From: Lutibacter agarilyticus | GTDB taxonomy: Bacteria > Bacteroidota > Bacteroidia > Flavobacteriales > Flavobacteriaceae | Assembly (NCBI RefSeq): GCF_900188235.1 | Contig: NZ_FZNT01000011.1 | Location: 1 to 64,000, forward strand | Length of the DNA stretch: 64,000 bases | Reading direction: 5' to 3' | Shown here: piece after piece, positions 1 through 64,000 of the stretch | Position numbering within the stretch: the stretch's first letter is position 1 | Layout: each line of letters begins with the position of its first letter | Notes under the pieces: model-generated | What the model was told of the DNA's origin: nothing | Database searches by the model: none | The model's input: only the letters and a program-made list of their open reading frames with translations | Program-made: the position numbers and the translations under genes

Positions 1-605
1 GATTTTTTACGTATGTGGAGAGCTGTTGCTATTAGTAGTAAAAACAAACTTTTGAACCACAGAACAAACAGATTTCCAGTCAAGCTGGAAATGACGTATT
101 AACTCCCCGTGTAATAGACACAAAGTTTGATATTAAATATTAGAAGTTTTATACCTAAAGTAATTTAACGTAATACCATGCCTTATGTTATTATTAAGTT
201 GAAAGTCTAAAATCAAACAGCTCAAAAACAACATCATTGGCTCCGTCGAATCTTCGATTTTTTACGTATGTGGAGAGCTGTTGCTATTAGTAGTAAAAAC
301 AAACTTTTGAACCACAGAACAAACAGATTTCCAGTCAAGCTGGAAATGACATATTAACTCCCCGTATAATAGACACAAAGTTTGATATTAAATATTAGAA
401 GTTTTATATCTAAAGTAATAAAACGTAATACCACGCCTTATGTTATTGTTAAGTTGAAAGACTAAAATCATACAGCTCAAAAACAACATCATTGACTCCG
501 TCGAATCTTAGATTTCTTACGTATGTGGGGGGCTGTTGCTACTAGTAGTAAAAACAAACATTTGAACCACAGAACAAACAGATTTCCAGTCAAGCTGGAA
601 ATGAC
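1..605. repeat. 255-bp tandem repeat, about 2.4 copies
   Basis: Copies begin at 1, 256 and 511, an exact 255-base spacing. The third is complete only to about 605 and then changes into another repeat. Each copy carries the palindrome TTTCCAG-TCAAG-CTGGAAA, a GAACCACAGAACAAACAG word and an AT-rich tail with GATATTAAATATTAGAAG. Short reading frames in this stretch repeat the same peptide in each copy and are repeat translations, not genes. Confidence 0.85.
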
Positions 606-1120
606 GTTGGCTTTGAACCTCAATAGAACAAAAAAGTGTATTTTGTCATTTCGAATACAATGAGAAATCTCATAAAATTGAGCATTGGATGTGGTTCCTC
701 CTTCGTCGGAATGACAAATCATATAGTGTATTAGGTTGAAAGTTTTGAGTCGAAAGCTAGTATTTGGTATCTAGCTACCAACAACCAACAACCAAACCGT
801 CATCCTCGCGTATGCGGGGATCTGTTGCTACAAGCAATATAAACAACATTTGAACCACAGCACCAACAGATTTCCAGTCAAGCTGGAAATGACGTTGGCT
901 TTGAACCTCAATAGAACAAAAAAGTCTATTTTGTCATTTCGAATGCAATGAGAAATCTCATAAAATTGAGCATTGGATGTGGTTCCTCCTTCGTCGGAAT
1001 GACAAATCATATAGTGTATTAGGTTGAAAGTTTTGAGTCGAAAGCTAGTATTTGGTATCTAGCTACCACCAACCAAACCGTCATCCTCGCGAATGCGGGG
1101 AGCTGTTGCTATTAGTAGTA
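603..1120. repeat. 288-bp direct repeat pair
   Basis: The segment starting GACGTTGGCTTTGAACC at 603 recurs at 891 with few changes and runs through the words GAGCATTGGATGTGG, CCTCCTTCGTCGGAATGAC and TCGCG-ATGCGGGG. A third, damaged copy lies near 7585-7830. No coding signal seen. Confidence 0.8.
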
Positions 1121-1640
1121 AAAACAACCTTTGAACCACAGCACCAACAGATTTCCAGTCAAGCTGGAAATGACGTAATTTCGGTGTTCTTTTTCACGGC
1201 AATCAACTGTCATACTAAACACACCCCTAGCCCCTCTCAAGAGGGGAATTATATTTTCGTCATGCTGAACTTGTTTCAGCATCTCATCATAATCGTTCCG
1301 GATTTCAATAGTAAAGATCTCCAATCAAGTTGGGAATGACGCTTCATTTCACCGTCACCCTCAGCTTGACTGGGGGTCTTTTACATTTGAACTTCAATAC
1401 AAAAGATTCCCGTTTTCACGGGAATGACGTGACACAGCAAATAAACCGTCACTTCGAGTGATTTAACGTAGTGAAACGTAGTAAAATTGTATCAAGAAGT
1501 TGTCTAAAATAATTGTTTTTAACTCCAAACCAAAAGATTCCCAAATCGAAGATTCACGAACTCTTTAGCTTAAAATAAAAAAGAAAAGTGAGTAATTAAG
1601 TTGGAGATGACGGGTTTCTTGGGGCAGGTTACTGCTGAGC
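1121..1640. repeat. mosaic of interspersed palindromic repeats
   Basis: Contains TTTCCAG-TCAAG-CTGGAAA, the hairpin CCCCTCT-CA-AGAGGGG (near 1235-1250), a CATGCTGAACTTGTTTCAGC-type unit and GATTCCCG..CGGGAAT units, each also found elsewhere in the window. A block of roughly 50 bases with core AAATCGAAGATTC sits at about 1543-1594 inside one unit. No gene seen. Confidence 0.75.
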
Positions 1641-1650
1641 CCGCGAAGCA

Positions 1651-1747
1651 ACGTCTCACGTCTCACGTCTCACGTCTCACGTCTCACGTCTCACTTCTCA
1701 CTTCTCACTTCTCACCGCTGAGCCCGCGAAGCAACGTCTCACGTCTC
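1651..1747. repeat. heptamer array AC(G/T)TCTC
   Basis: Six ACGTCTC, then three ACTTCTC, then the word CGCTGAGCCCGCGAAGC and two more ACGTCTC. The same lead word plus heptamers recurs at 28020-28065 and 28205-28310. It lies just past the stop codon of the aminotransferase gene that ends at 1759. Confidence 0.85.
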
Positions 1748-1758
1748 ACTAAAAAACT

Positions 1759-2877
1759 TCAAACATTCTTTTTAACACACGCACAAACCCGTTGCAAATC
1801 CGCTTCACTTAAATTAGATCCACTAGGTAAACACAAACCACGTTCAAACAAATCATCTGAAACACCATTGATATAACTAGGATACTTTTCAAAAATAGGT
1901 TGTTGATGCATTGGTTTCCATAACGGACGTGCTTCTATGTTTTCTTTTTCCAACGCCAAACGTAATTGTTCTCTAATTTCATAAGAAGGGGTTGTAATAC
2001 AGGTTAACCATCTATTAGCATAATAACCTGTCGGCGCTTCTAAAAATTCAAGTGTTGAAATTCCTTTAAACGAGTTTTTATAAAACTCAAAATTACTTCT
2101 TCTAGCGGCAACACGCTCATCCAATACTTCCAATTGCCCTCTTCCTATCCCTGCAATAATATTGCTCATTCGGTAATTGTACCCAATTTCTGAATGCTGG
2201 TAATGGGGTTTATTGTCACGCGCTTGGGTTGCTAAATACACCGCTTTTTGTTTTGTTGCGGCATCTTTACATAGCAATGCACCTCCTCCTGAAGTGGTAA
2301 TGATTTTATTACCGTTAAACGATACCACTCCAAACTCCCCGAAAGTCCCACATTTTTGATTATCAACACTGCTTCCTAGTGCACTTGCCGCATCTTCAAC
2401 AATAGGAATGTTGTATGTTAGACCTATTTCTAGAATCTCATGAATTTTACAAGGCATTCCATAGCCGTGGACTACAATCATAGCTTTGGGTTTATTGCCT
2501 TTTGAAATTTGATCTTGAATGGCTTCTTCTAATAACATTGGGCATACATTCCAAGTATCCGTTTCGCTATCTACAAAAACAGGTGTTGCTCCAAGATACC
2601 CTACCGGATTTACCGTTGCTGCAAAAGTAAAACTCTGACACAGTACACGATCTTCTTTTTTAATTCCTAAAAGAAGCAATGCCAAATGTATTGCCGAAGT
2701 TCCTGAATTTAATGCAACTACTTTGTTTAATGTCGTTAAACACGCTGCTAATTCTTGCTCAAAATCATCAATTTGAGCACCCTTTGGAGCAACCCAATTG
2801 GCTTCAAAAGCTTGTTGAATGTATGTTAATTCAGCACCAGACATATGTGGTGGAGATAGTAAAATCTTATTTTTCAT
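1759..2877 (-). CDS. pglE: PglE-like UDP-sugar aminotransferase (DegT/DnrJ/EryC1/StrS)
   Basis: A 372-residue fold-type I PLP aminotransferase. From memory of Campylobacter PglE the match is close along the whole length: N-terminal SPPHMSGAELTYI, the aspartate motif EDAASALGS (about 161-169), the PLP lysine in FNGNKIITTSGGG (K191), then RPLWKPMHQ and GLCLPSG near the C-terminus. PglE transfers an amino group from glutamate to C4 of UDP-4-keto-6-deoxy-GlcNAc, giving the UDP-4-amino sugar used for bacillosamine-type residues. The partner dehydratase (PglF) and acetyltransferase (PglD) are not next to it; the GNAT at 11916-12545 is not clearly PglD. It points the same way as the polysaccharide cluster but is cut off from it by repeats and two plus-strand genes. 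The exact substrate is inferred. Confidence 0.85.
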   Translation of the reverse strand: MKNKILLSPPHMSGAELTYIQQAFEANWVAPKGAQIDDFEQELAACLTTLNKVVALNSGTSAIHLALLLLGIKKEDRVLCQSFTFAATVNPVGYLGATPVFVDSETDTWNVCPMLLEEAIQDQISKGNKPKAMIVVHGYGMPCKIHEILEIGLTYNIPIVEDAASALGSSVDNQKCGTFGEFGVVSFNGNKIITTSGGGALLCKDAATKQKAVYLATQARDNKPHYQHSEIGYNYRMSNIIAGIGRGQLEVLDERVAARRSNFEFYKNSFKGISTLEFLEAPTGYYANRWLTCITTPSYEIREQLRLALEKENIEARPLWKPMHQQPIFEKYPSYINGVSDDLFERGLCLPSGSNLSEADLQRVCACVKKNV

Positions 2878-3400
2878 ACGTGTGGTTAAAAATACATTTT
2901 TTATACAAAATGACGGGTTTTAACGGTTGGTTTTTCAATTTTAAGATTCGTTGATCATCTTTAGATTTCATTTTCCACTCCTATAAATAGTTGAAGTTCT
3001 CATTTTGAATGGAAATCCGTTTATTTTTCAACCTGTGTAAACTATTAAATTGCGGGATTCTTTGTGAAGGCTTACCAAGAAAGAAGTAACCTATTATGTC
3101 AACTTCATTTCTAACAAAAAAAGACTACAAAAAAAAGATTCTAAACAAAATTAGCGGTTTTTACGCTTTTTGAAAGCATCATTTTTATTAAAAAAAGGTG
3201 AAAAACAACAAAAAAAAGAAAATAATATAAAAAAATTAATTTTTTTTAAGCGAAGTACCTAACGTACAACTTATTGAATTTCAATATGTTTACGTTATAG
3301 TTTTTGCAAAAATAACTTTAATTATTGAATAAAACAACTTTTTTTGCATTTTTTTCTTGCGTAATGTAAAATGTATTGTTATATTCTATATATTTGAAAT
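2878..3400. other. AT-rich intergenic stretch, no gene seen
   Basis: About 520 bases, very A/T-rich, with no convincing reading frame on either strand and none of the repeat words found further left. It ends in the -7-like box TATATTTG at 3389-3396, which could drive the structured RNA candidate that follows. Confidence 0.5.
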
Positions 3401-3401
3401 A

Positions 3402-3628
3402 TGAAAATCAAATAAAATTGCTTATAAGTATCATTGATTTTTACGAACCTATAAAAGTAGTGCGAACTACTTTTTCAACAGTTAGTTTATCTAAACTATG
3501 CTGTAGAAACAACAAAGTCCTAAAGTTGGCGCTTTAGAACTTGGTATATTGTAACGCTAAAAGAAGCGCTGTATGTTTTTCGATGAAACAAAAATACACT
3601 TCTTCTTTTAGCTTACCAAATTTTTTTT
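3402..3628 (+). ncRNA. candidate structured RNA upstream of HU gene
   Basis: A chain of perfect or near-perfect hairpins, all read on the plus strand. H1 3453-3474 is a 9-bp stem with a GCGA tetraloop. H2 3478-3504 has TAGTTTA/TAAACTA with outer ACAG/CTGT. H3 about 3514-3543 has CTAAAG/CTTTAG with outer AAGT/ACTT. H4 3551-3616 has an 11-bp perfect stem extended by GTAA/TTAC and is followed by eight T. A -7-like box TATATTTG at 3389-3396 would put the 5' end near 3402; no clear -33 box was seen. I do not recognise the RNA: it lacks tmRNA and RNase P signatures and is not the single long hairpin of 6S. It could instead be a terminated leader of the HU gene. Confidence 0.4.
3551..3628 (+). terminator. 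rho-independent terminator ending the RNA candidate
   Basis: GCTAAAAGAAG (3556-3566) pairs perfectly with CTTCTTTTAGC (3602-3612). The stem is lengthened by GTAA/TTAC around a one-base bulge, the inner part also pairs (TGTAT/ATACA), and TTTTTTTT follows at 3621-3628. The T tract on one side only makes it a plus-strand terminator. Confidence 0.7.
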
Positions 3629-3749
3629 AATAAATAAAAAAATCCAATATTTTGCATTGGTAATGGTAAGATGTATGACTTAATTTAAGCAACAAACACA
3701 TTGTAACAAATTTATTTACAATTGAATACCCTAAAATCGATGGATTGTT

Positions 3750-3818
3750 CACTTCCCAAGGAAGGTGTCTCGAATGCGTACAAGGTTTGTCGTGAATAGT
3801 TCCTTTTAAAAACTATTC
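3750..3818 (+). promoter_or_regulatory. hairpins in the HU gene leader
   Basis: Two small stems precede the HU-like start codon: CAC-TTCC/GGAA-GTG with a CAA loop (3750-3767, one bulge) and GAATAGTT/AACTATTC (3794-3818). They may shape the leader or be a site for autoregulation. Only the pairing is seen; the role is inference. Confidence 0.3.
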
Positions 3819-3853
3819 AAAAGCATATGTGTAATTTTTAAGTAAATAATAGA

Positions 3854-4237
3854 ATGATTAAATATAAATTAAAAGAGCAAGTTAATCCAACGGATTTAGC
3901 TGCTCCAAATAAATATATTCCTGTAAAACAAAAACAGGAGGCCCTAACATTAAGAGACTTTGCAAAACGTATCAGTCGTGAAAGTACGGTGAGCTCTATG
4001 GATGCGATGGCAGTATTGGAAGGTTTGTTACAAATCATTCCTGATGAAATACTCAATGGGAAAATTATCAAATTAGGTGATTTTGGTACGTTTAGATCTA
4101 CCATTTCTTCGGAAACGGTTGCAAGTCCTGAGGAATTTACGGTTTCTAAAATTCGTAGTTTAAACGTACGTTTTAGACCATCTAAAGAATTTCAAAAGCA
4201 ATTAGGTGGTATTGATTACCAACTGGTTTCTGATTAA
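3854..4237 (+). CDS. HU-like DNA-binding protein (Bacteroidetes HU-HIG type)
   Basis: 127 residues. The N-terminal 25 are a family-specific extension; then comes an HU/IHF fold with LTLRDFAKRISRESTVSS (helix 1 region), VLEGLLQIIPDEILNGKIIKLGDFGTF (described in parts: the GKxIKLGDFGTF turn near residue 75-86 is the HU signature) and a short beta arm ending in VRFRPSKEFQ. Bacteroidetes carry many such longer HU paralogues that bind and bend DNA. It stands alone, follows a long structured leader and ends in a clear terminator, so it is a single-gene transcript. It sits at the edge of the polysaccharide cluster, but a regulatory link is only a guess. Confidence 0.85.
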   Translation: MIKYKLKEQVNPTDLAAPNKYIPVKQKQEALTLRDFAKRISRESTVSSMDAMAVLEGLLQIIPDEILNGKIIKLGDFGTFRSTISSETVASPEEFTVSKIRSLNVRFRPSKEFQKQLGGIDYQLVSD

Positions 4238-4257
4238 TTTCTAGTAATTTATTAACT

Positions 4258-4287
4258 AAAAGGCGTTCATTTTGAACGCCTTTTTTT
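4258..4287 (+). terminator. rho-independent terminator of the HU-like gene
   Basis: AAAGGCGTTC / GAACGCCTTT stem with an ATTTT loop followed by a T tract, 20 bases past the stop codon. Confidence 0.9.
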
Positions 4288-4301
4288 ACGTCTTTTTTTA
4301 A

Positions 4302-4359
4302 AAGTCGGCCGACTTATTTTAAAAGTTGCCCGACTTTTATTTTTTGTCGACCGACTTTT
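4302..4359. repeat. three spaced copies of palindrome AAGTCGgCCGACTT
   Basis: AAGTCGGCCGACTT (4302-4315) is a perfect 14-base palindrome. AAAAGTTGCCCGACTTTT (4321-4338) and GTCGACCGACTTTT (4346-4359) are close variants. The three lie about 20-24 bases apart. They may be operator-like or degenerate terminators; they lie just past the HU terminator and precede no gene. Confidence 0.6.
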
Positions 4360-4439
4360 GAATTATTTGTTCCAGTTATTGCATTGGCGTTTATTATTGA
4401 GTTTAAAGTTGAAAGCTATTGGCAAACGGCCCAAAGCCA

Positions 4440-5200
4440 ACAGCTCAAAAACAACATCATTGACTCCGTCGAATCTTCGATTTCTCGCGTATGTGGGGAG
4501 CTGTTGCTACAAGCAATATAAACAACCTTTGAACCACAGAACAAACAGATTTCCAGTCAAGCTGGAAATGACGTAAATATGCATTATTAAACCAAAAGCT
4601 AACTGCAAAAAGCCAACAGCTCAAAAAAAACGTCATTGACTCCGTCGAATCTTCGATTTCTCGCGAATGCGGGGAGCTGTTGCTATTAGTAGTAAAAACA
4701 AACTTTTGAACCACAGAACAAACAGATTTCCAGTCAAGCTGGAAATGACGTATTAACTCCCCTCTTGAGAGGGGTTAGGGGTGTGTAATAGATACAAAGT
4801 TTGATATTAAATATTAGAAGTTTATACCTAAAGTAATTTAACGTAATACCACGCCTTATGTTATTGTTAAGTTGAAAGTCTAAAATCAAACAGCTCAAAA
4901 ACAACGTCATTGACTCCGTCGAATCTTCGATTTCTCACGTATGCAGGGAGCTGTTGCTACAAGCAATATAAAAAACATTTGAACCACATAACAAACAGAT
5001 TTCCAGTCAAGCAGGAAATGACGTAAATATGCATTATTAAACCAAAAGCTAACTGCAAAAAGCCAACAGCTCAAAAAAAACGTCATTGACTCCGTCGAAT
5101 CTTCGATTTCTCGCGTATGCGGGGAGCTCTTGCTACAAGCAATATAAACAACATTTGAACCACATAACAAACAGATTTCCAGTCAAGCTGGAAATGACGT
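4440..5200. repeat. four copies of the TTTCCAG palindrome repeat
   Basis: Copies start near 4457, 4635, 4909 and 5085, with spacings of about 178, 274 and 176 bases. Each has the insert word with core GAATCTTCGATTT, then GTATGCGGGGAGC-type sequence, GAACCACA and TTTCCAG-TCAAG-CTGGAAA. They share units with 1-605. Frames of 70-90 codons here are repeat translations. Confidence 0.8.
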
Positions 5201-5900
5201 ATTTTCGGTGTTCTTTTTGACGGCAATCAACTGTCATACTAAACACACCCCTAGCCCCTCTCAAGAGGGGAATTATACTTTCGCCATGCTTAACTTGTTT
5301 CAGCATCTCATCATAATCGTTCCGGATTTCAATAGTAAAGATCTCCAATCAAGTTGAGAATGACGGTTCATTTCATCGTCACCCTTAGCTTGACTGGGGT
5401 CTCACTCATTAGAACTCCAATGTAAAAGATCTCCAAATCGAAGATTCACGAACTCTTTAGCTTAAAATAAAAAAGAAAAGTGAGTAATCAAGTTGGAGAT
5501 GACTTGACGTAGCTATACCGTCACTTCGAGTGATTTAACGCAGTGAAACGTAGTAAAATTGTATCGAGAAGTAATCTTTCACATTGAAACTCCAATGCAA
5601 AAGATTCCCGCATCCGCGAGAATGACGTGTTTGTTAGCTATCAGCTGTTAGCTTTTGGCAGTTGGCAATCACTATTCACCGTTCAGCATTTACTGTTAAG
5701 CCAGCGAAGCAACTTCTTACATCTCACTAAACAATACATACCCCTAGCCCCTCTCAAGAGTTGACTGAGCGTAAAGAAAATGTTCAGTGAACATTTTTAG
5801 CGACAGGGCCTGGTGGCGTGTGGAAGAAAATCAGCATAAAACTTCAATGCAAAAGATCTCCGACTATGGCTAAGTTTTTTTTACATTTACAAACAAATCA
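5201..5900. repeat. mosaic repeat field before the orphan nucleotidyltransferase
   Basis: Holds CCCCTCT-CA-AGAGGGG, a 50-base insert with core AAATCGAAGATTC (about 5434-5485) inside a TCTCCA..TTGGAGATGAC unit, GATTCCCG..CGAGAATGACG units, GCGAAGCAACTTCT and one copy of the AGT-loop hairpin element (5766-5822). Much of it is repeated at 7130-7560. No gene seen. Confidence 0.75.
5766..5822 (+). repeat. AGT-triloop hairpin element, copy A
   Basis: Hairpin 5777-5797 with arms AAAATGTTC/GAACATTTT and loop AGT, preceded by GAGCGTAAAG and followed by TAGCGACAGGGCCTGGTGGC. It interrupts a CCCCTCTCAAGAG palindrome unit. Same family as the copies at 27668, 31068 and 31141. Confidence 0.75.
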
Positions 5901-5920
5901 TTTAAATTAATTAACAAATC

Positions 5921-6994
5921 TTGGTAAACAGTCAATTAAAAACATTAGAAACTATAGGTGCCATTTTAAGTTTTAAAAGTGATCCTCATTTATTAAAAAT
6001 CACTTTACAAAAAGAACACTTCAATTGGGATGCCCTTGTAACAATTGGTAGTAGGCATTTGGTGTTACCTGCTATGTATTGCCGACTCAAAGAAAAGCAA
6101 TTGTTGCATTGTTTACCTGAGGATTTAGTTCTGTACCTGGAAGAAATTACCGCCATCAATCGGAATAGGAACCTAGGAATTTTAAAGGAAGTCACAGCAA
6201 TTAGTGAACTATTTAACAAACATCAAATAGATCACGTATTTTTAAAAGGAAGTGCTTTACTTGCTGGTAATTATTATCAGGATATTGGGGAGCGTATGAT
6301 TGGTGATATTGATGTGTTGGTTGCTTCAAATCAATTGGATGAAGCTTATGAACTTCTACTGAAAGAAGATTATAAATCAAATGTAAGTTTTGGAGACAAA
6401 TACTTTGAATATCAACACCTTCCTAGACTTGCAAAAAAAACAGTACTCGCTGCTGTTGAAATACATAGAAACGTTTTAAAAAGAAAGTACTTTAATTGTT
6501 TAATAGTTAATGAAATTTTTATAAAAAAAAGAATCATAAACGGTATTTCAATTCCTAATGATCAACATTTATTTGAACATAACATCCTAAATTTACAATT
6601 AAATGATCAAGGAAATTATCTTGTTTTTGTTAACCTTAGAACTGCCTATGATACTGAATTAATTTTAAAAGAAAATTCAACAATCGATTTTAATTTTTAT
6701 TATTCCAAAGGTTTATTTAAAAATTACTTTTTACTACATCCATTTCTAATAAAAGATTTCAATAATATACCATCAACTACAATTACCAATAAGCTATACT
6801 TAGCCTTTTATATTTTCAAAACGAAACATAGATGGTTCAATATTATCTGGAATAAAATATTCTTTTTTGTAGATCTTGTAACTTTTCTCGTAGCACACTT
6901 TTGGTTTTTTATTTCTAACAAAAAATATAGAACTGATCTGATAAAAGAAAGAAAACATTTTTATAAAAAACTTAAAATACAGTTTTTCAGATAA
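5921..6994 (+). CDS. nucleotidyltransferase family protein (NTP_transf_5)
   Basis: 357 residues. The diagnostic segment is FLKGSALLAG (about 108-117) followed by RMIGDIDVLV (about 126-135), the KG and DxD pattern of the uncharacterised NTP_transf_5 nucleotidyltransferases often found in polysaccharide islands. The C-terminal half is basic and aromatic with a hydrophobic stretch (about 315-335). The reading frame opens at TTG with a following VNSQLKTLE; the next ATG is at residue 50, which would remove conserved sequence, so TTG is preferred. It is flanked on both sides by repeats and has no operon partner. Base composition is as low in GC as the polysaccharide genes. The substrate is unknown. 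Confidence 0.7.
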   Translation: MVNSQLKTLETIGAILSFKSDPHLLKITLQKEHFNWDALVTIGSRHLVLPAMYCRLKEKQLLHCLPEDLVLYLEEITAINRNRNLGILKEVTAISELFNKHQIDHVFLKGSALLAGNYYQDIGERMIGDIDVLVASNQLDEAYELLLKEDYKSNVSFGDKYFEYQHLPRLAKKTVLAAVEIHRNVLKRKYFNCLIVNEIFIKKRIINGISIPNDQHLFEHNILNLQLNDQGNYLVFVNLRTAYDTELILKENSTIDFNFYYSKGLFKNYFLLHPFLIKDFNNIPSTTITNKLYLAFYIFKTKHRWFNIIWNKIFFFVDLVTFLVAHFWFFISNKKYRTDLIKERKHFYKKLKIQFFR

Positions 6995-7047
6995 ATTATT
7001 ATGATTGGAAGTGAATTTCTATCAGTTCAAATTAGAAGTTTTGTTTT

Positions 7048-7140
7048 TCAGTAAGCTAACTCTAAAGCTTTTTTTGCGATAATCTCTTTAGCTAATTGAT
7101 GATCCAATGCAATAGGCTTCTTTTTGTTCTCGTCATACTG
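7048..7140 (-). pseudogene. C-terminal gene remnant in repeat field
   Basis: An open stretch read on the minus strand ends in KPIALDHQLAKEIIAKKALE-LAY and a stop at 7048-7050. Upstream it runs directly into a repeat unit of the GAAATTGGTTCAGCATCTC type, so the rest of the gene is missing. The amphipathic tail looks like real protein rather than repeat translation. I do not recognise the family. Confidence 0.3.
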
Positions 7141-7960
7141 AAATTGGTTCAGCATCTCAACATAGTTGTTCCGGGTTTCAATGTAAAAGATCTCCAAATC
7201 GAAGATTCACGAACTCTTTAGCTTAAAAAAAAGTAAAGTGAGTAATCAAGTTGGAGATGACTTGACGTAGCTATACCGTAACTTCGAGCGATTTAACACA
7301 GTGAAACGTAGTAAAATTGTATCGAGAAGTATTCTTTCACATTGAAACTCCAATGCAAAAGATTCCCGCATTCGCGAGAAATCGAAGATTCGACAGAGTC
7401 AATGACGTGTTTGTTAGCTATTAGCTGTTAGCAGTTGGCAATCACTATTCACCGTTCAGCATTTACTGTTAAGCCTGCGAAGCAACGTCTCACTTCTCAC
7501 TAAATAATACACACCCCTAGCCCCATTCATGAGGGGAATGTATTTGAACTCAAGACCAACAGATTTCCAGTCAAGCTGGAAATGACATATGTTTTAAATC
7601 TCCATACAAAAAAAAGTATGTTTTGTCATTTCGAATGCAATGAGAAATCACATAAAATTGAGCATTGGATGTGGTTGACTCCGTCTAATCTTCGATTTCC
7701 TCCTTCGTCGGAATAACAAATCATATAGTGTATTAGGTTGAAAGTTTTGAGTCAAAAGCCGGTATTCAGTATCTGGTATCTAGCTATCAACAACCACCAA
7801 CCAAACCGACATCCTCGCGTATGCGGGGAGCTGTTGCTATTAATCCTAAAAAGTATGTTTGAAATACACAATTAAAAGATTTCCGATAAAGCTGGAAATG
7901 ACGTAACCTTTGAACCATCAACTTATTGTTTGGATTCTAGCTAGTTTTAATTATTTTATT
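7130..7960. repeat. mosaic repeat field downstream of the polysaccharide cluster
   Basis: Repeats units seen at 5290-5750 and 600-1100: the 50-base insert (about 7195-7243), the short insert with GACTCCGTCTAATC at about 7676-7698, another in reverse at about 7381-7402, the TTTCCAG palindrome and TCGCGTATGCGGGG. No gene seen. Confidence 0.75.
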
Positions 7961-7964
7961 TACA

Positions 7965-8552
7965 TTAATTTATTATTACCAAAAATGTTTTAAAAATCAC
8001 CCCAATATCCTTCATTAAAGTTCTTTGTTTTAGGTAATCTAAATTAATTTGAAGTTTTTTAGGCATTATAACATTTATATAATAACTATTTGGGTTTTCC
8101 TGTGATGATAAAATTTCATTTTCATTTCTAAATTCAATCGATGCCAAATCTGTAATTCCCGGTTTTACAACGAGCACCTTTAATTGCTCTTTATTGTATA
8201 AATCAACATACTTTCTAACTTCTGGTCGCGGTCCTACAAAACTCATATCCCCAATAAGCACATTGATTAACTGAGACAATTCATCTAATTTATATTTTCT
8301 CAAATAGTAACCAATTTTTGTTACTCTAGGATCGTTACCTCCAATGGTTAACAACCCAAGCTTGTCTGCATCTACCCGCATCGTTCTAAACTTGAATATC
8401 TTAAAGTCTTTATTGTTTTTACCAACCCTTACTTGTCTATAAAAAACGGGGCCTTTTGAAGTCAGCTTTATAAGAATACCTATTACTAATAATAAAGGGG
8501 CAATAACAATTAACCCAAAAAAAGCCAACAATACATCAAAGGTTCTTTTCAT
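7965..8552 (-). CDS. WcfS/PglC-type undecaprenyl-phosphate sugar-1-P transferase
   Basis: 195 residues, the size of the minimal monotopic phosphoglycosyl transferases (PF02397). It has one N-terminal re-entrant membrane helix (about 5-30), the basic RQVRVGKNNKDFKIFKFRTM block, the catalytic Asp-Glu pair in KYKLDELSQL (D90-E91) and DMSFVGPRPE (102-111). The family moves a sugar-1-phosphate from UDP-sugar to undecaprenyl phosphate at the inner membrane and so starts the repeat unit. Its start codon lies one base from the stop of the upstream aminotransferase. The same order, aminotransferase then small transferase, is that of WcfR/WcfS in Bacteroides fragilis PSA, so a 2-acetamido-4-amino-trideoxyhexose is the likely first sugar. 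Last gene of the operon. Confidence 0.9.
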   Translation of the reverse strand: MKRTFDVLLAFFGLIVIAPLLLVIGILIKLTSKGPVFYRQVRVGKNNKDFKIFKFRTMRVDADKLGLLTIGGNDPRVTKIGYYLRKYKLDELSQLINVLIGDMSFVGPRPEVRKYVDLYNKEQLKVLVVKPGITDLASIEFRNENEILSSQENPNSYYINVIMPKKLQINLDYLKQRTLMKDIGVIFKTFLVIIN

Positions 8553-8553
8553 T

Positions 8554-9765
8554 TTATTGCAAAATTTTATTTACAGCATTCACTACCACTTCAATAACTC
8601 TATTAATTTGCTCATCTGTTAATTCATAATAAACAGGCAATGAAATTTCATTCTCCCATAATTCTTTTGCTATTGGGAAATCATTTAATTCGTAGCCTAA
8701 TGATTTGTAATAAGATAATAACGGCAATGGCTTATAATGCACATTTACGGAAACATCCTGATTGAAAATTTCCTGAATGATCAAATCTCTTTGCGCTTTG
8801 CTACAATTTTTAATTCTTAACAAATATAAATGATAAGAGGATTCTTTCATATTGTTATGATATTCCGGAACTATTGCCCAATCAAAATTAGCCAATCCTT
8901 CTGAATACATTTTAAATATTTCCTTGCGTTTTGGTAAGGTTTCTGTTTCATATCTTTCCAATTCTACCAAACCTATAGAAGCAAGTATATCTGTCATATT
9001 ACATTTAAACCCTGCATCTATAACATCATATTCCCAATTTCCTTTTTGAGTCTTGGCCAAGGCATCTTTATTTTGTCCGTGCAATGACAGGGTATTTAAA
9101 ATTTTATAAATTTCTTCGTTCTCAAAAGGCTTGGGTAAATTGATACAAATTGCTCCCCCTTCAGCTGTTGTTAAATTTTTAACAGCGTGAAAAGAGAATA
9201 CAGTGAAATCAGCTTGTGAACCTACTTTTTTTTGATTGTAAGATGCACCAAATGAATGTGCGGCATCAGACAAGACCAATATTCTTCCTAATTTTTGTTG
9301 GTTTTCAGTTTCAGCAATAAATAAATCTTTGACACTTTTTTTATTCAATAGCGCATTTAATGCTGCATAATCAATAGGTAAACCTCCTACATCAACAGGG
9401 ATGATCGCTTTTGTTCTGGCGGTAATGTGTTTTTCAATTTTAGAAACATCAATTCCAAAATCTGTTGAAACATCGACCATTACTACTTTAGCACCACGGT
9501 GCCTTACAATGTTCGCAGTGGCACAATAGGTATAAACCGGGACAATTACCTCGTCGCCTTCTTTTATACCATACCAATATAACAATAGCTCTGCGCCTGC
9601 TGTCCATGAATTCACCGCTAAAACATCGGATACATGACAGTATTCTGCAATTTTTTTTTCAAATAATTTTGTTCTTGGACCAGTAGTGATCCATCCAGAC
9701 TGTAAAGCGACTGTTACTTCTTTTATAATTTTATCGTCAATTCTTGGAGGAGAAAATGGAATCAT
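8554..9765 (-). CDS. WcfR-like PLP aminotransferase (DegT family)
   Basis: 403 residues. Features: N-terminal IPFSPPRIDD, SGWITTGPRT (23-32), NSWTAGAELLLYW, the aspartate motif SDAAHSFGA (166-174), the PLP lysine in FHAVKNLTTAEGG (K196) and a C-terminal VNVHYKPLPLL. Family members aminate nucleotide-linked 4-keto-6-deoxy sugars. Length, the NSWTAG and YTYCATAN motifs and the adjoining small transferase resemble WcfR of B. fragilis, which makes UDP-AADGal. No 4,6-dehydratase is in the window, so its keto-sugar must come from elsewhere. A 50-codon relic of a related gene lies at 11752-11904. Confidence 0.88.
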   Translation of the reverse strand: MIPFSPPRIDDKIIKEVTVALQSGWITTGPRTKLFEKKIAEYCHVSDVLAVNSWTAGAELLLYWYGIKEGDEVIVPVYTYCATANIVRHRGAKVVMVDVSTDFGIDVSKIEKHITARTKAIIPVDVGGLPIDYAALNALLNKKSVKDLFIAETENQQKLGRILVLSDAAHSFGASYNQKKVGSQADFTVFSFHAVKNLTTAEGGAICINLPKPFENEEIYKILNTLSLHGQNKDALAKTQKGNWEYDVIDAGFKCNMTDILASIGLVELERYETETLPKRKEIFKMYSEGLANFDWAIVPEYHNNMKESSYHLYLLRIKNCSKAQRDLIIQEIFNQDVSVNVHYKPLPLLSYYKSLGYELNDFPIAKELWENEISLPVYYELTDEQINRVIEVVVNAVNKILQ

Positions 9766-9854
9766 TTTATTTTAATTTAGAGCGTTAATTTATAAAACAT
9801 CTTTAAAAGTTCACTTTTGGCTGACACTATACAAGTCATAATAATAAATAGTAT

Positions 9855-11678
9855 TTATAAGTTTTTTTCTTTTATAATATCTTTTAATCTTTCCTCTAAT
9901 ATATCGGAGAAAAATAAGGCACCAAATATTGTTAAATGTCTCGTGTCATGGCTAATAAATTTACAATCTTTAGTGAAAACTGGAACATTCTTTTTGGAAT
10001 CTATGATATTCTCTATAAGATCTATATATCTATCATTCCATATTAATCTTAATTCTTGATTTGACTTCCAAATATCTTTCCTTATAGATGTTCTAATTGT
10101 ATCACATCCAAAACTTTCTTTAGTAGAATTATAATATACACCATTATTAATACCAAAATTCTTTAATCCCACAACCCAAACTTTATATATATCTATTTTA
10201 AATTTACTAATTAATATATCAAACATTATTTTATTAGTTGGAATATCAGAAGAATAAAAAATATAATCAGCATTATATGTTCTATTAATTAACTCAGTTG
10301 TTATATCAGCTTTCCATGGATCAAAATAACTTAGTTCTATACTTTCTTTTAATTTTGTTTCTAATAATATATTGGCAAAATCACGAGCGAAACTATTTCC
10401 AATAATTAATACTTTTAGGTTGTTGTTTTTCTTAAATGGTTTATCTAAAACTTTAATTCTATCGTTATACAAAGCTGGACTGTTATTTACAATGTCAAAA
10501 TTATTATATAATCTAGGTACAAGTGACTTAGTTATATTAAGTTGTGGAAAATCTTTTACCCTACCATTAATCTTATATATATAAAACGAAGCGCTAACTA
10601 TAATAATAAAAGATAAACTAACAACTTTATATACATTTTTAGTTTCAATGAATTGTTTATTACGCAATGGATTTTCAACAAAAAAGTAAGTAAATACAGA
10701 TAATGTAATAATAATAATAAAGGATAAGAAGATAGATTCTATTGAATTAATATGGAGATTAAATGAGTATCTAGCAAATGCAAAAACTATTTGATGCCAC
10801 AAATATAAGCTAAAACTAATTTTACCTAAACTAGATATAATCGTATTAGAAAAAATTAACTTATACAGTTTATTATCATTAAAATGGTACTTCCCTATGG
10901 TAAGAACTCCAATTGAAAGAAATGTTATAACTATTATTTTAGTATCATTATCTGGGATAATATTAAATTGAATAATTATGAAAATAATAATTATCATTGA
11001 AAATAATATAATTTTACTTTTTTTAACTTGTTTTTTATTTAATTCCCATTTACTAAAGTAAATAGCTGCAATACCTCCTGAAGATAATTCGAAAAACCTA
11101 TATTGTAATAAGTAGAACTTTGCAGAAACATCATTGCTATAATAGAATAAAGCTAGTGATATAAATGTCAAAAATATAAGTAGCGGAAATATAAATTTTT
11201 GTTTATTTCCTTTTAGTATTAAGAAAATAAATGGATATAATAAATAGAATTGTTCTTCTATTCCTAGACTCCACATGTGCATCATTGGATTATATTCATT
11301 ACTTACTGCCCAATAATCATTTGAAGTTATATACATGAAAATATTGAACATTGAAAAATTTGAAGCTAATACATTTTGACTCAATACATTTAAGTCATTT
11401 GGAGACATGAAAATTATACCTGTGATTAATGCAGATACTGTTGTGAATAACACTAAAGGTATAATTCTTCTAATTCTTCTCTCATAAAATGAAAATATTG
11501 AGAACCTATTTTCTTTAACTTCGTTATAAATAATGCCAGTAATTAAATATCCACTTATTACAAAAAATATATCTACACCTAAATACCCATTTGGTAAAAG
11601 GCCTAAATGAAATAATATAACTGAAATTACTGCAAAAGCACGCATTCCGTCAATATCTGTACGGTACATTTTTTTCAT
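9855..11678 (-). CDS. acyltransferase 3 family protein with SGNH domain (O-acetyltransferase)
   Basis: 607 residues, OafA-like. The N-terminal about 350 residues form a ten-helix acyltransferase 3 domain: YRTDIDGMRAFAVISVILFH carries the family R/H signature, then GYLGVDIFFVISGYLITG and MMHMWSLGIEEQFYLLYP. The C-terminal part is an SGNH-type domain: block I VLIIGNSFARDF (GNSF in place of GDSH) and a late DTRHLT that supplies Asp/His. Such fusions take acetyl from the cytoplasm across the inner membrane and acetylate surface polysaccharide. Start at MKKMYRTD; the second Met, three codons in, is equally possible. It lies inside the cluster, 89 bases upstream of the WcfR-like gene. Confidence 0.9.
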   Translation of the reverse strand: MKKMYRTDIDGMRAFAVISVILFHLGLLPNGYLGVDIFFVISGYLITGIIYNEVKENRFSIFSFYERRIRRIIPLVLFTTVSALITGIIFMSPNDLNVLSQNVLASNFSMFNIFMYITSNDYWAVSNEYNPMMHMWSLGIEEQFYLLYPFIFLILKGNKQKFIFPLLIFLTFISLALFYYSNDVSAKFYLLQYRFFELSSGGIAAIYFSKWELNKKQVKKSKIILFSMIIIIFIIIQFNIIPDNDTKIIVITFLSIGVLTIGKYHFNDNKLYKLIFSNTIISSLGKISFSLYLWHQIVFAFARYSFNLHINSIESIFLSFIIIITLSVFTYFFVENPLRNKQFIETKNVYKVVSLSFIIIVSASFYIYKINGRVKDFPQLNITKSLVPRLYNNFDIVNNSPALYNDRIKVLDKPFKKNNNLKVLIIGNSFARDFANILLETKLKESIELSYFDPWKADITTELINRTYNADYIFYSSDIPTNKIMFDILISKFKIDIYKVWVVGLKNFGINNGVYYNSTKESFGCDTIRTSIRKDIWKSNQELRLIWNDRYIDLIENIIDSKKNVPVFTKDCKFISHDTRHLTIFGALFFSDILEERLKDIIKEKNL

Positions 11679-11751
11679 TAAAATAATCTATTAGGTTTAT
11701 AGCAACATGTAATTTGGTATCCAATAAATATTGAATTCTCAAAAATATTAA

Positions 11752-11904
11752 TCATAAGTTTATAAAATTATTATTTGCAAACTTCGGTATTTCCTCTTCA
11801 GGAGCTTTAACATTCGGTCCTGTTATCCAAACAGAATTAAGTGAATCAACGACTTCATTTACTATTGTATCGTCTATATATGTAGGTGAAAATGGTATAA
11901 TCAT
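11752..11904 (-). pseudogene. N-terminal relic of a DegT-family aminotransferase
   Basis: Fifty codons plus stop, read on the minus strand: it opens with IIPFSPTYIDDTIVNEV, then SVWITGPNVK and EEEIPKFANNNF, then stops. It lines up with the first 45-50 residues of the aminotransferase at 8554-9765 (IPFSPPRIDD, GWITTGP, FEKKIAEYC) but is clearly a different, more distant gene. Everything after is missing and the acyltransferase gene follows about 70 bases further on. It is a leftover of an aminotransferase gene lost by deletion or replacement. The ATG and short A-rich leader are intact, so a 50-residue peptide could still be made. Confidence 0.8.
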
Positions 11905-11915
11905 TTCAATTTATT

Positions 11916-12545
11916 TTATAAATTCATCATTTCATTCTTAAACTCTTCATCAAAAAAGGAAGTATAATATACTGTTTCTTTTGTTTCTAAATATTTCATT
12001 TCTCTCCAACCTGATTTTTCAAACACCCTTCTACTAGATTTATTTTTTTTATAAACTCCAGCCCTAATTCCTCTACTTCCTCTATATTTACTTACATTCT
12101 TTGTTTCTTCAATCAACTCTCCAAAAATACCTGAACCTCTATAATTAGAATCAACTGCACCAATAGTCATTTGTGCAAAACCTTGAGAATCAATAATTGA
12201 TATTTTATTACTATCAACATCTGGTCTACGCAATAAACGTTCCCATAACATTTTTGAAAACAATCTTGTTGGTTTTAAAACTATACTTAACATAAACTCT
12301 GGTAAACAGGCAATAAACATAGGTTTAGTAAATGCCCCATCACAAACGGCCACTAAACCAATAATCTTTCCTCCCTCTATACCTATTAATACGTAAGATT
12401 CTTTTGATGTAATCAACCATTTGTATGTAGCTTTAACATAATTTTCACCTAACATCATAGGAACGTGGTTTTTGGGTTTAAAAGACAAACAATGCAACTC
12501 TGTTATTTCGTTCAAATCATTTAGGTTCGCTAGTTTAATATTCAT
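11916..12545 (-). CDS. GNAT family N-acetyltransferase
   Basis: 209 residues. The GNAT core is visible: ANLNDLNEITELHCLSF at the start, SYVLIGIEGGKIIGLVAV (beta 2-3), then AQMTIGAVDSNYRGSGIFGELI, which is motif A with an RGSGIFG acetyl-CoA pyrophosphate loop near residues 135-141, and YKKNKSSRRVFEKSGW (motif B). It probably acetylates an amino-sugar or nucleotide-linked precursor, since it lies between the aminotransferase relic and a glycosyltransferase; the acceptor cannot be told from sequence. It is not a PglD-type left-handed beta helix. The gene ends 11 bases before the relic start. Confidence 0.8.
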   Translation of the reverse strand: MNIKLANLNDLNEITELHCLSFKPKNHVPMMLGENYVKATYKWLITSKESYVLIGIEGGKIIGLVAVCDGAFTKPMFIACLPEFMLSIVLKPTRLFSKMLWERLLRRPDVDSNKISIIDSQGFAQMTIGAVDSNYRGSGIFGELIEETKNVSKYRGSRGIRAGVYKKNKSSRRVFEKSGWREMKYLETKETVYYTSFFDEEFKNEMMNL

Positions 12546-12564
12546 GCAATAAAATTTTATATGA

Positions 12565-13755
12565 TTAAATAATTGTGATTGAAGACGCCAATTTATTTAA
12601 ATTCTTCTTTTTTGATAAATTTTCCATTGCATAATCATAACCATTATTTCCTTTGTCCAAAAGTTTACTCTCTGAGATAGCAAATACCAATTTAAATTTA
12701 TCAGCTAAAATACTTATATTTTCAGGTGCTAGCAACCAACCACAATTTGCAGCATTAATAATTCTAGCAGTATCGCTATCATCATCTACACAAGCAATAA
12801 TTGGTTTCTTTGAAAACATATATGCTGGTAATTTTGACGGAATTGAGCTTGCTGCTGCTCCCTTTTTAATTGGCAACAACATGACATCTGCTTGTGCTTG
12901 AATCTCAGGAACTTTACCATTTGGAACCTCCCAAAATTCAATTCTAGCTGGTTTTAATGCATTTGCCTTTTCTTGAAGTAATTCCTTTTGAGAACCTGAC
13001 CCGGCAATTACCAATCTGCAATTTTTTAAATCTGCTTTTACAAATGCTTCAATTAATAAATCTATCCCCGCAACAGGACCTATATTTCCAAGATACATAA
13101 ATGTAAATGGTTTTTCTATGGTAGATCTACTTAAATTTGATACTTCATAGTCTAAAAAGACGCTTTCATCCTGCCAATTTTGAACAACATTAACTTTCTC
13201 TGATTCAACTTTTCTTGTCTTTATCAAATAATTTTTCATCTTATTTGAGATGGCAATAATCTTCGTTGCATTTTTAAGCACATATTTATCTATAGGCAAG
13301 AGCATAAAATTAAACATCGATTTAAAAAGAGGCACTTTATTGGAAAGTGACTCAGGATACACATCCTGCACATGAATTATAATTGGTAATTTATATTTTT
13401 TTGCAGCCTTAACACTAAAATATTGTGCCAATAAAGGCCAAGTATTTGCATAGATTACATCAATATTTTTATGATTGCTAACAATATACTTATAACAATG
13501 TTTCCCAAAACTATAACTTTCCATAAAACGACCAATTATTTTAGAAGGTGAGCAAGTATATGAGCTTAACTTTATAACATTATATTCTTCAACTTCTGGT
13601 TCATTTTCAAAATTAAAACCATGCGGCCTTGTAGGCTTCGGACAAAGTACCGTAACATTATTATTCTTTGATAATTTATGAGCTATATCTTTAGATAAAG
13701 ATGCTGAGACTATCGGTTCAGGAGGAAAAACTGCTGAAATTAATAATATATTCAT
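12565..13755 (-). CDS. glycosyltransferase family 4 (WbuB-like)
   Basis: 396 residues, GT-B fold. The N-terminal half begins NILLISAVFPPEPIVSASLS and includes VIYANTWPLLAQY and PIIIHVQDVYPES, typical of WbuB-like transferases. The C-terminal half has FMYLGNIGPVAGIDLLIEAF, a donor-site loop with IPSKLPAYMFSKKPIIA and a final DKGNNGYDYAMEN segment. The usual E-x7-E is replaced by the SKLPAYM form seen in this subgroup, which often uses UDP-GlcNAc, UDP-FucNAc or UDP-QuiNAc donors. Its 3' end is 19 bases before the GNAT start, and its own start is two bases after the stop of the next GT: one transcript. Confidence 0.85.
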   Translation of the reverse strand: MNILLISAVFPPEPIVSASLSKDIAHKLSKNNNVTVLCPKPTRPHGFNFENEPEVEEYNVIKLSSYTCSPSKIIGRFMESYSFGKHCYKYIVSNHKNIDVIYANTWPLLAQYFSVKAAKKYKLPIIIHVQDVYPESLSNKVPLFKSMFNFMLLPIDKYVLKNATKIIAISNKMKNYLIKTRKVESEKVNVVQNWQDESVFLDYEVSNLSRSTIEKPFTFMYLGNIGPVAGIDLLIEAFVKADLKNCRLVIAGSGSQKELLQEKANALKPARIEFWEVPNGKVPEIQAQADVMLLPIKKGAAASSIPSKLPAYMFSKKPIIACVDDDSDTARIINAANCGWLLAPENISILADKFKLVFAISESKLLDKGNNGYDYAMENLSKKKNLNKLASSITII

Positions 13756-13757
13756 TA

Positions 13758-14825
13758 TTAATAATTTTTTATTGACTTAAAAAAAACCTTAACTACTTCA
13801 TCCCATGAATCAGGAAATTTAGTTATAGTTTTTGAATAATCTGGTTTCATATTTAATTTCAAATCATTCAACAACTTCTTTAAACTCATCAAAAAGGAAG
13901 CTTCTGAGTATGGCCTATAATAGTATCCTTCATTTTCACAAATCCAACGAGAATAAGGTAAATCAACTGTTAACACAGGTAAGTTTAATGTAATAGCCTC
14001 AATTAACGGTAAACCGTAACTTTCTGCACATGACAAAAAAAGTAAAGCATCAGCTTTATTATAATAAGTATTCATTTCTTCAGCATTCAATCTTCCAAGA
14101 TTCTTTATCCACTTAATCGATTCAAAAGGCTTGAACTCTTCATCAAATAGAGTTAACCAAACTTCTACATCGTTCAATTCTATATTATTTGATTCACAAT
14201 AATCGTTTATTTTTAATAAAAAATCGTGTTTCTTATGTGTATAAAATGCTGCAGGATAAAATAAAATTTTCTTTTTCTTATCATTTACTACATTCATATC
14301 TCCGTTCTTTTTGTCTAACCAATTAGGAACAGGCTGTGGGCAAACGGTTACCTTGTCCTTAATTTTCGGGTATGAAAGAATCAAATTCGTAGCCATTGCT
14401 CCAGTTTGTACGATTATTTTTTTTGCAAATTTATGATTTATTGAAAACAAAAATCTACTTATTCTGAAATTAAGACTTTTACCAGAATACCTATTTATTC
14501 TTGGATAAATTAAATTTGGCTGATGCACTAATACAATTTGATCTCTAATACCTCTTAGAGGTATGTCCCCTAAAACAATTGTAGGTACATTAGGGAAAAT
14601 AAATTTTGAAAAAAAACATTCAAAAAATCTAGAAAACCCATTTGGAAAAATTCTTTTGTAACGTATTACACTTCCAGTTGCAGGCTTGTAACTAGATAAA
14701 GGCCCCTTTAATGGTAAATAAATCTTTAAAGAATTCAATTTCCCCATATTTGAAGCCGAGTCAAGAAAAGATTTCACTACCTGAGAAGCACCTAAACCTA
14801 AAATATTTGTTGCGTGTATTTGCAT
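13758..14825 (-). CDS. glycosyltransferase family 1/4
   Basis: 355 residues. GT-B layout: N-terminal HATNILGLGASQVVKSFLDS, a middle VVQTGAM-type segment (KKIIVQTGAMATNLI), and a C-terminal donor domain with KKILFYPAAFYTHKKH, ADALLFLSCAESYGLPLIEA (E-x7-E motif) and AITLNLPVLTVDLPYS. Retaining GT4 enzymes use this glutamate pair to bind the nucleotide sugar. No membrane helix, so a cytoplasmic enzyme acting at the inner face on the lipid-linked glycan. Sugar specificity is not predictable. Confidence 0.8.
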   Translation of the reverse strand: MQIHATNILGLGASQVVKSFLDSASNMGKLNSLKIYLPLKGPLSSYKPATGSVIRYKRIFPNGFSRFFECFFSKFIFPNVPTIVLGDIPLRGIRDQIVLVHQPNLIYPRINRYSGKSLNFRISRFLFSINHKFAKKIIVQTGAMATNLILSYPKIKDKVTVCPQPVPNWLDKKNGDMNVVNDKKKKILFYPAAFYTHKKHDFLLKINDYCESNNIELNDVEVWLTLFDEEFKPFESIKWIKNLGRLNAEEMNTYYNKADALLFLSCAESYGLPLIEAITLNLPVLTVDLPYSRWICENEGYYYRPYSEASFLMSLKKLLNDLKLNMKPDYSKTITKFPDSWDEVVKVFFKSIKNY

Positions 14826-14855
14826 TAATTCAACTTTTTTAATAAATATTAACAG

Positions 14856-15016
14856 CTAATTCAATTTTAGTTTAGAATTTAAAAATGAATTTTCTTTCAT
14901 AATTGACAAATCTAAACCTGAAATTTCATATTTTTTTATACTTAATCCTAAATTATCCTGCATAAAATCTTGTAGCCCGTATTTTCAATTTTGTTAATTT
15001 GAAGTAATTTTTTCAT
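14856..15016 (-). pseudogene. short broken gene between glycosyltransferases
   Basis: On the minus strand an ATG at 15016 opens KKLLQINKIENTGYK and then stops in frame. After a frameshift near the AAGATTTTATG word a second frame continues QDNLGLSIKKYEISGLDLS and KENSFLNSKLKL to a stop at 14856. Joined, they give about 52 residues of plausible protein. The opening resembles the first strand of some glycosyltransferases, which would make it a heavily deleted transferase. The family is not certain. Confidence 0.4.
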
Positions 15017-15020
15017 ATAC

Positions 15021-16124
15021 TTATTTAAGAAGTTTTTTAAATATTTCAATTTGAACATGTGGATTATATTTTTCATCTATAATTCTATAACAATTGTTTC
15101 TAACAAAATCTCTTTTTTTATCAGAAAAACCAATCCATTTTTCAATATTCAAACAAAGACTCTCAAGAGAATCCTCCTTAAAAAATGACCCCGTCAACCC
15201 TTCAGTTATCGCCTCAAATTCGGGCATCTGATTACTAAAATTATCATGAGTTATAATTGGTGTGCCGTAAACTAAACTATGCATAGCGGTTAACCCTACA
15301 TTACCTGGCGATACGCAAACACTTGCATTAAAAATAAGCTCTCCTATTTTATTTTCATCATAACAAGGACCATATAACCAAATATTACGTTCATTCCCTA
15401 TAATATTATTTAAAAAAGATATTTCTTCTGACTTTTCACCAATTATAATAAGATTACAATTAGAACCTCTGTCATTTAATTTATTTATTGATTCAATTAA
15501 TAAATCTAGTTTTTTAACTTTTTGGATTCTCCCAATATATAAAATAACAGGGGCTTCATTCCTAAAATAATTCAAATATATTTCTGATGATTTTAATTTT
15601 TTCCTAATACTAATTTGCTTATCATAATCCAAAGAATTATAGATACATATCATTTTATTTTTTTTAAACCCTTCTTTTTCCATCAATTTTTTAGCATAAT
15701 CTCCGTAAAGCAAAACTTTAGTGGAAAGAGAAAAAAATATTTTTTTTAAAACTTTCTTAAGAATATTTTCACGACCATACCAACCATGTGTCCAGACAAA
15801 GGTTTCTTTATTTAAAATTTTTGCAAATATTAAAATAAGCCACGTAGAAATACAATGCGGTTCTCCAATTAAAATAAAGTGAGAATATATTTTTTTAAAA
15901 ACTAATTGAACTGCTCCTTTTTGCCAATAAAAACCACCCATTATTGGTGTAAATTTTAGATTTTTTTTAAAGCCGTATAACTCTGAATAATCCATCTTTT
16001 TTATTGGATTAAACACTCTGTCTCCAATATAAAAATCACAATTTAGCTCTTTATCCATCAACTTATAGATTGGAGCTCTATAATGGGCTGCTAAATTAAA
16101 AATACAACAATATGATTTTTTCAT
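15021..16124 (-). CDS. glycosyltransferase family 1/4
   Basis: 367 residues. Starts KKSYCCIFNLAAHYRAPIYK, a form common in capsule GT4 enzymes that begin with an acceptor-domain strand and an HYRxP turn. Later TFVWTHGWYGRE and ICIYNSLDYDKQ, then the donor domain: VILYIGRIQKVKKLDLLIES, NLIIIGEKSEEI and VCVSPGNVGLTAMHSLVYG. The last replaces the standard E-x7-E pattern with GNVGLTAMH, as in the HYRxP subgroup. No membrane segment. Product linkage is unknown. Confidence 0.8.
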   Translation of the reverse strand: MKKSYCCIFNLAAHYRAPIYKLMDKELNCDFYIGDRVFNPIKKMDYSELYGFKKNLKFTPIMGGFYWQKGAVQLVFKKIYSHFILIGEPHCISTWLILIFAKILNKETFVWTHGWYGRENILKKVLKKIFFSLSTKVLLYGDYAKKLMEKEGFKKNKMICIYNSLDYDKQISIRKKLKSSEIYLNYFRNEAPVILYIGRIQKVKKLDLLIESINKLNDRGSNCNLIIIGEKSEEISFLNNIIGNERNIWLYGPCYDENKIGELIFNASVCVSPGNVGLTAMHSLVYGTPIITHDNFSNQMPEFEAITEGLTGSFFKEDSLESLCLNIEKWIGFSDKKRDFVRNNCYRIIDEKYNPHVQIEIFKKLLK

Positions 16125-16141
16125 ATTAATTTAAATAAATA

Positions 16142-17017
16142 TTAATGTCTTATTCTATTCTGAAAATCTATATATACTTTTGGAATTAAAACTTTAACCC
16201 ATCCCATAATAAACACAGCTGGTAATCTTAAAGGGAAAAACCTTTTCATTAAGTGTAAATTATCTATAAATGCCATACCTAAGGGATTGTACAAAAAATC
16301 AATTCTTTTTTTAAATGTTAGGTTCGTAAATATTTCAAACTTATTGCTTTTATTATTAGAACAAGTTCCTAAATAATCTTTCATTAACAATACTGGAATT
16401 CTATGTCTAACAGCATTTAACGTATAGTCATAATCTGCCACTCCATGTATATACACTTCTGATAATATCCCAATTTGTTTCACAACATTATTTGATACAT
16501 ACATTATGTTTGCGTTTCCTAAATTACATTCTTGAATTTTCTTACTAGGTTGTAATTTGTCATAGGTAAATAAAAATTTATTCTTAAGTTTAGCCCCCCC
16601 ATAAGTGCGATTACCTTTTGTTTGATCTCGAGTTGAACCAATATAAACACCCCCAATACCAAAATTTTTGAAAGCATATTTTTGAGTAGAAACTATTTCT
16701 AAAAATAAATTTTCCAATACTAGTGTATCATCATTAAGCAGCAAATAACCATCATAATCATTTTTCAATGCATATTCCCAAGAATTCCTCATACCTCCTG
16801 CCCAAAATAGATTCCCATTTCCTTTTAACAACTTTACATTTGGATAGTTAAGAGCAACGGCATCACTTGTGCCATCAATAGAACCATCATCAGTTAAGAA
16901 GACATCTAAATTGAATTTTAATTCCGATTTTTCATAAGCAAAATATAAATACCTTAAACATTCCAAAGTTAAATTTATTCTATTATGACAAGTCATTAAA
17001 ACCGCTATCTTATCCAT
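16142..17017 (-). CDS. glycosyltransferase family 2
   Basis: 291 residues, GT-A fold. Motifs: IAVLMTCHNRINLTLECL (nucleotide-binding strand 1), VFLTDDGSIDGTSDA, GNGNLFWAGGMRNSWEYAL (the FWAGGMR form seen in rhamnosyltransferase-like GT2 enzymes) and YLLLNDDTLV, where NDD stands for the metal-binding DxD. A likely base is in GVADYDYTLNA. The C-terminal about 60 residues are basic and aromatic, suitable for membrane contact. The start overlaps the 3' end of the polymerase gene by eight bases, so the two are probably translationally coupled. Confidence 0.85.
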   Translation of the reverse strand: MDKIAVLMTCHNRINLTLECLRYLYFAYEKSELKFNLDVFLTDDGSIDGTSDAVALNYPNVKLLKGNGNLFWAGGMRNSWEYALKNDYDGYLLLNDDTLVLENLFLEIVSTQKYAFKNFGIGGVYIGSTRDQTKGNRTYGGAKLKNKFLFTYDKLQPSKKIQECNLGNANIMYVSNNVVKQIGILSEVYIHGVADYDYTLNAVRHRIPVLLMKDYLGTCSNNKSNKFEIFTNLTFKKRIDFLYNPLGMAFIDNLHLMKRFFPLRLPAVFIMGWVKVLIPKVYIDFQNRIRH

Positions 17018-18248
17018 TATAATCTAATTTATAAATATTTACAACTAGTAAATAACACATTAGAATTGGACCTGACCAATAAGGATTCATTATACCTCCT
17101 ATAATCATAGATATTACTACGGAAAAATTACAAATTGTATTAAAATTATTTTTATATTTCATAAGCCTGTATGAATTTTTTAAACTTTTTAACATAAAAA
17201 ATAAAAAAGCACCTCCTCCACCAAAAATACCCATTACTGCTAAAAGATCAATTGCTGAAGAATGCCCTCCTATCACACCCTCATAAATTGTTGCACGAAT
17301 ATTACCTCCACCACCAAACATCATTTTATCTACAAAAGTATTCCAAGAAAATTCCATTAATACAAACCTTGAAATACCTCCCGATCCATAATCGTACCCG
17401 CCTCCTGATGGATTTTCGATAAAATTATTAAATCGCCATTTAACATCCTCTATTGCAGTTATATTTGAGTTTAAAAAAAAATTGAATAAAAAAAATGTTA
17501 AAATAGATAATGCTAAAAAAATAAAGCTTGCTTTAAAAAAAACAACTATATTCTTTTTATTATTAAATAAATAAAGCACCCCCATGGTTAATAAATTAAT
17601 TAAAAATAGTGCTATTGGTGTAGCAAAACCTGAAAAAGATAACTTATATACTATAAATAAAAGAGGTAGCGCATAAATTCCTTTTTTAAAAACTGTTTTT
17701 TGCTTTATAACTAAATTAATAAAAAGAGGTGAAAAAACACCAATGAGTGCCCAAAAGCCAGAAGTTCCGGAAGTCAAACTAAGATCTGAATCTGAGTAAA
17801 TTTGCCGAGCGCTTTCATTTTCACCTATGGATTGTCCTGTAAATAAAATATTAAGTAAAATAAAAACCAATATACTTTTTATAGCAAAATCCTTATATAA
17901 TTGATTTTTTGATGAAAACAGACCTATTGAAAAATATATTGGTAATAAGATAATTGAGATAAAATACTGATAATCGTTAGCTCCACGTAAAAAAGTAAAT
18001 GCTACACCAACAATAAACAAAATTAAAAATAAGAACATTGTTCTATTTAACTTATAACTTTTATAATTAGTATTAATAATATAATCACCGCTTTTACCTG
18101 AAAAAACTAAAAAAAGTGAAATAACCAATAAAGGTATAAGCCCTACATACCCTCTATAAATTAAACTAATAAATGGAGAGACCATAGAACTTAATAGTAA
18201 AATTAAAACAGCAATTCTCCAATAAATAATATTAGCATTTAAAACCAT
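17010..18248 (-). CDS. wzy: Wzy-like O-antigen/capsule polymerase
   Basis: 412 residues with ten or more hydrophobic helices and no conserved cytoplasmic domain. The pattern is that of Wzy: clusters of helices to about residue 260, then a larger soluble loop (about 262-320) with GGGYDYGSGGISRFVLMEF and GGGGNIRATIYEG, then three more helices. The R in the ISRF segment and the GH in IGGHSSAID match the habit of O-antigen ligase/polymerase proteins, which keep few conserved Arg/His in periplasmic loops. Wzy joins repeat units in the periplasm. Sequence conservation is always weak, so the call rests on topology and on being the only such protein in a Wzx-containing cluster. Confidence 0.75.
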   Translation of the reverse strand: MVLNANIIYWRIAVLILLLSSMVSPFISLIYRGYVGLIPLLVISLFLVFSGKSGDYIINTNYKSYKLNRTMFLFLILFIVGVAFTFLRGANDYQYFISIILLPIYFSIGLFSSKNQLYKDFAIKSILVFILLNILFTGQSIGENESARQIYSDSDLSLTSGTSGFWALIGVFSPLFINLVIKQKTVFKKGIYALPLLFIVYKLSFSGFATPIALFLINLLTMGVLYLFNNKKNIVVFFKASFIFLALSILTFFLFNFFLNSNITAIEDVKWRFNNFIENPSGGGYDYGSGGISRFVLMEFSWNTFVDKMMFGGGGNIRATIYEGVIGGHSSAIDLLAVMGIFGGGGAFLFFMLKSLKNSYRLMKYKNNFNTICNFSVVISMIIGGIMNPYWSGPILMCYLLVVNIYKLDYNG

Positions 18249-18260
18249 AATCTTTCAAAA

Positions 18261-19364
18261 TCAATTAATAACTTTTGAGTAAAAATTGGCATAATTAGCT
18301 ACACCTTTTGAAATTGAAAATAAATCAATCGCACTTTGAACTAAACCTTTTGACAAAGTAATTTTCTCTTCAATAACCAAATTATAAATATTACTTATTG
18401 CACTAACTAGAGCTTCGCAATTTGGATCATACCCTATAGCATCAGGTACTAGTTTTAAAACATCATTAAGCCCCGGCACTTTTACTAACAGCGTTGGGAT
18501 ACCTACTGCAATACTTTCAATTGCTGCATTTCCAAGCCCTTCTAATTTAGAAGACATGATAAAAACATCAGAAATCCCCAAAATTTCCTCTGGATTTGAA
18601 ACTAACCCTAAAAACATACATCTGTCATAGATACCTAGTTCTTTTGCCAGTTTTCTTTCATCGCAGCACTTATTTTCTCTACCTGCATGTAAATAAATCC
18701 AATTCATAGTTTTAGGTAATTTAGAAATTGCGTCAAGAATAAGTTCGTGCCTTTTAATAGGGGAACAATTCCCTATGGAAGTGATTACAAACACATGCTT
18801 ATCTAAGCCTAATTTTTTCCTAATCTCAATTTTATCGTTTAATTCAACTGGTAAAAACCTATTACTATCATACCAATTATAAATAACTTTCGATTTTGTT
18901 AAAAAATGTTTGGCTTCATTTTCAGCAACAGAATCTCCAACCGATATATACTTAATATTTAAAAACACCGCAATAAAACGATCAAATAATCTTCTTAATT
19001 TACCTAAAAGTCTCGGTTTAAAAATACTATGAAAAGTTCTAACTATTTTTTTTTGCCCACTAAAATAAGCATTTAAAGCGTGCATTAAAAAATTAGCTTC
19101 CGTATGTATATGTACTACATCTACTTTTATAAGTTTTAAATATTCTCTTAATTCTAAAAAACTATTTAACTTTCTGTTAACAAATGATATATGTTTTACA
19201 TTATACCCTTTTAGAGTTAACAACTCAAATGCCTCTCCTTTTTCTTTACCAGTTGCCAAAATATAAATTTCAATATCATTCTTTTTCCATTCTAAGAACG
19301 AATTAGCCAACATCATTTCCATCCCAGAAAAACGCAACTCATTTAAAATATAAAGTATTTTCAT
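18261..19364 (-). CDS. glycosyltransferase family 4
   Basis: 367 residues. Opens KILYILNELRFSGMEMMLAN, the GG/SG-type acceptor-domain loop, with VDVVHIHTEANFLMHALNAY. The donor domain has VITSIGNCSPIKRHELILDA, WIYLHAGRENK and VFIMSSKLEGLGNAAIESIA, giving E-x7-E. Typical retaining GT4. It overlaps the next gene upstream by four bases (ATGA-type), so both are made together. Linkage formed is unknown. Confidence 0.85.
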   Translation of the reverse strand: MKILYILNELRFSGMEMMLANSFLEWKKNDIEIYILATGKEKGEAFELLTLKGYNVKHISFVNRKLNSFLELREYLKLIKVDVVHIHTEANFLMHALNAYFSGQKKIVRTFHSIFKPRLLGKLRRLFDRFIAVFLNIKYISVGDSVAENEAKHFLTKSKVIYNWYDSNRFLPVELNDKIEIRKKLGLDKHVFVITSIGNCSPIKRHELILDAISKLPKTMNWIYLHAGRENKCCDERKLAKELGIYDRCMFLGLVSNPEEILGISDVFIMSSKLEGLGNAAIESIAVGIPTLLVKVPGLNDVLKLVPDAIGYDPNCEALVSAISNIYNLVIEEKITLSKGLVQSAIDLFSISKGVANYANFYSKVIN

Positions 19365-20545
19365 TCTTTAATTAGTTTATTATAAATAGCTAGGGTTTGA
19401 TTTGAAACAACCTCTTGTGAATACTTACTCCAAACGTGTTTAATCCCTTTTTCGGATAAATCCACCATTAATGCTTTATTATTTAGCATATCGGCCATAG
19501 AATTTTCCATTACACTTATAGAGCTTACATCACACAATTCACCAATTTTTCCGTTTTCTAGAATATATGGAACTGCTCCTGAAAATTTACCAGCAATAAC
19601 GGGTAAACCTCTTGCCAATGCTTCAATTAAAATATTTCCAAAAGACTCTTCTAGTGATGGATGTACCAAAACAATTGCTCTATCATACTCCTCCATTAAC
19701 TTCTTATGGTCTACTTCTCCAATTAAATTCACCTTGTTTAACAAACCCATCGTTTCCCATTTTTTAACTTTTGGAACGTTCATATAAAATTGCTTACCAA
19801 CCAAGTTTAATTCAACATCTTCAAATTTTTTATTTATTTTTTGAAAAGCAATTAAAAGTTTCTCTATATTTTTAGCTGGACTAATATTATTAGATACAGA
19901 AATAATGTACCGTTTTTTTTCAATATTAGTAAAATTTGTTTTTATAAATTTATTACTTATTGAATTTGGTATAACTTCAACCTCTTTCTTCCATTTTTTC
20001 TTTACAAGTTGCTTAATATATGGCGAATTAGCTAAAAAGGTTAAATTTGATGTTTTAAAAATTCTAAAATCCATTAAATATCGAGCAAACCTATAATAGT
20101 TTAAATTTAATTTCAAAATTTTTGGAGCCCAATCCCTCACTGTAATAATTACAGGAATTCGGTTTCTAAATTTAACAACTCCTTGCGCATATTCATACGT
20201 CCAATGCGCATGTAAAATGTCTGGTAAATGAGGTTCTAATTTTACAGATTCAAAAATAAAATTGATTTCTTTATTAAAAAAGGTAAGTGCTCTTAGCTTC
20301 CCATTTACTCTTAATGGATTTATATAAATTGTTAATAAATCTCCTCTTAAAATAACTCGGTTTTTAACTTCAAATGTTAATGTGTAAACAGATACTTTAT
20401 GCCCCTGTATTAGAAAAGAATGAATTAAAGAATCTACCGCTGGTGCCTTTAACCCAATTATTCCATTAGCTTTAACTTGACTTTCTTTATTTAAAAAAGG
20501 TACAAATTCTTGTATTGTTACGGGAGATGAAATACCTATATGCAT
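19361..20545 (-). CDS. glycosyltransferase family 4
   Basis: 394 residues. Acceptor half: HIGISSPVTIQEFVPFL, DILHAHWTYEYAQG and PVIITVRDWAPKILK. Donor half: RYIISVSNNISPAKNIEKLL, VELNLVGKQFYM and VLVHPSLEESFGNILIEALA with a standard E-x7-E, then RGLPVIAGKFSGAVPYIL. It ends on the ATGA overlap with the next transferase. A six-base gap separates its start from a small ORF upstream. Confidence 0.85.
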   Translation of the reverse strand: MHIGISSPVTIQEFVPFLNKESQVKANGIIGLKAPAVDSLIHSFLIQGHKVSVYTLTFEVKNRVILRGDLLTIYINPLRVNGKLRALTFFNKEINFIFESVKLEPHLPDILHAHWTYEYAQGVVKFRNRIPVIITVRDWAPKILKLNLNYYRFARYLMDFRIFKTSNLTFLANSPYIKQLVKKKWKKEVEVIPNSISNKFIKTNFTNIEKKRYIISVSNNISPAKNIEKLLIAFQKINKKFEDVELNLVGKQFYMNVPKVKKWETMGLLNKVNLIGEVDHKKLMEEYDRAIVLVHPSLEESFGNILIEALARGLPVIAGKFSGAVPYILENGKIGELCDVSSISVMENSMADMLNNKALMVDLSEKGIKHVWSKYSQEVVSNQTLAIYNKLIKE

Positions 20546-20550
20546 CCTGA

Positions 20551-20763
20551 CTATCTTGTTCTAGTGGCAAATTCTTTTTCTTTTTCTAAGTCAACCTCAG
20601 GCAAAAAGAAAGGAAAATTAACATCCAGTTTATAATTATTAACAATATACCTTTTTAAATTATCTATTTTAAATTTCATTCTATGATATTGTGTATGATT
20701 CTCTTCTATATAGTAAATTGCCTTAGCTGCTTTGCTATATAATTCTTGAGGCTTTTTCTTCAA
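20551..20763 (-). CDS. small hypothetical protein in polysaccharide cluster
   Basis: 70 residues, basic, mostly helical: KKKPQELYSKAAKAIYYIEE then RMKFKIDNLKRYIVNNYKL and a C-terminal PFFLPEVDLEKEKEFATRTR. No signal peptide, membrane helix or motif that I recognise. It is spaced like a gene of the operon (six bases before the next start), but could also be the C-terminal remnant of a larger enzyme; the EL-x-KAAKAIYYIEEN helix resembles the last helix of some GT-B transferases. Confidence 0.4.
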   Translation of the reverse strand: MKKKPQELYSKAAKAIYYIEENHTQYHRMKFKIDNLKRYIVNNYKLDVNFPFFLPEVDLEKEKEFATRTR

Positions 20764-20817
20764 AATATTTCACATTAATCAATTTCATCATCTATGTTAT
20801 CTGCAAAATAACAATGT

Positions 20818-22008
20818 TCATATTTTTATGAAATATCTATATAATGAGTAAAAAGCAGATTTAAATTTATAAATTATGCTTGGAGACATAGCTTTATCTA
20901 ATCCTAGAGCTATATTTTCTATATTTTTATCAATTCCTTTATTATATATTTTCAATTCATTTTCAAAAATCATAGGTAAATCCTTTGCATTTACCCTCCA
21001 ATCTAAAAAATTAAGTGCACTGGTACGTGCATTTACCTTATGCTCCAACAATACATTTTTATCTTTTATATAAAACTGCATTGCATTTGTTAAAGACTCA
21101 CTATTACAAATACTCTCAGCCCAATAATAGCCATCTCGCCTTCCTAAATATTTTTCAACATTTACTAATTTCCCATTGTAACCATCTAATACAAATTCAT
21201 TCATAGGTGGGTTATTGGTAGTTATAGCCGCTAAACCAGAAGCTAATGCTTCTGGTAAGGTTAAACCAATACCATCTAAACGAGAAGGGTATAAATAAAC
21301 ATCTCCTTCATTATATGGAAATGGATCAAAAGTTCCATATTTAAATTCAATTCTTTTATCTACACTTATTAAGCCTTGCCATTCTGGCAAGCAATCATTA
21401 AATTTAACTTGACTATATACAATTAATTTACAGTCTCCTTCCACATTATTAAAAGCTTTAATAGCCAATAAAGTACCCCTTCTGTCTAAACTATATTTAC
21501 CTTGCCAGCCTGCACTAATAATAAAAGTAACTTTTTTATTGTGTGTTTTTATTGGTGCAAACTTATTAACATCTGTTCCCCAAGGTATATAATGGACGTT
21601 TTTATGCCAGTTAAAAACCGAATAATGTCTTTTAGTATTGCATATTAAAAAATTGTACAGCCCAAATGCAGGTACTGTTTCTTGGGTATAATAATCTATG
21701 TAAGAACCTATACAAAACCCCGCTTTTTTAGCTTCAATAACAGGTTTCCAATAACGTTGTTCATTAAAAAAAAGCACATCAATATTATTGTGCTTAGCCC
21801 ATTTAATTAAATGAGAAGTATTTACACCATTTGTGTGGTAAGGAGCCCATGAAACTGATTTGTCATCCCATACGCTATCACCAGCCATGTTTTGCCCTCC
21901 TCTAGCATAAATAAACACATTATGTGCTTTTGAGAGCACTTCCTTGTATGCTTTTGATACATATCCTCCACCTGCTGGAAACCATGTTGTGACGATTCCT
22001 ATATTCAT
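20818..22008 (-). CDS. glycosyltransferase family 1/4
   Basis: 396 residues. Opens NIGIVTTWFPAGGGYVSKAY; the middle has VHYIPWGTDVNKFAPI; the donor domain has FIISAGWQGKYSLDRRGTLL, YLYPSRLDGIGLTLPEALAS (D-x7-E in place of E-x7-E) and GLAAITTNNPPMNEFV. This is a recognisable GT4 subgroup with a Trp-Gly-Thr-Asp loop. The 50-residue tail is basic and may touch the membrane. It follows Wzx with a 14-base gap, and is the first transferase gene of the run. Confidence 0.8.
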   Translation of the reverse strand: MNIGIVTTWFPAGGGYVSKAYKEVLSKAHNVFIYARGGQNMAGDSVWDDKSVSWAPYHTNGVNTSHLIKWAKHNNIDVLFFNEQRYWKPVIEAKKAGFCIGSYIDYYTQETVPAFGLYNFLICNTKRHYSVFNWHKNVHYIPWGTDVNKFAPIKTHNKKVTFIISAGWQGKYSLDRRGTLLAIKAFNNVEGDCKLIVYSQVKFNDCLPEWQGLISVDKRIEFKYGTFDPFPYNEGDVYLYPSRLDGIGLTLPEALASGLAAITTNNPPMNEFVLDGYNGKLVNVEKYLGRRDGYYWAESICNSESLTNAMQFYIKDKNVLLEHKVNARTSALNFLDWRVNAKDLPMIFENELKIYNKGIDKNIENIALGLDKAMSPSIIYKFKSAFYSLYRYFIKI

Positions 22009-22022
22009 AATATATAACTTAA

Positions 22023-23483
22023 TTAATTCTTAATTTTTTTGAATGATTTTGTAGAAATTAAACCTAAAATATCCATAATAATATTTCTTTTAAAAATATA
22101 CACTAACGTAAAATAAAGAATGGAATAAATTAAAGCAACTACTATAAAAATAAAACAAGTATCACTCTCAAATTGATTCATAATAGAATAACCTAAAATT
22201 AAACATAGAGTCCCTATTACAAAATATGGTAAAAAACTAGCTAAATATGCTCTTATATTTGATTCACATATTCTATAAACAATAAATTTCCAATTTGGAT
22301 AAATAAACAACAAATGCAAGAAAACGAAACTAAATGCAATACCATTGATGCCATATTTACTTCCATATAATATGAATGTTGGATACAATAAAAATGTAAT
22401 TAGATTCCAATAAAATGCGATATTAGCCTTACCCTTTGACAATAAAAGTGAACCGGCTGGGTTACCAATTGATTTTAACAAAAATCCAATAGCTAGAATT
22501 TGAACTATAGGAATAGCTTCTACCCAAACTTCACCAAACATTAAAACTACAATTGGCTGAGCGAATAGTGCAATAAGTAAATAAATTGGTGTATTAACTA
22601 AAGTAAGATAACTTACTGTTTTAAGATAAACCTCTCTTAGTTTTTTAGTATCCTCACTAATTTTAGACATTACTGGAAAAGTAACTTTTGTAATAACAGG
22701 GTTGATAATAGTTGATGGCTTACTCACCAAGTTTTTAGCAACATTATAGACACCTAACACTTCTACCCCAAGTAATTTCCCAATTAAAATAGTATCGAAT
22801 TGAGTACCAAAGTAATTCATTGCTTTTTCTGCCATTTGATACATCCCAAAACTTAAAAACTCTTGTATATCTACTCTACTAAAATACAATTTGGGTTTAT
22901 AAATATTTTTTCCATAATACATAAAAAGAATTGTACTAAGTGTAGCATAAATAATTACTCCATAAGCTAAAGAAAAAACGCCTAAATTATAATATGCCAT
23001 TATAATTGTTGCAATAAACGAAACAAATCTTGAAACCGTTTGTACAATTGTTATTTTACTGAAATTTAATTCTTTTTGAAGTAAAATCATAAATTGCTGA
23101 CCAAATGGTTGAATTACAAAGGTTACTCCAACTAATTTAATTAAATTAGTTAGTTGTGGTGAATCATAAAATACCGCTATATATGGTGCGATAATTAAAA
23201 TAATTAAAAATAAAACAATACCAACAGCGATATTAAGCCAATACAGTGTAGTTAATTGGTTTTCTGAAACTTTTTGTTTATAAATAATGGCATTTGAGAT
23301 ACCCATATCTATAAACATACTAGAAAAGCCAATTACAACCATTACAATTGCCATTAATCCAAAATCTGTTGGGTTTAATAGCCTAGCTAAAATAGCAAGT
23401 TGTACTATTTGTAGTATAGCATTAAAAACAGAGCCAAACGTCGTCCATTTAACTCCTTTTATTGTTTTATCCTTTAAGGTCAT
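22023..23483 (-). CDS. wzx: Wzx-type lipopolysaccharide/O-unit flippase (MOP superfamily)
   Basis: 486 residues with about fourteen membrane helices. The N-terminus [20 protein letters not shown] and [17 protein letters not shown] are typical of the TuaB/WzxC branch of the MOP exporters; Q-rich [20 protein letters not shown] marks the loop before helix 5. It would turn undecaprenyl-linked repeat units to the periplasmic face for Wzy. The start overlaps the epimerase gene by 17 bases. With Wzy in the same operon this is a Wzx/Wzy-type pathway and not an ABC-transporter one. Confidence 0.9.
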
Positions 23484-24600
23484 CTATGTTAATTAAGTAT
23501 TCTACTATCCTTTTACATGCCTTCCCATCGCCATAAGGATTATGTAAACCACTCATTTTTTGATAATGCATTGCATCATTTAGTAGAATAGTAGTTTCTG
23601 CTACTATTTTTTCTGAATCCGTTCCTACTAAAATTACAGTCCCTGCATCAACAGCTTCTGGTCTTTCCGTAGTATCACGCATCACCAATACTGGCTTTCC
23701 TAAACTTGGCGCTTCCTCTTGTACCCCTCCACTATCTGTAATAATTAAATACGATTTATTCATTAGCCACACAAAAGCTGGGTAGGATAAAGGTACTATT
23801 AAATAAATATTTGAAATGCTTTCTAGCAATTCATAAACAGGTTTTTGGACATTAGGGTTCAAATGCACTGGGTATATTATTTGTGTGTTGGGATTTTCTT
23901 CAGCAATTTGTTTTAACGCCTTACAAATATTAATAAATCCTTGCCCATGATTTTCTCTACGATGCCCAGTAACTAAAATTAACTTTTTATTTTTATATAC
24001 AAGTTGTTTTAAATTTTCAATTTCAGAGTCATAAACACTATCTAATTTTGAAACGCTCTCTAACAACGCATCAATTACTGTATTTCCTGTTACAACAATA
24101 TTTTCATCTTTAATATTTTCTAACAATAAATTTACTTTAGAAGCTTTGGTTGGTGCAAAATGAATATCTGATATTCTACCCGTAATTTGTCGGTTCATTT
24201 CTTCAGGGAAAGGAGACCACTTATTATTAGTTCTTAAACCAGCTTCCACATGACATACCTTTGCTCCTGAATAATACGCTGCAATACTTGAGGCCATTGT
24301 TGTAGTTGTGTCTCCGTGGACAAACACATAATCAGGTTTAAAATCTTCTAAAATAGGTTTTAAACCATTAATAATATCACCTGTTAATGAATATAAGTTT
24401 TGATTTGGTTTCATTAAATCCAGGTCAAAATCGGCTTTAATTTCAAAAAAATCTAGTACTTGGTCTAACATTTCTCTATGTTGCGCAGTAATGCAAACCT
24501 TCGTTTCAAAATTATCTTTAAATTTTTGAAACTCTTTTACTAAAGGGGCCATTTTTATTGCCTCTGGTCTTGTTCCAAATATAATTAAGTTCTTTTTCAT
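23467..24600 (-). CDS. wecB: UDP-N-acetylglucosamine 2-epimerase (non-hydrolysing)
   Basis: 377 residues, full family length. Motifs: [77 protein letters not shown] and [12 protein letters not shown]. These carry the catalytic Asp/Glu/His set of WecB/MnaA. It converts UDP-GlcNAc to UDP-ManNAc in the cytoplasm. The neighbouring UDP-sugar dehydrogenase would oxidise the product (or a related UDP-HexNAc) to the uronic acid, giving an acidic sugar for the repeat unit. It runs from 50 bases after the dehydrogenase stop. Confidence 0.93.
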
Positions 24601-24651
24601 TTTCTATAATTTTTACTTACAGATTTTTTCAACACTAAAATTAGTAATATA

Positions 24652-25923
24652 TTATAACCTCCAACTTGGGTTTTCAACTATTCCTTTGATATCGATAATT
24701 ACGGGGTTGTCATTTGAAATATTTATATAATCAGCTTCTGTTAATGCTTTGAATTGTTTATGAGCAACAGCAACAACAATGGCATCGTATTTTTTTGACT
24801 CTTTAAAAGGATTTGCCACAACACCATGTGTATAACTTTTTTTATCTTCTTTAGGATCTACCCAAGGATCATAAACATCAACTTTACAGCCAAATGATTT
24901 TAATTCTTCAATAATATCTACCACTTTTGTATTTCGCATATCAGGGCAGTCTTCTTTAAAAGTAACCCCTAATATCAAAATATTGGCATCTTTAATTTTT
25001 TTATCGCTGGCTATCATCACTTTAATGGTTTGGTTGGCAATATATTTCCCCATACCATTGTTAATTTGACGAGCGCCTAAAATTAAATTAGGTTTATAAC
25101 CAAGTTCTTCTGCTTTGTATGTTAAGTAATAAGGATCTACTCCAATACAATGCCCACCAACCAAACCAGGTGTTAATTTTATAAAATTCCATTTGGTGGC
25201 AGCCGCCTCTAACACTTCATTGGTATCAATATTCATGGTGTCAAATATCAATGCCAACTCATTGATTAAGGCAATATTTACATCACGTTGTGTATTTTCA
25301 ATGACTTTACTTGCTTCAGCAACTTTTATGCTTGAAGCTTTGTGTGTACCTGCAGCAATAATAGATTTATAAAGTGCATCTACCTTATCTGCAATTTCAG
25401 GTGTTGAACCTGAAGTTACTTTTAATATTTTGGTAACCGTATGGTTTTTATCTCCTGGATTGATACGCTCTGGTGAATAGCCACAGTAAAAATCTTTATT
25501 AAATTGAAAACCTGAAACTTGTTCTAATTCTTTTACGCACACTTCCTCAGTTACCCCTGGATAAACGGTAGATTCATAGATAACCAAATCTCCTTGTTTT
25601 AAAATACCACCAATCATTTGAGATGATTTTATAAGGGGTGTTAAATCTGGGCGGTTACTTTTATCAATTGGCGTAGGAACTGTAACAATAAATATATTAC
25701 AATCTGCGATTCCATCTGTGTTTGAAGCGTAGCTAATTTTATTTTTAATTTCGCACAATTGATTTGAATCTAATTCTAAGGTTCTATCTACCCCATTACT
25801 TAATTCTTCAATACGTTCTTCATTGATATCAAAACCAACCACATTGAATCCTTTTTGTGCAAAAGCATGTACTAAAGGCAAACCAACATACCCCAACCCT
25901 ATAATCGCTATTTTATCTTTCAT
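24652..25923 (-). CDS. UDP-N-acetylhexosamine 6-dehydrogenase (TviB/WbpA/WecC type)
   Basis: 423 residues from the chosen start. An upstream ATG at 25950 would add nine residues before the Rossmann strand, so DKIAIIGLGYVGLP is taken as the N-terminus. GLGYVG binds NAD; TVPTPIDKSNRPDL and YESTVYPGVTEE are family motifs; the catalytic Cys is in PGLVGGHCIGVDPYYLTYKA. That GVDPYYLT form is typical of TviB/WbpA/Cap5L enzymes, which oxidise UDP-GlcNAc, UDP-GalNAc or UDP-ManNAc twice to the uronate. With the 2-epimerase next door UDP-ManNAcA is the simplest product, but UDP-GlcNAcA is also possible. Confidence 0.88.
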   Translation of the reverse strand: MKDKIAIIGLGYVGLPLVHAFAQKGFNVVGFDINEERIEELSNGVDRTLELDSNQLCEIKNKISYASNTDGIADCNIFIVTVPTPIDKSNRPDLTPLIKSSQMIGGILKQGDLVIYESTVYPGVTEEVCVKELEQVSGFQFNKDFYCGYSPERINPGDKNHTVTKILKVTSGSTPEIADKVDALYKSIIAAGTHKASSIKVAEASKVIENTQRDVNIALINELALIFDTMNIDTNEVLEAAATKWNFIKLTPGLVGGHCIGVDPYYLTYKAEELGYKPNLILGARQINNGMGKYIANQTIKVMIASDKKIKDANILILGVTFKEDCPDMRNTKVVDIIEELKSFGCKVDVYDPWVDPKEDKKSYTHGVVANPFKESKKYDAIVVAVAHKQFKALTEADYINISNDNPVIIDIKGIVENPSWRL

Positions 25924-26018
25924 ATTTGTTACTAATAATGATTTATTCAAAAAATAAAAGTAATGTAGCCTTTATCTTTAATTACTTTTTTTTATACTTT
26001 AATTTTAAATCGCTATAA

Positions 26019-27254
26019 TTACTCCGCTTGTTTCAAAATTTCATGACCTGCTTTTAGCAAATCAACATCTTTTTTCATTAACAACACATCACTTTGCATC
26101 ATGTCTTGTACTAAGGCTTTTAAGTCGTATTCAGGTACCCAGCCTAATTTTTCTTTTGCTTTTGAAGGGTCTCCAATTAATAAATCTACTTCTGTTGGTC
26201 GGAAATAAGATGGGTCAACGGAAAGGACTTCTTGGCCTATAACCGGTTGCTTCCGATTGGCAGATCCTGAAACAAGTTCAGGATGACGTTGTTGGGTTCT
26301 CGATACACCTTCGCTTTGCTCCGGCACTCGAACTGACGAATTTGTTGCTTGGTTGTATTTTTCTTGGTTGATACTTTTTACAACGGCGGTTTCGTTTACG
26401 CCCGCTCCTTTAAATTCTAGTTCAATACCTACTTCTTCAAAAGCTAGGCGTACAAAGTCGCGTACTGTTGTGGTAACTCCTGTTGCTATGACCCAATCTT
26501 CAGCTTTGTCTGCTTGTAGTAGCATCCACATCATACGTACATAATCTTTGGCGTGCCCCCAATCACGTTTGGCTTCTAAATTCCCTAGGTACATTTTTTC
26601 TTGTAAACCTAAGGCTATTTTTGCCACAGCACGGGTAATTTTACGGGTCACAAACGTTTCCCCTCTTCTTGGAGATTCGTGGTTAAATAAAATTCCGTTA
26701 CACGCAAACATATCATAAGCTTCACGGTAATTCTTGGTAATCCAAAAACCATAAATTTTAGCAACTCCATAAGGTGAACGTGGATAAAATGGAGAGTTTT
26801 CATCATAAAAACCTCTTTCATTTTTATTCTCTGCCATCCCTCCATACAATTCAGAAGTGGAAGCCTGGTAAATACGTGTCTTTTTTTCCAAGCCTAAAAT
26901 ACGTACCGCTTCTAATATTCTCAAGGTTCCCAATCCATCAACATTACCTACATATTCAGGCGTGTCAAAAGAAACAGCTACGTGACTCATTGCTCCTAGA
27001 TTGTATATCTCATCTGGTTGTGCTTCTTGGATGATACGGGTTAGATTCATAGAATCGGTTAAATCTCCGTAGTGTAATTTCAACCGTTGATCAGGATCGT
27101 GTGGATCTTGGTATAAATGATCTATCCTGTCGGTGTTAAACAAAGAAGATCTTCTCTTAATACCATGTACCATATACCCCTTTTCCAACAAAAGTTCTGC
27201 TAAATAAGATCCATCTTGACCTGTAATTCCTGTGATTAATGCTACTTTTTTCAT
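26019..27254 (-). CDS. gmd: GDP-mannose 4,6-dehydratase with in-frame repeat insert
   Basis: 411 residues from MKKVALITG; an upstream in-frame ATG at 27305 lies before the promoter-like box and is not used. Motifs: [15 protein letters not shown] (NADP loop), [21 protein letters not shown] (catalytic Tyr/Lys), [11 protein letters not shown] and [20 protein letters not shown]. It makes GDP-4-keto-6-deoxy-mannose for GDP-L-fucose. The usual length is about 370-375. The excess is a segment at about residues 303-336 ([25 protein letters not shown]) that is the translation of dispersed DNA repeats, placed in a loop before FRPTEVDLL. The frame stays open and both flanks are well conserved. Confidence 0.92.
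26247..26348. repeat. in-frame repeat insert inside gmd
   Basis: About 102 bases, a multiple of three. 26261-26288 is an inverted-repeat unit (GATCCTGAA..TTCAGGAT), and 26297-26337 starts TTCTCGATAC and ends CACTCGAACTGACG. The second has a relative at 59444-59484 with the same two ends and a different centre. Homologous Gmd proteins have no residues at this place, as far as I know the family. Confidence 0.75.
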
Positions 27255-27277
27255 ATTTATTTGTTCGATGTTGGTTG

Positions 27278-27310
27278 TTTGTTCGTGAACAAAATCAACT
27301 TTCAAATTTA
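27278..27310 (-). promoter_or_regulatory. candidate gmd promoter and operator-like inverted repeat
   Basis: Read on the minus strand, TAAATTTG (27303-27310) fits the Bacteroidetes -7 box TAnnTTTG. Just downstream, between it and the start codon, lies the perfect inverted repeat TTTGTTC-GT-GAACAAA (27278-27293). The -33 position falls in the tandem repeat array and shows only weak TTTT/TTTA. Function is inferred from position. Confidence 0.45.
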
Positions 27311-27311
27311 C

Positions 27312-27447
27312 TTTTTTTATTGACTAAAACTTAGACATAGACTAAGACTTTTTTTATTGACTAAAACTTAGACATAGACTAAGACTTTTTTTTACTAATA
27401 CGTAAACTAAAACTAAGACTTTTTTATTGACTAAAACTTAGACATCG
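27312..27447. repeat. 37-bp tandem repeat upstream of gmd
   Basis: Two identical 37-base units (27312-27348, 27349-27385) with ATTGACTAAAACTTAGAC, then a changed third and a shortened fourth unit. They occupy the expected -33 region of the gmd promoter. After them come runs of GTTTTG/GTTTTC. Confidence 0.8.
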
Positions 27448-27474
27448 TTTTGGTTTTGGTTTTGGTATTTGTCT

Positions 27475-27887
27475 TTATTTACTTAATACTTTTTTTCTTA
27501 ATCCGAATATTCTTTTTTGTAAACTTATTATATTTTTTAATAGCTCATCAAAATTAAGTTGAGAACTATACTTTCTTTTATTGGCTATTCTCAATTGAGT
27601 TTCGAGTTCAAAACAGGAACCTAAACTAATTTCTAAAAACCTTGCAAAATCTTTTTGAGAAGTTCGCCCTCCCCGCCATCTGGCTCGTTCTCTAAAAAAG
27701 TCCACTGGACTTTTTCTTAACGTTCCGTCCTCTCTGCAATATTTGAAGGAATTGAAACTGCTGAACGCGTAATCTGAGAACTCAATGAATATTTTTCTTC
27801 AGAAGGAAAATTATCAACCATTGTATAAATAGCATCAACCATGTTCATACTATCAATCCACACATCATATTCCCTAAAATTTCTCAT
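27475..27887 (-). pseudogene. four-helix-bundle (S23-type) protein gene split by a hairpin element
   Basis: From an ATG at 27887 the minus strand reads RNFREYDVWIDSMNMVDAIY, FPSEEKYSLSSQITRSAVSI and PSNIAE, the classic start of the four helix bundle family (TIGR02436). It then enters foreign sequence and hits a stop. Past the insert another frame resumes with GRTSQKDFARFLEISLGS and CFELETQLRIANKR to a stop at 27475. The insert of about 66 bases is the AGT-loop hairpin element, placed at the AEG..GRTS turn. Rejoined, the gene would be about 115 codons. The last gene-like frame of 76 codons is only the second half. Confidence 0.85.
27668..27725 (-). repeat. AGT-triloop hairpin element, copy B
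   Basis: On the minus strand: AACGTTAAG, then a hairpin (27695-27715) with arms AAAAAGTCC/GGACTTTTT and loop AGT, then TAGAGAACGAGCCAGATGGC. It interrupts the four-helix-bundle gene. Confidence 0.8.
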
Positions 27888-27889
27888 TG

Positions 27890-28402
27890 CCTTGGTCTTC
27901 GTCTTAGTCTTTGTTTTCGTTTTTGTTTTTGTTTTGGTCTTAGTTTTTACTTCTCGTTTCTATTCAACAGATTACTTCGTCGTACCCTCCTCGTAATGAC
28001 GGTTCACTCTTTACTCTTCACTGCTGAGCCTGCGAAGCAACTTCTCACTTCTCACTTCTCACTTCTATGCTACAGATCCCCATCAAGCTGAAGATGTCAC
28101 ACTGAGCTTGTCGAAGTGTTGTTTCAGCATCTCATCTTTTATACTTCCAATCAAAAGATTACTTCGTCGTACCCTCCTCGTAATGACGGTTCACTCTTTA
28201 CTCTTCACTGCTGAGCCTGCGAAGCAACTTCTCACTTCTCACTTCTCACTTCTCACTTCTCACTTCTCACTTCTCACTTCTCACTTCTCACTTCTCACTT
28301 CTCACTTCTCACTTCTATGCTACAGATCCCCAGTCAAACATAGGATGACGGTTCGTCTTAGTCTTTGTCTTCGTTTTGGTCTTCCTCTTTATTTTCCTCC
28401 AC
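27890..28402. repeat. low-complexity and heptamer repeats between pseudogene and fcl
   Basis: Begins with a GTTTT(T/C/G)-type run, then two copies of a block AGATTACTTCGTCGTACCCT that leads to ACTGCTGAGCCTGCGAAGC and heptamers. The first copy has three heptamers near 28037-28063; the second is the long array at 28227-28310. No gene seen. Confidence 0.8.
28227..28310. repeat. (ACTTCTC)12 array downstream of fcl
   Basis: Twelve perfect ACTTCTC heptamers in a row, ending in ACTTCTATGC. The reverse complement of the same heptamer forms the array at 29466-29598 on the other side of fcl. Confidence 0.95.
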
Positions 28403-29353
28403 TTACATTTTCACTTCTTTAAACGCTTCTATATTTTTTAAAAACCAATCATAGGTCTTATTTAATCCTTCATCTAAACTGGTACGTGCTTGCCAACCTT
28501 CATTTTTTAGTTTAGACACATCCATTAATTTTCTTGGTGTACCATCTGGCATTGCACTATTCCAAACAATTTCACCTGTATGCCCAACAACTTTTTGAAT
28601 TTTTTCAGCTAAGGCTTTGATGGTTAAATCGCTTCCACAGCCTACATTGTACAAATGTTCAGTTAGTTTGTGTTCAAATGCAAAACAAACTGCTTCAGCC
28701 ATATCATCTACAAATAAAAATTCTCGCATAGGCGTTCCTGATCCCCATAGTTCAACGGGTGTATTGCCATTTTCTTTTGCTTCGTGAAATTTACGCAGCA
28801 TTGCTGGCAAGACGTGTGATGTTTTTAAATCGAAATTGTCATGTGTGCCGTATAAATTAGTAGGCATTAAACTAACATAATCTAAACCATATTGTTTACG
28901 AATGGCTTCACAAGCTTTTACACCTGAAATTTTTGCAATAGCATACCATTCATTGGTAGGTTCTAAACTTCCGGTTAATAAGGCTTTTTCTTTTAAGGGT
29001 TGTGCTGCTAATTTTGGATAAATACAAGAACTTCCTAAAAAAATAAATTTCTGAATACCTGTTTCAAAAGAGCCATTGATTAAGTTGTTTTGAATCAACA
29101 TATTATCCATCAAAAACTGGTATGGATACGTGTTATTTGCTAAAATACCTCCAACTCTGGCGGCGGCATCAATAACAACTTCTACCTGTTCACTCTTTAA
29201 AAAATCGTTGACATCTGCTTGATTTCGTAAATCTAACTCTTTACTGGTTCTTCCAACTAAATTGGTATAGCCTTTACTTTGAAGATTTCTCCAAATGGCA
29301 CTGCCTACCATTCCTCTATGGCCAGCAATGTATATTTTTGAGTCTTTATTCAT
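28403..29353 (-). CDS. fcl: GDP-L-fucose synthase
   Basis: 316 residues, full length. The Rossmann motif is IYIAGHRGMVGSAIWR (GxxGxxG), followed by RVGGILANNTYPYQFL, FLGSSCIYPK, the catalytic Tyr/Lys pair in EWYAIAKISG and MPTNLYGTHDNFD. It performs the 3,5-epimerisation and 4-reduction of GDP-4-keto-6-deoxymannose, completing GDP-L-fucose with gmd. It is separated from gmd by 1.1 kb of repeats and a pseudogene, so it has its own transcript. Heptamer arrays lie on both sides of it. Confidence 0.93.
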   Translation of the reverse strand: MNKDSKIYIAGHRGMVGSAIWRNLQSKGYTNLVGRTSKELDLRNQADVNDFLKSEQVEVVIDAAARVGGILANNTYPYQFLMDNMLIQNNLINGSFETGIQKFIFLGSSCIYPKLAAQPLKEKALLTGSLEPTNEWYAIAKISGVKACEAIRKQYGLDYVSLMPTNLYGTHDNFDLKTSHVLPAMLRKFHEAKENGNTPVELWGSGTPMREFLFVDDMAEAVCFAFEHKLTEHLYNVGCGSDLTIKALAEKIQKVVGHTGEIVWNSAMPDGTPRKLMDVSKLKNEGWQARTSLDEGLNKTYDWFLKNIEAFKEVKM

Positions 29354-29361
29354 AATATAAA

Positions 29362-29410
29362 TTGACAGATTGTCAATAGTTTAGTTACGCAAATTTTGAT
29401 TGCAAATATA
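29362..29410 (-). promoter_or_regulatory. candidate fcl promoter with inverted repeat
   Basis: On the minus strand TATATTTG (29403-29410) fits the TAnnTTTG -7 box. Between it and the fcl start codon lies the perfect inverted repeat TTGACA-GAT-TGTCAA (29362-29376). A convincing -33 box is not visible. The heptamer array starts about 55 bases further upstream. Confidence 0.4.
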
Positions 29411-29465
29411 ACCTTTCTTTTAAATTAAGAAGAAGGATTTTGGATTAAATTGGGGGTTAGATGTT

Positions 29466-29598
29466 AGAAGTGAGAAGTGAGAAGTGAGAAGTGAGAAGTG
29501 AGAAGTGAGAAGTGAGAAGTGAGAAGTGAGAAGTGAGAAGTGAGAAGTTAGAAGTTAGAAGTTAGAAGTTAGAAGTTATAAGTTATAAGTTATAAGTT
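29466..29598. repeat. 19-unit heptamer array upstream of fcl
   Basis: Eleven AGAAGTG, five AGAAGTT and three ATAAGTT units without a break. The ordered drift of the unit along the array suggests growth by slippage. In reverse complement the first type is CACTTCT, the same heptamer as at 28227-28310. Confidence 0.95.
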
Positions 29599-29599
29599 A

Positions 29600-30186
29600 G
29601 ATATTAGGTATTAGATTTGTACAATGGCTTCGCTGGCTCAGTATTTAGAACTAAAAAACCGTCATTCCCAACTTGATTTGGAATCTTTTGCATTGGTGTT
29701 TAAATGTAAAAGACCTCCAGTCAGGCTGAAGGTGACGATGAAATGAAACTTTCATTTCAGTGAAAACGGGAATCTTTGGCTTTGGAGCTCAAAACAACTT
29801 TATTCTTTTTTGCATTGCCCAAAAAAGAACCAAAAAAGTCTAGTCTGATGAAGATTTCTTTAAAATTCAATCCTCAAAAAAGACATGCGCTGAACTCGCT
29901 GTGCTCAAACAGCACCGCCTGTTTTCTTTTTCTTCGGAAGTATTTTCTACAGAAATATTCATAGGACATCCAAAAAAACCGTCATTCCCAACCCTCTACC
30001 CTCTGCTGAGCGGATTCGAAATGTTGATTAGGAATCTTTTGCATTGGTGTTTAAATGTAAAAGACCTCCAGTCAAGCTGAAGGTGACGATGAAATGAAAC
30101 TTTCATTTCAGTGAAAATGGGAATCTTTGGCTTTGAAGTTCAAAACAACTTTATTCTTTTTTGCATTGCCCAAAAAATAACCAAAA
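29600..30186. repeat. two copies of a 0.34-kb repeat
   Basis: GGAATCTTTTGCATTGGTGT followed by GTAAAAGACCTCCAGTCA, TTTCATTTCAGTGAAAA and TTTATTCTTTTTTGCATTGC occurs at about 29678-29830 and again at about 30030-30180. The first copy continues into a unit with GCGCTGAACTCGCTGTGCTC. The 63-codon frame here is not a gene. No other gene seen. Confidence 0.75.
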
Positions 30187-30923
30187 AAATCTAGTCTGAT
30201 TTTATTTTTCTACAAACCTACTTAAAAAACGTTACCCACCAATTCCAGACCGCTACGCTCTTTGGAAAACCCGCCATCCAGCGCTACATTTTTTAGTTGT
30301 TTGTAACGAAAAATTAAATAGGACACTTCTTTGATATTAGTGGATTTAGGGATTAACTTTTGAGCCAGTGAAATAGTTTCATACTTCTTACCGATTATTA
30401 CACACCCCTAGCCCTTCTCAAGAGGGAAATGAATTTGAACCACAAAACAAACAGATTTCCAGTCAAGCTGGAAATGAGGTATGTTTTGAACTGTCTTTGC
30501 GAGGGCGTTTATAAAGTGCAACGATATAAACAACTGCGGCAATCTCAATGTAATAGAACGTAATTAACCTTTGAAATAACAAACTAACAAATTACATTTA
30601 ATTGTTTTTCTTCCTTCTTTTCCATTGATGAAAAGAACCAAAAATCTAGGCTTACGAAATAAGTACTAAATTTATTACTTGAAGGCTAAATTTTAGGAAC
30701 TCACTACGTTAATTGTTGTAAATTTGTTGCATACGTGGTGTTCAAACAACCTAAAATTTTACGCCTTCTGCACTGCAAATTTTACGTCCTTTTTTCGATA
30801 GGCCGTTTAATTTAAATAATTTGCTGTAGTTACTTTTCAATTACCTCTTTTTTTATTGAAACTTCGCAACAAAATATAAGTTTAGTAGAAACGGTTGGGT
30901 GTAACGAAAAATTAAATAGGACA
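30187..30923. repeat. 0.74-kb direct repeat, copy 1
   Basis: Runs from AAAATCTAGTCTGATTTTA to ACGAAAAATTAAATAGGACA and is nearly identical to 32557-33292. It contains smaller units: the TTTCCAG palindrome, CCGCT(A/G)CGCTCTTTGGAAAA and TTTTACGCCTTCTGCACTGC. No coding frame. Confidence 0.85.
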
Positions 30924-31067
30924 GTTTTCAAAACATCCTTTTTCAAAACGACTATTTACTTTTGGTGGGACTCTTTTTGTAAGAATAGTGCAGCCAAAGC
31001 TCAGAGATTCAGCGACTGCAAGGAGCGCTGAGTTTGGCAAACGGTGCTTGCAATTCCTACAAGGCTG

Positions 31068-31130
31068 GAGTGTTAAAAAATGTTTGAGAAACATTTTAAC
31101 GATCAGGCCGGGGTGCGCTAGGGCTTCTTT
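31068..31130 (+). repeat. AGT-family hairpin element, copy C
   Basis: GGAGTGTT, hairpin 31077-31097 with arms AAAATGTTT/AAACATTTT and loop GAG, then AACGATCAGGCCGGGGTGC. The loop differs (GAG). It lies head to head with copy D. The 78-codon frame over 30912-31148 is a translation of this element pair. Confidence 0.65.
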
Positions 31131-31140
31131 GGTTGTCCAA

Positions 31141-31197
31141 CGCGCCACCTGGCTCCATCGCTAAAAACAGTTACTAACTGTTTTCTGAACGCTAGGC
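31141..31197 (-). repeat. AGT-triloop hairpin element, copy D
   Basis: On the minus strand: AGCGTTCAG, hairpin (31164-31184) with arms AAAACAGTT/AACTGTTTT and loop AGT, then TAGCGATGGAGCCAGGTGGC. Inverted relative to copy C, ten bases away. Confidence 0.8.
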
Positions 31198-31268
31198 CCT
31201 GGGCAATCAAAGAAATGAACAGAAAATATCTTTCTTATTCTTTTTTTCATCGATAAAAAAAGAACCAA

Positions 31269-31520
31269 AAAAATCTAGTCTGATTTTATTTTTCTACAAG
31301 CCTACCTAAAAAATGTTATCCACCATTTCCAGACCGCTGCGCTCTTTGGAAAACCCTCCATCCAACGCTACATTTTTTAGTTGTTTGCAACGAAAAATTA
31401 AATAGGACACTTCTTTGTTTTATTTTCTAATTTGCTTTTGATTCATAAAATAAATGTTATTATAAGCCTATTGAAAAATAGACTCCCTTTAGGGCTGGGG
31501 AGAAACTATTTTTCAAATTA
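31269..31520. repeat. partial third copy of the direct repeat plus a 0.1-kb unit
   Basis: 31269-31409 matches the first 140 bases of the 0.74-kb repeat, ending at ACGAAAAATTAAATAGGACA. It is followed by a unit with CATAAAATAAATGTTATTAT and CTCCCTTTAGGGCTGGGG that recurs at about 33310-33405, after the second full copy. Confidence 0.8.
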
Positions 31521-31588
31521 ATTAGTGGTTAGTAGCTACTAAATAATTAAAAATGAATGATTAATACCTGTTGTGTGATTTAAAAATT

Positions 31589-31618
31589 TTTCATTGTTAC
31601 CAAAATTTGGTAAATTTG
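31589..31618 (+). promoter_or_regulatory. parDE promoter with overlapping palindromic operator
   Basis: TTTC (31589-31592), 18 bases, then TAAATTTG (31611-31618) fits a Bacteroidetes -33/-7 promoter, 17 bases before the ATG. The inverted repeat TTACCAAAATTTGGTAA (31597-31613, 8-base arms) lies between the boxes and overlaps the -7. This placement suits autorepression by the ParD ribbon-helix-helix protein. Confidence 0.65.
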
Positions 31619-31635
31619 AGTGAAATTTAATAAAA

Positions 31636-31878
31636 ATGGGAAAAAACACATCAATATCAATCGGTAATCATTTTGAGGAATTTATTCAAAATGAGATTAA
31701 ATCTGGAAAATATGGTTCTGCAAGTGAAGTTATTCGTTCTGCTTTGAGACTTCTTGAAAGAGAAGAAAGAAAAGAAAGAGCACTAATTAAAGCTCTAGAA
31801 ATTGGAGAAAAAAGTGGGTTTGTTGAAAATTTCAATCCAAAAGAACATTTGAAAGAATTACACCGTAAACACTTATGA
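31636..31878 (+). CDS. parD: ParD-family antitoxin
   Basis: 80 residues. N-terminal ribbon-helix-helix: SISIGNHFEEFIQNEIKSGK, YGSASEVIRSALRLLEREE, the standard ParD (CC2985-type) DNA-binding half. The tail (about 45-80) is charged and would wrap the toxin: GEKSGFVENFNPKEHLKELH. It binds and blocks ParE and, as a dimer, represses the pair's promoter. Its last four bases overlap the toxin start (ATGA). The pair is in a repeat field between copies of a 0.74-kb repeat, as expected of a mobile or addiction locus. Confidence 0.93.
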   Translation: MGKNTSISIGNHFEEFIQNEIKSGKYGSASEVIRSALRLLEREERKERALIKALEIGEKSGFVENFNPKEHLKELHRKHL

Positions 31879-32177
31879 GTAAAAATAAATATCGCATAAG
31901 TGAACAGGCTATAAATGACTTGAATGACATTTGGATTTACACATTAAATAAATGGTCTAAAGAACAAGCTGATAGATATTACGATTTGATAATTAGCGAA
32001 ATTGAGTTTATTTCTGGGAATTTTTTGACTGGAAAATCAGCGGAGCAAACTCGAAAAAATTATAGAGTGACTAAAATAAAATCACATTTAATTTTTTATA
32101 GAAAAATAGAAAACAACATTGTAGAAATAGTAAGAATTTTACATCAAAGAATGGATCTCAAAAAACGAATTGATTAA
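31875..32177 (+). CDS. parE: ParE-family toxin (RelE/ParE fold)
   Basis: 100 residues, normal length. YRISEQAINDLNDIWIYTLN and WSKEQADRYYDLIISEIEFI are the two N-terminal helices of ParE; YRVTKIKSHLIFYRKIENN is the central beta hairpin; IVRILHQRMDLKKRI is the C-terminal strand with the typical RxLH. ParE proteins poison DNA gyrase. No damage seen, so the module should be active. Translation is coupled to parD by overlap. Confidence 0.93.
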   Translation: MSKNKYRISEQAINDLNDIWIYTLNKWSKEQADRYYDLIISEIEFISGNFLTGKSAEQTRKNYRVTKIKSHLIFYRKIENNIVEIVRILHQRMDLKKRID

Positions 32178-32556
32178 AAAACTACACACTACAACTCATA
32201 AAGTTTGTGCTTACATTTAAACTAAATAACGAACCATCAAACATTCAACAAACAATTTGCTACGTCCCAAAATCTCCGATTTTCCAGTCGCACAAATCTT
32301 ATAAAAGCTCAATCACATCCAATGCTCAATTTTATGTGATTTCTCATTGCATTCGAAATGACAAAATATATGTCATTTTCAGCTTGATTACTCACTTTTT
32401 TTTATTTTAAGCTAAAGAGTTCGTGAATCTTCGATTTGGGAATCTTTGGCTTTGGAGTTTAAAACAACTTTATTCTATTTTGCATTGCCCAAAAATGAAA
32501 TCGACATTAGGAGATTCACGAACACTTCATAAAATAATAAATGGGTGAGCTAACCA
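32178..32556. repeat. repeat field after parDE
   Basis: Carries a unit with TCTCATTGCATTCGAAATGAC in reverse of that at 620-670, a 50-base insert with core GAATCTTCGATTT (about 32388-32438, minus orientation) and a changed relative of it at about 32500-32556 (GAGATTCACGAACACTTCA). No gene seen. Confidence 0.7.
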
Positions 32557-33292
32557 AAAATCTAGTCTGATTTTATTTTTCTACAAACCTACTTAAAAAA
32601 CGTTATCCACCATTTCCAGACCGCTGCGCTCTTTGGAAAACCCTCCATCCAACGCTACATTTTTTAGTTGGTTGCAACGAAAAATTAAATAGGACACTTC
32701 TTTGATATTAGTGGATTTGGGATTAACTTTTGAGCCAGTGAAATAGTTTCATACTTCTTACCGATTATTACACACCCCTAGCCCTTCTCAAGGGGGAAAT
32801 GAATTTGAACCACAAAACAAACAGATTTCCAGTCAAGCTGGAAATGAGGTATGCTTTGAACCGTCTTTGCGAGGGCGTTTATAAAGTGCAACGATATAAA
32901 CAACTGTGGCAATCTCAATGTAATAGAACGTAATTAACCTTTGAAATAACAAACTAACAAATTACATTTAATTGTTTTTCTTGTTCTTTTCCATTGATGA
33001 AAAGAACCAAAAATCTAGGCTTACGAAATAAGTACTAAATTTATTGCTTGAAGGCTAAATTTTAGGAACTCACTACGTTAATTGTTGTAAATTTGTTGCA
33101 TACGTGGTGTTCAAACAGCCTAAAATTTTACGCCTTCTGCACTGCAAATTTTATGTCCTTTTTTCGATAGGCCGTTTAATTTAAATAATTTGCTATAGTT
33201 ACTTTTCAATTACCTCTTTTTTTATTGAAACTTCGCAACAAAATATAAGTTTAGTAGAAACGGTTGGGTGTAACGAAAAATTAAATAGGACA
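32557..33292. repeat. 0.74-kb direct repeat, copy 2
   Basis: Near-identical to 30187-30923 over its whole length, with scattered single changes. Followed by the CTCCCTTTAGGGCTGGGG unit and a short stretch to the end of the BamA-like gene at 33464. Confidence 0.85.
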
Positions 33293-33463
33293 ACTCTTTG
33301 TTGAAAATTGCCTATTTGCTTTTGATTCATAAAATAAATGTTATTATAAGCCTATTGAAAAATAGACTCCCTTTAGGGCTGGGGAAAAATTATTTTTCAA
33401 ATTGATCTATCATAATTTGGATGTGGGTGGTTGACTGTTAGCTATAAATTTTTTAACCGCTAT

Positions 33464-34615
33464 TTACCAAGATTTTCCAAAAACAATATAGAATGCAAAA
33501 TCTTTACCATTACCCCATGCAAAGTCGGTTCCCATATCTACACCAAGTTTGCGCGCTATTTGATATCTAAAACCTGTACCTACAGTATATGCCCAATCTG
33601 TCTCTCCAAAATCCTTGAATTCTGAAAATGCTTTACCTCCACCAAAAAATCCTAATACAGACCAACGTTTGTATATATTGTAGTTCCATTCGGTTTCTGC
33701 TACTAAGGTATTGTCTCCCTGGTATCGCATAGCCGGCACACCACGTAAGCTAACAAATGGATAGGCATAAAATGGTGCATCTCCAATCAAATAACTACCC
33801 TGAAAGCGCCAAGATGATCTTAGCCTATCCACTATAGGTACATAACCAAAAAAATCTGTTGACAAGGTGCTGAAATCATCTGATGAACCCAACCACTCTG
33901 CACTATAACTCATTGCTATTTGCGCTTTAACCCCTTTGGTAGGCGTAAAGGTATTATTTAGATTGTCGAAGGTGATTGTTGGTTTTATTGAACTAATCTT
34001 TGAATTGACATTTAACCTTTTTAGTATCGCATTTATTATCGGTCGGTTAGGAATGGTATCAAAGGAAACATTTCCGTTGAAATACATATACGTTGCACCT
34101 GCGTAAAATTTTGATTTCCCCAGCCTGGCTTCAGCTTGCTGCATAAATACCCAAGAATCTAACTTAATTCCTATTGGATTGCCATCTAAAATAGGACTGT
34201 TATTTCCGTAGTATTTAATATTCACATTAGGTTTAAAAATCGCTGTGATGGTACGAACACGGTTTTCACCAAAAATATGACTATGAAAAGCACCTGCCCC
34301 CCAGGTTTTATTTTCAGTATACAACCCAACAACACCTGATACGCTTGGTGGTACATAGGTTTCATATTTTTTCTTGCGCTTATGAAAATACAACAGGGCC
34401 AATCCACCCCCATAACCAACTGCGGGCTCTGTTATTGGAATTACAATAGGCAATACCCCATTTGCCTCCAATAAAAATTGACTCAAGTCAAAAGCCCCAT
34501 CCTCAGGATCACGAAAGCTTAACTTTTTTTTGGTTTTTAGACTATCCTGTTGTGCTATTGTTATTTGAGTAAATAAGCAAGTAAACAAAAAAAATAAAAT
34601 TAGTTTTAGTTTCAT
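33464..34615 (-). CDS. POTRA-less BamA/TamA-family outer membrane barrel
   Basis: 383 residues from the chosen start at 34615, which gives a clean signal peptide (KLKLILFFLFTCLFTQITIA, then QQDS); the longer frame adds 19 residues of no signal type and overlaps the upstream gene. After a short linker the protein is a barrel of about 16 strands with the BamA-superfamily loop 6 motif in the form SLRGVPAMRY, and ends in YIVFGKSW with the terminal aromatic residue needed for outer-membrane insertion. No POTRA domain. It has the same plan as the next gene upstream but is clearly diverged. Role unknown; possibly a small-molecule or lipid exporter. Confidence 0.75.
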   Translation of the reverse strand: MKLKLILFFLFTCLFTQITIAQQDSLKTKKKLSFRDPEDGAFDLSQFLLEANGVLPIVIPITEPAVGYGGGLALLYFHKRKKKYETYVPPSVSGVVGLYTENKTWGAGAFHSHIFGENRVRTITAIFKPNVNIKYYGNNSPILDGNPIGIKLDSWVFMQQAEARLGKSKFYAGATYMYFNGNVSFDTIPNRPIINAILKRLNVNSKISSIKPTITFDNLNNTFTPTKGVKAQIAMSYSAEWLGSSDDFSTLSTDFFGYVPIVDRLRSSWRFQGSYLIGDAPFYAYPFVSLRGVPAMRYQGDNTLVAETEWNYNIYKRWSVLGFFGGGKAFSEFKDFGETDWAYTVGTGFRYQIARKLGVDMGTDFAWGNGKDFAFYIVFGKSW

Positions 34616-34629
34616 ATCAATTAAATTTA

Positions 34630-35742
34630 TCAACGTCCAAACGACTCCCCAATTCTGAAATAAATCCCCCAATCATCTTTTCCAAGGGCAGCATCCAGAC
34701 CTATATTAATACGCATTTTTTCAATGACCATGTATCGTACTCCAACTCCTCCCCCTGGTAAAAAAGGAGCATTGTCTATATCTCCAAGTGTTTCAACTGC
34801 AGTAGCTAACCCAAAAAAGGCAACAGCTCCAAATTTGTTTTGAAAACGGTGACGATATTCTGCTTGTAGTGCGTATACCTGGTTTTCACGATAACGCCCT
34901 TTTGTGTAACCTCGAATATCGTCTTGACCAACTACGTTCTGCCCTTGAAAAGGGACATCACCAGTTGCAATGGCTGCATGAAAACGCGCAGCAATAATAT
35001 CATTTGAAGATTTGATAGGAATAAATTGATTGTACGTAATATTGTACGATTCGAATTTATTATCACTCCCTATCCAATCCCTATAAAAATTATTTTTAAA
35101 AGAAATGTTGTAACCTTTGTACGGATTTATCTGATCATCACGCTCATCAAAGTTTAAGGTATAACCTAAAGAGTTCATACTGCGATAACTTGTCACTAGT
35201 TCGGGAGGAATAAAATCAGGTAGATCATACGTTAGTTTAGACTTTGAATAGATACCTACCAAACCGAAATATAGTTTTCCAATAACTTTACGTTCTACTT
35301 TAAGCATAACAAAATCTGCTTTTGTATTAAATCCCACAAAACCACCTCCAAAAATGGGGATTTCCTGAAAGTATTGATAATTTATATTTCCAGCTCCAAG
35401 GGCTGCTAAAATACGCCAGCGATCTTCATTGAGATACAAGCGTTGAAACAAAGTTCCAAACCAAGTGCCATTTGTGGTATACATTCCAAAAACCCCTGAT
35501 GAAGACACAGGGGAAATAGAATCCGTTTTGCTTACCTTATAGAAAACTCGTCCCATAGCGCCCAAACTAAACCCAGTGGCATTGCTATAATTAACTACTG
35601 GAATGGCTGCAAAATTTACTTTTTTATCAGTTTTTTCTTTTTCTTGAGCATTAACAGTTAAACAAAATAACAAATACACAAAAATGGTGATGGTAATCTT
35701 AATTTTTATAATTTCTTTCAATACTTTTGATATTATAAACAT
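34630..35742 (-). CDS. POTRA-less BamA/TamA-family outer membrane barrel
   Basis: 370 residues. A signal peptide of about 32 residues ends NAQEKEK. Then comes a barrel with FAAIPVVNYSNATGFSLGAM, NFDERDDQINPYKGYNISF (the D15 strand with N-P-x-K-G), the loop 6 motif DDIRGYTKGRY and a GGGVGVRYMVIEKMRINIG C-terminal strand pair. Barrel size fits the D15/Bac_surface_Ag domain without POTRA. The stop lies 14 bases before the start of the sister barrel and ten bases after the next gene, so one operon. A tandem pair of different barrels suggests two related outer-membrane ports. Confidence 0.8.
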   Translation of the reverse strand: MFIISKVLKEIIKIKITITIFVYLLFCLTVNAQEKEKTDKKVNFAAIPVVNYSNATGFSLGAMGRVFYKVSKTDSISPVSSSGVFGMYTTNGTWFGTLFQRLYLNEDRWRILAALGAGNINYQYFQEIPIFGGGFVGFNTKADFVMLKVERKVIGKLYFGLVGIYSKSKLTYDLPDFIPPELVTSYRSMNSLGYTLNFDERDDQINPYKGYNISFKNNFYRDWIGSDNKFESYNITYNQFIPIKSSNDIIAARFHAAIATGDVPFQGQNVVGQDDIRGYTKGRYRENQVYALQAEYRHRFQNKFGAVAFFGLATAVETLGDIDNAPFLPGGGVGVRYMVIEKMRINIGLDAALGKDDWGIYFRIGESFGR

Positions 35743-35752
35743 TCAATCTTAG

Positions 35753-36793
35753 TTACAGCTGTAAACCAGACAAATAATTTTTCCCTTTAAATCCAAAACG
35801 GTATCCCAAACCAACAACTATTTGACTTCTACTTCCAAAATTGTATATACTAGTTAAAGTGTATCGCTTATTAAATTGAAAATTAAAACCAACATTCATA
35901 CTCCAAGGCGAAATAAATTCCTTATTAAACTGATAATGAAGATCTACAGGTTTGTCGTCTGAAAGCCAATTGGCAACGCCACTGTAAATAGGTTCTAAAA
36001 CTTCTTGTTCTCTATCCGTCAAATTATCATACCAACCATTTAATCCTTCTAAGGCCTTTTCTTTATCAGACGTACTAATTAGTCCTAATTTTCCACTACC
36101 TGCTTTGTTAATGCCAAGATATTGCGCCCCTACAAGAATTGCTAAATTTCTAACTGGGTTTCTAAATTTGATTAAATAACCTGTCCTTCCAGCAAAAAAA
36201 ATAGATTTATTTGGCTGATCTAAATTTGATAACTTAGTCCAAACCATACCAAAATCTGCTGACACTATCATTGGCCCAACAGCACCTCCTAAAACAGCAC
36301 CCCAACCATACGCTAGACCACTATTTTTTTTAGTATTGAATTCCATTTCAAAAGGAAGCCCCAATTGTACATTTGTTTGTGAACTAATATTCCCCACTAT
36401 ACCATAAAGATTTAAGAAAGGTAATAACCAAAAATCATAACGTAAGGTATAAGCACTTACATCTGAACTAATTTTCTTAAATCGAGCAATACCATCAATA
36501 GGCAAAAGTTCATCCTCACTAAACCCCACATAAGCATCACTTAGTAGGATGTCCTGTTTGGAAGCTGCATAGGTAAATGAAATTCCATTAGGATAAGGAA
36601 TATCAAATCCCATTTTCCTGATTTTTTCTCCCATGATAGGTAAATGCCACTCATAGGGCGTTCTTTTTAGGCTATCGCGATAAGATTCAAGCCTATCCGA
36701 AATTGACAAGTTCGTTATTTGACCATAGGTCATTGTAAAAGAGGCTATTATAAATATAGCACTGGCTATAATTTTTTTAATGTTATTAGTCAT
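35753..36793 (-). CDS. outer membrane beta-barrel protein of unknown function
   Basis: 346 residues. Signal peptide KKIIASAIFIIASFTMTYGQ. A non-barrel N-terminal segment (about 25-75: YEWHLPIMGEKIRKMGFDIP) is followed by alternating strands such as GLAYGWGAVLGGAVGPMIVS and WSMNVGFNFQFNKRYTLTSI, with a helical loop (about 225-270) that contains DREQEVLEPIY. It ends in KNYLSGLQL. I do not recognise a named family. It overlaps the lipoprotein gene by eight bases and precedes two BamA-type barrels, so the four work in one envelope process. Confidence 0.7.
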   Translation of the reverse strand: MTNNIKKIIASAIFIIASFTMTYGQITNLSISDRLESYRDSLKRTPYEWHLPIMGEKIRKMGFDIPYPNGISFTYAASKQDILLSDAYVGFSEDELLPIDGIARFKKISSDVSAYTLRYDFWLLPFLNLYGIVGNISSQTNVQLGLPFEMEFNTKKNSGLAYGWGAVLGGAVGPMIVSADFGMVWTKLSNLDQPNKSIFFAGRTGYLIKFRNPVRNLAILVGAQYLGINKAGSGKLGLISTSDKEKALEGLNGWYDNLTDREQEVLEPIYSGVANWLSDDKPVDLHYQFNKEFISPWSMNVGFNFQFNKRYTLTSIYNFGSRSQIVVGLGYRFGFKGKNYLSGLQL

Positions 36794-38732
36794 GGCTTAA
36801 TATTATAGATAATTCTTTAAAATTGTTTGCAATTATTACTTTTTCCCAAGTAGCTTTATAAATTAAAAGTGAGATGATTGCTGATACACGACCTTCTGTT
36901 ATCACATCCTCAACAATACCTGTATTTACAATAGCTTTTATTATATTTTGGGCTACATCTTTCACGTTGCTCTCTTGTATAGATTGCAATACAGGAAGAA
37001 GTGCTTGTGTAATTGCTTCCTTAGTAACATTGTCTTTAATAATATCTAAATTAAGGATTAACTCTGCTAAATAACCAGCGACAACTTCAGCATTGAGCTT
37101 TGTGATTTCTTCCAAAAGCGGAAGTATTAAATTTTTAACCGATTCAGCGGTTATATTTTCAGTAATAAAATTATTCAAAGCTGATGCAATTCTTAAAGCA
37201 GTTGCATTAGGATCTAAATTATTAAGAATCGGACTTAACAAATCTCTAATTTCAATATAAAGTACTTCAGAGATCTCATCTTTAAAACCTAATAGCCATT
37301 CTGCAAGTGTTGTACCAGCTGTCTCAGGATCTATCGTTTGTAAGAATTGAATTGCGGCTCCAAAAGTATTATTTATATTTTCAGTCGTTAAGAATTGTGA
37401 TAAGATAATATTGGCTACATCTTTTGCTGCCTGCTCAGGACCTGTAACAGCAATCACTGGTTTAATCGCTATGTATGCTAACTTGATGGTGTTTTGCATA
37501 CTTTCATAGTTGGGAGACAAATTAAGATCAGGAAAAACTTGATTAAGACCATTGATCAAGTTTTCAATACTTGCTGTGGTTTCTGTTGCCAACGCTCCCA
37601 TTTGAAAAATGGATGTTTCATCTATACGAGTTGTAAAAGGTAACAATCCATCAGAAATTGTTGTTTCATTGATAAAGACATCTTCAACTACTGTTGTCAA
37701 CTTACCTGAAATAACATCTATTTGTGCTTCATCTAAACGTGTAAATTCAGTCCAAGCGCTCACAAGTATCGGCTGTACATTATTTTCATTAAACACATCC
37801 GAAAAGAGGTCTGAAATTAAGGTTGCAATAGCTTCAGAAACAGCTTCAGAGTTGATGGCTATTTGCTCAATATAAGGAAGAATGAAATCATTAATCTGTT
37901 CTTCAGAAAGCTGTTCGTCTATAAGTTGAATCACCTTGTTTGCAATAGCTTCAGCAACTGCATCCTTATCAATATTAGAAATATTCTCTAATTGAGTTAA
38001 AATTAATTCTGTTAAAAGTGGATGCCATTCAACTTGCTCAAGGGCATTTCTAATTTCAGTAGCTAATAAATCTGCTAATTCGTCTGGATCTATTTCATTT
38101 ATAAATTCTAGTTTTCCTGCTATTGCAGAAACCACCACATCATTAATTAAGGTTTGTAAGGCTTCATTGTTAAACAAAAGGTCGGCAATAAAGTCACCTA
38201 CTTTAGTTGGAGTTCCATTGGCTACCTGATCAACAAGCTTATCATTTATTTTTTTTATAATATTTTCAGCAGTTTCCTCTGTAGCTATCAATGACATTTC
38301 CTTGGCATTGGCATCATAAATGTACTTATAATTTACATTCTCTGCCGCGTTAATTCTTATGGTTCTTTCATTAAAAACAAAATAAGTACCTATTGCTTCT
38401 TCTAAAAGCAAGTCTATTTGACCATTTTTAGTAATGATAGTACCATCCTCTTTAAATTCTACTTCATATTTCCGCATATCTGAAGCATCAAAAACCATAT
38501 CATCTAGATCATAAATACCAGCACTCAAAATAGCATTAGTTGCGTTGAACAATACAGGAGGTGGAATGTCATCATTGCGAAGTTCAAATTTGAATTGCTC
38601 AAGGTTCCAGGTATTTGATGTGAGTATGTCCTTCGTTTCATCTACTGCTTTTATTACGCTATCTTCAGGTGTTTCACAAGAAAAAAGTAATATCATTGCA
38701 AGCGCAGCGATAAAAGTAAATTTTGTTTTCAT
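36786..38732 (-). CDS. large lipoprotein with about ten 40-residue helical repeats
   Basis: 648 residues. Lipobox LLFSC puts the lipidated Cys at 19. Residues about 35-150 look like a small lipocalin-like barrel (LTSNTWNLEQFKF, YEVEFKEDGTIITKNG, FNERTIRINAAENV, YIYDANAKEMSLIA). From about 215 to 635 the chain is built of roughly 38-42-residue units: D-P/E-x-x-x-A-x-x-I-A-x-x-I ... I-L-P-x-L-E-x-I. Clear units start DPDELADLLA, DKDAVAEAIANK, NSEAVSEAIATL, GPEQAAKDVANI, DPETAGTTLAEW, DPNATALRIASA and NAEVVAGYLAEL. The units look amphipathic, like apolipoprotein-type or DUF445-like helices. First gene of the envelope operon. Function unknown. Confidence 0.75.
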   Translation of the reverse strand: MKTKFTFIAALAMILLFSCETPEDSVIKAVDETKDILTSNTWNLEQFKFELRNDDIPPPVLFNATNAILSAGIYDLDDMVFDASDMRKYEVEFKEDGTIITKNGQIDLLLEEAIGTYFVFNERTIRINAAENVNYKYIYDANAKEMSLIATEETAENIIKKINDKLVDQVANGTPTKVGDFIADLLFNNEALQTLINDVVVSAIAGKLEFINEIDPDELADLLATEIRNALEQVEWHPLLTELILTQLENISNIDKDAVAEAIANKVIQLIDEQLSEEQINDFILPYIEQIAINSEAVSEAIATLISDLFSDVFNENNVQPILVSAWTEFTRLDEAQIDVISGKLTTVVEDVFINETTISDGLLPFTTRIDETSIFQMGALATETTASIENLINGLNQVFPDLNLSPNYESMQNTIKLAYIAIKPVIAVTGPEQAAKDVANIILSQFLTTENINNTFGAAIQFLQTIDPETAGTTLAEWLLGFKDEISEVLYIEIRDLLSPILNNLDPNATALRIASALNNFITENITAESVKNLILPLLEEITKLNAEVVAGYLAELILNLDIIKDNVTKEAITQALLPVLQSIQESNVKDVAQNIIKAIVNTGIVEDVITEGRVSAIISLLIYKATWEKVIIANNFKELSIILSHD

Positions 38733-38862
38733 AAAAGTATTATTAAAATTGTTAAATTTTATGTGTTTTATTAAATATAAATATATTTTTATGTTCTTAT
38801 TTTAAAAGAATTTAATAGTTTCAAATTTTTAAGAAATCAATAATTTCCGATACCATTTTTTA

Positions 38863-40128
38863 TTAAAAATCAAATTTCGCCATGGTTTGTATTCTTCCCG
38901 CATTCCCAAAGGCATCATTATTAGTTCTTTGTGCTCCCCACATATATTCAGCACCTATAGAAAAGTTTTTTCCATACTTATAAATAAGGTTTAGATGTCC
39001 GATACCTCCCCTTTTTAAGGCGAAAGGTGCTCTTGAATCTGGAGCATCTAACCAGCCATAGGCATAATTAATATTAGACTCTAATTTAGGATGCCATCTA
39101 TGCATAAAACCTGCCATTAAAGCTGCTGCAGGCATTGGGTCAAGTTCTCCTTGAGCGTTTAAAACAGCGTTGGAATTACTGCTAGCAAAAGCAATAATGT
39201 TGTTTCCATAAGCTTTACCATAGCTAAAATTATACGTGAAATAATTATTATCTCCAATATATTGTCTACCGGCCACTACAAAATCATATTGAAGTGTTTG
39301 ATCTTTAGGACCAGTAGCTCCACCATCCCAACGTAATTGTGCAATACTAGACCCCAAAAATAAGACACCTGTTTTCCACCTGTAATCAAACCTTAATGCC
39401 AACAAAGGCAATTGCACAGAAGCCTGACCTGATAAATTATTCGGATTTTCGATACCTAGATTAGATAAATACTCTAGACCAATGGACATTTTTAACTTAT
39501 CATTCAATTGGTTTTGATATCTTATTTGTGCTGATCTCCCTCCAAAGAGTGCGTCCCCTGCAGCAAAATCAATCATAAAGGCCATCGACTCCAAAAAAGA
39601 TAGCGTTGTCCAAGTTTGCCCAATAATAAAATCTCCAGCTGAAATATAAGCGTGTCTCAATCTAAATTGGTTTCCCTCTGAAAAAAAATCCCCTTCAATA
39701 AATAAATGTATGGGTAACTTCTTGTCTGAAAAACGTCTTAAATCTATATGAATCCTAGTTTCTTTAACAAAGAAAGAAAGGTAGCCCTCATTATCATATT
39801 CTGGTTGTCCTTCTACAGGAATTGTAGACATTAAAAACTGAGTTTTATCTAAAGTTCCGTCCATATCATAAAGAAAATCGGCTTTTAAATACCCTCCTAT
39901 TTTCATTCTAAAATCTGTCCCAAACATGGGCCAAGATCCCGGGAAATCAGAACTTACTAAATGTTCTCTGGCGGTTTTCAAGACTTGTTCTCTTAAATCA
40001 CTTTCAGGAGTTACTAGTTGCTTATTTATGCTGTCATTTTCGGTTTCATTTTGCGCTTGAATAACCTGACATAGCAATAACAGTACGATAAAAGTTAGCT
40101 TTATTTTCAATTTAAATGTGTTTTTCAT
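38863..40128 (-). CDS. DcaP-like porin
   Basis: 421 residues. Signal peptide KLKIKLTFIVLLLLCQVIQAQ, a short coiled N-terminal part (SINKQLVTPESDLREQVLKT), then a barrel with FRMKIGGYLKADFLYDMDGT, HIDLRRFSDKK, LRHAYISAGDFIIGQTWTTL and ALFGGRSAQIRYQ, all typical of DcaP-type trimeric porins. It ends in F (IQTMAKFDF), as outer-membrane barrels do. DcaP porins admit small organic acids and beta-lactams; the nearby exported hydrolases suggest uptake of their products. Single gene with 130-bp upstream gap to the envelope operon. Confidence 0.85.
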   Translation of the reverse strand: MKNTFKLKIKLTFIVLLLLCQVIQAQNETENDSINKQLVTPESDLREQVLKTAREHLVSSDFPGSWPMFGTDFRMKIGGYLKADFLYDMDGTLDKTQFLMSTIPVEGQPEYDNEGYLSFFVKETRIHIDLRRFSDKKLPIHLFIEGDFFSEGNQFRLRHAYISAGDFIIGQTWTTLSFLESMAFMIDFAAGDALFGGRSAQIRYQNQLNDKLKMSIGLEYLSNLGIENPNNLSGQASVQLPLLALRFDYRWKTGVLFLGSSIAQLRWDGGATGPKDQTLQYDFVVAGRQYIGDNNYFTYNFSYGKAYGNNIIAFASSNSNAVLNAQGELDPMPAAALMAGFMHRWHPKLESNINYAYGWLDAPDSRAPFALKRGGIGHLNLIYKYGKNFSIGAEYMWGAQRTNNDAFGNAGRIQTMAKFDF

Positions 40129-40157
40129 TAATTAATTGTGTTTTACAACTCATTTTC

Positions 40158-40325
40158 TCAATGTTTAAATCTTGTAATATCTACCAATTGAATGGTAGCA
40201 ACTAGATACATATTATTAGTTAACGCATTCGCAGTTAAAGATACTTTTAAAGGGATGGTCATTTTTTCTGTATCCACAATGTTTCTTTTTAATGAAACAC
40301 CAATATCATAGAAACCTGCTTTACT
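40158..40325 (-). pseudogene. C-terminal remnant of a beta-barrel protein
   Basis: On the minus strand, after a stop at 40326-40328, the frame reads SKAGFYDIGVSLKRNI, EKMTIPLKVSLTANALTNN and MYLVATIQLVDITRF to a stop at 40158. Alternating strands and the YLV-x-x-x-L ending look like the last three strands of a TorF-type small barrel. No matching upstream part was found; a different barrel gene ends at 40422. The assignment is tentative. Confidence 0.4.
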
Positions 40326-40421
40326 TCATTAAAAAAAATTCCTAAATTAGAACTTCTTTTTGTTTTGACATTTTTATGTGCGTTATATTCAGTGTTTAAA
40401 AATCTTACCCCCTTAATTACT

Positions 40422-41345
40422 CTACCAAGGCAAAGGTACAACTGGTGCAAATGTAAATCTAACTTGGTGTTTTGGGCCAAATGCATCAGGAGATGCAACA
40501 TAATACCAGTATTGTAATCCCATTCTAACAGGCATTTTACCAAACTTTAATACTTTTTGTACACCTGTTCCTAACGGTAAGGTAAACTTATTTCCTTTTG
40601 TACCATTATAATTGTACGAATAGGTTGGTGAAGCTGCTACTTGCCACCCTTTTTTTAAGTTTACAGTATAAAAATATTGACCAGCTGTTACACTGGCACT
40701 TTTAGTGTTATTATTTGCCGCAGCAAAAGCATCATGTACAAAAACAGTTGAAGAACTCAAATCCGGGTCACTTGGACTACCAACACCAATAGCTTGACTT
40801 ACCATAACACCTACTGCTCCAAAACTAGTTAACTTGGCTACCATAATTTCTGGTCCTAAAGTTACCTGACTTGATCTTAACGCCTTATCTGAAGCTGTTG
40901 GAAAACCTCCAAAAACACCAATTAATGTAATCCACTTAGAAGGCCAGGTTTTACCAATGGCAATGTCAGCACTAATATTTCCAAAGGCTCCTTTGTTTTC
41001 AAAGCCATTTGCTCCAAGAACAGGTTGAGATAAAAACACAGGAATTAATGGTCTTACATATAAATTAATCCCTTCTGAAATAGATATAGGTAAAGATGGT
41101 TGAAAACTTAATACAAATCCATTTTGATTAGCATCGGGTAAATCACCACCATAATTAACATAATCAATAGGAAAAAGCATTTGCCCCAATGTAGCGTTAG
41201 GGTTGGCTAGCTCTTTTGCTAAGGATGCAGCATCATCTTGTGGTGCTCCGTTATCTGTATCTTGGGCATTCATAACAAAAAGCGACATTATAAATTGCAA
41301 TGCAATTAGCGCTATTACATTTCGTTTGTTTTTTAAATCAATCAT
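40422..41345 (-). CDS. outer membrane transporter-like barrel (MetA-pathway/neuromedin U-type)
   Basis: 307 residues. Signal peptide about 1-28 (ALIALQFIMSLFVMNAQ). Then LANPNATLGQMLFPIDYVNY and GFVLSFQPSLPISISEGINL, followed by barrel strands and the ending FTFAPVVPLPW. The N-P-x-A-x-L start and the final VVPLPW are the hallmarks of proteins often mislabelled neuromedin U, related to PF13557 (phenol MetA degradation) barrels. These are thought to pass hydrophobic or aromatic substrates. No operon partner within 100 bases. Substrate unknown. Confidence 0.7.
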   Translation of the reverse strand: MIDLKNKRNVIALIALQFIMSLFVMNAQDTDNGAPQDDAASLAKELANPNATLGQMLFPIDYVNYGGDLPDANQNGFVLSFQPSLPISISEGINLYVRPLIPVFLSQPVLGANGFENKGAFGNISADIAIGKTWPSKWITLIGVFGGFPTASDKALRSSQVTLGPEIMVAKLTSFGAVGVMVSQAIGVGSPSDPDLSSSTVFVHDAFAAANNNTKSASVTAGQYFYTVNLKKGWQVAASPTYSYNYNGTKGNKFTLPLGTGVQKVLKFGKMPVRMGLQYWYYVASPDAFGPKHQVRFTFAPVVPLPW

Positions 41346-41509
41346 AATTCTATTTTTTTAGTTTGAATAAGTTTAATTTTATTTCCAACCTATCCAAATT
41401 TTGAAAGGAAATTTTAGTAGTATCAGGTATCGTTTTAAATTTTAATTGTTATTGTACGTTTTTTTACTTTACCTTAATTTATCCATCTATTTTTTATAAT
41501 TAATATTAT

Positions 41510-43258
41510 TTATTTTCCTGTTTTAAGATAAACAGTTTCACCTTCTTTTATAGTTTCCAAAACAATAATTTCTTTGATATCTTCTTCGGAAACTTTCAAG
41601 GGATTTTTATCTAGAACAACTAAATCTGCCAATTTACCTACTTCTAGTGTTCCTTTGGTATCTTCTTCAAAATGTTGATAAGCGGACCAGCTAGTAATTG
41701 CTTGTAAGCCTTCGTAGGCTGTTATTTTTTCGGCAGCTCCAATGACTTGACCTGACCGTGATTTACGCTCTACAGAAATACCCAACATACGCATAAGATT
41801 TGGTAAAGCTACTGGTGCATCCGTATGAATTGTAATTTTTACTCCTTTGTCTAAAGCTGTTCTGGTTGGGCTAATTTTATTAGCTAAACTATCACCAATT
41901 ATCTGCTTATGCCAATCGCCCCAATAGAAGGTATGCAATGGGAAAAGTGACACTATTAAGTTCATATCTTTTGCGTTATCTAGTTGGTCTTCTCTTATGT
42001 ATTGTCCATGCACAATTACATCACGCCTATTATCGTGGCTATACTCCCCTTCTAACTTCTTCATTGTTCTTAAAAGTTGATCTACAGCTGCATCACCATT
42101 TGTATGACTCAATATTTGCCAATTATTTCTGTACCCCTTTTCATAGATTGTATACAAAATACTGTCGTTTGGAATGGCTGGATAGCCTTTATAATCTGCA
42201 CTCCTACCTTCTGGTGGAATTAAGTAAGGAGTAGTCCTCCATGCTGTTCTACCCTGAGGAGACCCATCTAATGTTACTTTCATCCCTCCTATACGGTAAT
42301 GGTTGTTATACGTTTTACTATTCCATTTAGTACTCATATAATCATCTACCTGTGTATAATCTATATAACTTACAACATCTAATTTTAGCTTACCAGACTC
42401 AGCTGCATTAACCATCATATCATGGCTTGGTTTCATTGTTCTTCCTTCTTGAGCTGTGGTGAATCCAAAAGACAGCGCCATGCTTTGACCAGATTCAAAA
42501 AACTTTTCAGCGGCTTCTTTGGTTGCAGGAACCGTTGCTTTAATAGCATGTGGAATGGCCGCTAATTCTTCTAAAACCCCATTTGGTTCGTTACTACCTT
42601 TTTCTCTCCTAATAATTCCTCCCTCTGGATTCTTGGTATTGGCATCATAACCAATAACTTCTAATCCTTTAGAATTAACTACCGCAAAATGACCTGAAAT
42701 ATGTATGGCCATTACAGGAAACTCTGTAGATACTTTATCTAAATCATGCTTGGTAGGAAAGCGTTTTTCATCAAGCACAGAATCGTCAAATCCCATTCCG
42801 AAAACCCATCCGGTTAAGGCTCTATTCTCAGGTGTATTCCACTCTTTGAGAATATGAATCATGGTAGGAATATCTTTAGCACCAGCATCTGGTGGTGGTA
42901 ATATTTTCGCTGCAATAGCTTGAATACTGAAGGATGCAAAATGTGCATGCCCATCAATCAAACCAGGGACTAGGGTTTTGCCTTCCAAATTTATTTTTTG
43001 AGCATTTCCATAGGCACTTTCAGCTTCAGCTAAAGAACCCACAAAAGCAATTTTATCATCTTTAACTACTAAGGCTTCTGCATAAGTAGGTGAGTCACCT
43101 TTCATCGTAAGAATATCACCTCCAAAATATAGCTGCTCATATGAAGGTTCATTTGTTAAATCGCTGGAATTCTTTTTGTCTTGCTTGCAAGATAAAAAGA
43201 TGCCTAAGCATACCATAAGCACAAGAGTAATGGATTTTTTAAGGTTGAATAATTTCAT
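41510..43258 (-). CDS. amidohydrolase lipoprotein (Amidohydro_3, YtcJ-like)
   Basis: 582 residues from ATG 43258. The longer frame (43321) adds 21 residues of non-signal type and would start inside the hdeD stop. From 43258 the leader KLFNLKKSITLVLMVCLGIF-LSC gives a lipobox Cys. The metal site is GLIDGHAHFASF (HxH), with SHTNGDAAVDQLL, DVIVHGQYI and ITIHTDAPVAL further on. Strands around the barrel (LVVLDKNPLKVSEEDI) are normal for the family. YtcJ-like enzymes hydrolyse amide or cyclic imide bonds; here it would act at the outer face of the inner membrane or at the outer membrane. Confidence 0.85.
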   Translation of the reverse strand: MKLFNLKKSITLVLMVCLGIFLSCKQDKKNSSDLTNEPSYEQLYFGGDILTMKGDSPTYAEALVVKDDKIAFVGSLAEAESAYGNAQKINLEGKTLVPGLIDGHAHFASFSIQAIAAKILPPPDAGAKDIPTMIHILKEWNTPENRALTGWVFGMGFDDSVLDEKRFPTKHDLDKVSTEFPVMAIHISGHFAVVNSKGLEVIGYDANTKNPEGGIIRREKGSNEPNGVLEELAAIPHAIKATVPATKEAAEKFFESGQSMALSFGFTTAQEGRTMKPSHDMMVNAAESGKLKLDVVSYIDYTQVDDYMSTKWNSKTYNNHYRIGGMKVTLDGSPQGRTAWRTTPYLIPPEGRSADYKGYPAIPNDSILYTIYEKGYRNNWQILSHTNGDAAVDQLLRTMKKLEGEYSHDNRRDVIVHGQYIREDQLDNAKDMNLIVSLFPLHTFYWGDWHKQIIGDSLANKISPTRTALDKGVKITIHTDAPVALPNLMRMLGISVERKSRSGQVIGAAEKITAYEGLQAITSWSAYQHFEEDTKGTLEVGKLADLVVLDKNPLKVSEEDIKEIIVLETIKEGETVYLKTGK

Positions 43259-43320
43259 AATATATTTTTTATATTTATAATCATTATTTTTAATTTGCAT
43301 TATGATTATCTCTTTAAACA

Positions 43321-43866
43321 TTAATTTACCTTTTTATCAATGTTTTTCAATCTAAAAGATAAAAGCGCATTTACAATTCCTGCTATTAAGAAACCAATAC
43401 CTATCCATACAGTGATGGCAATAGCACCTACAAATATATTTGAGGTAATAAAATAACCAATAATAACTGTTAGTATTCCACTAATTAAGCCAAGCCACCA
43501 AACAGGAACCTCAGTTTTACGTATAGCTAAGGAATTGACAAAAACGATGACTCCACTTATCATCATCCAAAAACCAACTATAAACGGAATAACTGCTGCT
43601 GTAATTGCAGGGTTTGATACTAAAACTATAGCGAAAAGGAGATCTATAATACCACCTGCTAGATTCCATCCCCAATTGTCGTTAACACTTTTCAATGATA
43701 GCGCTACCCCTATTTCAAAGATACCAGTAATTGATAAACTAATTCCAATATAGAGCGCCAATGCCACTAGAGCATCTATAGGATTTCCTAGTACATATAA
43801 TCCTAAAACTATTAAGATGATACCTCGTAACAGAATTAACCACCAATTTTTAAATGCATTTTTCAT
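43321..43866 (-). CDS. HdeD family membrane protein (DUF308)
   Basis: 181 residues with six hydrophobic helices in three repeated pairs: WLILLRGIILIVLGLYVLGN, ALALYIGISLSITGIFEIGV, WGWNLAGGIIDLLFAIVLVS and VIPFIVGFWMMISGVIVFV. The W-N-L-A-G-G-x-x-D-L-L-F segment is typical of HdeD/DUF308 proteins, linked in enterobacteria to acid resistance. It precedes the amidohydrolase on the same strand, with 62 bases between coding parts. Confidence 0.85.
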   Translation of the reverse strand: MKNAFKNWWLILLRGIILIVLGLYVLGNPIDALVALALYIGISLSITGIFEIGVALSLKSVNDNWGWNLAGGIIDLLFAIVLVSNPAITAAVIPFIVGFWMMISGVIVFVNSLAIRKTEVPVWWLGLISGILTVIIGYFITSNIFVGAIAITVWIGIGFLIAGIVNALLSFRLKNIDKKVN

Positions 43867-44083
43867 AAGTTTTAATGATAAAGATATTAATTTCTTTATT
43901 TATGTCTTACAAGGGTATATTTCTTTTGAAACCTTTAAAAGGTTAGAGTATTTTTTTAAAATTATTATTCTTTTTTAATGTGCTTTTATAAATTATAATA
44001 CTAAAACAATACTAGTTTTTCAACTTCCTTATTAGAAGCTGAAAAACTGTAAAGCATATATTTATATAAAAAATTTAATATTC
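43867..44083. other. intergenic gap between hdeD and peptidase genes
   Basis: About 215 A/T-rich bases. Apart from the terminator-like hairpin at 44014-44048 I see nothing. Confidence 0.4.
44014..44048 (-). terminator. terminator-like hairpin after the M20 peptidase gene
   Basis: AGTTTTTCAACTTC (44014-44027) pairs with GAAGCTGAAAAACT (44035-44048) with one mismatch around a 7-base loop, 35 bases past the stop of the peptidase gene. T-richness after the stem is only modest. Confidence 0.5.
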
Positions 44084-45625
44084 TTAAAGGCTTTCTAAAT
44101 TATCAAATATTTGATAAAAGAAACCTATAGACTTGGCATATTCATCAACAAGAATACGTTCATTTACACCGTGAAAACCTTTAAACTCTTCGGTGTTTTC
44201 CAATTGAATAGCAGTCATGGTATACACATCTGGTGCAAAATCTCTGGCTTGAAAATGTTTAGAATCTGAACCTCCAACCACAAAAAATGGTGATACAATT
44301 AAATCGTTACCCCATATTTGGCGTACGGTTTTTTCTAGCATTTTATATCCAGGGCCACTAGCATCCGCTATATTAGTTGCTGGTGTAGAAGCTGAAATAT
44401 CTTTCATTGTAATACGATCATCTCCAATAGCTTTTTTAATATGCGCCATAATTACTTCAGGTGTGTCACCTGGCATAGGTCTGAAATTTACAACAGCTGT
44501 TGCTGATGGAGGCAATACATTATCCTTAATACCAGCATTAAACATCGTAGTGGCTATAGTTGTATGAAGCATCGCCCTTGTAACTTCATTTTTTGACATA
44601 ACTTCAATAAATTTTTGTTCCATATCAGTTACTTCTCCATCTTTACCAAAAGCTACAGCGGCATACAAGGGTTGATTTTCAGCATCTAATTCAGGTCCCA
44701 TGTAAAGGTATTGTTGACGCACTGCAGGGTGAATTCTATATGGGAATTGTGCTTTTTCTAATTTTGTAATAGCCTCTGCTAAAATTCCGATATTTGATTC
44801 TTCTGGAGGCATAGACGAATGACCTCCTATACCATGTATAGCCAACTCTAAACTAACAAATCCTTTTTGAGCGATACCAATCAATGCTGTATTCTCCTCA
44901 ATTCCTGGGAATATCCCTGGTGTTAGCGGAGCAGATTCATCCATTATATAGGCAAACCTTTTTATACCACGTTCTTCTAAAACATCGGCAACTTTTTTAG
45001 CACCTTCAGCGCCTCCAACTTCTTCATCTTGACCAAAAACAAAATAGATGGTACGCGATGGTTGCCAACCTTCTTTTATTTTCATTTCAGCAGCTTCTAA
45101 AATGGCATGAACTTGATTTTTATCATCCAATGAACCACGCCCCCAAATATAACCGTCCTTTACAGTACCTGCAAAAGGTTCTACCTTCCATTGGTCTCTG
45201 GAATCTTCAGGAACAGGTACAACATCCATATGCGCATAAAACAGTGCTGGTTGTAATGTTGGGTCTTTACCTTCCCAAGTATATAGCAAGCTAAAAGGTC
45301 TTGGATCACCATGTAATTCTTTTTTTAAAGTTTTATGTACTTCTGGGTATGATTCCTCTAAAAATTCATGATAGCTTGAAAAGGCCTCTTTATCAAAGTC
45401 ACTTCTATCCTGATTTGAAATGGTTTTATAGGTGACTGCTTTTGATAATCGTTTAACCGCACCATCAAGATCTACGTCAATAGATATTTGTTCTACTCCT
45501 TTCATTTGCTTGGAAGTAAAATTTTCCAAATCTGGGTTATTTTTTTCTGTGCTCTCTTTTGTATTTTGACCACAACTAAACAACATAGCTACTGAAGCTA
45601 ACGCAATTAAAGTTTTTGTTTTCAT
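44084..45625 (-). CDS. M20 family metallopeptidase, lipoprotein
   Basis: 513 residues. Lipoprotein signal (ALASVAMLFSCGQN, Cys 18). M20 zinc site: FYAHMDVVPVPEDSRDQW (HxD), WGRGSLDDKNQVHAIL (bridging Asp), FGQDEEVGGAEGA (catalytic Glu-Glu), and the dimerisation-domain HGIGGHSSMPPEES. The order and length fit the carboxypeptidase S (CPS1)/PM20D1-like branch that cleaves or forms N-acyl amino acids. It lies five bases after the exported amidohydrolase stop, so both are co-transcribed. Confidence 0.9.
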   Translation of the reverse strand: MKTKTLIALASVAMLFSCGQNTKESTEKNNPDLENFTSKQMKGVEQISIDVDLDGAVKRLSKAVTYKTISNQDRSDFDKEAFSSYHEFLEESYPEVHKTLKKELHGDPRPFSLLYTWEGKDPTLQPALFYAHMDVVPVPEDSRDQWKVEPFAGTVKDGYIWGRGSLDDKNQVHAILEAAEMKIKEGWQPSRTIYFVFGQDEEVGGAEGAKKVADVLEERGIKRFAYIMDESAPLTPGIFPGIEENTALIGIAQKGFVSLELAIHGIGGHSSMPPEESNIGILAEAITKLEKAQFPYRIHPAVRQQYLYMGPELDAENQPLYAAVAFGKDGEVTDMEQKFIEVMSKNEVTRAMLHTTIATTMFNAGIKDNVLPPSATAVVNFRPMPGDTPEVIMAHIKKAIGDDRITMKDISASTPATNIADASGPGYKMLEKTVRQIWGNDLIVSPFFVVGGSDSKHFQARDFAPDVYTMTAIQLENTEEFKGFHGVNERILVDEYAKSIGFFYQIFDNLESL

Positions 45626-45630
45626 ATTTA

Positions 45631-46980
45631 TTATTTATTTAAGGTGTTTTTATAAATTTCACCATTTTTCATTATTACTACAAAATTTTGACCAGGGTCT
45701 CCAACCAAATCAAGATTTTTTAATGGATTACCATCTACTATAATCATATCGGCATAAGCACCTTCTTTTACAACACCCAATGGCCCTTCTTGATAAGGGT
45801 GACGTGGACCAGACAATTTTAATAAACGGGCATTTTCTGATGTAGCTATCTTTAGAACCTCGTACGGTGTAAACCATTCTCCAAGGCGAACTAAGTAATC
45901 ACTTTGTTGATGCGCTTTAGACGCGTCCATCAACTGATCTGTACCAAATGCTAAATTAACCCCTACTTTTTTTGCCATTGGATACAATGCAGATACAGCA
46001 TCTGTTACCTGCTTATACTTTGCAGCACTTACAGGGTTTGTCCAAACCATATCTTCTTCCTTCATAGGTTGCGGACTTAGCCATGCTCCCTTTTCCTTCA
46101 TAAGTTCTAAGGTTTCTTCTGAAGCAAAAAATCCATGCTCAATACTCATAACTCCTGCTTCCACAGATGTTCTAACTCCCCTGTCAGTCATAACATGTGA
46201 CAAAACATAGGTATTGTAATTAGTCGCTTCTTCTACAATAGCCTTAATCTCATCCACAGAGTATTCACTAACATCTAATGGATCAAATTCAGAAGATACA
46301 CCACCACCAGTACAAATTTTAATTTGAGTTGCGCCATATTTCAAAATATCTCTAGTTCTTAATCTAACTTCAGTCTCACCGTCAGAAGTCATGGCCATCA
46401 TGTTTAGCTCCCAATAATTTAGAAAACGTTTATCTCTAGGAGTTTCCAATTTACTATAATGGTCTGCATGTCCTGTAGTTGGACTCATAAAAGGACCCGA
46501 TGGTAAAATTCGGTGCCCTGGATATTCTCCTGAATCAATTAGCTTTTTGATAGCAAAAGGATTACCTCCTGGGTCTCTTACAGTGGTAAAACCACGCATT
46601 AATGTTTCTCTTGCCCCAGTCATACTACGAATGGCTACCTCAGGCATATCGCCTTGATTTGCCAATAGTACTGATGCAGGTGTATAGGCATAGGTAGTGT
46701 GCCAATGTGCATCAATTAAACCTGGTATTAATGTTTTTCCTTGTGCATCAATAACTTTTGCATCTTTTGCTGAAAGGTTTTTCCCTATTTTTTTAATAAG
46801 ATTACCTTCTATCATAACATCTGAATCTGTGATGAGTTTTTCGTTTACACCATCAAAAATATTGACGTTTTTAATAATAATGGTCGTTTTTTCCTCCTCT
46901 TGAGCAAAGCTGAAATGAGATGTGACCAAAACCATAAAGATCACCAATAATTTAATTTTGTTTTTCATTTTGTTTTTCAT
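45631..46980 (-). CDS. exported amidohydrolase family protein
   Basis: 449 residues. Signal peptide about 1-26 (KLLVIFMVLVTSHFSFAQ). PF01979 barrel: GLIDAHWHTTYAY (HxH), ICTGGGVSSEFDPLDVSEY (where the carboxylated Lys region lies), LSHVMTDRGVRTSVEAGV, SIEHGFF (His) and FGTDQLMDASKAHQ (Asp). The C-terminal strand is EGAYADMIIVDGNPLKNLDL. This is the imidazolonepropionase-like/prolidase-like group that hydrolyses Xaa-Pro or N-acyl substrates. A truncated second copy of its last 55 residues lies immediately upstream (46982-47155). First intact gene of the operon. Confidence 0.85.
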   Translation of the reverse strand: MKNKMKNKIKLLVIFMVLVTSHFSFAQEEEKTTIIIKNVNIFDGVNEKLITDSDVMIEGNLIKKIGKNLSAKDAKVIDAQGKTLIPGLIDAHWHTTYAYTPASVLLANQGDMPEVAIRSMTGARETLMRGFTTVRDPGGNPFAIKKLIDSGEYPGHRILPSGPFMSPTTGHADHYSKLETPRDKRFLNYWELNMMAMTSDGETEVRLRTRDILKYGATQIKICTGGGVSSEFDPLDVSEYSVDEIKAIVEEATNYNTYVLSHVMTDRGVRTSVEAGVMSIEHGFFASEETLELMKEKGAWLSPQPMKEEDMVWTNPVSAAKYKQVTDAVSALYPMAKKVGVNLAFGTDQLMDASKAHQQSDYLVRLGEWFTPYEVLKIATSENARLLKLSGPRHPYQEGPLGVVKEGAYADMIIVDGNPLKNLDLVGDPGQNFVVIMKNGEIYKNTLNK

Positions 46981-46981
46981 T

Positions 46982-47155
46982 TTATTTATTCAACGCATTT
47001 TTATATTCTTTCCCATCTTTCAAAATAAGCAATAAGTTCTTTTCAGGATTTGCTAATAAACAAGTATCCTCCAACGGGTTTCCGTTTACAAATAAATCCG
47101 CAAAAACATCTTCTTTTACAACAACCAATGGATAATCTTCAAGTAACGAATATAC
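46982..47155 (-). pseudogene. C-terminal remnant of a second amidohydrolase
   Basis: Minus-strand frame: LLEDYPLVVVKEDVFADLFV, NGNPLEDTCLLANPEKNLLL and ILKDGKEYKNALNK then stop at 46982. It corresponds residue for residue to the end of the neighbour (VKEGAYADMIIVDGNPLKNL, VIMKNGEIYKNTLNK) but differs at about half the positions, so it is a remnant of a separate paralogue. No upstream part remains; the sequence beyond 47160 has no coding signal. Confidence 0.8.
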
Positions 47156-47750
47156 ATTATTATTTTTAAATGTTTAATTTTTATTAATTTTAGTTAAACA
47201 TTATTATTGAGTTTTATTGCTAAAAACAGGATTATTTTAAACATTCATGCACTATTTGACACTATGAAAATATAACTAAAAAATCTTAGTGCTTCCATAT
47301 GAATCTGTTGTTATTAATTATGTGAAAATTAGTAATAATTATAAACCATTAGCTAGTTTTAATATTAACAAAATATTAAGAATATAAATTTAAATAAATA
47401 AAATTAATATATAAAACATTACTTTAATTTATATATAAAAGGACTTATTTTAAAAATATTTGGCATTCTAAAGCCAATATTCACCTTAATTTTTACATTA
47501 AATTAAATTGAATTTAGGGGAGGTTCTATAAAAAAACATGGATGTATTATTTGCTAAAATGCTGATGATACAAATTCAGACTTATAGAATGGTGTTCCTT
47601 ATAGTGATATCTTCACTTAGAGATTATCCTATTATTTTTCTATCAGCTAGACCTATGTTTAGACTTCTAAAATATATAACATCAAAGAATACCTGCATAC
47701 AAAAGTATAACAGTTTATATTTTACATGATGTTCCCATATTTGTTTTTTA
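47156..47750. other. AT-rich intergenic stretch
   Basis: About 590 bases with no convincing gene. A 63-codon plus frame (47538-47729) lacks any support. There are no repeats of the kinds seen elsewhere. It may be the eroded remainder of the paralogous amidohydrolase gene region. Confidence 0.5.
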
Positions 47751-49370
47751 TCACTTATGCTTCTTTACCCGTTTTAAATCTAAATGATTGATGGGATTGA
47801 TTCCTAAACCTGAAACGTTTTTTTGTGTAAAGCGCACTACTTGATCGTAATACAAAGGTATTACGGCTGCTGAAGCCATGACCATACTATCCATTTTTTG
47901 GTACAAGGCTCTTCGTTCTAAATTATTGGTTATGGTAATTGATTTCTCATATAATTTATCAAATTCAGGCGAGCTATAATGTGTGTAATTTGGTCCGTGA
48001 GGGGAGAAATTTTTACTGTGAAATATAAACAAGTAATTTTCAGCATCGGGGTAATCGGCTACCCAACTACCTCTAAAAATACTCAACTGTCCGTTTACCT
48101 TTGTTTGCCTTAATGTTGAAGGCGGCATCACATCGATATTCACTTGCAAGCCAGTTTTTTGAACTTCGCGCTGAATGTATTCACACAAATCTAAATATTG
48201 GCTATTGGTACTTATGGTAATTGAAGGCGTTGTATTTCCTGTTTCTTCTATATACAATTGCACCAATTCTTTTGCTTTTTTTGGTTGATAGGTGTACCCT
48301 TCCATTGCATTGAAAGAAGGCAGGCCTTTTGGTATAAATCCGTTAACGGCAGGTGTACCAATACCATTGCGTAAATACAAAATCATTTTTTCACGATTGA
48401 AACCGTAATTAATGGCTTTTCTAATTTTCAACGAGTTTACTTCCTTTTCTTCAGCATCTAAATAAACACCTAAATATTCGGTATTTAAATACGGACTTGA
48501 GAGCATATCAATTTTATCCTGGTGATGTGCTTTTAACTTGCCATCAGTTGTTAATAAATCGTCCTTATAAGAAGCGTCAATACTGCTCATAAAATCAATA
48601 TTGCCTTGTATAAATTGCAAAAACTCGCTCTGTTTGTCTGGTAAAAAAGTAATGGCAACTGCTTCCAAATAAGGCAATGCGTTTCCTTGTGCGTCTTTTT
48701 CAAAATAATGGTGATTTTTTCTAAAGACCAACTTGGTATTCTCTACCCATAATTTAAATTGAAAAGGACCTGTACCAATAGGATTCGCTCTAAACGTATC
48801 TCCAAAATAAGCAACCGCCTCTTTTGGAACAACCGAACAATACCGCATACTTAAAATACTTAAAAAAGGTGGAAACGGTTGTTTTAATTGAATTACAAAA
48901 GTACTGTCATTTACTGCTTCAAATTGCTCCACAAATTCTAATACCCATTTTCCGGGTGAAGTAACTTTGGGATCAATCAATCGGTTGAAACTGTATTCAA
49001 AATCACTTGCAATTACATTTCTTGTTGAATCATTTCCAAACAACTTGTGCTTGTGAAATTTCACATCGTTTCTTAAATTAAAACGGTATGTTTTTCCATC
49101 TTCAGAAATGGCCCAAGATTCAGCAATATCAGGATGCACTTCTAATTGATCATCTAATTGTACCAACCCGTTAAACAACTGATTGGTTACCCAAATAGTA
49201 CGTAAATCTTTTGCAAAAGCAGGATCTAACGTAGTAATATTTGCATGTTCATTATACCTAAAAACCTGAGAATCATCATAATTTGAAACATTTCTATTAC
49301 AAGAAATCAATAAGCAACAACCAACAATCAACAACCAACAACTACTTCTCAAAACCATACGCTCTTTCAA
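47751..49370 (-). CDS. ABC-type oligopeptide-binding lipoprotein (SBP family 5)
   Basis: 539 residues. Signal LLIVGCCLLISC with the lipid Cys at about 24. The mature domain has FRYNEHANITTLDPAFAKDL, LFNGLVQLDDQLEVHPDIAE (family 5 signature region), SWAISEDGKTYRFNLRNDVK and FHKHKL, and a long C-terminal domain with INYGFNREKMILYLRNGIG. This is the OppA/DppA fold, which binds peptides or nickel/haem outside the inner membrane. No permease or ATPase gene is adjacent, so it depends on a transporter elsewhere. The start overlaps the ABM gene by 29 bases; a second Met four codons in is equally possible. Confidence 0.88.
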   Translation of the reverse strand: MKERMVLRSSCWLLIVGCCLLISCNRNVSNYDDSQVFRYNEHANITTLDPAFAKDLRTIWVTNQLFNGLVQLDDQLEVHPDIAESWAISEDGKTYRFNLRNDVKFHKHKLFGNDSTRNVIASDFEYSFNRLIDPKVTSPGKWVLEFVEQFEAVNDSTFVIQLKQPFPPFLSILSMRYCSVVPKEAVAYFGDTFRANPIGTGPFQFKLWVENTKLVFRKNHHYFEKDAQGNALPYLEAVAITFLPDKQSEFLQFIQGNIDFMSSIDASYKDDLLTTDGKLKAHHQDKIDMLSSPYLNTEYLGVYLDAEEKEVNSLKIRKAINYGFNREKMILYLRNGIGTPAVNGFIPKGLPSFNAMEGYTYQPKKAKELVQLYIEETGNTTPSITISTNSQYLDLCEYIQREVQKTGLQVNIDVMPPSTLRQTKVNGQLSIFRGSWVADYPDAENYLFIFHSKNFSPHGPNYTHYSSPEFDKLYEKSITITNNLERRALYQKMDSMVMASAAVIPLYYDQVVRFTQKNVSGLGINPINHLDLKRVKKHK

Positions 49371-49659
49371 CTTTACAAATTCGTAATTGGTATGTTTTAT
49401 ACCATAATTCTTTTCCCTTTTCTCTTGCCAATGAGTGTTCTGCGTTATTTCGCCATTTTAAAATAGCCTCTAAACTTTTCCAATACGAAACGGTGATTCC
49501 AACTTCACTTCTAGCAGATTCTATGCCTAAAAAACCTTCTTGTTGCTTCGCTAATTCCTCCATTCTTTGGGCGGTTTCTAGATATCCTTCATCAACTTCA
49601 GTTCGTAATGTTGAAAAAATAACAGCATAATATGGTGGTTTTGGAGTAGTTGCAATCAT
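49342..49659 (-). CDS. antibiotic biosynthesis monooxygenase (ABM) family protein
   Basis: 105 residues, single ferredoxin-like ABM domain: YYAVIFSTLRTEVDEGYLET, MEELAKQQEGFLGIESARSE, VGITVSYWKSLEAILKWRNN and AEHSLAREKGKELWYKTYQL. The Gxx-ES-x(4-6) and YW-x-S-x-x-A-x-x-W pattern with the late H is the family standard. Members are small oxygenases or stress proteins; the substrate is unknown. It overlaps both neighbours (29 bases downstream, 4 upstream), so translation is tightly coupled. Confidence 0.85.
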   Translation of the reverse strand: MIATTPKPPYYAVIFSTLRTEVDEGYLETAQRMEELAKQQEGFLGIESARSEVGITVSYWKSLEAILKWRNNAEHSLAREKGKELWYKTYQLRICKVERAYGFEK

Positions 49660-50141
49660 AATTCTAAGTTCATTATATATTCAGGCAATTTGGTGTATTT
49701 ACAAACTTGTTCTTTAACAACTGTAAAACCTGCACGTTTTAAAATTTTATAAGAACCTGTATTCTCAATAATTACTTCAGCCATTAATTTTTTTAACCCT
49801 AGCTGTTTTGAAAATAGAATTAAACCTTCAACTAACGCTGTTCCGTATCCATTGTACCAATATTGTTTTAAAAACCTGTATCCAATTTCATTGTTTTCAA
49901 TAACACCGCAAATTCCAACAAAGCTTCCATTTTCTTTTAATGTCACCGCATAAGGCCATTCCATAACCTTCGTTTCATAACGTGCAATCCACTCATTTAA
50001 TTTAGCTTCACTTTGTTCAAAAGTTGCTGCGCTACCCGTAATATAGCGCATCACTTCTATATCACTTTGCATTTTATGAAAGTCATTTAAATCAGAAATT
50101 GTTAATTTTCGAACTCTAAGCCGATTGGTTTCAAATATCAT
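49656..50141 (-). CDS. GNAT acetyltransferase (RimJ/RimL type)
   Basis: 161 residues from the ATG at 50141. The longer frame adds 17 residues (rich in C/H) not found in the family and overlaps mtaB. Motifs: FETNRLRVRKLTISDLNDFH, MRYITGSAATFEQSEAKLNEWI, FVGICGVIENNEIGYRFLKQ, WYNGYGTALVEGLILFSKQL (motif A) and IIENTGSYKILKRAGFTVVK (motif B). This is the RimJ/RimL group that acetylates protein or small-molecule amines. It is divergent from mtaB; the two share a short promoter region. Confidence 0.88.
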   Translation of the reverse strand: MIFETNRLRVRKLTISDLNDFHKMQSDIEVMRYITGSAATFEQSEAKLNEWIARYETKVMEWPYAVTLKENGSFVGICGVIENNEIGYRFLKQYWYNGYGTALVEGLILFSKQLGLKKLMAEVIIENTGSYKILKRAGFTVVKEQVCKYTKLPEYIMNLEL

Positions 50142-50160
50142 CAATATTATTGTAAATTTG
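50129..50160 (+). promoter_or_regulatory. candidate mtaB promoter
   Basis: TTTC (50129-50132), 20 bases, then TAAATTTG (50153-50160) fits the Bacteroidetes -33/-7 promoter; the ATG is 20 bases further on. The -33 part overlaps the start of the divergent GNAT gene. Confidence 0.5.
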
Positions 50161-50180
50161 CATCCGATAAATGTACAAGA

Positions 50181-51515
50181 ATGAGCGCACAAAAAAAAGT
50201 CGCATTTTACACTTTAGGCTGTAAACTAAATTTTTCAGAAACTTCTACCATCGCACGTAACTTTCAAAATGAAGGTTTTTCACGGGTTGAATTTGAGGAA
50301 AAAGCTGATATCTATGTTATTAATACCTGTACGGTTACTGATAATGCGGATAAACGTTTTAAATCAATTGTAAAAAATGCATTGAAAAAAAATGAACATG
50401 CCTTTTTAATTGCCATAGGTTGTTATGCACAATTGAAACCTGAAGAGTTAGCCGCCGTTGACGGTGTTGATTTGGTATTAGGTGCTACTGAAAAATTTAA
50501 AGTAACCGATTATATAAACGACCTTTCTAAGAATGAAATGGGCGAAGTGCACTCTTGTGAAATTGAAGATGCCGATTTTTACGTTGGCTCTTATTCTATT
50601 GGAGATAGAACCCGCGCCTTTTTAAAAGTGCAAGATGGTTGCGATTATAAATGTACCTATTGCACTATTCCTTTAGCGCGTGGTATTTCACGCAGTGATG
50701 AATTGGAAAATGTGCTAAAAAATGCCAAAGAAATTTCAGAAAAAGGTATTAAAGAAATTGTGTTAACTGGGGTTAATATTGGTGACTATGGTAAAGGTGA
50801 ATTCGGGAATAAAAAACACGAACATACCTTTAACGAATTGGTGCAAGCTTTAGATACAGTTGATGGTATTCATCGTTTACGAATTTCATCTATTGAACCT
50901 AATTTATTAACCAATGAAACGATTGATTTTGTAGCTACATCAAATAGTTTTGTGCCGCATTTTCACATTCCTTTGCAAAGTGGAAGCGACACTTTGTTGA
51001 AATTAATGAAACGTCGTTATTTACGTGAAACCTACGACAACCGTGTTGAAGCTATAAAAAACAAAATGCCAAATGCTTGTATTGGTGTAGATGTAATTGT
51101 TGGATTTCCTGGCGAAACCGATGAATTATTTTTAGAAACCTACAATTATTTAAACGAATTAGATATTTCCTATTTACACGTTTTCACCTATTCTGAACGA
51201 CCAAATACAGAAGCTTTTGATATGGAAGGCGTAGTTCCTAAAAAAGTACGTGCAAAACGCAGTAAAATGTTACGTGGCTTGTCGGTTAAAAAACGTAGAG
51301 CTTTTTATGAAAGTCAGTTAGGAAACGATTTAACGGTGTTGTTTGAAAGTGAAAATAAGGATGGGTTTATACACGGATTTACACAAAATTATGTAAAAGT
51401 AAAAACACCTTGGAATCCTGAATTGGTAAATACGTTGCAAGAAATTACGTTGACAGAAATTGATGAAGATGGCGTGGTACGATTTGATTGGATTCAACAA
51501 CCTGAATTTATATAA
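50181..51515 (+). CDS. mtaB: tRNA t6A37 C2-methylthiotransferase
   Basis: 444 residues, radical SAM methylthiotransferase. The N-terminal UPF0004 cluster Cys are in YTLGCKLNFSETS, INTCTVTDNADKR and AIGCYAQLKPEE; the radical SAM cluster is CDYKCTYCTIPLARG (CxxxCxxC). Conserved DVIVGFPGETDELF and LHVFTYSERPNT follow; the TRAM domain (about 380-440) closes the protein. MtaB adds methylthio to t6A37 of ANN-decoding tRNAs. First gene of the plus-strand run; a MarC gene follows after ten bases. Confidence 0.95.
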   Translation: MSAQKKVAFYTLGCKLNFSETSTIARNFQNEGFSRVEFEEKADIYVINTCTVTDNADKRFKSIVKNALKKNEHAFLIAIGCYAQLKPEELAAVDGVDLVLGATEKFKVTDYINDLSKNEMGEVHSCEIEDADFYVGSYSIGDRTRAFLKVQDGCDYKCTYCTIPLARGISRSDELENVLKNAKEISEKGIKEIVLTGVNIGDYGKGEFGNKKHEHTFNELVQALDTVDGIHRLRISSIEPNLLTNETIDFVATSNSFVPHFHIPLQSGSDTLLKLMKRRYLRETYDNRVEAIKNKMPNACIGVDVIVGFPGETDELFLETYNYLNELDISYLHVFTYSERPNTEAFDMEGVVPKKVRAKRSKMLRGLSVKKRRAFYESQLGNDLTVLFESENKDGFIHGFTQNYVKVKTPWNPELVNTLQEITLTEIDEDGVVRFDWIQQPEFI

Positions 51516-51525
51516 AATGACTTAA

Positions 51526-52167
51526 ATGACAGATTTATACACATTTGCGATATTAGTTTTTACGGCTTTTTTCACTATCATAAACCCGTTAGGCACCATG
51601 CCTATTTTTATGACAATGACGTCTACGTTAAGTAAAAAAAGAAGAAAACAAACCGCAAAAAAAGCAACCATTGTAGCTTTTTTTACCATTTTAGCATTTG
51701 CATTTTCAGGTCAAATTTTATTTAATTTCTTCGGAATTTCAGTCAATAGTTTTAGAATTGTTGGTGGTGTTATTTTCTTTATGATGGGTTGGGATATGTT
51801 ACAAGCACGTTTGGGTTCTTTAAAACACACCAAAGATGAAGGGCAAATTGATGCGTATGTAGATGATATTTCAATTACACCATTGGCTATTCCTATGATT
51901 TGTGGCCCTGGAGCAATTACAAATGCTATTATTTTAATGGAAGATTCACAAAACCTAACTCAAAAATCTGTATTGATTGGTGTTATTGCATTTGTATTAC
52001 TGCTCACCTATTTAATATTGGTTGGTGCAAGTACTATTACCGACAAGTTAGGAGAAACTGGTAATAAAGTAATGATGCGCTTAATGGGATTAATTGTAAT
52101 GGTAATTGCTGTTGAATTTTTCTTTAGTGGTTTAAAACCTATTATTTTAGATATAATGCATAGCTAA
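51526..52167 (+). CDS. MarC family integral membrane protein
   Basis: 213 residues with six membrane helices. The two signature halves are AFFTIINPLGTMPIFMTMTS (near 15-34) and DISITPLAIPMICGPGAITN (about 108-127), which mirror each other as in the NAAT/MarC fold. MarC is not a drug efflux pump despite its name; the role is unknown. The stop codon of this gene overlaps the start of the hydrolase gene by one base. Confidence 0.92.
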   Translation: MTDLYTFAILVFTAFFTIINPLGTMPIFMTMTSTLSKKRRKQTAKKATIVAFFTILAFAFSGQILFNFFGISVNSFRIVGGVIFFMMGWDMLQARLGSLKHTKDEGQIDAYVDDISITPLAIPMICGPGAITNAIILMEDSQNLTQKSVLIGVIAFVLLLTYLILVGASTITDKLGETGNKVMMRLMGLIVMVIAVEFFFSGLKPIILDIMHS

Positions 52168-52826
52168 TGGAAACAGCAAAAACGCCTATTTATTTTATTC
52201 CGGGATTGGCTGCCAGCGCTAAAATATTTGAGCGCATACAATTGCCAAAAGATTCATTTGAAGTCCATTTTTTAGAATGGATCATTCCTACCTCTGTAAA
52301 CGAATCTCTGGAAGCTTACGCAAAAAGAATGGCTGAATTTGTGACTGAAAGTAATGCAGTTTTAGTAGGTGTTTCTTTCGGCGGAATTATGGTGCAAGAA
52401 ATGAGTAAATTTTTAAATGTTCAAAAAATAATTTTAATCTCAAGTATCAAATCTAGCAAGGAACTACCACCTATGTTGAAGGTGCTTGAAAAAACACATT
52501 TATACAAATTATTTCCTTCAAAATACATTTCATATTTTGAAAATTATGCTACGTATGCTTTTGGCGATTTTGCAAAAAAAAAGGTGAAATTATACAAAGA
52601 ATACTTAACGGTTAGAGATGTTCTTTATTTAGACTGGGCCATTGAAAATGTACTGAAATGGAATCAAACTGAGCCTTTAAAAAACACGGTTCATATACAC
52701 GGAACAAATGACCATATTTTTCCGATTAAATATATTAAAGATTGTATTCCTGTGGAAAATGGCACGCATGTTATGATTCTTTTTAAAGCTAAAACCATCA
52801 GTAATCTTATTACAAAAGCCATTTAA
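52167..52826 (+). CDS. alpha/beta hydrolase
   Basis: 219 residues. PIYFIPGLAASAKIFERI opens the fold; the nucleophile elbow is AVLVGVSFGGIMVQEMS (G-V-S-F-G, Ser about 71); Asp in HIHGTNDHIFPIKYI; His in NGTHVMIL. No lid domain of note and no signal peptide, so cytoplasmic. A broad substrate class (esterase or thioesterase) is all that can be said. The gene starts one base into the marC stop. Confidence 0.85.
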   Translation: METAKTPIYFIPGLAASAKIFERIQLPKDSFEVHFLEWIIPTSVNESLEAYAKRMAEFVTESNAVLVGVSFGGIMVQEMSKFLNVQKIILISSIKSSKELPPMLKVLEKTHLYKLFPSKYISYFENYATYAFGDFAKKKVKLYKEYLTVRDVLYLDWAIENVLKWNQTEPLKNTVHIHGTNDHIFPIKYIKDCIPVENGTHVMILFKAKTISNLITKAI

Positions 52827-52904
52827 TTGTTAAAATAGAAATACATTTTCTTCAAATGCGAATAAATTTGTATTTTGTGACTCATCATAAAAATTGGGGT
52901 AATT

Positions 52905-53825
52905 ATGAAAAATTCAATTAAAATTCTAGGTTTAATAGCCGTGATACTTGTAAGTTCATTGTTTATTTTTTCAACAGAAAAAAAAGCGATAACAGAAGAT
53001 AAAATCACTACAGACAATGAGAAAAACACGAGTGATTCGTACCAAATTAAAGCGTTAAAAATACCTTCAAATTTAAATTTTGCAGGAGAACCTGTTCCTA
53101 TTGAAAAAGAAGATATTAAAGAACGTATTGATCGTGAATTGTTGGTAAATACTTATTGGCAATCTAACGGGCTACTTTTGTTTAAAAGAGCACATAAATA
53201 TTTCCCAATAATTGAACCTATTTTAAAGAAAAATGGCATTCCTAACGATTTTAAATATTTAGCCGTTATTGAGAGTGGACTTCAAAATGTAACTTCGCCT
53301 GCTGGCGCACGTGGAATTTGGCAGATTATGAAAAATACAGCTCGAGAAAATGGACTGGAAGTAAATGCAAATGTGGATGAACGTTACAACCTTGAAAAAG
53401 CAACACAAGTGGCTTGTGATTATTTAAAGAAAGCGAAAGAACGTTTTGGAAGTTGGACATTGGCTGCAGCTGCTTATAATGCTGGTAATGCAGGTATTTC
53501 AAGAAGAATGAATTCTCAATTAGTTGATAATTATTACGATTTATTATTACCTGATGAAACACAAAGGTATGTGCCTAGAATGGTTGCTATGAAAGAAATT
53601 TTATCAAACCCTACAAAGTATGGTTTCATTTTTGAAAACAACGATTTGTATAATTTTGAAGCAACTAAAACCGTTAAGGTTGATACTGTTATTACAGACA
53701 TCGCTCGATTTTCAAAAGATATGGGTATTAATTATAAAACCTTAAAATTACACAACCCTTGGTTGCGTGAAAACAAGTTAAATAATGCCTCTAGAAGAGC
53801 TTATGAAATAAAAATTCCACTATAA
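52905..53825 (+). CDS. lytic transglycosylase (MltD/SLT family)
   Basis: 306 residues. A single N-terminal anchor/signal (SIKILGLIAVILVSSLFIF). SLT domain: PNDFKYLAVIESGLQNVTSP with the catalytic Glu (ES), AGARGIWQIMKNTARENG, LEKATQVACDYLKKAKERFG and WTLAAAAYNAGNAGISRRM. It cuts the MurNAc-GlcNAc bond with anhydro-product. The C-terminal part (about 260-306) has a LysM-like IxRFSKDMGINYKTLKLHNPWL. A -7-like TAAATTTG stands at 52863-52870, so it may have its own promoter. Confidence 0.9.
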   Translation: MKNSIKILGLIAVILVSSLFIFSTEKKAITEDKITTDNEKNTSDSYQIKALKIPSNLNFAGEPVPIEKEDIKERIDRELLVNTYWQSNGLLLFKRAHKYFPIIEPILKKNGIPNDFKYLAVIESGLQNVTSPAGARGIWQIMKNTARENGLEVNANVDERYNLEKATQVACDYLKKAKERFGSWTLAAAAYNAGNAGISRRMNSQLVDNYYDLLLPDETQRYVPRMVAMKEILSNPTKYGFIFENNDLYNFEATKTVKVDTVITDIARFSKDMGINYKTLKLHNPWLRENKLNNASRRAYEIKIPL

Positions 53826-53830
53826 GCAAC

Positions 53831-54205
53831 ATGAAAATGACAACAATTCTTACCTTAATTATTATTGGGCTATTAGCAGGAATTTTAAGTGGTCTAGTTG
53901 GTGTTGGAGGCGGAATTATTATGGTTCCGTTATTTGTATTTGTATTAGGATTAACACAGCACAACGCCCAAGGATTAAGTTTGGCGGTTATGTTACCTCC
54001 TGTAACTATTTTAGCCGTTTATAATTACCACAATGCAAGTGGTGGCACTATTGATTGGAAAGCAACCGTAATCGTTGCTACTCTTTTTGTTTTAGGCAGC
54101 TTTTTAGGTTCTAAATTGGCACTCCAAATAGACCAACGTATGTTAAAAAAAATATTTGGCTTTTTTATGCTGATGGTGGCTATAAAAATGATTTTCTCAA
54201 AATAA
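53831..54205 (+). CDS. TSUP family transporter (TauE/SafE), half-size
   Basis: 124 residues, four helices. ILSGLVGVGGGIIMVPLFVF and AQGLSLAVMLPPVTILAVYN are the first-half signature of the sulfite exporter TauE/SafE family; full-length members have about 250 residues in two mirror halves. This protein is one half with a normal stop, so it probably works as a dimer, or is a small member of the TSUP family as is common in Bacteroidetes. It lies five bases after the transglycosylase. Confidence 0.85.
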   Translation: MKMTTILTLIIIGLLAGILSGLVGVGGGIIMVPLFVFVLGLTQHNAQGLSLAVMLPPVTILAVYNYHNASGGTIDWKATVIVATLFVLGSFLGSKLALQIDQRMLKKIFGFFMLMVAIKMIFSK

Positions 54206-54285
54206 AAGACATTTAAGCTGAATTAAAATCTAATAATAACTAGTACTACCAAATTATCACTACATTGTGAATTCAAAAATAATAC

Positions 54286-55203
54286 ATGAATTTCACAAAT
54301 CCATTGGTATATGGAGTACCTTGCTTTTTAGCGCTTATTTTATTAGAATATTCCTACAGTAAATCTCATCACAATAAAAAACTTTACAACTTAAAAGATT
54401 TAGGAGCTAGCCTATTTATGGGTGTTGGCTCTGCTATTATAGCTCCACTTATTAAAACAATTTCAGCTATTGTTATATTTAACGTTGTTTATGAACTATT
54501 CAACCCTGAAATTGGCGGAATTAGAACCAATATTATGGGTTGGGAATCTTTTGGTTATGCTTGGTATATTTGGATTGCTTGTCAACTATTAGATGATTTT
54601 ACCTATTACTGGTTTCACCGTCAAAATCATATGGTTCGTTTTCTTTGGGCTGCACATATTGTGCATCATTCCTCCAATAAATACAACTTAGGAACTGCTG
54701 TTAGAAATGGATGGTTTACCTTATTTTACAAACCTCTCTTTTATATGTGGCTTCCCGCAATAGGTTTTCCTCCAGCAATGGTTATTGTTTGTTTGGGAAT
54801 TGAATCGCTATGGCAATTTCAATTACACACCCAATATATTTCTAAAATGGGTTTTGTTGAACAACTATTTAATACGCATACCATGCATCAAGTGCATCAC
54901 GCTAAAAATATAGCTTATTTGGATAAAAACCACGGTGGATTTTTAAATATTTTCGATCGAATTTTTGGCACTTGGAAACAATTAGACGAAACTATTGACA
55001 TAGAATACGGAGTTACACATGCGCCAAACTCTTATAACCCTTGGATTATATTGACGCATGAATATAAAGACATTTGGTTAGATACTAAAAAATCTAAAAA
55101 CTGGTATCATAAATTTATGTACACTTTTGGTCCTCCAGGTTGGAGTCACGATAATAGCACGCAAACTGTAAAACAAATGCAATTAGAATTAAAAAAACAG
55201 TAA
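54286..55203 (+). CDS. sterol desaturase-type fatty acid hydroxylase
   Basis: 305 residues, about four membrane helices. The three His motifs are YYWFHRQNHMVRFLWAAH (HxxxH), HIVHHSSNKYN (HxxHH) and HTMHQVHHAKN (HxxHH), which bind the di-iron centre. After FDRIFGTWKQL (the standard late motif) the tail is soluble. Members hydroxylate or desaturate membrane lipids. An A/T leader of 80 bases separates it from the TSUP gene; it may begin a new transcript. Confidence 0.92.
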   Translation: MNFTNPLVYGVPCFLALILLEYSYSKSHHNKKLYNLKDLGASLFMGVGSAIIAPLIKTISAIVIFNVVYELFNPEIGGIRTNIMGWESFGYAWYIWIACQLLDDFTYYWFHRQNHMVRFLWAAHIVHHSSNKYNLGTAVRNGWFTLFYKPLFYMWLPAIGFPPAMVIVCLGIESLWQFQLHTQYISKMGFVEQLFNTHTMHQVHHAKNIAYLDKNHGGFLNIFDRIFGTWKQLDETIDIEYGVTHAPNSYNPWIILTHEYKDIWLDTKKSKNWYHKFMYTFGPPGWSHDNSTQTVKQMQLELKKQ

Positions 55204-55212
55204 CTTTGCCAA

Positions 55213-55458
55213 ATGGGATTAACAAACAATGATATTTTTAAAAAATTACGTGTCGCTCACAAATTAAGAGATACCGATATTGTAGATATTTGTAAGCTTG
55301 TAGATTTTAAAGTATCTAAAAGCGAACTAGGAGCCATCTTTAGAAAAGAAGACCATCCAAAATACATGGAATGTGGCGATCAAATATTACGTAACTTTTT
55401 AAATGGTTTGGTAATTCACTTACGTGGACCAATGCCTCCTAAAAAAGAAACAACGTAA
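55213..55458 (+). CDS. DUF1456 single-domain protein
   Basis: 81 residues. LTNNDIFKKLRVAHKLRDTD, IVDICKLVDFKVSKSELGAI, FRKEDHPKYMECGDQILRNF and LNGLVIHLRG are one DUF1456 (YehS-like) unit, resembling the C-terminal half of the usual two-unit protein of about 150 residues. It stops cleanly before the convergent oxidoreductase gene, so it is a true one-unit form. Start codon preceded by TAACTTTG (55201-55208). Function unknown. Confidence 0.88.
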   Translation: MGLTNNDIFKKLRVAHKLRDTDIVDICKLVDFKVSKSELGAIFRKEDHPKYMECGDQILRNFLNGLVIHLRGPMPPKKETT

Positions 55459-55463
55459 TTTTT

Positions 55464-56399
55464 TTAGCAAAATGAAGCTTTTACTTCATCAAATTCATTA
55501 ACTATTTCTTTTACAATTTCAGCTGCTGGTTTTATTTCATGAATTAATCCTGCAATCTGACCTATTTCTAATTCTCCGTTGTCTAAATCACCTTCAAACA
55601 TCCCTTTTTTAGCTCTTCCTCTTCCTAACTTTTCTCTTACTTGCTCAACCGTAGGTTTTTGCTTGTACAACTCTTGTAATTCATTAAAAAACTGATTTTT
55701 AATCAAGCGTGCAGGTGCTAATTCTTTTAAGGTTAAATACGTATCTCCATCTTGTGCTTTTACCACTTCTTCTTTAAAATTAATATGAGAAGAAGCTTCA
55801 TCACTGGCTACAAATCTACTTCCAATTTGAACCCCATCAGCACCTAAAACTAGCGCAGCTAACATACCTCTTCCCGTGGCAATTCCACCAGCAGCAATTA
55901 CAGGTATTTTCACTTTTTCTTTCACCATTGGTATCAATGTAAGCGTCGTAGTTTCCTCTCTTCCGTTATGCCCACCTGCTTCAAAACCTTCAGCAACCAC
56001 AGCATCAACACCCGCTAATTCAGATTTCACAGCAAACTTTACACTACTTACTACGTGTACTACTTTAATGCCTTTTTCTTGTAAAAATGAAGTCCACGTT
56101 TTTGGATTCCCTGCAGAAGTAAACACAATTTCAACACCTTCTTCTACAATAATTTGCATAATTTCTTCAATGTTAGGGTATAACATTGGCACATTTACAC
56201 CAAAAGGCTTATCGGTTGCTTTTTTACATTTTTGAATGTGTTCTCTTAACACATCAGGATACATAGATCCCGCTCCAATTAAACCTAAACCTCCTGCATT
56301 ACTTACTGCTGAAGCCAATCTCCAACCGCTATTCCAAACCATTCCTGCTTGAATAATTGGGTACTCTATATTAAACAACTGTGTGATACGATTATCCAT
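55464..56399 (-). CDS. nitronate monooxygenase / NAD(P)H-dependent flavin oxidoreductase
   Basis: 311 residues, FMN TIM barrel of the YrpB/NMO class. Motifs: IIQAGMVWNSGWRLASAVSN, GGLGLIGAGSMY, AEGFEAGGHNGREETTTLTL with the His next to the flavin, IPVIAAGGIATGRGMLAALV and GADGVQIGSRF. NMOs oxidise propionate 3-nitronate and other nitronates. The stop codon lies five bases from that of the DUF1456 gene (convergent); it starts one base after the protease stop. Confidence 0.9.
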   Translation of the reverse strand: MDNRITQLFNIEYPIIQAGMVWNSGWRLASAVSNAGGLGLIGAGSMYPDVLREHIQKCKKATDKPFGVNVPMLYPNIEEIMQIIVEEGVEIVFTSAGNPKTWTSFLQEKGIKVVHVVSSVKFAVKSELAGVDAVVAEGFEAGGHNGREETTTLTLIPMVKEKVKIPVIAAGGIATGRGMLAALVLGADGVQIGSRFVASDEASSHINFKEEVVKAQDGDTYLTLKELAPARLIKNQFFNELQELYKQKPTVEQVREKLGRGRAKKGMFEGDLDNGELEIGQIAGLIHEIKPAAEIVKEIVNEFDEVKASFC

Positions 56400-56400
56400 C

Positions 56401-58023
56401 TTAATTTTTTATAATTTTTATAATATGTGTTTGTTCATTATAGGAAAGTTGTAATAAATAGACGCCTTTCGCTAAAAACGAAATATCTTTTACCGGATGT
56501 AATTTTGAAATAATAGCTGTTGAAACTACTTGTCCTAATAAGTTATAAATAACAACCTTCACTTCTTCTGAAGCTGTCGAAAATTTAAAGTTTAGTTCGT
56601 TTTCTACAGGATTGGGAAACGGCTGTATATGATCTAAAACTAACTCAGGAGTTTCTTCATTTAATAAATTAAAAATAGTTTCAAAATCAGGAATTCCATA
56701 ACCTTCCTGTTCGGTTGGATTCAAAAATAAATGTGCCGATTCCTTTATTAATTGTATTATTTCAGCATTTGTTTTTTCAGGAAAAGCCTGCCATAAACAA
56801 GCCACAACACCTGTTAAAACCGGTGATGAAAACGAAGTTCCGTTAGAAATTGCAATATTTCCAGCACTATTAATTACAAAAGCCATAGCGCCTACAGCAC
56901 AAACATCTGGTTTTATTCTTCCGTCAAAAGTAGGTCCGTAAGAACTAAATGGCGCAATAGTTCCAAAATAAAATACAGCTCCAATACTTAGTACCGAGTT
57001 AGCATCAGCAGGAGCACTTATATAACGCCAATTACTATTACCTTCATTTCCTGCAGAATTCACCACAATCATACCGCGTGAAAAAGCAATTTCAGCACCA
57101 CGACTAATAAAAGTAGTTTCCCCATCCATATCTTCATACGAATAATTATAAGTTGGGTTGTCAAAAGTAGTATAACCTAAAGACGTATTGATAACATCAA
57201 CACCTAAACTGTCTGCTTTTTCAGCAGCTTCAACCCATAAACTTTCTTCTAAAGGTGTTTCATTAGCAGCATCTTCAGTAATAAATAAATAGAATTCAGC
57301 ATCAGGCGCAGTTCCTACAAACTCATTTTCAATAGAACCCGCTATGGTTGATAAAACAGTCATTCCGTGAGAATGACCCGTATAAAAATTAGAATCTCTA
57401 TGTACAAAATTGTAACCTCCTAAAATTTGGTTGTTATTTCTAATGCGTTCAAATGCTGAAAAAGTATCAACATTTGGAAAACCAGCATCAATCACAGCTA
57501 TTTGCATTCCTTCACCAGTGAAATTATTTTCATGTAAAATTTCGCCCTTTAATTGTTTAATTTGACGCTCGGTAGTTCCGTAATTAAAATCGATTGTAAC
57601 TTCGAATTTATTATTTTGATGCACTATTTTTTTTGAAGTGGTATTTTTGGTTGAAGTATTCAATGATTTATTTGCAAATTGAACGTTGGCAACAAAATCA
57701 TGCTTCATTAAGTTTGAAATAGCTGTTTGCGAACCTTGCACATGCAAAGCATTCAACCATTTTGAACGTGCTAAAATTTTAATTCCTTCAGTATTTTTAA
57801 TTTGAAAAACATAGGATGCTTCAACTGGAATATCTTTAAAATCTAATGAAATATTGTAACGCATTCTTCGATCTAAAGAGCGCTGCGTTAACATTTTTAA
57901 AGGTGCATTTATAAATTGTTTTTCACTTGGCTTGTCTGTAAAATACACCCAAGCATCTTCAGTTTGAGCAAACAAACTGCATACGGATAAAAATAGTGTA
58001 AGTATGAGTAATTTCTTTTTCAA
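56401..58023 (-). CDS. S8 family serine peptidase with T9SS sorting tail
   Basis: 540 residues. Signal peptide KKKLLILTLFLSVCSLFAQ. The prodomain-like region is 25-165. The catalytic domain has Asp in MQIAVIDAGFPNVDTF, His in HSHGMTVLSTIAG, the oxyanion Asn in NSAGNEGNSNW and Ser in ISNGTSFSSPVLTGVVA. The last 75 residues are a type IX sorting domain: IQPFPNPVENELNFKF, VVIYNLLGQVV and KGVYLLQLSYNEQTHIIKI. It is exported and then released or anchored at the cell surface by the T9SS (gliding-type) system. Confidence 0.93.
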   Translation of the reverse strand: MKKKLLILTLFLSVCSLFAQTEDAWVYFTDKPSEKQFINAPLKMLTQRSLDRRMRYNISLDFKDIPVEASYVFQIKNTEGIKILARSKWLNALHVQGSQTAISNLMKHDFVANVQFANKSLNTSTKNTTSKKIVHQNNKFEVTIDFNYGTTERQIKQLKGEILHENNFTGEGMQIAVIDAGFPNVDTFSAFERIRNNNQILGGYNFVHRDSNFYTGHSHGMTVLSTIAGSIENEFVGTAPDAEFYLFITEDAANETPLEESLWVEAAEKADSLGVDVINTSLGYTTFDNPTYNYSYEDMDGETTFISRGAEIAFSRGMIVVNSAGNEGNSNWRYISAPADANSVLSIGAVFYFGTIAPFSSYGPTFDGRIKPDVCAVGAMAFVINSAGNIAISNGTSFSSPVLTGVVACLWQAFPEKTNAEIIQLIKESAHLFLNPTEQEGYGIPDFETIFNLLNEETPELVLDHIQPFPNPVENELNFKFSTASEEVKVVIYNLLGQVVSTAIISKLHPVKDISFLAKGVYLLQLSYNEQTHIIKIIKN

Positions 58024-58097
58024 TTTTTGTGGGGTCTAAATTATCAACTAAATTTACTGCTTTTTATTGAGTTAAAAACTCAATATTCTGTAAAAAA

Positions 58098-59285
58098 TTA
58101 TGAAATAACTCCGGAACCTAACAACTCATCATTTAAATACCAAGCTACAAACTGACCTTCAGTAATGGCAGATTGTGCATTTTTAAATGCAACATACATT
58201 CCTGTTTCAACTTTATATAAAGTAGCTTCTTCTAATTTTTGACGGTAACGAATTCTTGATAGCACCTCCATAGAAGCGCCATTTTGCATTGCTAAATCGG
58301 TGCGAATCCAGTGTAATTCTTCATTAGAAACAAACAATACATTGCGGTACAAACCTTTGTGGTTTTTACCTTCACCTGTATAAATTACATTTTCAACAAC
58401 ATCTGTATCTATTACAAATAACGGTTCTTTTGTTCCTCCAACGGCCAAACCTTTACGCTGTCCTTTGGTGAAATAATGCGCACCTTGGTGTTTCCCTACA
58501 ACTTTTCCATCACTTATAGTGTACTCATATTTTGTGCTGAAAAATGCTAATTCTTCTTCTTTAGAATGAAAGGTTGGAATTTCACGATTGTAAATTGCTG
58601 AGTCTTCAGGAATTTGAACAATTACGCCTTCCTTAGGTTGTAATTTTTGCTGTAAAAACTCTGGCAAACGCACTTTACCAATAAAACAAAGTCCTTGAGA
58701 ATCTTTTTTATCGGCTGTAATTAAATCTTGCTCAGCAGCAATTTTTCGAACTTCAGGTTTGGTTAACTCGCCAATTGGAAACAACGCTTTTGACAATTGT
58801 TCTTGTGACAACTGACATAAAAAATAAGATTGATCCTTATTATCATCTATTCCTGCCAATAATTTATAAACAGGTTCATCGTTTATTTCTTCTTCCCCTT
58901 TTCTACAGTAATGACCCGTTGCCACATAATCAGCACCCAAATCCAAGGCGATTTTTAAAAATACATCAAATTTAATTTCACGGTTGCATAAAACGTCAGG
59001 GTTTGGCGTACGTCCTTTTTCGTATTCGTTGAACATATAATCAACAATACGTACTTTATAATCTTCGCTTAAATCAACTACTTGAAACGGAATACCTAAC
59101 TTTTCAGCAACAATCATTGCATCGTTACTATCTTCTAACCACGGACATTCATTAGAAATGGTCACAGAATCATCGTGCCAATTTTTCATAAACAAGCCGA
59201 TTACTTCATAACCTTGCTCCTTTAATAAATAAGCAGCAACACTACTATCAACACCTCCTGAAAGTCCAACAATTACACGTTTCAT
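58098..59285 (-). CDS. mnmA: tRNA-specific 2-thiouridylase
   Basis: 395 residues. ATP pyrophosphatase loop: [18 protein letters not shown] (SGGVDS). Catalytic cysteines are in [12 protein letters not shown] and [12 protein letters not shown]. Others: [32 protein letters not shown] and [15 protein letters not shown]. It thiolates U34 of tRNA Lys/Glu/Gln. Typical length is 360-395. Single-gene transcript with a promoter-like box upstream. Confidence 0.95.
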
Positions 59286-59602
59286 TTTTAAAAAATTTAG
59301 TTTGCAAAGTTACGCATTACTTTTATAATGAAAAGTTAAACCTTTGGTGCATTTTAATTAAATTTCACTAATTCCAATGAATTTAGGACTTGTATGCTTA
59401 AAAATTTATATAGAGCATAGAAATTTCATTAAAAACAGCGCTGTTCTCGATACGATTTTTTATCAAAAATCACTCGAACTGACGTTTTTACGATATTTAA
59501 ATAGCCAAAATGCACAACGAATCAGTTAAATATCTAAATAAATTATTGGGATTCGTTTTTTTACTGAAGTCGTGTTATTCAACAACTATATAAAATTGTT
59601 AT
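59286..59602. other. intergenic stretch with a repeat relative
   Basis: Holds the mnmA promoter and, at 59444-59484, a repeat beginning TTCTCGATAC and ending CACTCGAACTGACG. The same ends occur in the in-frame insert of gmd; the middle part differs (TTTTTTATCAAAAA). Nothing else seen. Confidence 0.6.
59306..59334 (-). promoter_or_regulatory. candidate mnmA promoter
   Basis: Minus strand: TTTC (59331-59334), 17 bases, TAACTTTG (59306-59313), 20 bases before the start codon. Fits the TTTG-N17-23-TAnnTTTG pattern with a one-base change in the -33 box. Confidence 0.5.
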
Positions 59603-60439
59603 TTACCCAACTTCAACAGGAAATTTACCAACTTGTCCCCACTCCGACCAAGAGCCATCGTACAACGCTTTTTCGTTGTCATTTACCAATTCAAAAGCCA
59701 ATAAAATAATACAAGCTGTAACACCTGAACCACAAGTAAACACCATTTTTTTGTGCTTACATTTTAAGTTTAAAAGAAGATTTTCTAATTCCGATTTTGA
59801 CTTCATTTTACCGTTTTCTAATACGCTACTGTAAGGAAAACTAACAGAATTTGGTATATGACCTGCAGCCATTCCTAATCTTGGTTCAGGATTTGTCCCT
59901 AAAAAACGAGCTTCAGAACGTGCGTCTAAAATTAGCACATCTTCGTTTTGAAGATTGTTTAAAATGAATTTAGAGTCGCTAACCAGCTCCGAATTATAAT
60001 GCGATTCAAACGTTCCTTTTTCAAACGTTTTATTATTCTTTTTCTCACAAGCAAATCCGGCATCTTTCCAAGCCGTTAAACCTCCATCTAAAACAGTCAC
60101 ATATTGATGTCCCATTGCTTTAAACATCCAACGCGCTCTCGGACTTGTGTAAATTCCTAGATTATCATAAACAACAATAATACTGTCTGAATTGATTCCT
60201 AAATTTTGACACTCTTTTGAAAATACCTCAGGACTAGACATCATATTAGGAAGTTTATTTTCCTTGTCAAAAAATACCGTTTCCATATCAAAAATTCGAG
60301 CATCTTTAATTTGAATATCAATATATTTAGGCTCTAAATTTGAAACATTTTTTTTTGGACTAGCATCTAAAATTACTAAATTTGGTATGTCTAAATTCTG
60401 AGAAAGCCATTCTACTGAAACTATTGGATTTAATGTCAT
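59603..60439 (-). CDS. sseA: sulfurtransferase (3-mercaptopyruvate type)
   Basis: 278 residues, two rhodanese domains. The first is inactive (VSVEWLSQNLDIPNLVILDA, DNLGIYTSPRARWMFKAMG). The second has the active-site Cys loop KMVFTCGSGVTACIILLAF: CGSGVT marks 3-mercaptopyruvate sulfurtransferases rather than thiosulfate enzymes (CRxGxT/R). DARSEARFLG and GHIPNSVSFPYS are family standard. Lies eight bases after the YwqK-type gene, so the two may be co-transcribed. Confidence 0.9.
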   Translation of the reverse strand: MTLNPIVSVEWLSQNLDIPNLVILDASPKKNVSNLEPKYIDIQIKDARIFDMETVFFDKENKLPNMMSSPEVFSKECQNLGINSDSIIVVYDNLGIYTSPRARWMFKAMGHQYVTVLDGGLTAWKDAGFACEKKNNKTFEKGTFESHYNSELVSDSKFILNNLQNEDVLILDARSEARFLGTNPEPRLGMAAGHIPNSVSFPYSSVLENGKMKSKSELENLLLNLKCKHKKMVFTCGSGVTACIILLAFELVNDNEKALYDGSWSEWGQVGKFPVEVG

Positions 60440-60447
60440 AACTACAA

Positions 60448-61125
60448 TTATTGTTTTAATGTATTGGTGTCTGGTCGTACAGATTTTCCATCGTCATAAA
60501 ATTCCCACTTCCCTGCTTTTTCATCATTTTCATACATTCCTGTATAAATTAATTTTCCGTCCAAATTATAATATTTTGCCAAGCCTTGTAATTTACCATC
60601 AACATAACTTAAATCATCAATTAAAACACCATTATCTGCAAAACGCTCAACCTTACCGTGTAACTTTCCATTTTTATAATGTAAAATCTCCGTTGGAATT
60701 CCCGATTTATAAAAGGTTTTTGAGATGCCATTTAAAACACCATTCTCATAATTTTCTTCTGAAACAATTGTAATCCCATCCTTTTGAAAATAAAGCCATT
60801 TACCGACTCTATTTTTACCATCCATTTGCCCTTTGCTTTCTAAAATCCCTTCTTCTGAATAAAAAACAACCTCAGCCAAATTAGTACTTTTTGAAAAGGT
60901 TTTAACTAAAATAGGATGTTCAGAACTCACCATACTGTAATACTTAAAAACACCTACTTCTTTACCTGCTTCAAACTGACCTTGGTAACGAATTCTTCCA
61001 TTTGGGTAGTCTTTTTTCCAAACGCCAACTCTTTCTCCTTTTGCATTCAATTTATTAATTTCTTCTTGTGCAGAAAGTGATAAAATTCCGCTAAACAAAA
61101 ACAGCACTACAAATTTAAACTTCAT
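60448..61125 (-). CDS. YwqK-type protein with MORN-like repeats
   Basis: 225 residues. Signal peptide KFVVLFLFSGILSLSAQ. Then about eight repeats of the MORN-variant pattern (N/K-G-x-x-x-G-x-W/L-x-x-Y): AKGERVGVWKKDYPNGRIRY, GQFEAGKEVGVFKYY, GQMDGKNRVGKWLYF, YENGVLNGISKTFYKSG, YKNGKLHGKVERFADNG and YENDEKAGKWEFYDDG. Databases call such proteins toxin-antitoxin YwqK-type antitoxin, but there is no toxin here and the signal peptide places it outside the cytoplasm. Role unknown. Confidence 0.85.
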   Translation of the reverse strand: MKFKFVVLFLFSGILSLSAQEEINKLNAKGERVGVWKKDYPNGRIRYQGQFEAGKEVGVFKYYSMVSSEHPILVKTFSKSTNLAEVVFYSEEGILESKGQMDGKNRVGKWLYFQKDGITIVSEENYENGVLNGISKTFYKSGIPTEILHYKNGKLHGKVERFADNGVLIDDLSYVDGKLQGLAKYYNLDGKLIYTGMYENDEKAGKWEFYDDGKSVRPDTNTLKQ

Positions 61126-61126
61126 T

Positions 61127-61564
61127 TTATTGTTCTTTTATCGTTTTTACCCAAGCGACTAACGCATTGTATTGTTCTTTAGACATTTCAGCTTCTTTAT
61201 GCAATAATAAATAACTTTTCAAAGGCATTTCATGAGATAGCAATACTTCTTCAAAATTTTTTAAAATATGTTCTTTCTGATACTTGTTATAAGCGGTCCA
61301 TTCTGAAAAATTTAAATGCGCTTTACCATCATTTACGTGACTTGCCAAATACCACGAAACAGGTGCAATTTCACTATACCAAGGGTAAACTGTTGAGTTT
61401 GAATGACAATCGTTACACGAATTTAGTAAGATTTGTTCAACTTCATCAGGTACATCTATAACTGTTGAAATATGATTGATATTGTTTTTGGAATCATTTT
61501 TATGAGGTCGTATAAGCTGTATTAAAATAAAAACAACCACAATACTCAAGAGTACTTTTTTCAT
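61127..61564 (-). CDS. haem-binding domain protein (Haem_bd)
   Basis: 145 residues. One N-terminal anchor helix (KKVLLSIVVVFILIQLIRPH). A c-type haem motif CNDCHSNSTVYPWYSEIAPV (CxxCH; about residues 50-54) is followed by WYLASHVNDGKAHLNFSEW and SHEMPLKSYLLLHKEAEMS, the PF14376 pattern with the distal Met. It is a periplasmic, membrane-anchored cytochrome c-like protein. One base separates its stop from the start of the YwqK-type gene, so one operon with sseA. Confidence 0.9.
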   Translation of the reverse strand: MKKVLLSIVVVFILIQLIRPHKNDSKNNINHISTVIDVPDEVEQILLNSCNDCHSNSTVYPWYSEIAPVSWYLASHVNDGKAHLNFSEWTAYNKYQKEHILKNFEEVLLSHEMPLKSYLLLHKEAEMSKEQYNALVAWVKTIKEQ

Positions 61565-61726
61565 AAATTATAGTTTTAATGCATCTATATTTAAATAGAT
61601 TTGCTGTAAAATTACGTTAAATAAAAACCATTATGTGCCTTTTACAACATTCAAAATAGTTCGTAATTTGTATTTTTAAAGTTTAAAGATAAATATTCTT
61701 TTTTTACATTTAAATTTTTATTTCAT
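61565..61726. other. divergent intergenic region
   Basis: About 160 A/T-rich bases between divergent gene starts; presumably holds both promoters. A near-match GTAATTTGT lies at about 61660. Nothing else clear. Confidence 0.3.
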
Positions 61727-61855
61727 ATGGGAATTTCAAATTTTTGGTATTATACACTTGTAATTGTAGTAATTGTGCATATACTTATTGCTTTTGGATA
61801 TTTAATGTACAAACTTTCACCCAAAAAGAGAGATAAAAAGAAGAATGAGAATTAA
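61727..61855 (+). CDS. 42-residue small membrane protein
   Basis: ATG at 61727, stop at 61853. Sequence: GISNFWYYTLVIVVIVHILI, AFGYLMYKLSPKKRDKKKNE: one membrane helix of about 20 residues and a strongly basic tail, so an N-out/C-in type. Ordinary codon use and an A-rich leader support it. It precedes the HEAT-like gene by 11 bases, so a small operon with purB is possible. Function unknown. Confidence 0.55.
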   Translation: MGISNFWYYTLVIVVIVHILIAFGYLMYKLSPKKRDKKKNEN

Positions 61856-61866
61856 ACATTGATATT

Positions 61867-62454
61867 TTGCTAAAACTACAAACATTGACTAAAATTTATT
61901 TAAATGAACAGCTTGAAGCCATGCAAAATGCAAAACGTGAAAATCGTTTACGTGTTGCCAATTTGGTATTGGAAAACCCAGCGTTAATGCCTTTTTTAAT
62001 TGAACAAGTTTTTGAAATTGAAAATAAACTATCAATAAAAGCTGCTTGGACTTTAGAGTTGGTTTGTGAGCAACAATTAAATTTACTAGTTCCTTATTTA
62101 GCTACTTTTGTAACTAAAATTAACACACTAAAACATGACAGCGCTGTGAGGCCTGCTTCAAAAATTTGTAACTTCTTAGCCATTGCTTACAAAGCAAAAA
62201 AAAATCCGCTTATTACTAAAAATTTAACTTCAGAACATATAAACCGTATTATTGAAACAGGTTTTGATTGGATGCTTAGCAACCACAAAGTAGCTACCAA
62301 AGCTTATACTATGAATGCCTTATTTTTACTAGGAAAAAACACAGATTGGGCACATCAAGAATTGAAACTTATCCTTGAACAAAATATTCCAAAGGAAAGT
62401 GCGGCATATAAAGCACGGGGAAAGATAACTTTAGCACTTATAAACAAAAAATAA
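61867..62454 (+). CDS. conserved helical-repeat (HEAT-like) protein before purB
   Basis: 195 residues, all helical: NAKRENRLRVANLVLENPAL, ENKLSIKAAWTLELVCEQQL and MLSNHKVATKAYTMNALFLL show HEAT-like paired helices. The frame opens at TTG (LKLQTLTKIYLNEQLEAM); the first ATG is at residue 19 (61921) and would cut the first helix, so TTG is preferred with moderate confidence. Such proteins are found right before purB in Flavobacteriaceae and are sometimes mislabelled adenylosuccinate lyase. No catalytic motif. Function unknown. Confidence 0.7.
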   Translation: MLKLQTLTKIYLNEQLEAMQNAKRENRLRVANLVLENPALMPFLIEQVFEIENKLSIKAAWTLELVCEQQLNLLVPYLATFVTKINTLKHDSAVRPASKICNFLAIAYKAKKNPLITKNLTSEHINRIIETGFDWMLSNHKVATKAYTMNALFLLGKNTDWAHQELKLILEQNIPKESAAYKARGKITLALINKK

Positions 62455-62480
62455 ATGTAACAATTATCGGTTAATTTCAT

Positions 62481-62488
62481 TAATTTTG
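62481..62488 (+). promoter_or_regulatory. -7-like box before purB
   Basis: TAATTTTG matches TAnnTTTG, 24 bases before the purB ATG. No clear -33 partner. Confidence 0.3.
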
Positions 62489-62512
62489 CATTTTTCAACA
62501 CAAAACTAACAA

Positions 62513-63856
62513 ATGGCATTAACAAGTTTAAACGCAATATCTCCAATTGATGGAAGATACAGAAGTAAAGTAGAAAGTTTAAGTCCTTTTTTTTCAGAAG
62601 AAGCACTTATTAAATATAGAGTAAAAGTAGAAATTGAATATTTTATTGCATTGTGCGAAATTCCTTTACCACAATTGGAAAATTTTGACAGTTCACTTTT
62701 TCCGCAGTTAAGAGCAATTTATATTGATTTTACTTCAGAAGATGCTCAAAAAATAAAAGATATTGAAAGCATCACCAACCACGATGTAAAAGCCGTTGAA
62801 TATTTTATTAAAGAAAAATTTGATGCTTTAAACCTACAAGCTTTTAAAGAGTTTATTCACTTTGGATTAACTTCACAAGATATTAATAATACTGCAATTC
62901 CATTATCTATTAAAGATTCTTTGGAAGAAGTATATTACCCTTCTTTAGATGAGTTGACTTTGAAGTTAGCTGATTTAGCAGAAGAATGGGATGATGTTCC
63001 TATGTTAGCTCGTACACACGGACAACCAGCTTCTCCAACACGTTTAGGAAAAGAATTGTTTGTTTTTGTTGAAAGAGTAAATCAACAAGTATTGCATTTA
63101 CAGCACACTCCGCATGCTGCAAAATTCGGTGGAGCTACAGGAAATTACAATGCACACAAAGTTGCGTACCCAAACATTGATTGGAAAGCATTTGGAACTC
63201 AATTTGTTGAGGATATTTTAGGTTTACACCACTCTTTCCCAACAACTCAAATTGAACACTACGACCATATGGCTGGTATTTTTGATGCAATGAAACGTAT
63301 CAATACCATTATCATGGATTTAGATAGAGATATATGGACTTATATTTCTAGCAACTATTTCAAACAAAAAATTAAAGCTGGTGAAGTTGGTTCTTCTGCA
63401 ATGCCACATAAAGTAAACCCTATTGATTTTGAAAATTCAGAAGGAAATATTGGAATTGCAAATGCATTGTTTGAGCACTTAGCTGCTAAACTTCCTTTAT
63501 CTCGTTTACAACGTGATTTAACAGATTCTACGGTATTAAGAAATGTAGGTGTTCCTTTTGGACATACATTAATTGCCATTGCTTCTACATTAAAAGGATT
63601 GAATAAGTTACTTATTAACAAAGAAGCCTTTGAACAAGATTTAGAAAATAACTGGGCTGTTGTTGCTGAAGCTATTCAAACAATTTTGCGAAGAGAAGCA
63701 TATCCTAATCCTTATGAAGCTTTAAAAGGGTTGACACGTACTAATGCAAAAATTACGCAAAAATCTATGGCTGATTTTATTGATAGTTTAGAAGTTTCAA
63801 CTGAAATTAAAACTGAATTAAAAGCAATTACACCAAGTAATTACACAGGAATATAA
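62513..63856 (+). CDS. purB: adenylosuccinate lyase
   Basis: 447 residues. SLNAISPIDGRYRSKVESLS, ITNHDVKAVEYFIKEKF, FGLTSQDINNTAIPLSI, ARTHGQPASPTRLGKELFVF (catalytic His), FGGATGNYNAH and the signature GSSAMPHKVNPIDFENSEG (SxxMPxKxNxxxxE loop with catalytic Ser). This matches the enterobacterial-type PurB family and its full length. It cleaves SAICAR and adenylosuccinate, releasing fumarate in purine synthesis. A lipoprotein gene follows after 11 bases. Confidence 0.96.
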   Translation: MALTSLNAISPIDGRYRSKVESLSPFFSEEALIKYRVKVEIEYFIALCEIPLPQLENFDSSLFPQLRAIYIDFTSEDAQKIKDIESITNHDVKAVEYFIKEKFDALNLQAFKEFIHFGLTSQDINNTAIPLSIKDSLEEVYYPSLDELTLKLADLAEEWDDVPMLARTHGQPASPTRLGKELFVFVERVNQQVLHLQHTPHAAKFGGATGNYNAHKVAYPNIDWKAFGTQFVEDILGLHHSFPTTQIEHYDHMAGIFDAMKRINTIIMDLDRDIWTYISSNYFKQKIKAGEVGSSAMPHKVNPIDFENSEGNIGIANALFEHLAAKLPLSRLQRDLTDSTVLRNVGVPFGHTLIAIASTLKGLNKLLINKEAFEQDLENNWAVVAEAIQTILRREAYPNPYEALKGLTRTNAKITQKSMADFIDSLEVSTEIKTELKAITPSNYTGI

Positions 63857-63867
63857 ATTAAATAGCT

Positions 63868-64000
63868 ATGAAAAAGATTGTTTTAATATTTTCAATAATT
63901 GTACTAGTTATAAGCTGTAAAGACGAACCTTTAAGCGCTGACCGATTTAAGACGGGAACGTTTGAAATTCCGGCAGGGAAAGGATACGAAAAAACAATTA
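63868..64000 (+). CDS. lipoprotein, 5' part only (window edge)
   Basis: ATG at 63868 opens KKIVLIFSIIVLVISCKDEP, a lipoprotein signal with Cys at 16, then LSADRFKTGTFEIPAGKGYE and continues past the window end. The family is not recognisable from 44 residues. Follows purB closely, so same transcript. Confidence 0.75.
   Translation, partial: MKKIVLIFSIIVLVISCKDEPLSADRFKTGTFEIPAGKGYEKTI

Follow-up and report, generated by a model that had tools for sequence, protein, structure and literature searches.

Four copies of a hairpin element in a 64-kb window

The window is the whole stretch of Lutibacter agarilyticus DNA that was analysed, 64,000 nucleotides in length. It contains a 23S-IVP (four-helix-bundle) gene that is split by a short hairpin element, with Pfam halves on both sides of the insertion, and three further copies of the same element. 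The interrupting copy is called B and the others A, C and D; E-values of the copies are those obtained with covariance model R2.

5762..5824, + strand: copy A, 63-nt element, first base T and not G (E 1.8e-14)
27475..27705, - strand: ORF with the C-terminal part of the 23S-IVP gene (PF05635 positions 51-105, E 2.8e-13), its first codons within copy B
27668..27730, - strand: copy B, within the broken 23S-IVP gene and in the sense orientation of that gene (E 5.3e-17)
27717..27887, - strand: N-terminal part of the same gene (PF05635 positions 2-51, E 1e-16), the ORF extending a few codons into copy B
31063..31123, + strand: copy C, which has diverged furthest among the four and has GAG as its loop (E 3.1e-8)
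31137..31199, - strand: copy D (E 3.0e-15)

A sequence-only reading of this DNA had proposed a hairpin element in four copies, and all four are present in the sequence; a single covariance model recognises them all, with E-values between 5e-17 and 3e-8. The training sequences of the two models, R1 and R2, include copies A, B and D; copy C is in neither, so that its match to R2 is an independent one. When the window was scanned, allowing up to three mismatches, with a consensus of 20 bases derived from the 3' halves of copies A-D themselves, exactly four matches were found in 64 kb, which are copies A-D; the same scan of 100 shuffles of the window gave a mean of 0.02 matches and never more than one. 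In the arms quoted for the four copies one exchange of assignment is to be made, the third and fourth quoted arms being those of D and C respectively.

Copies C and D had been placed head to head, ten bases apart, and likened to REPIN pairs. They lie tail to tail, their 3' tails facing each other with 13 nt between them. Neighbouring copies at most 400 bp apart form 13 distinct pairs, all 13 in the same direction, and an R2 scan of 21 stretches gave 15 close pairs, of which 14 were direct and the sole inverted one was C/D of the window. Since all close pairs outside C/D are direct, the inverted pair is not a recurring unit and the elements are not REPINs.

Extent, pairing and covariation of the element

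In the 118 copies among the matches listed, conservation is limited to about 63 positions, from GG[AG]C to NNNGG, and the written strand reads GG[AG]CNGA[AG]CGT-hairpin-TAG[CT]GA...GCCAG. The unit comprises a 9-bp stem, outer pairs (4-45, 5-44, 8-40 and 9-39) and a 3' tail; the hairpin plan and the 9-bp stem recognised from the four copies were retained, within a unit that is larger than proposed and with pairing and covariation that also reach beyond the stem. The triloop is not a constant AGT. Among these same matches it is mostly NGT: position 25 is occupied 84 times by A, 23 times by G and 11 times by T, the next base is G in 111/118 and the one after it T in 113/118. Copy C has GAG. The consensus of 85 divergent copies carries neither a GT[AG]G nor a CGTC tag at its ends and no terminal inverted repeat.

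Compensatory change in the arms had been claimed from four copies, and a covariance model with a genome-wide search had been suggested as a check; with the models built and genomes of the genus and the phylum searched, many copies were found and the covariation holds. The 9-bp stem is 98.7% paired, with 144 double-side changes compared with 29.2 in shuffles. In the extended structure of the 85 divergent copies 97.3% of cells are paired, with 220 double-side changes compared with 59.0, and a control with slid partners was only 32-48% paired. Pair 5-44 takes four forms (CG, AU, GC and UA). The covariation of the element is real, far above shuffles both in the stem and outside it. The statistic of further pair types was not above shuffles, as 310 of 500 shuffles reached it. 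A kink-turn was considered but is not claimed, the possible tandem G-A pairs having an adjoining bulge of 1 nt, not of 3 nt.

On the written strand G-T exceeded A-C at pairs 8-40 (27 to 1), 4-45 (6 to 0) and 47-56 (14 to 1). No such excess was observed at 1-49 (2 to 2), 2-48 (3 to 3) and 5-44 (1 to 3), nor in the nine stem pairs pooled (8 to 6). Since the stem shows no strand excess of G-T, hairpin-templated correction, instead of selection, could keep the arms complementary.

Distribution and insertion sites

The element was found in 30 of 37 sampled Lutibacter genomes, with up to 49 copies in each, and sporadically in a sample of the phylum (5/158 genomes, including that of the window). A pattern scan of a GTDB collection gave at least 118 stretches with the element, and all those listed are titled Bacteroidota. 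The sequences that flank the copies are mutually unrelated; the proposed dispersed hairpin family is borne out by its many copies throughout the genus in unrelated surroundings. As regards the replication strand, most copies in three complete genomes are directed away from dnaA, but several of these are mutual duplicates, and GC skew follows gene direction. No copy was detected in viral contigs by an exact-pattern search, nor in plasmids and phages by BLAST with one copy as query.

The first reading had no named family of this form to offer, and no Rfam family matches the whole element: the window gave no match at gathering thresholds, and in six loci nothing lay over the element even when E-values up to 1 were admitted. 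The family group-II-D1D4-1 reaches into the end of two copies that lie in introns, covering their final 5 and 17 nt. Open-licence PMC papers, supplements aside, yielded no description of it.

Copies were compared with element-free relatives, which are paralogous repeats and not orthologous empty sites. In the 34 usable comparisons the element replaces 0-21 nt, at least 3 nt in 33 of them, and no target-site duplication was found; L216 shows an apparent 7-nt duplication by eye. At 93 distinct sites outside Lutibacter, the left flank carries a motif of A/G (84%), C/G (85%) and A (81%). Besides copy B, copies that interrupt genes occur, in the sense orientation, in group II introns (L045, L165, L168 and L185) and in intron reverse transcriptase frames (L182 and L253, and L230 by similarity). 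Splicing or translational bypassing was rejected: by eye, the frame is restored at L182:6042 when exactly 63 nt are removed, whereas the same removal fails to restore it at L182:6605, at L159 and in copy B.

Proposed origin and movement of the element

The observations to be explained are dispersal into unrelated flanks, constant ends, element-free relatives, interrupted genes, and covariation in and outside the stem. We favour, with moderate confidence, the view that they reflect a short non-autonomous REP-like element, some 63 nt long and mobile within Bacteroidota, which is moved as a folded strand by a trans-acting enzyme; single-strand movement and an enzyme acting in trans are suggested by analogy with HUH/Y1 systems. 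One strand would fold into a long imperfect hairpin, which a trans-acting enzyme would recognise by shape more than by sequence, and the folded strand would be moved or copied to new sites, often directly behind a short motif of the form purine - G/C - A; insertion would usually replace a few target bases and leave no regular target-site duplication. The excess of G-T on the written strand at three pairs and the frequency of Y1 genes in high-copy genomes of the genus (see below) speak for this view; the lack of such an excess at the other pairs, the variable length that is replaced, the absence of Y1 and RAYT matches in the genome of the window and the failure to find a mobilising gene next to the element speak against it. 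A more specific form of this proposal is offered tentatively, namely that these are widespread minimal elements of Bacteroidota whose 63-nt strand is recognised via pairing and G-A-rich internal loops and is inserted after purine - G/C - A by an enzyme type not yet known, replacing few target bases rather than duplicating them.

It is somewhat unlikely, in our judgement, that the element is a REP family moved in trans by a Y1 transposase (RAYT or IS200-like TnpA) whose gene is distant, or lost as in the genome of the window, where neither Y1 nor RAYT was matched; the statement that no transposase lies in the window is thereby upheld for the Y1 type. PF01797 (Y1) was matched in 15 of the 16 Lutibacter genomes that hold at least 10 copies and in 5 of the 21 that hold fewer than 10 (p 3e-5, uncorrected for phylogeny or assembly quality), and the sixteenth high-copy genome, G018, has a divergent RAYT. 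Some RAYT-side palindromes end in CC-AGNNGG or AGCGG and by eye resemble the GCC-AGNNGG of the element. The ends of IS200/IS605 elements have subterminal hairpins, a target motif in the left flank and no duplication; the element shares these features, and its conserved left-flank motif is compatible with insertion of this type, although no TnpA lies between or beside the copies and the target has usually lost a few bases. Against a Y1 enzyme, no inspected RAYT or Y1 gene is flanked by the element, contrary to the linkage in cis that had been envisaged. The Y1/RAYT loci examined represent a portion of the Y1 genes that the phylum contains. Within the genus, 30 Y1 loci were searched and none has the element; 22 further loci gave a convincing copy in two, at distances of about 730 and 790 bp, and 14 loci from a RAYT profile gave one weak match (E 0.016), at a place already among the 22. 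The RAYT genes inspected in the genus are flanked by other palindromes (by eye, 17 + 5 loci). Six other genomes with copies were searched for PF01797, and four of them gave no match; with the RAYT profile, three of these four again gave none, and the remaining one gave a fragment of 59 aa. Finally, the high-copy genomes have no one Y1 type in common, and the REP guide tags GTAG and CGTC are absent.

That the copies are functional RNAs of 3' untranslated regions (terminators or stabilisers), selected as such and spread only secondarily, appears improbable. Their placement fits such a role: of 148 copies with an ORF on each side, 80 have sense genes as both neighbours and 23 have antisense genes as both, while 33 lie between convergent and 12 between divergent genes; the end of the left gene is at a median distance of 143 or 43 bp, and the five copies that have 60 or more open codons on both sides are all in sense. 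However, the excess amounts to 28 to 15 (p 0.066) when Lutibacter, whose copies are not independent, is set aside, and the in-gene sense excess fades at looser cut-offs (8 to 1, then 17 to 10). Copy number also ranges from 0 to 49 among congeners, copies break genes, G-U is no commoner than A-C in the stem, and RNA folding z-scores are modest (-1.3 to -2.4). We consider it very improbable that the element is a retroelement, with new copies made from RNA by the reverse transcriptase of a group II intron or by another such enzyme: the sense copies in introns and reverse transcriptase frames would suit a retroelement, but the presence of RVT_1 shows no association with copy number (6/16 high-copy and 9/21 low-copy genomes), and it is absent from the four highest-copy genomes (G005, G022, G010 and G034).

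Comparison with known repeats and significance

The element resembles the REPs associated with TnpA_REP (RAYT), including those of subclass 2.6, in being a short dispersed hairpin, mostly intergenic, with many copies per genome (PMC6006769). It differs from them in its 63-nt length and extended imperfect stem, in forming no REPIN pairs except C/D, and in that no flanking RAYT was found. Next to the RAYT genes inspected in this genus stand palindromes of different sequence. The comparison with subclass 2.6 is by description: the palindromes of these atypical REPs of Bacteroidetes are reported to be devoid of GT[AG]G. REPs of the CGTC type have also been reported from Bacteroidetes, some of them within genes (PMC3733652); GTAG- and CGTC-tagged REPs are likewise palindromic repeats, whereas neither tag occurs at an end of the element. 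The MITE MITECca01 of Cardinium, a symbiont belonging to the Bacteroidota, is, like the element, non-autonomous and multi-copy; according to PMC9769881 it is about 240 bp long and shares its terminal inverted repeats with a resident IS982, whereas the element has no such repeats and no known parent. Of the features of MITEs, neither target-site duplication (in the 34 comparisons) nor terminal inverted repeats (in the consensus) were found.

If the favoured explanation, a folded strand moved in trans, is correct, many Bacteroidota genomes carry a mobile hairpin without a recognised mobilising gene, and the broken IVP and reverse transcriptase genes of these genomes would be accounted for. The element would then provide a small testable system for the recognition of structure over sequence in DNA movement. 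The covariance model can be used to annotate intergenic repeats that are at present without a name.

Copies of the element in the window and in its genome

The sequence-only reading had claimed four hairpin copies in the window, and all four are present in the sequence:

A, 5762-5824, + strand, copy of the element
B, 27668-27730, - strand, copy of the element
C, 31063-31123, + strand, copy of the element
D, 31137-31199, - strand, copy of the element

The consensus of the 3' half occurs at 4 places in the window, for 0.02 expected. Covariance model R1, built from six copies (A, B, D and three others of the same genome), identified ten places in the genome at E up to 1, which carries out the genome search that the reading had called for. 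Model R2, built from 85 divergent copies, gave ten places at E up to 0.001, including all four window copies (C is absent from both models, to which A, B and D contributed). The window's contig (C16) carries eight of these ten places; its part within the window contains a polysaccharide gene region, judged by eye from protein starts, and many other repeats.

Several other features were observed in the window:

1617-1729, 28193-28319 and 29428-29623, intergenic direct repeats of 14 bp in arrays (CACGTCTCACGTCT / CACTTCTCACTTCT and complement); the second and third arrays are arranged as one long inverted repeat
13 places between 64 and 32877, a further dispersed palindromic repeat, family D3 (AGATTTCCAGTCAAGCTGGAAATGACG)
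30346-30905, intergenic block duplicated at 32716-33274, 2.37 kb apart, with 97-98% identity
31636-32177, + strand, two adjacent small ORFs resembling, by eye, a ParD/ParE-type toxin-antitoxin pair

Anatomy and covariation

In 118 copies with flanks, conservation spans approximately position 1 (GG) to position 63 (GG) of the element, and beyond these it is weak except immediately beside the ends. The consensus of the 85 divergent copies, in a gap-free alignment, is GGGCnGAGCGTTAAG-AAAATGTCC-AGT-GGACATTTT-TAGCGAAnGAGCCAG-CTGGCGCGnnGG.

The proposed covariation of the 9-bp stem was upheld. In alignment A4 (125 matches, 104 distinct, fitted to the structure of the model), 98.7% of stem cells were paired and both sides were changed in 144 cells, compared with 29.2 in shuffles; when stem partners were slid by 1-3 columns, only 37-58% were paired. 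Mutual information revealed pairs outside the stem at 5-44, 4-45, 8-40 and 9-39, as well as purines exchanging at positions 3 and 46. In alignment A5, made by MAFFT without structure, the stem extended by these outer pairs and by 1-49 and 2-48 was 97.3% paired, with 220 double-side changes versus 59.0 in shuffles; as A5 rows were picked by an expression demanding seven or more of the nine stem pairs, this choice favours the stem and not the outer pairs. Further pair types were not in excess over shuffles in A5 (reached in 310 of 500). RNAalifold, unaided, recovered the stem, 4-45 and 5-44 but moved the inner pairs to 9-41, 10-40 and 11-39, and the inner pairing is therefore taken as provisional. 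GA at 6-7 could form tandem G-A pairs with GA at 41-42.

On the written strand (GG[AG]CNGA[AG]CGT-hairpin-TAG[CT]GA...GCCAG), G-T outnumbered A-C by 27 to 1 at 8-40, 6 to 0 at 4-45 and 14 to 1 at 47-56, which suggests that this strand is the folding one. No such excess was observed at 1-49 (2 to 2), 2-48 (3 to 3), 5-44 (1 to 3), 48-55 (3 to 2) or 49-54 (2 to 4). For the nine stem pairs pooled the ratio was 8 to 6; with G-T so rare there, the arms could be kept complementary by hairpin-templated correction. The folding of individual copies stands out only mildly: z-scores of the four window copies ranged from -1.3 to -2.4 as RNA, the best fold of copy A being different, and from -1.8 to -3.8 as DNA, with the stem formed in all four.

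Distribution

In a sample of relatives, R1 matched 32 of 60 genomes, counting that of the window; Lutibacter accounts for 30 of the 32 (30 of 37 sampled). Copies per sampled Lutibacter genome ranged from 0 to at least 49, these counts being lower bounds because at most 93 candidates were scored per genome. An exact pattern matched at least 118 stretches of the genome collection. Among the matches listed, all 118 titles are Bacteroidota, judged by name, and include Flavobacteriaceae, Bacteroidales, Cyclobacteriaceae and Chitinophaga. In a phylum-wide sample, R2 matched 5 of 158 genomes including that of the window, with 33 candidates scored per genome. Viral contigs gave no exact pattern match, and plasmids and phages no BLAST match with one copy as query.

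Insertion sites and interrupted genes

Both flanks matched one other place in the loci analysed, in order, for 49 of 208 copies; 12 of these compared element with element in tandem and 3 had a negative gap, leaving 34 usable. In these comparisons, made with paralogous rather than orthologous sequence and not representing 34 independent events since several come from one repeat family, 0-21 nt stand where the element sits (at least 3 nt in 33 of 34, 8 nt in 11). The clearest site is CCAAAGA[GCGCAGCG]GTCTGG, a single position of a repeat at which two different element versions are found (L035/L106 and L042/L130). One copy (L142:7391) is nested in the stem of another, replacing 8 nt; L216 is an exception, by eye resembling a 7-nt duplication. 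Outside Lutibacter, the triplet preceding the element at 93 distinct sites was A/G (84%), C/G (85%), A (81%). Within Lutibacter, according to author-made patterns, three other repeat families adjoin it in 61 of 110 distinct sites, the CCCCCGAAGGGGG palindrome being the neighbour in 36 of the 61.

Copy B divides a 23S_rRNA_IVP gene, PF05635 matching up to position 51 in the left ORF and from 51 in the right. A copy lies between group-II-D1D4-3 and D1D4-1 matches at three loci (L045, L165, L168) and beside a D1D4-1 match at L185; L168 has a second group II intron, without the element. Copies interrupt the intron reverse transcriptase frame in L182 and L253, a copy in L230 was assigned to this frame by flank similarity to that of L165, and RHS-like frames also carry copies (by eye). 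That the element is mobile follows from its sites; its mode of movement we infer.

Tandem arrays were also observed (L033, L120, L136, L143, L144), in which the second unit is shorter by 3-4 nt on the 5' side (GGCA-GTTAAG form); a single GG apparently serves both it and the preceding unit. In two Polaribacter loci (L159, L169), a coding domain is repeated in tandem, and several of its copies carry the element at the same position.

Orientation and close pairs

Among 148 copies flanked on both sides by an ORF of at least 120 aa, 80 lay between two sense, 23 between two antisense, 33 between convergent and 12 between divergent ORFs, compared with 130, 106, 68 and 68, respectively, for neighbouring ORF pairs of those loci, read in the direction of each locus. 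Sense to antisense was 52 to 8 in Lutibacter, an excess inflated by non-independence of copies, and 28 to 15 elsewhere (p 0.066). When 60 or more codons were open to each side, all copies were in sense (5/5), as were 8/9 at 50 codons and 17/27 at 40, the latter near background.

All 13 distinct pairs less than 400 bp apart were direct. With R2, which includes degenerate copies, 14 of 15 close pairs were direct (hand count from a scan of 21 stretches). The C/D pair, read as REPIN-like, is the sole inverted one among the 15.

Search for a mobilising gene

The sequence-only reading had proposed looking for a Y1/RAYT-type gene flanked by the element; the element was absent from all 30 loci around genes matching PF01797 (Y1). 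Of 22 further Y1/RAYT loci, 20 of them chosen by place and mostly encoding RAYT-like proteins of about 180-207 aa, two had convincing copies 730 and 790 bp from the gene (L082, E 2e-8; L098, E 2e-5) and two additional matches were weak. In the RAYT loci with inspected flanks (17 + 5), and likewise in the IS200-like loci with a located ORF (7 of 21), palindromes other than the element were found at the gene. RAYT-like genes with their own flanking palindromes were observed in Lutibacter and in two further genera (L081-L099, L333, L336, L341 and L342); several such palindromes have AGNNGG or AGCGG at the end, as does the stem of the element.

PF01797 matched 20 of 38 Lutibacter genomes and gave no hit in that of the window. 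A profile built from ten RAYT proteins matched 9 of 18 chosen genomes, two weakly, and again not the window's. Four of six other copy-bearing genomes were without a PF01797 match; with the RAYT profile, three of these four gave nothing and the fourth a 59-aa fragment. Nevertheless, Y1 was present in 15 of 16 Lutibacter genomes with at least 10 copies versus 5 of 21 below that number (p 3e-5, with no correction for phylogeny), and the sixteenth carries a divergent RAYT. RVT_1 (reverse transcriptase) does not follow copy number (6 of 16 high-copy versus 9 of 21 low-copy genomes). As Y1 presence follows copy number within the genus, the element may be moved in trans by a Y1 enzyme.

Relation to known repeats

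According to PMC6006769, the structures flanking RAYT subclass 2.6 of Bacteroidetes are atypical and lack GT[AG]G; other papers describe tagged REPs (PMC3733652), MITECca01 (PMC9769881), palindromic candidates in cas genes (PMC9067536) and RepRanger (PMC12306157). None of four Bacteroidetes terms occurs in PMC2267715. The element fails the features tested for tagged REPs, REPINs, RAYT-flanking REPs and MITEs. No published description of it was found in the literature, and one may still exist. In conclusion, the family is a real, strongly covarying, dispersed hairpin of Bacteroidota and is REP-like in kind.
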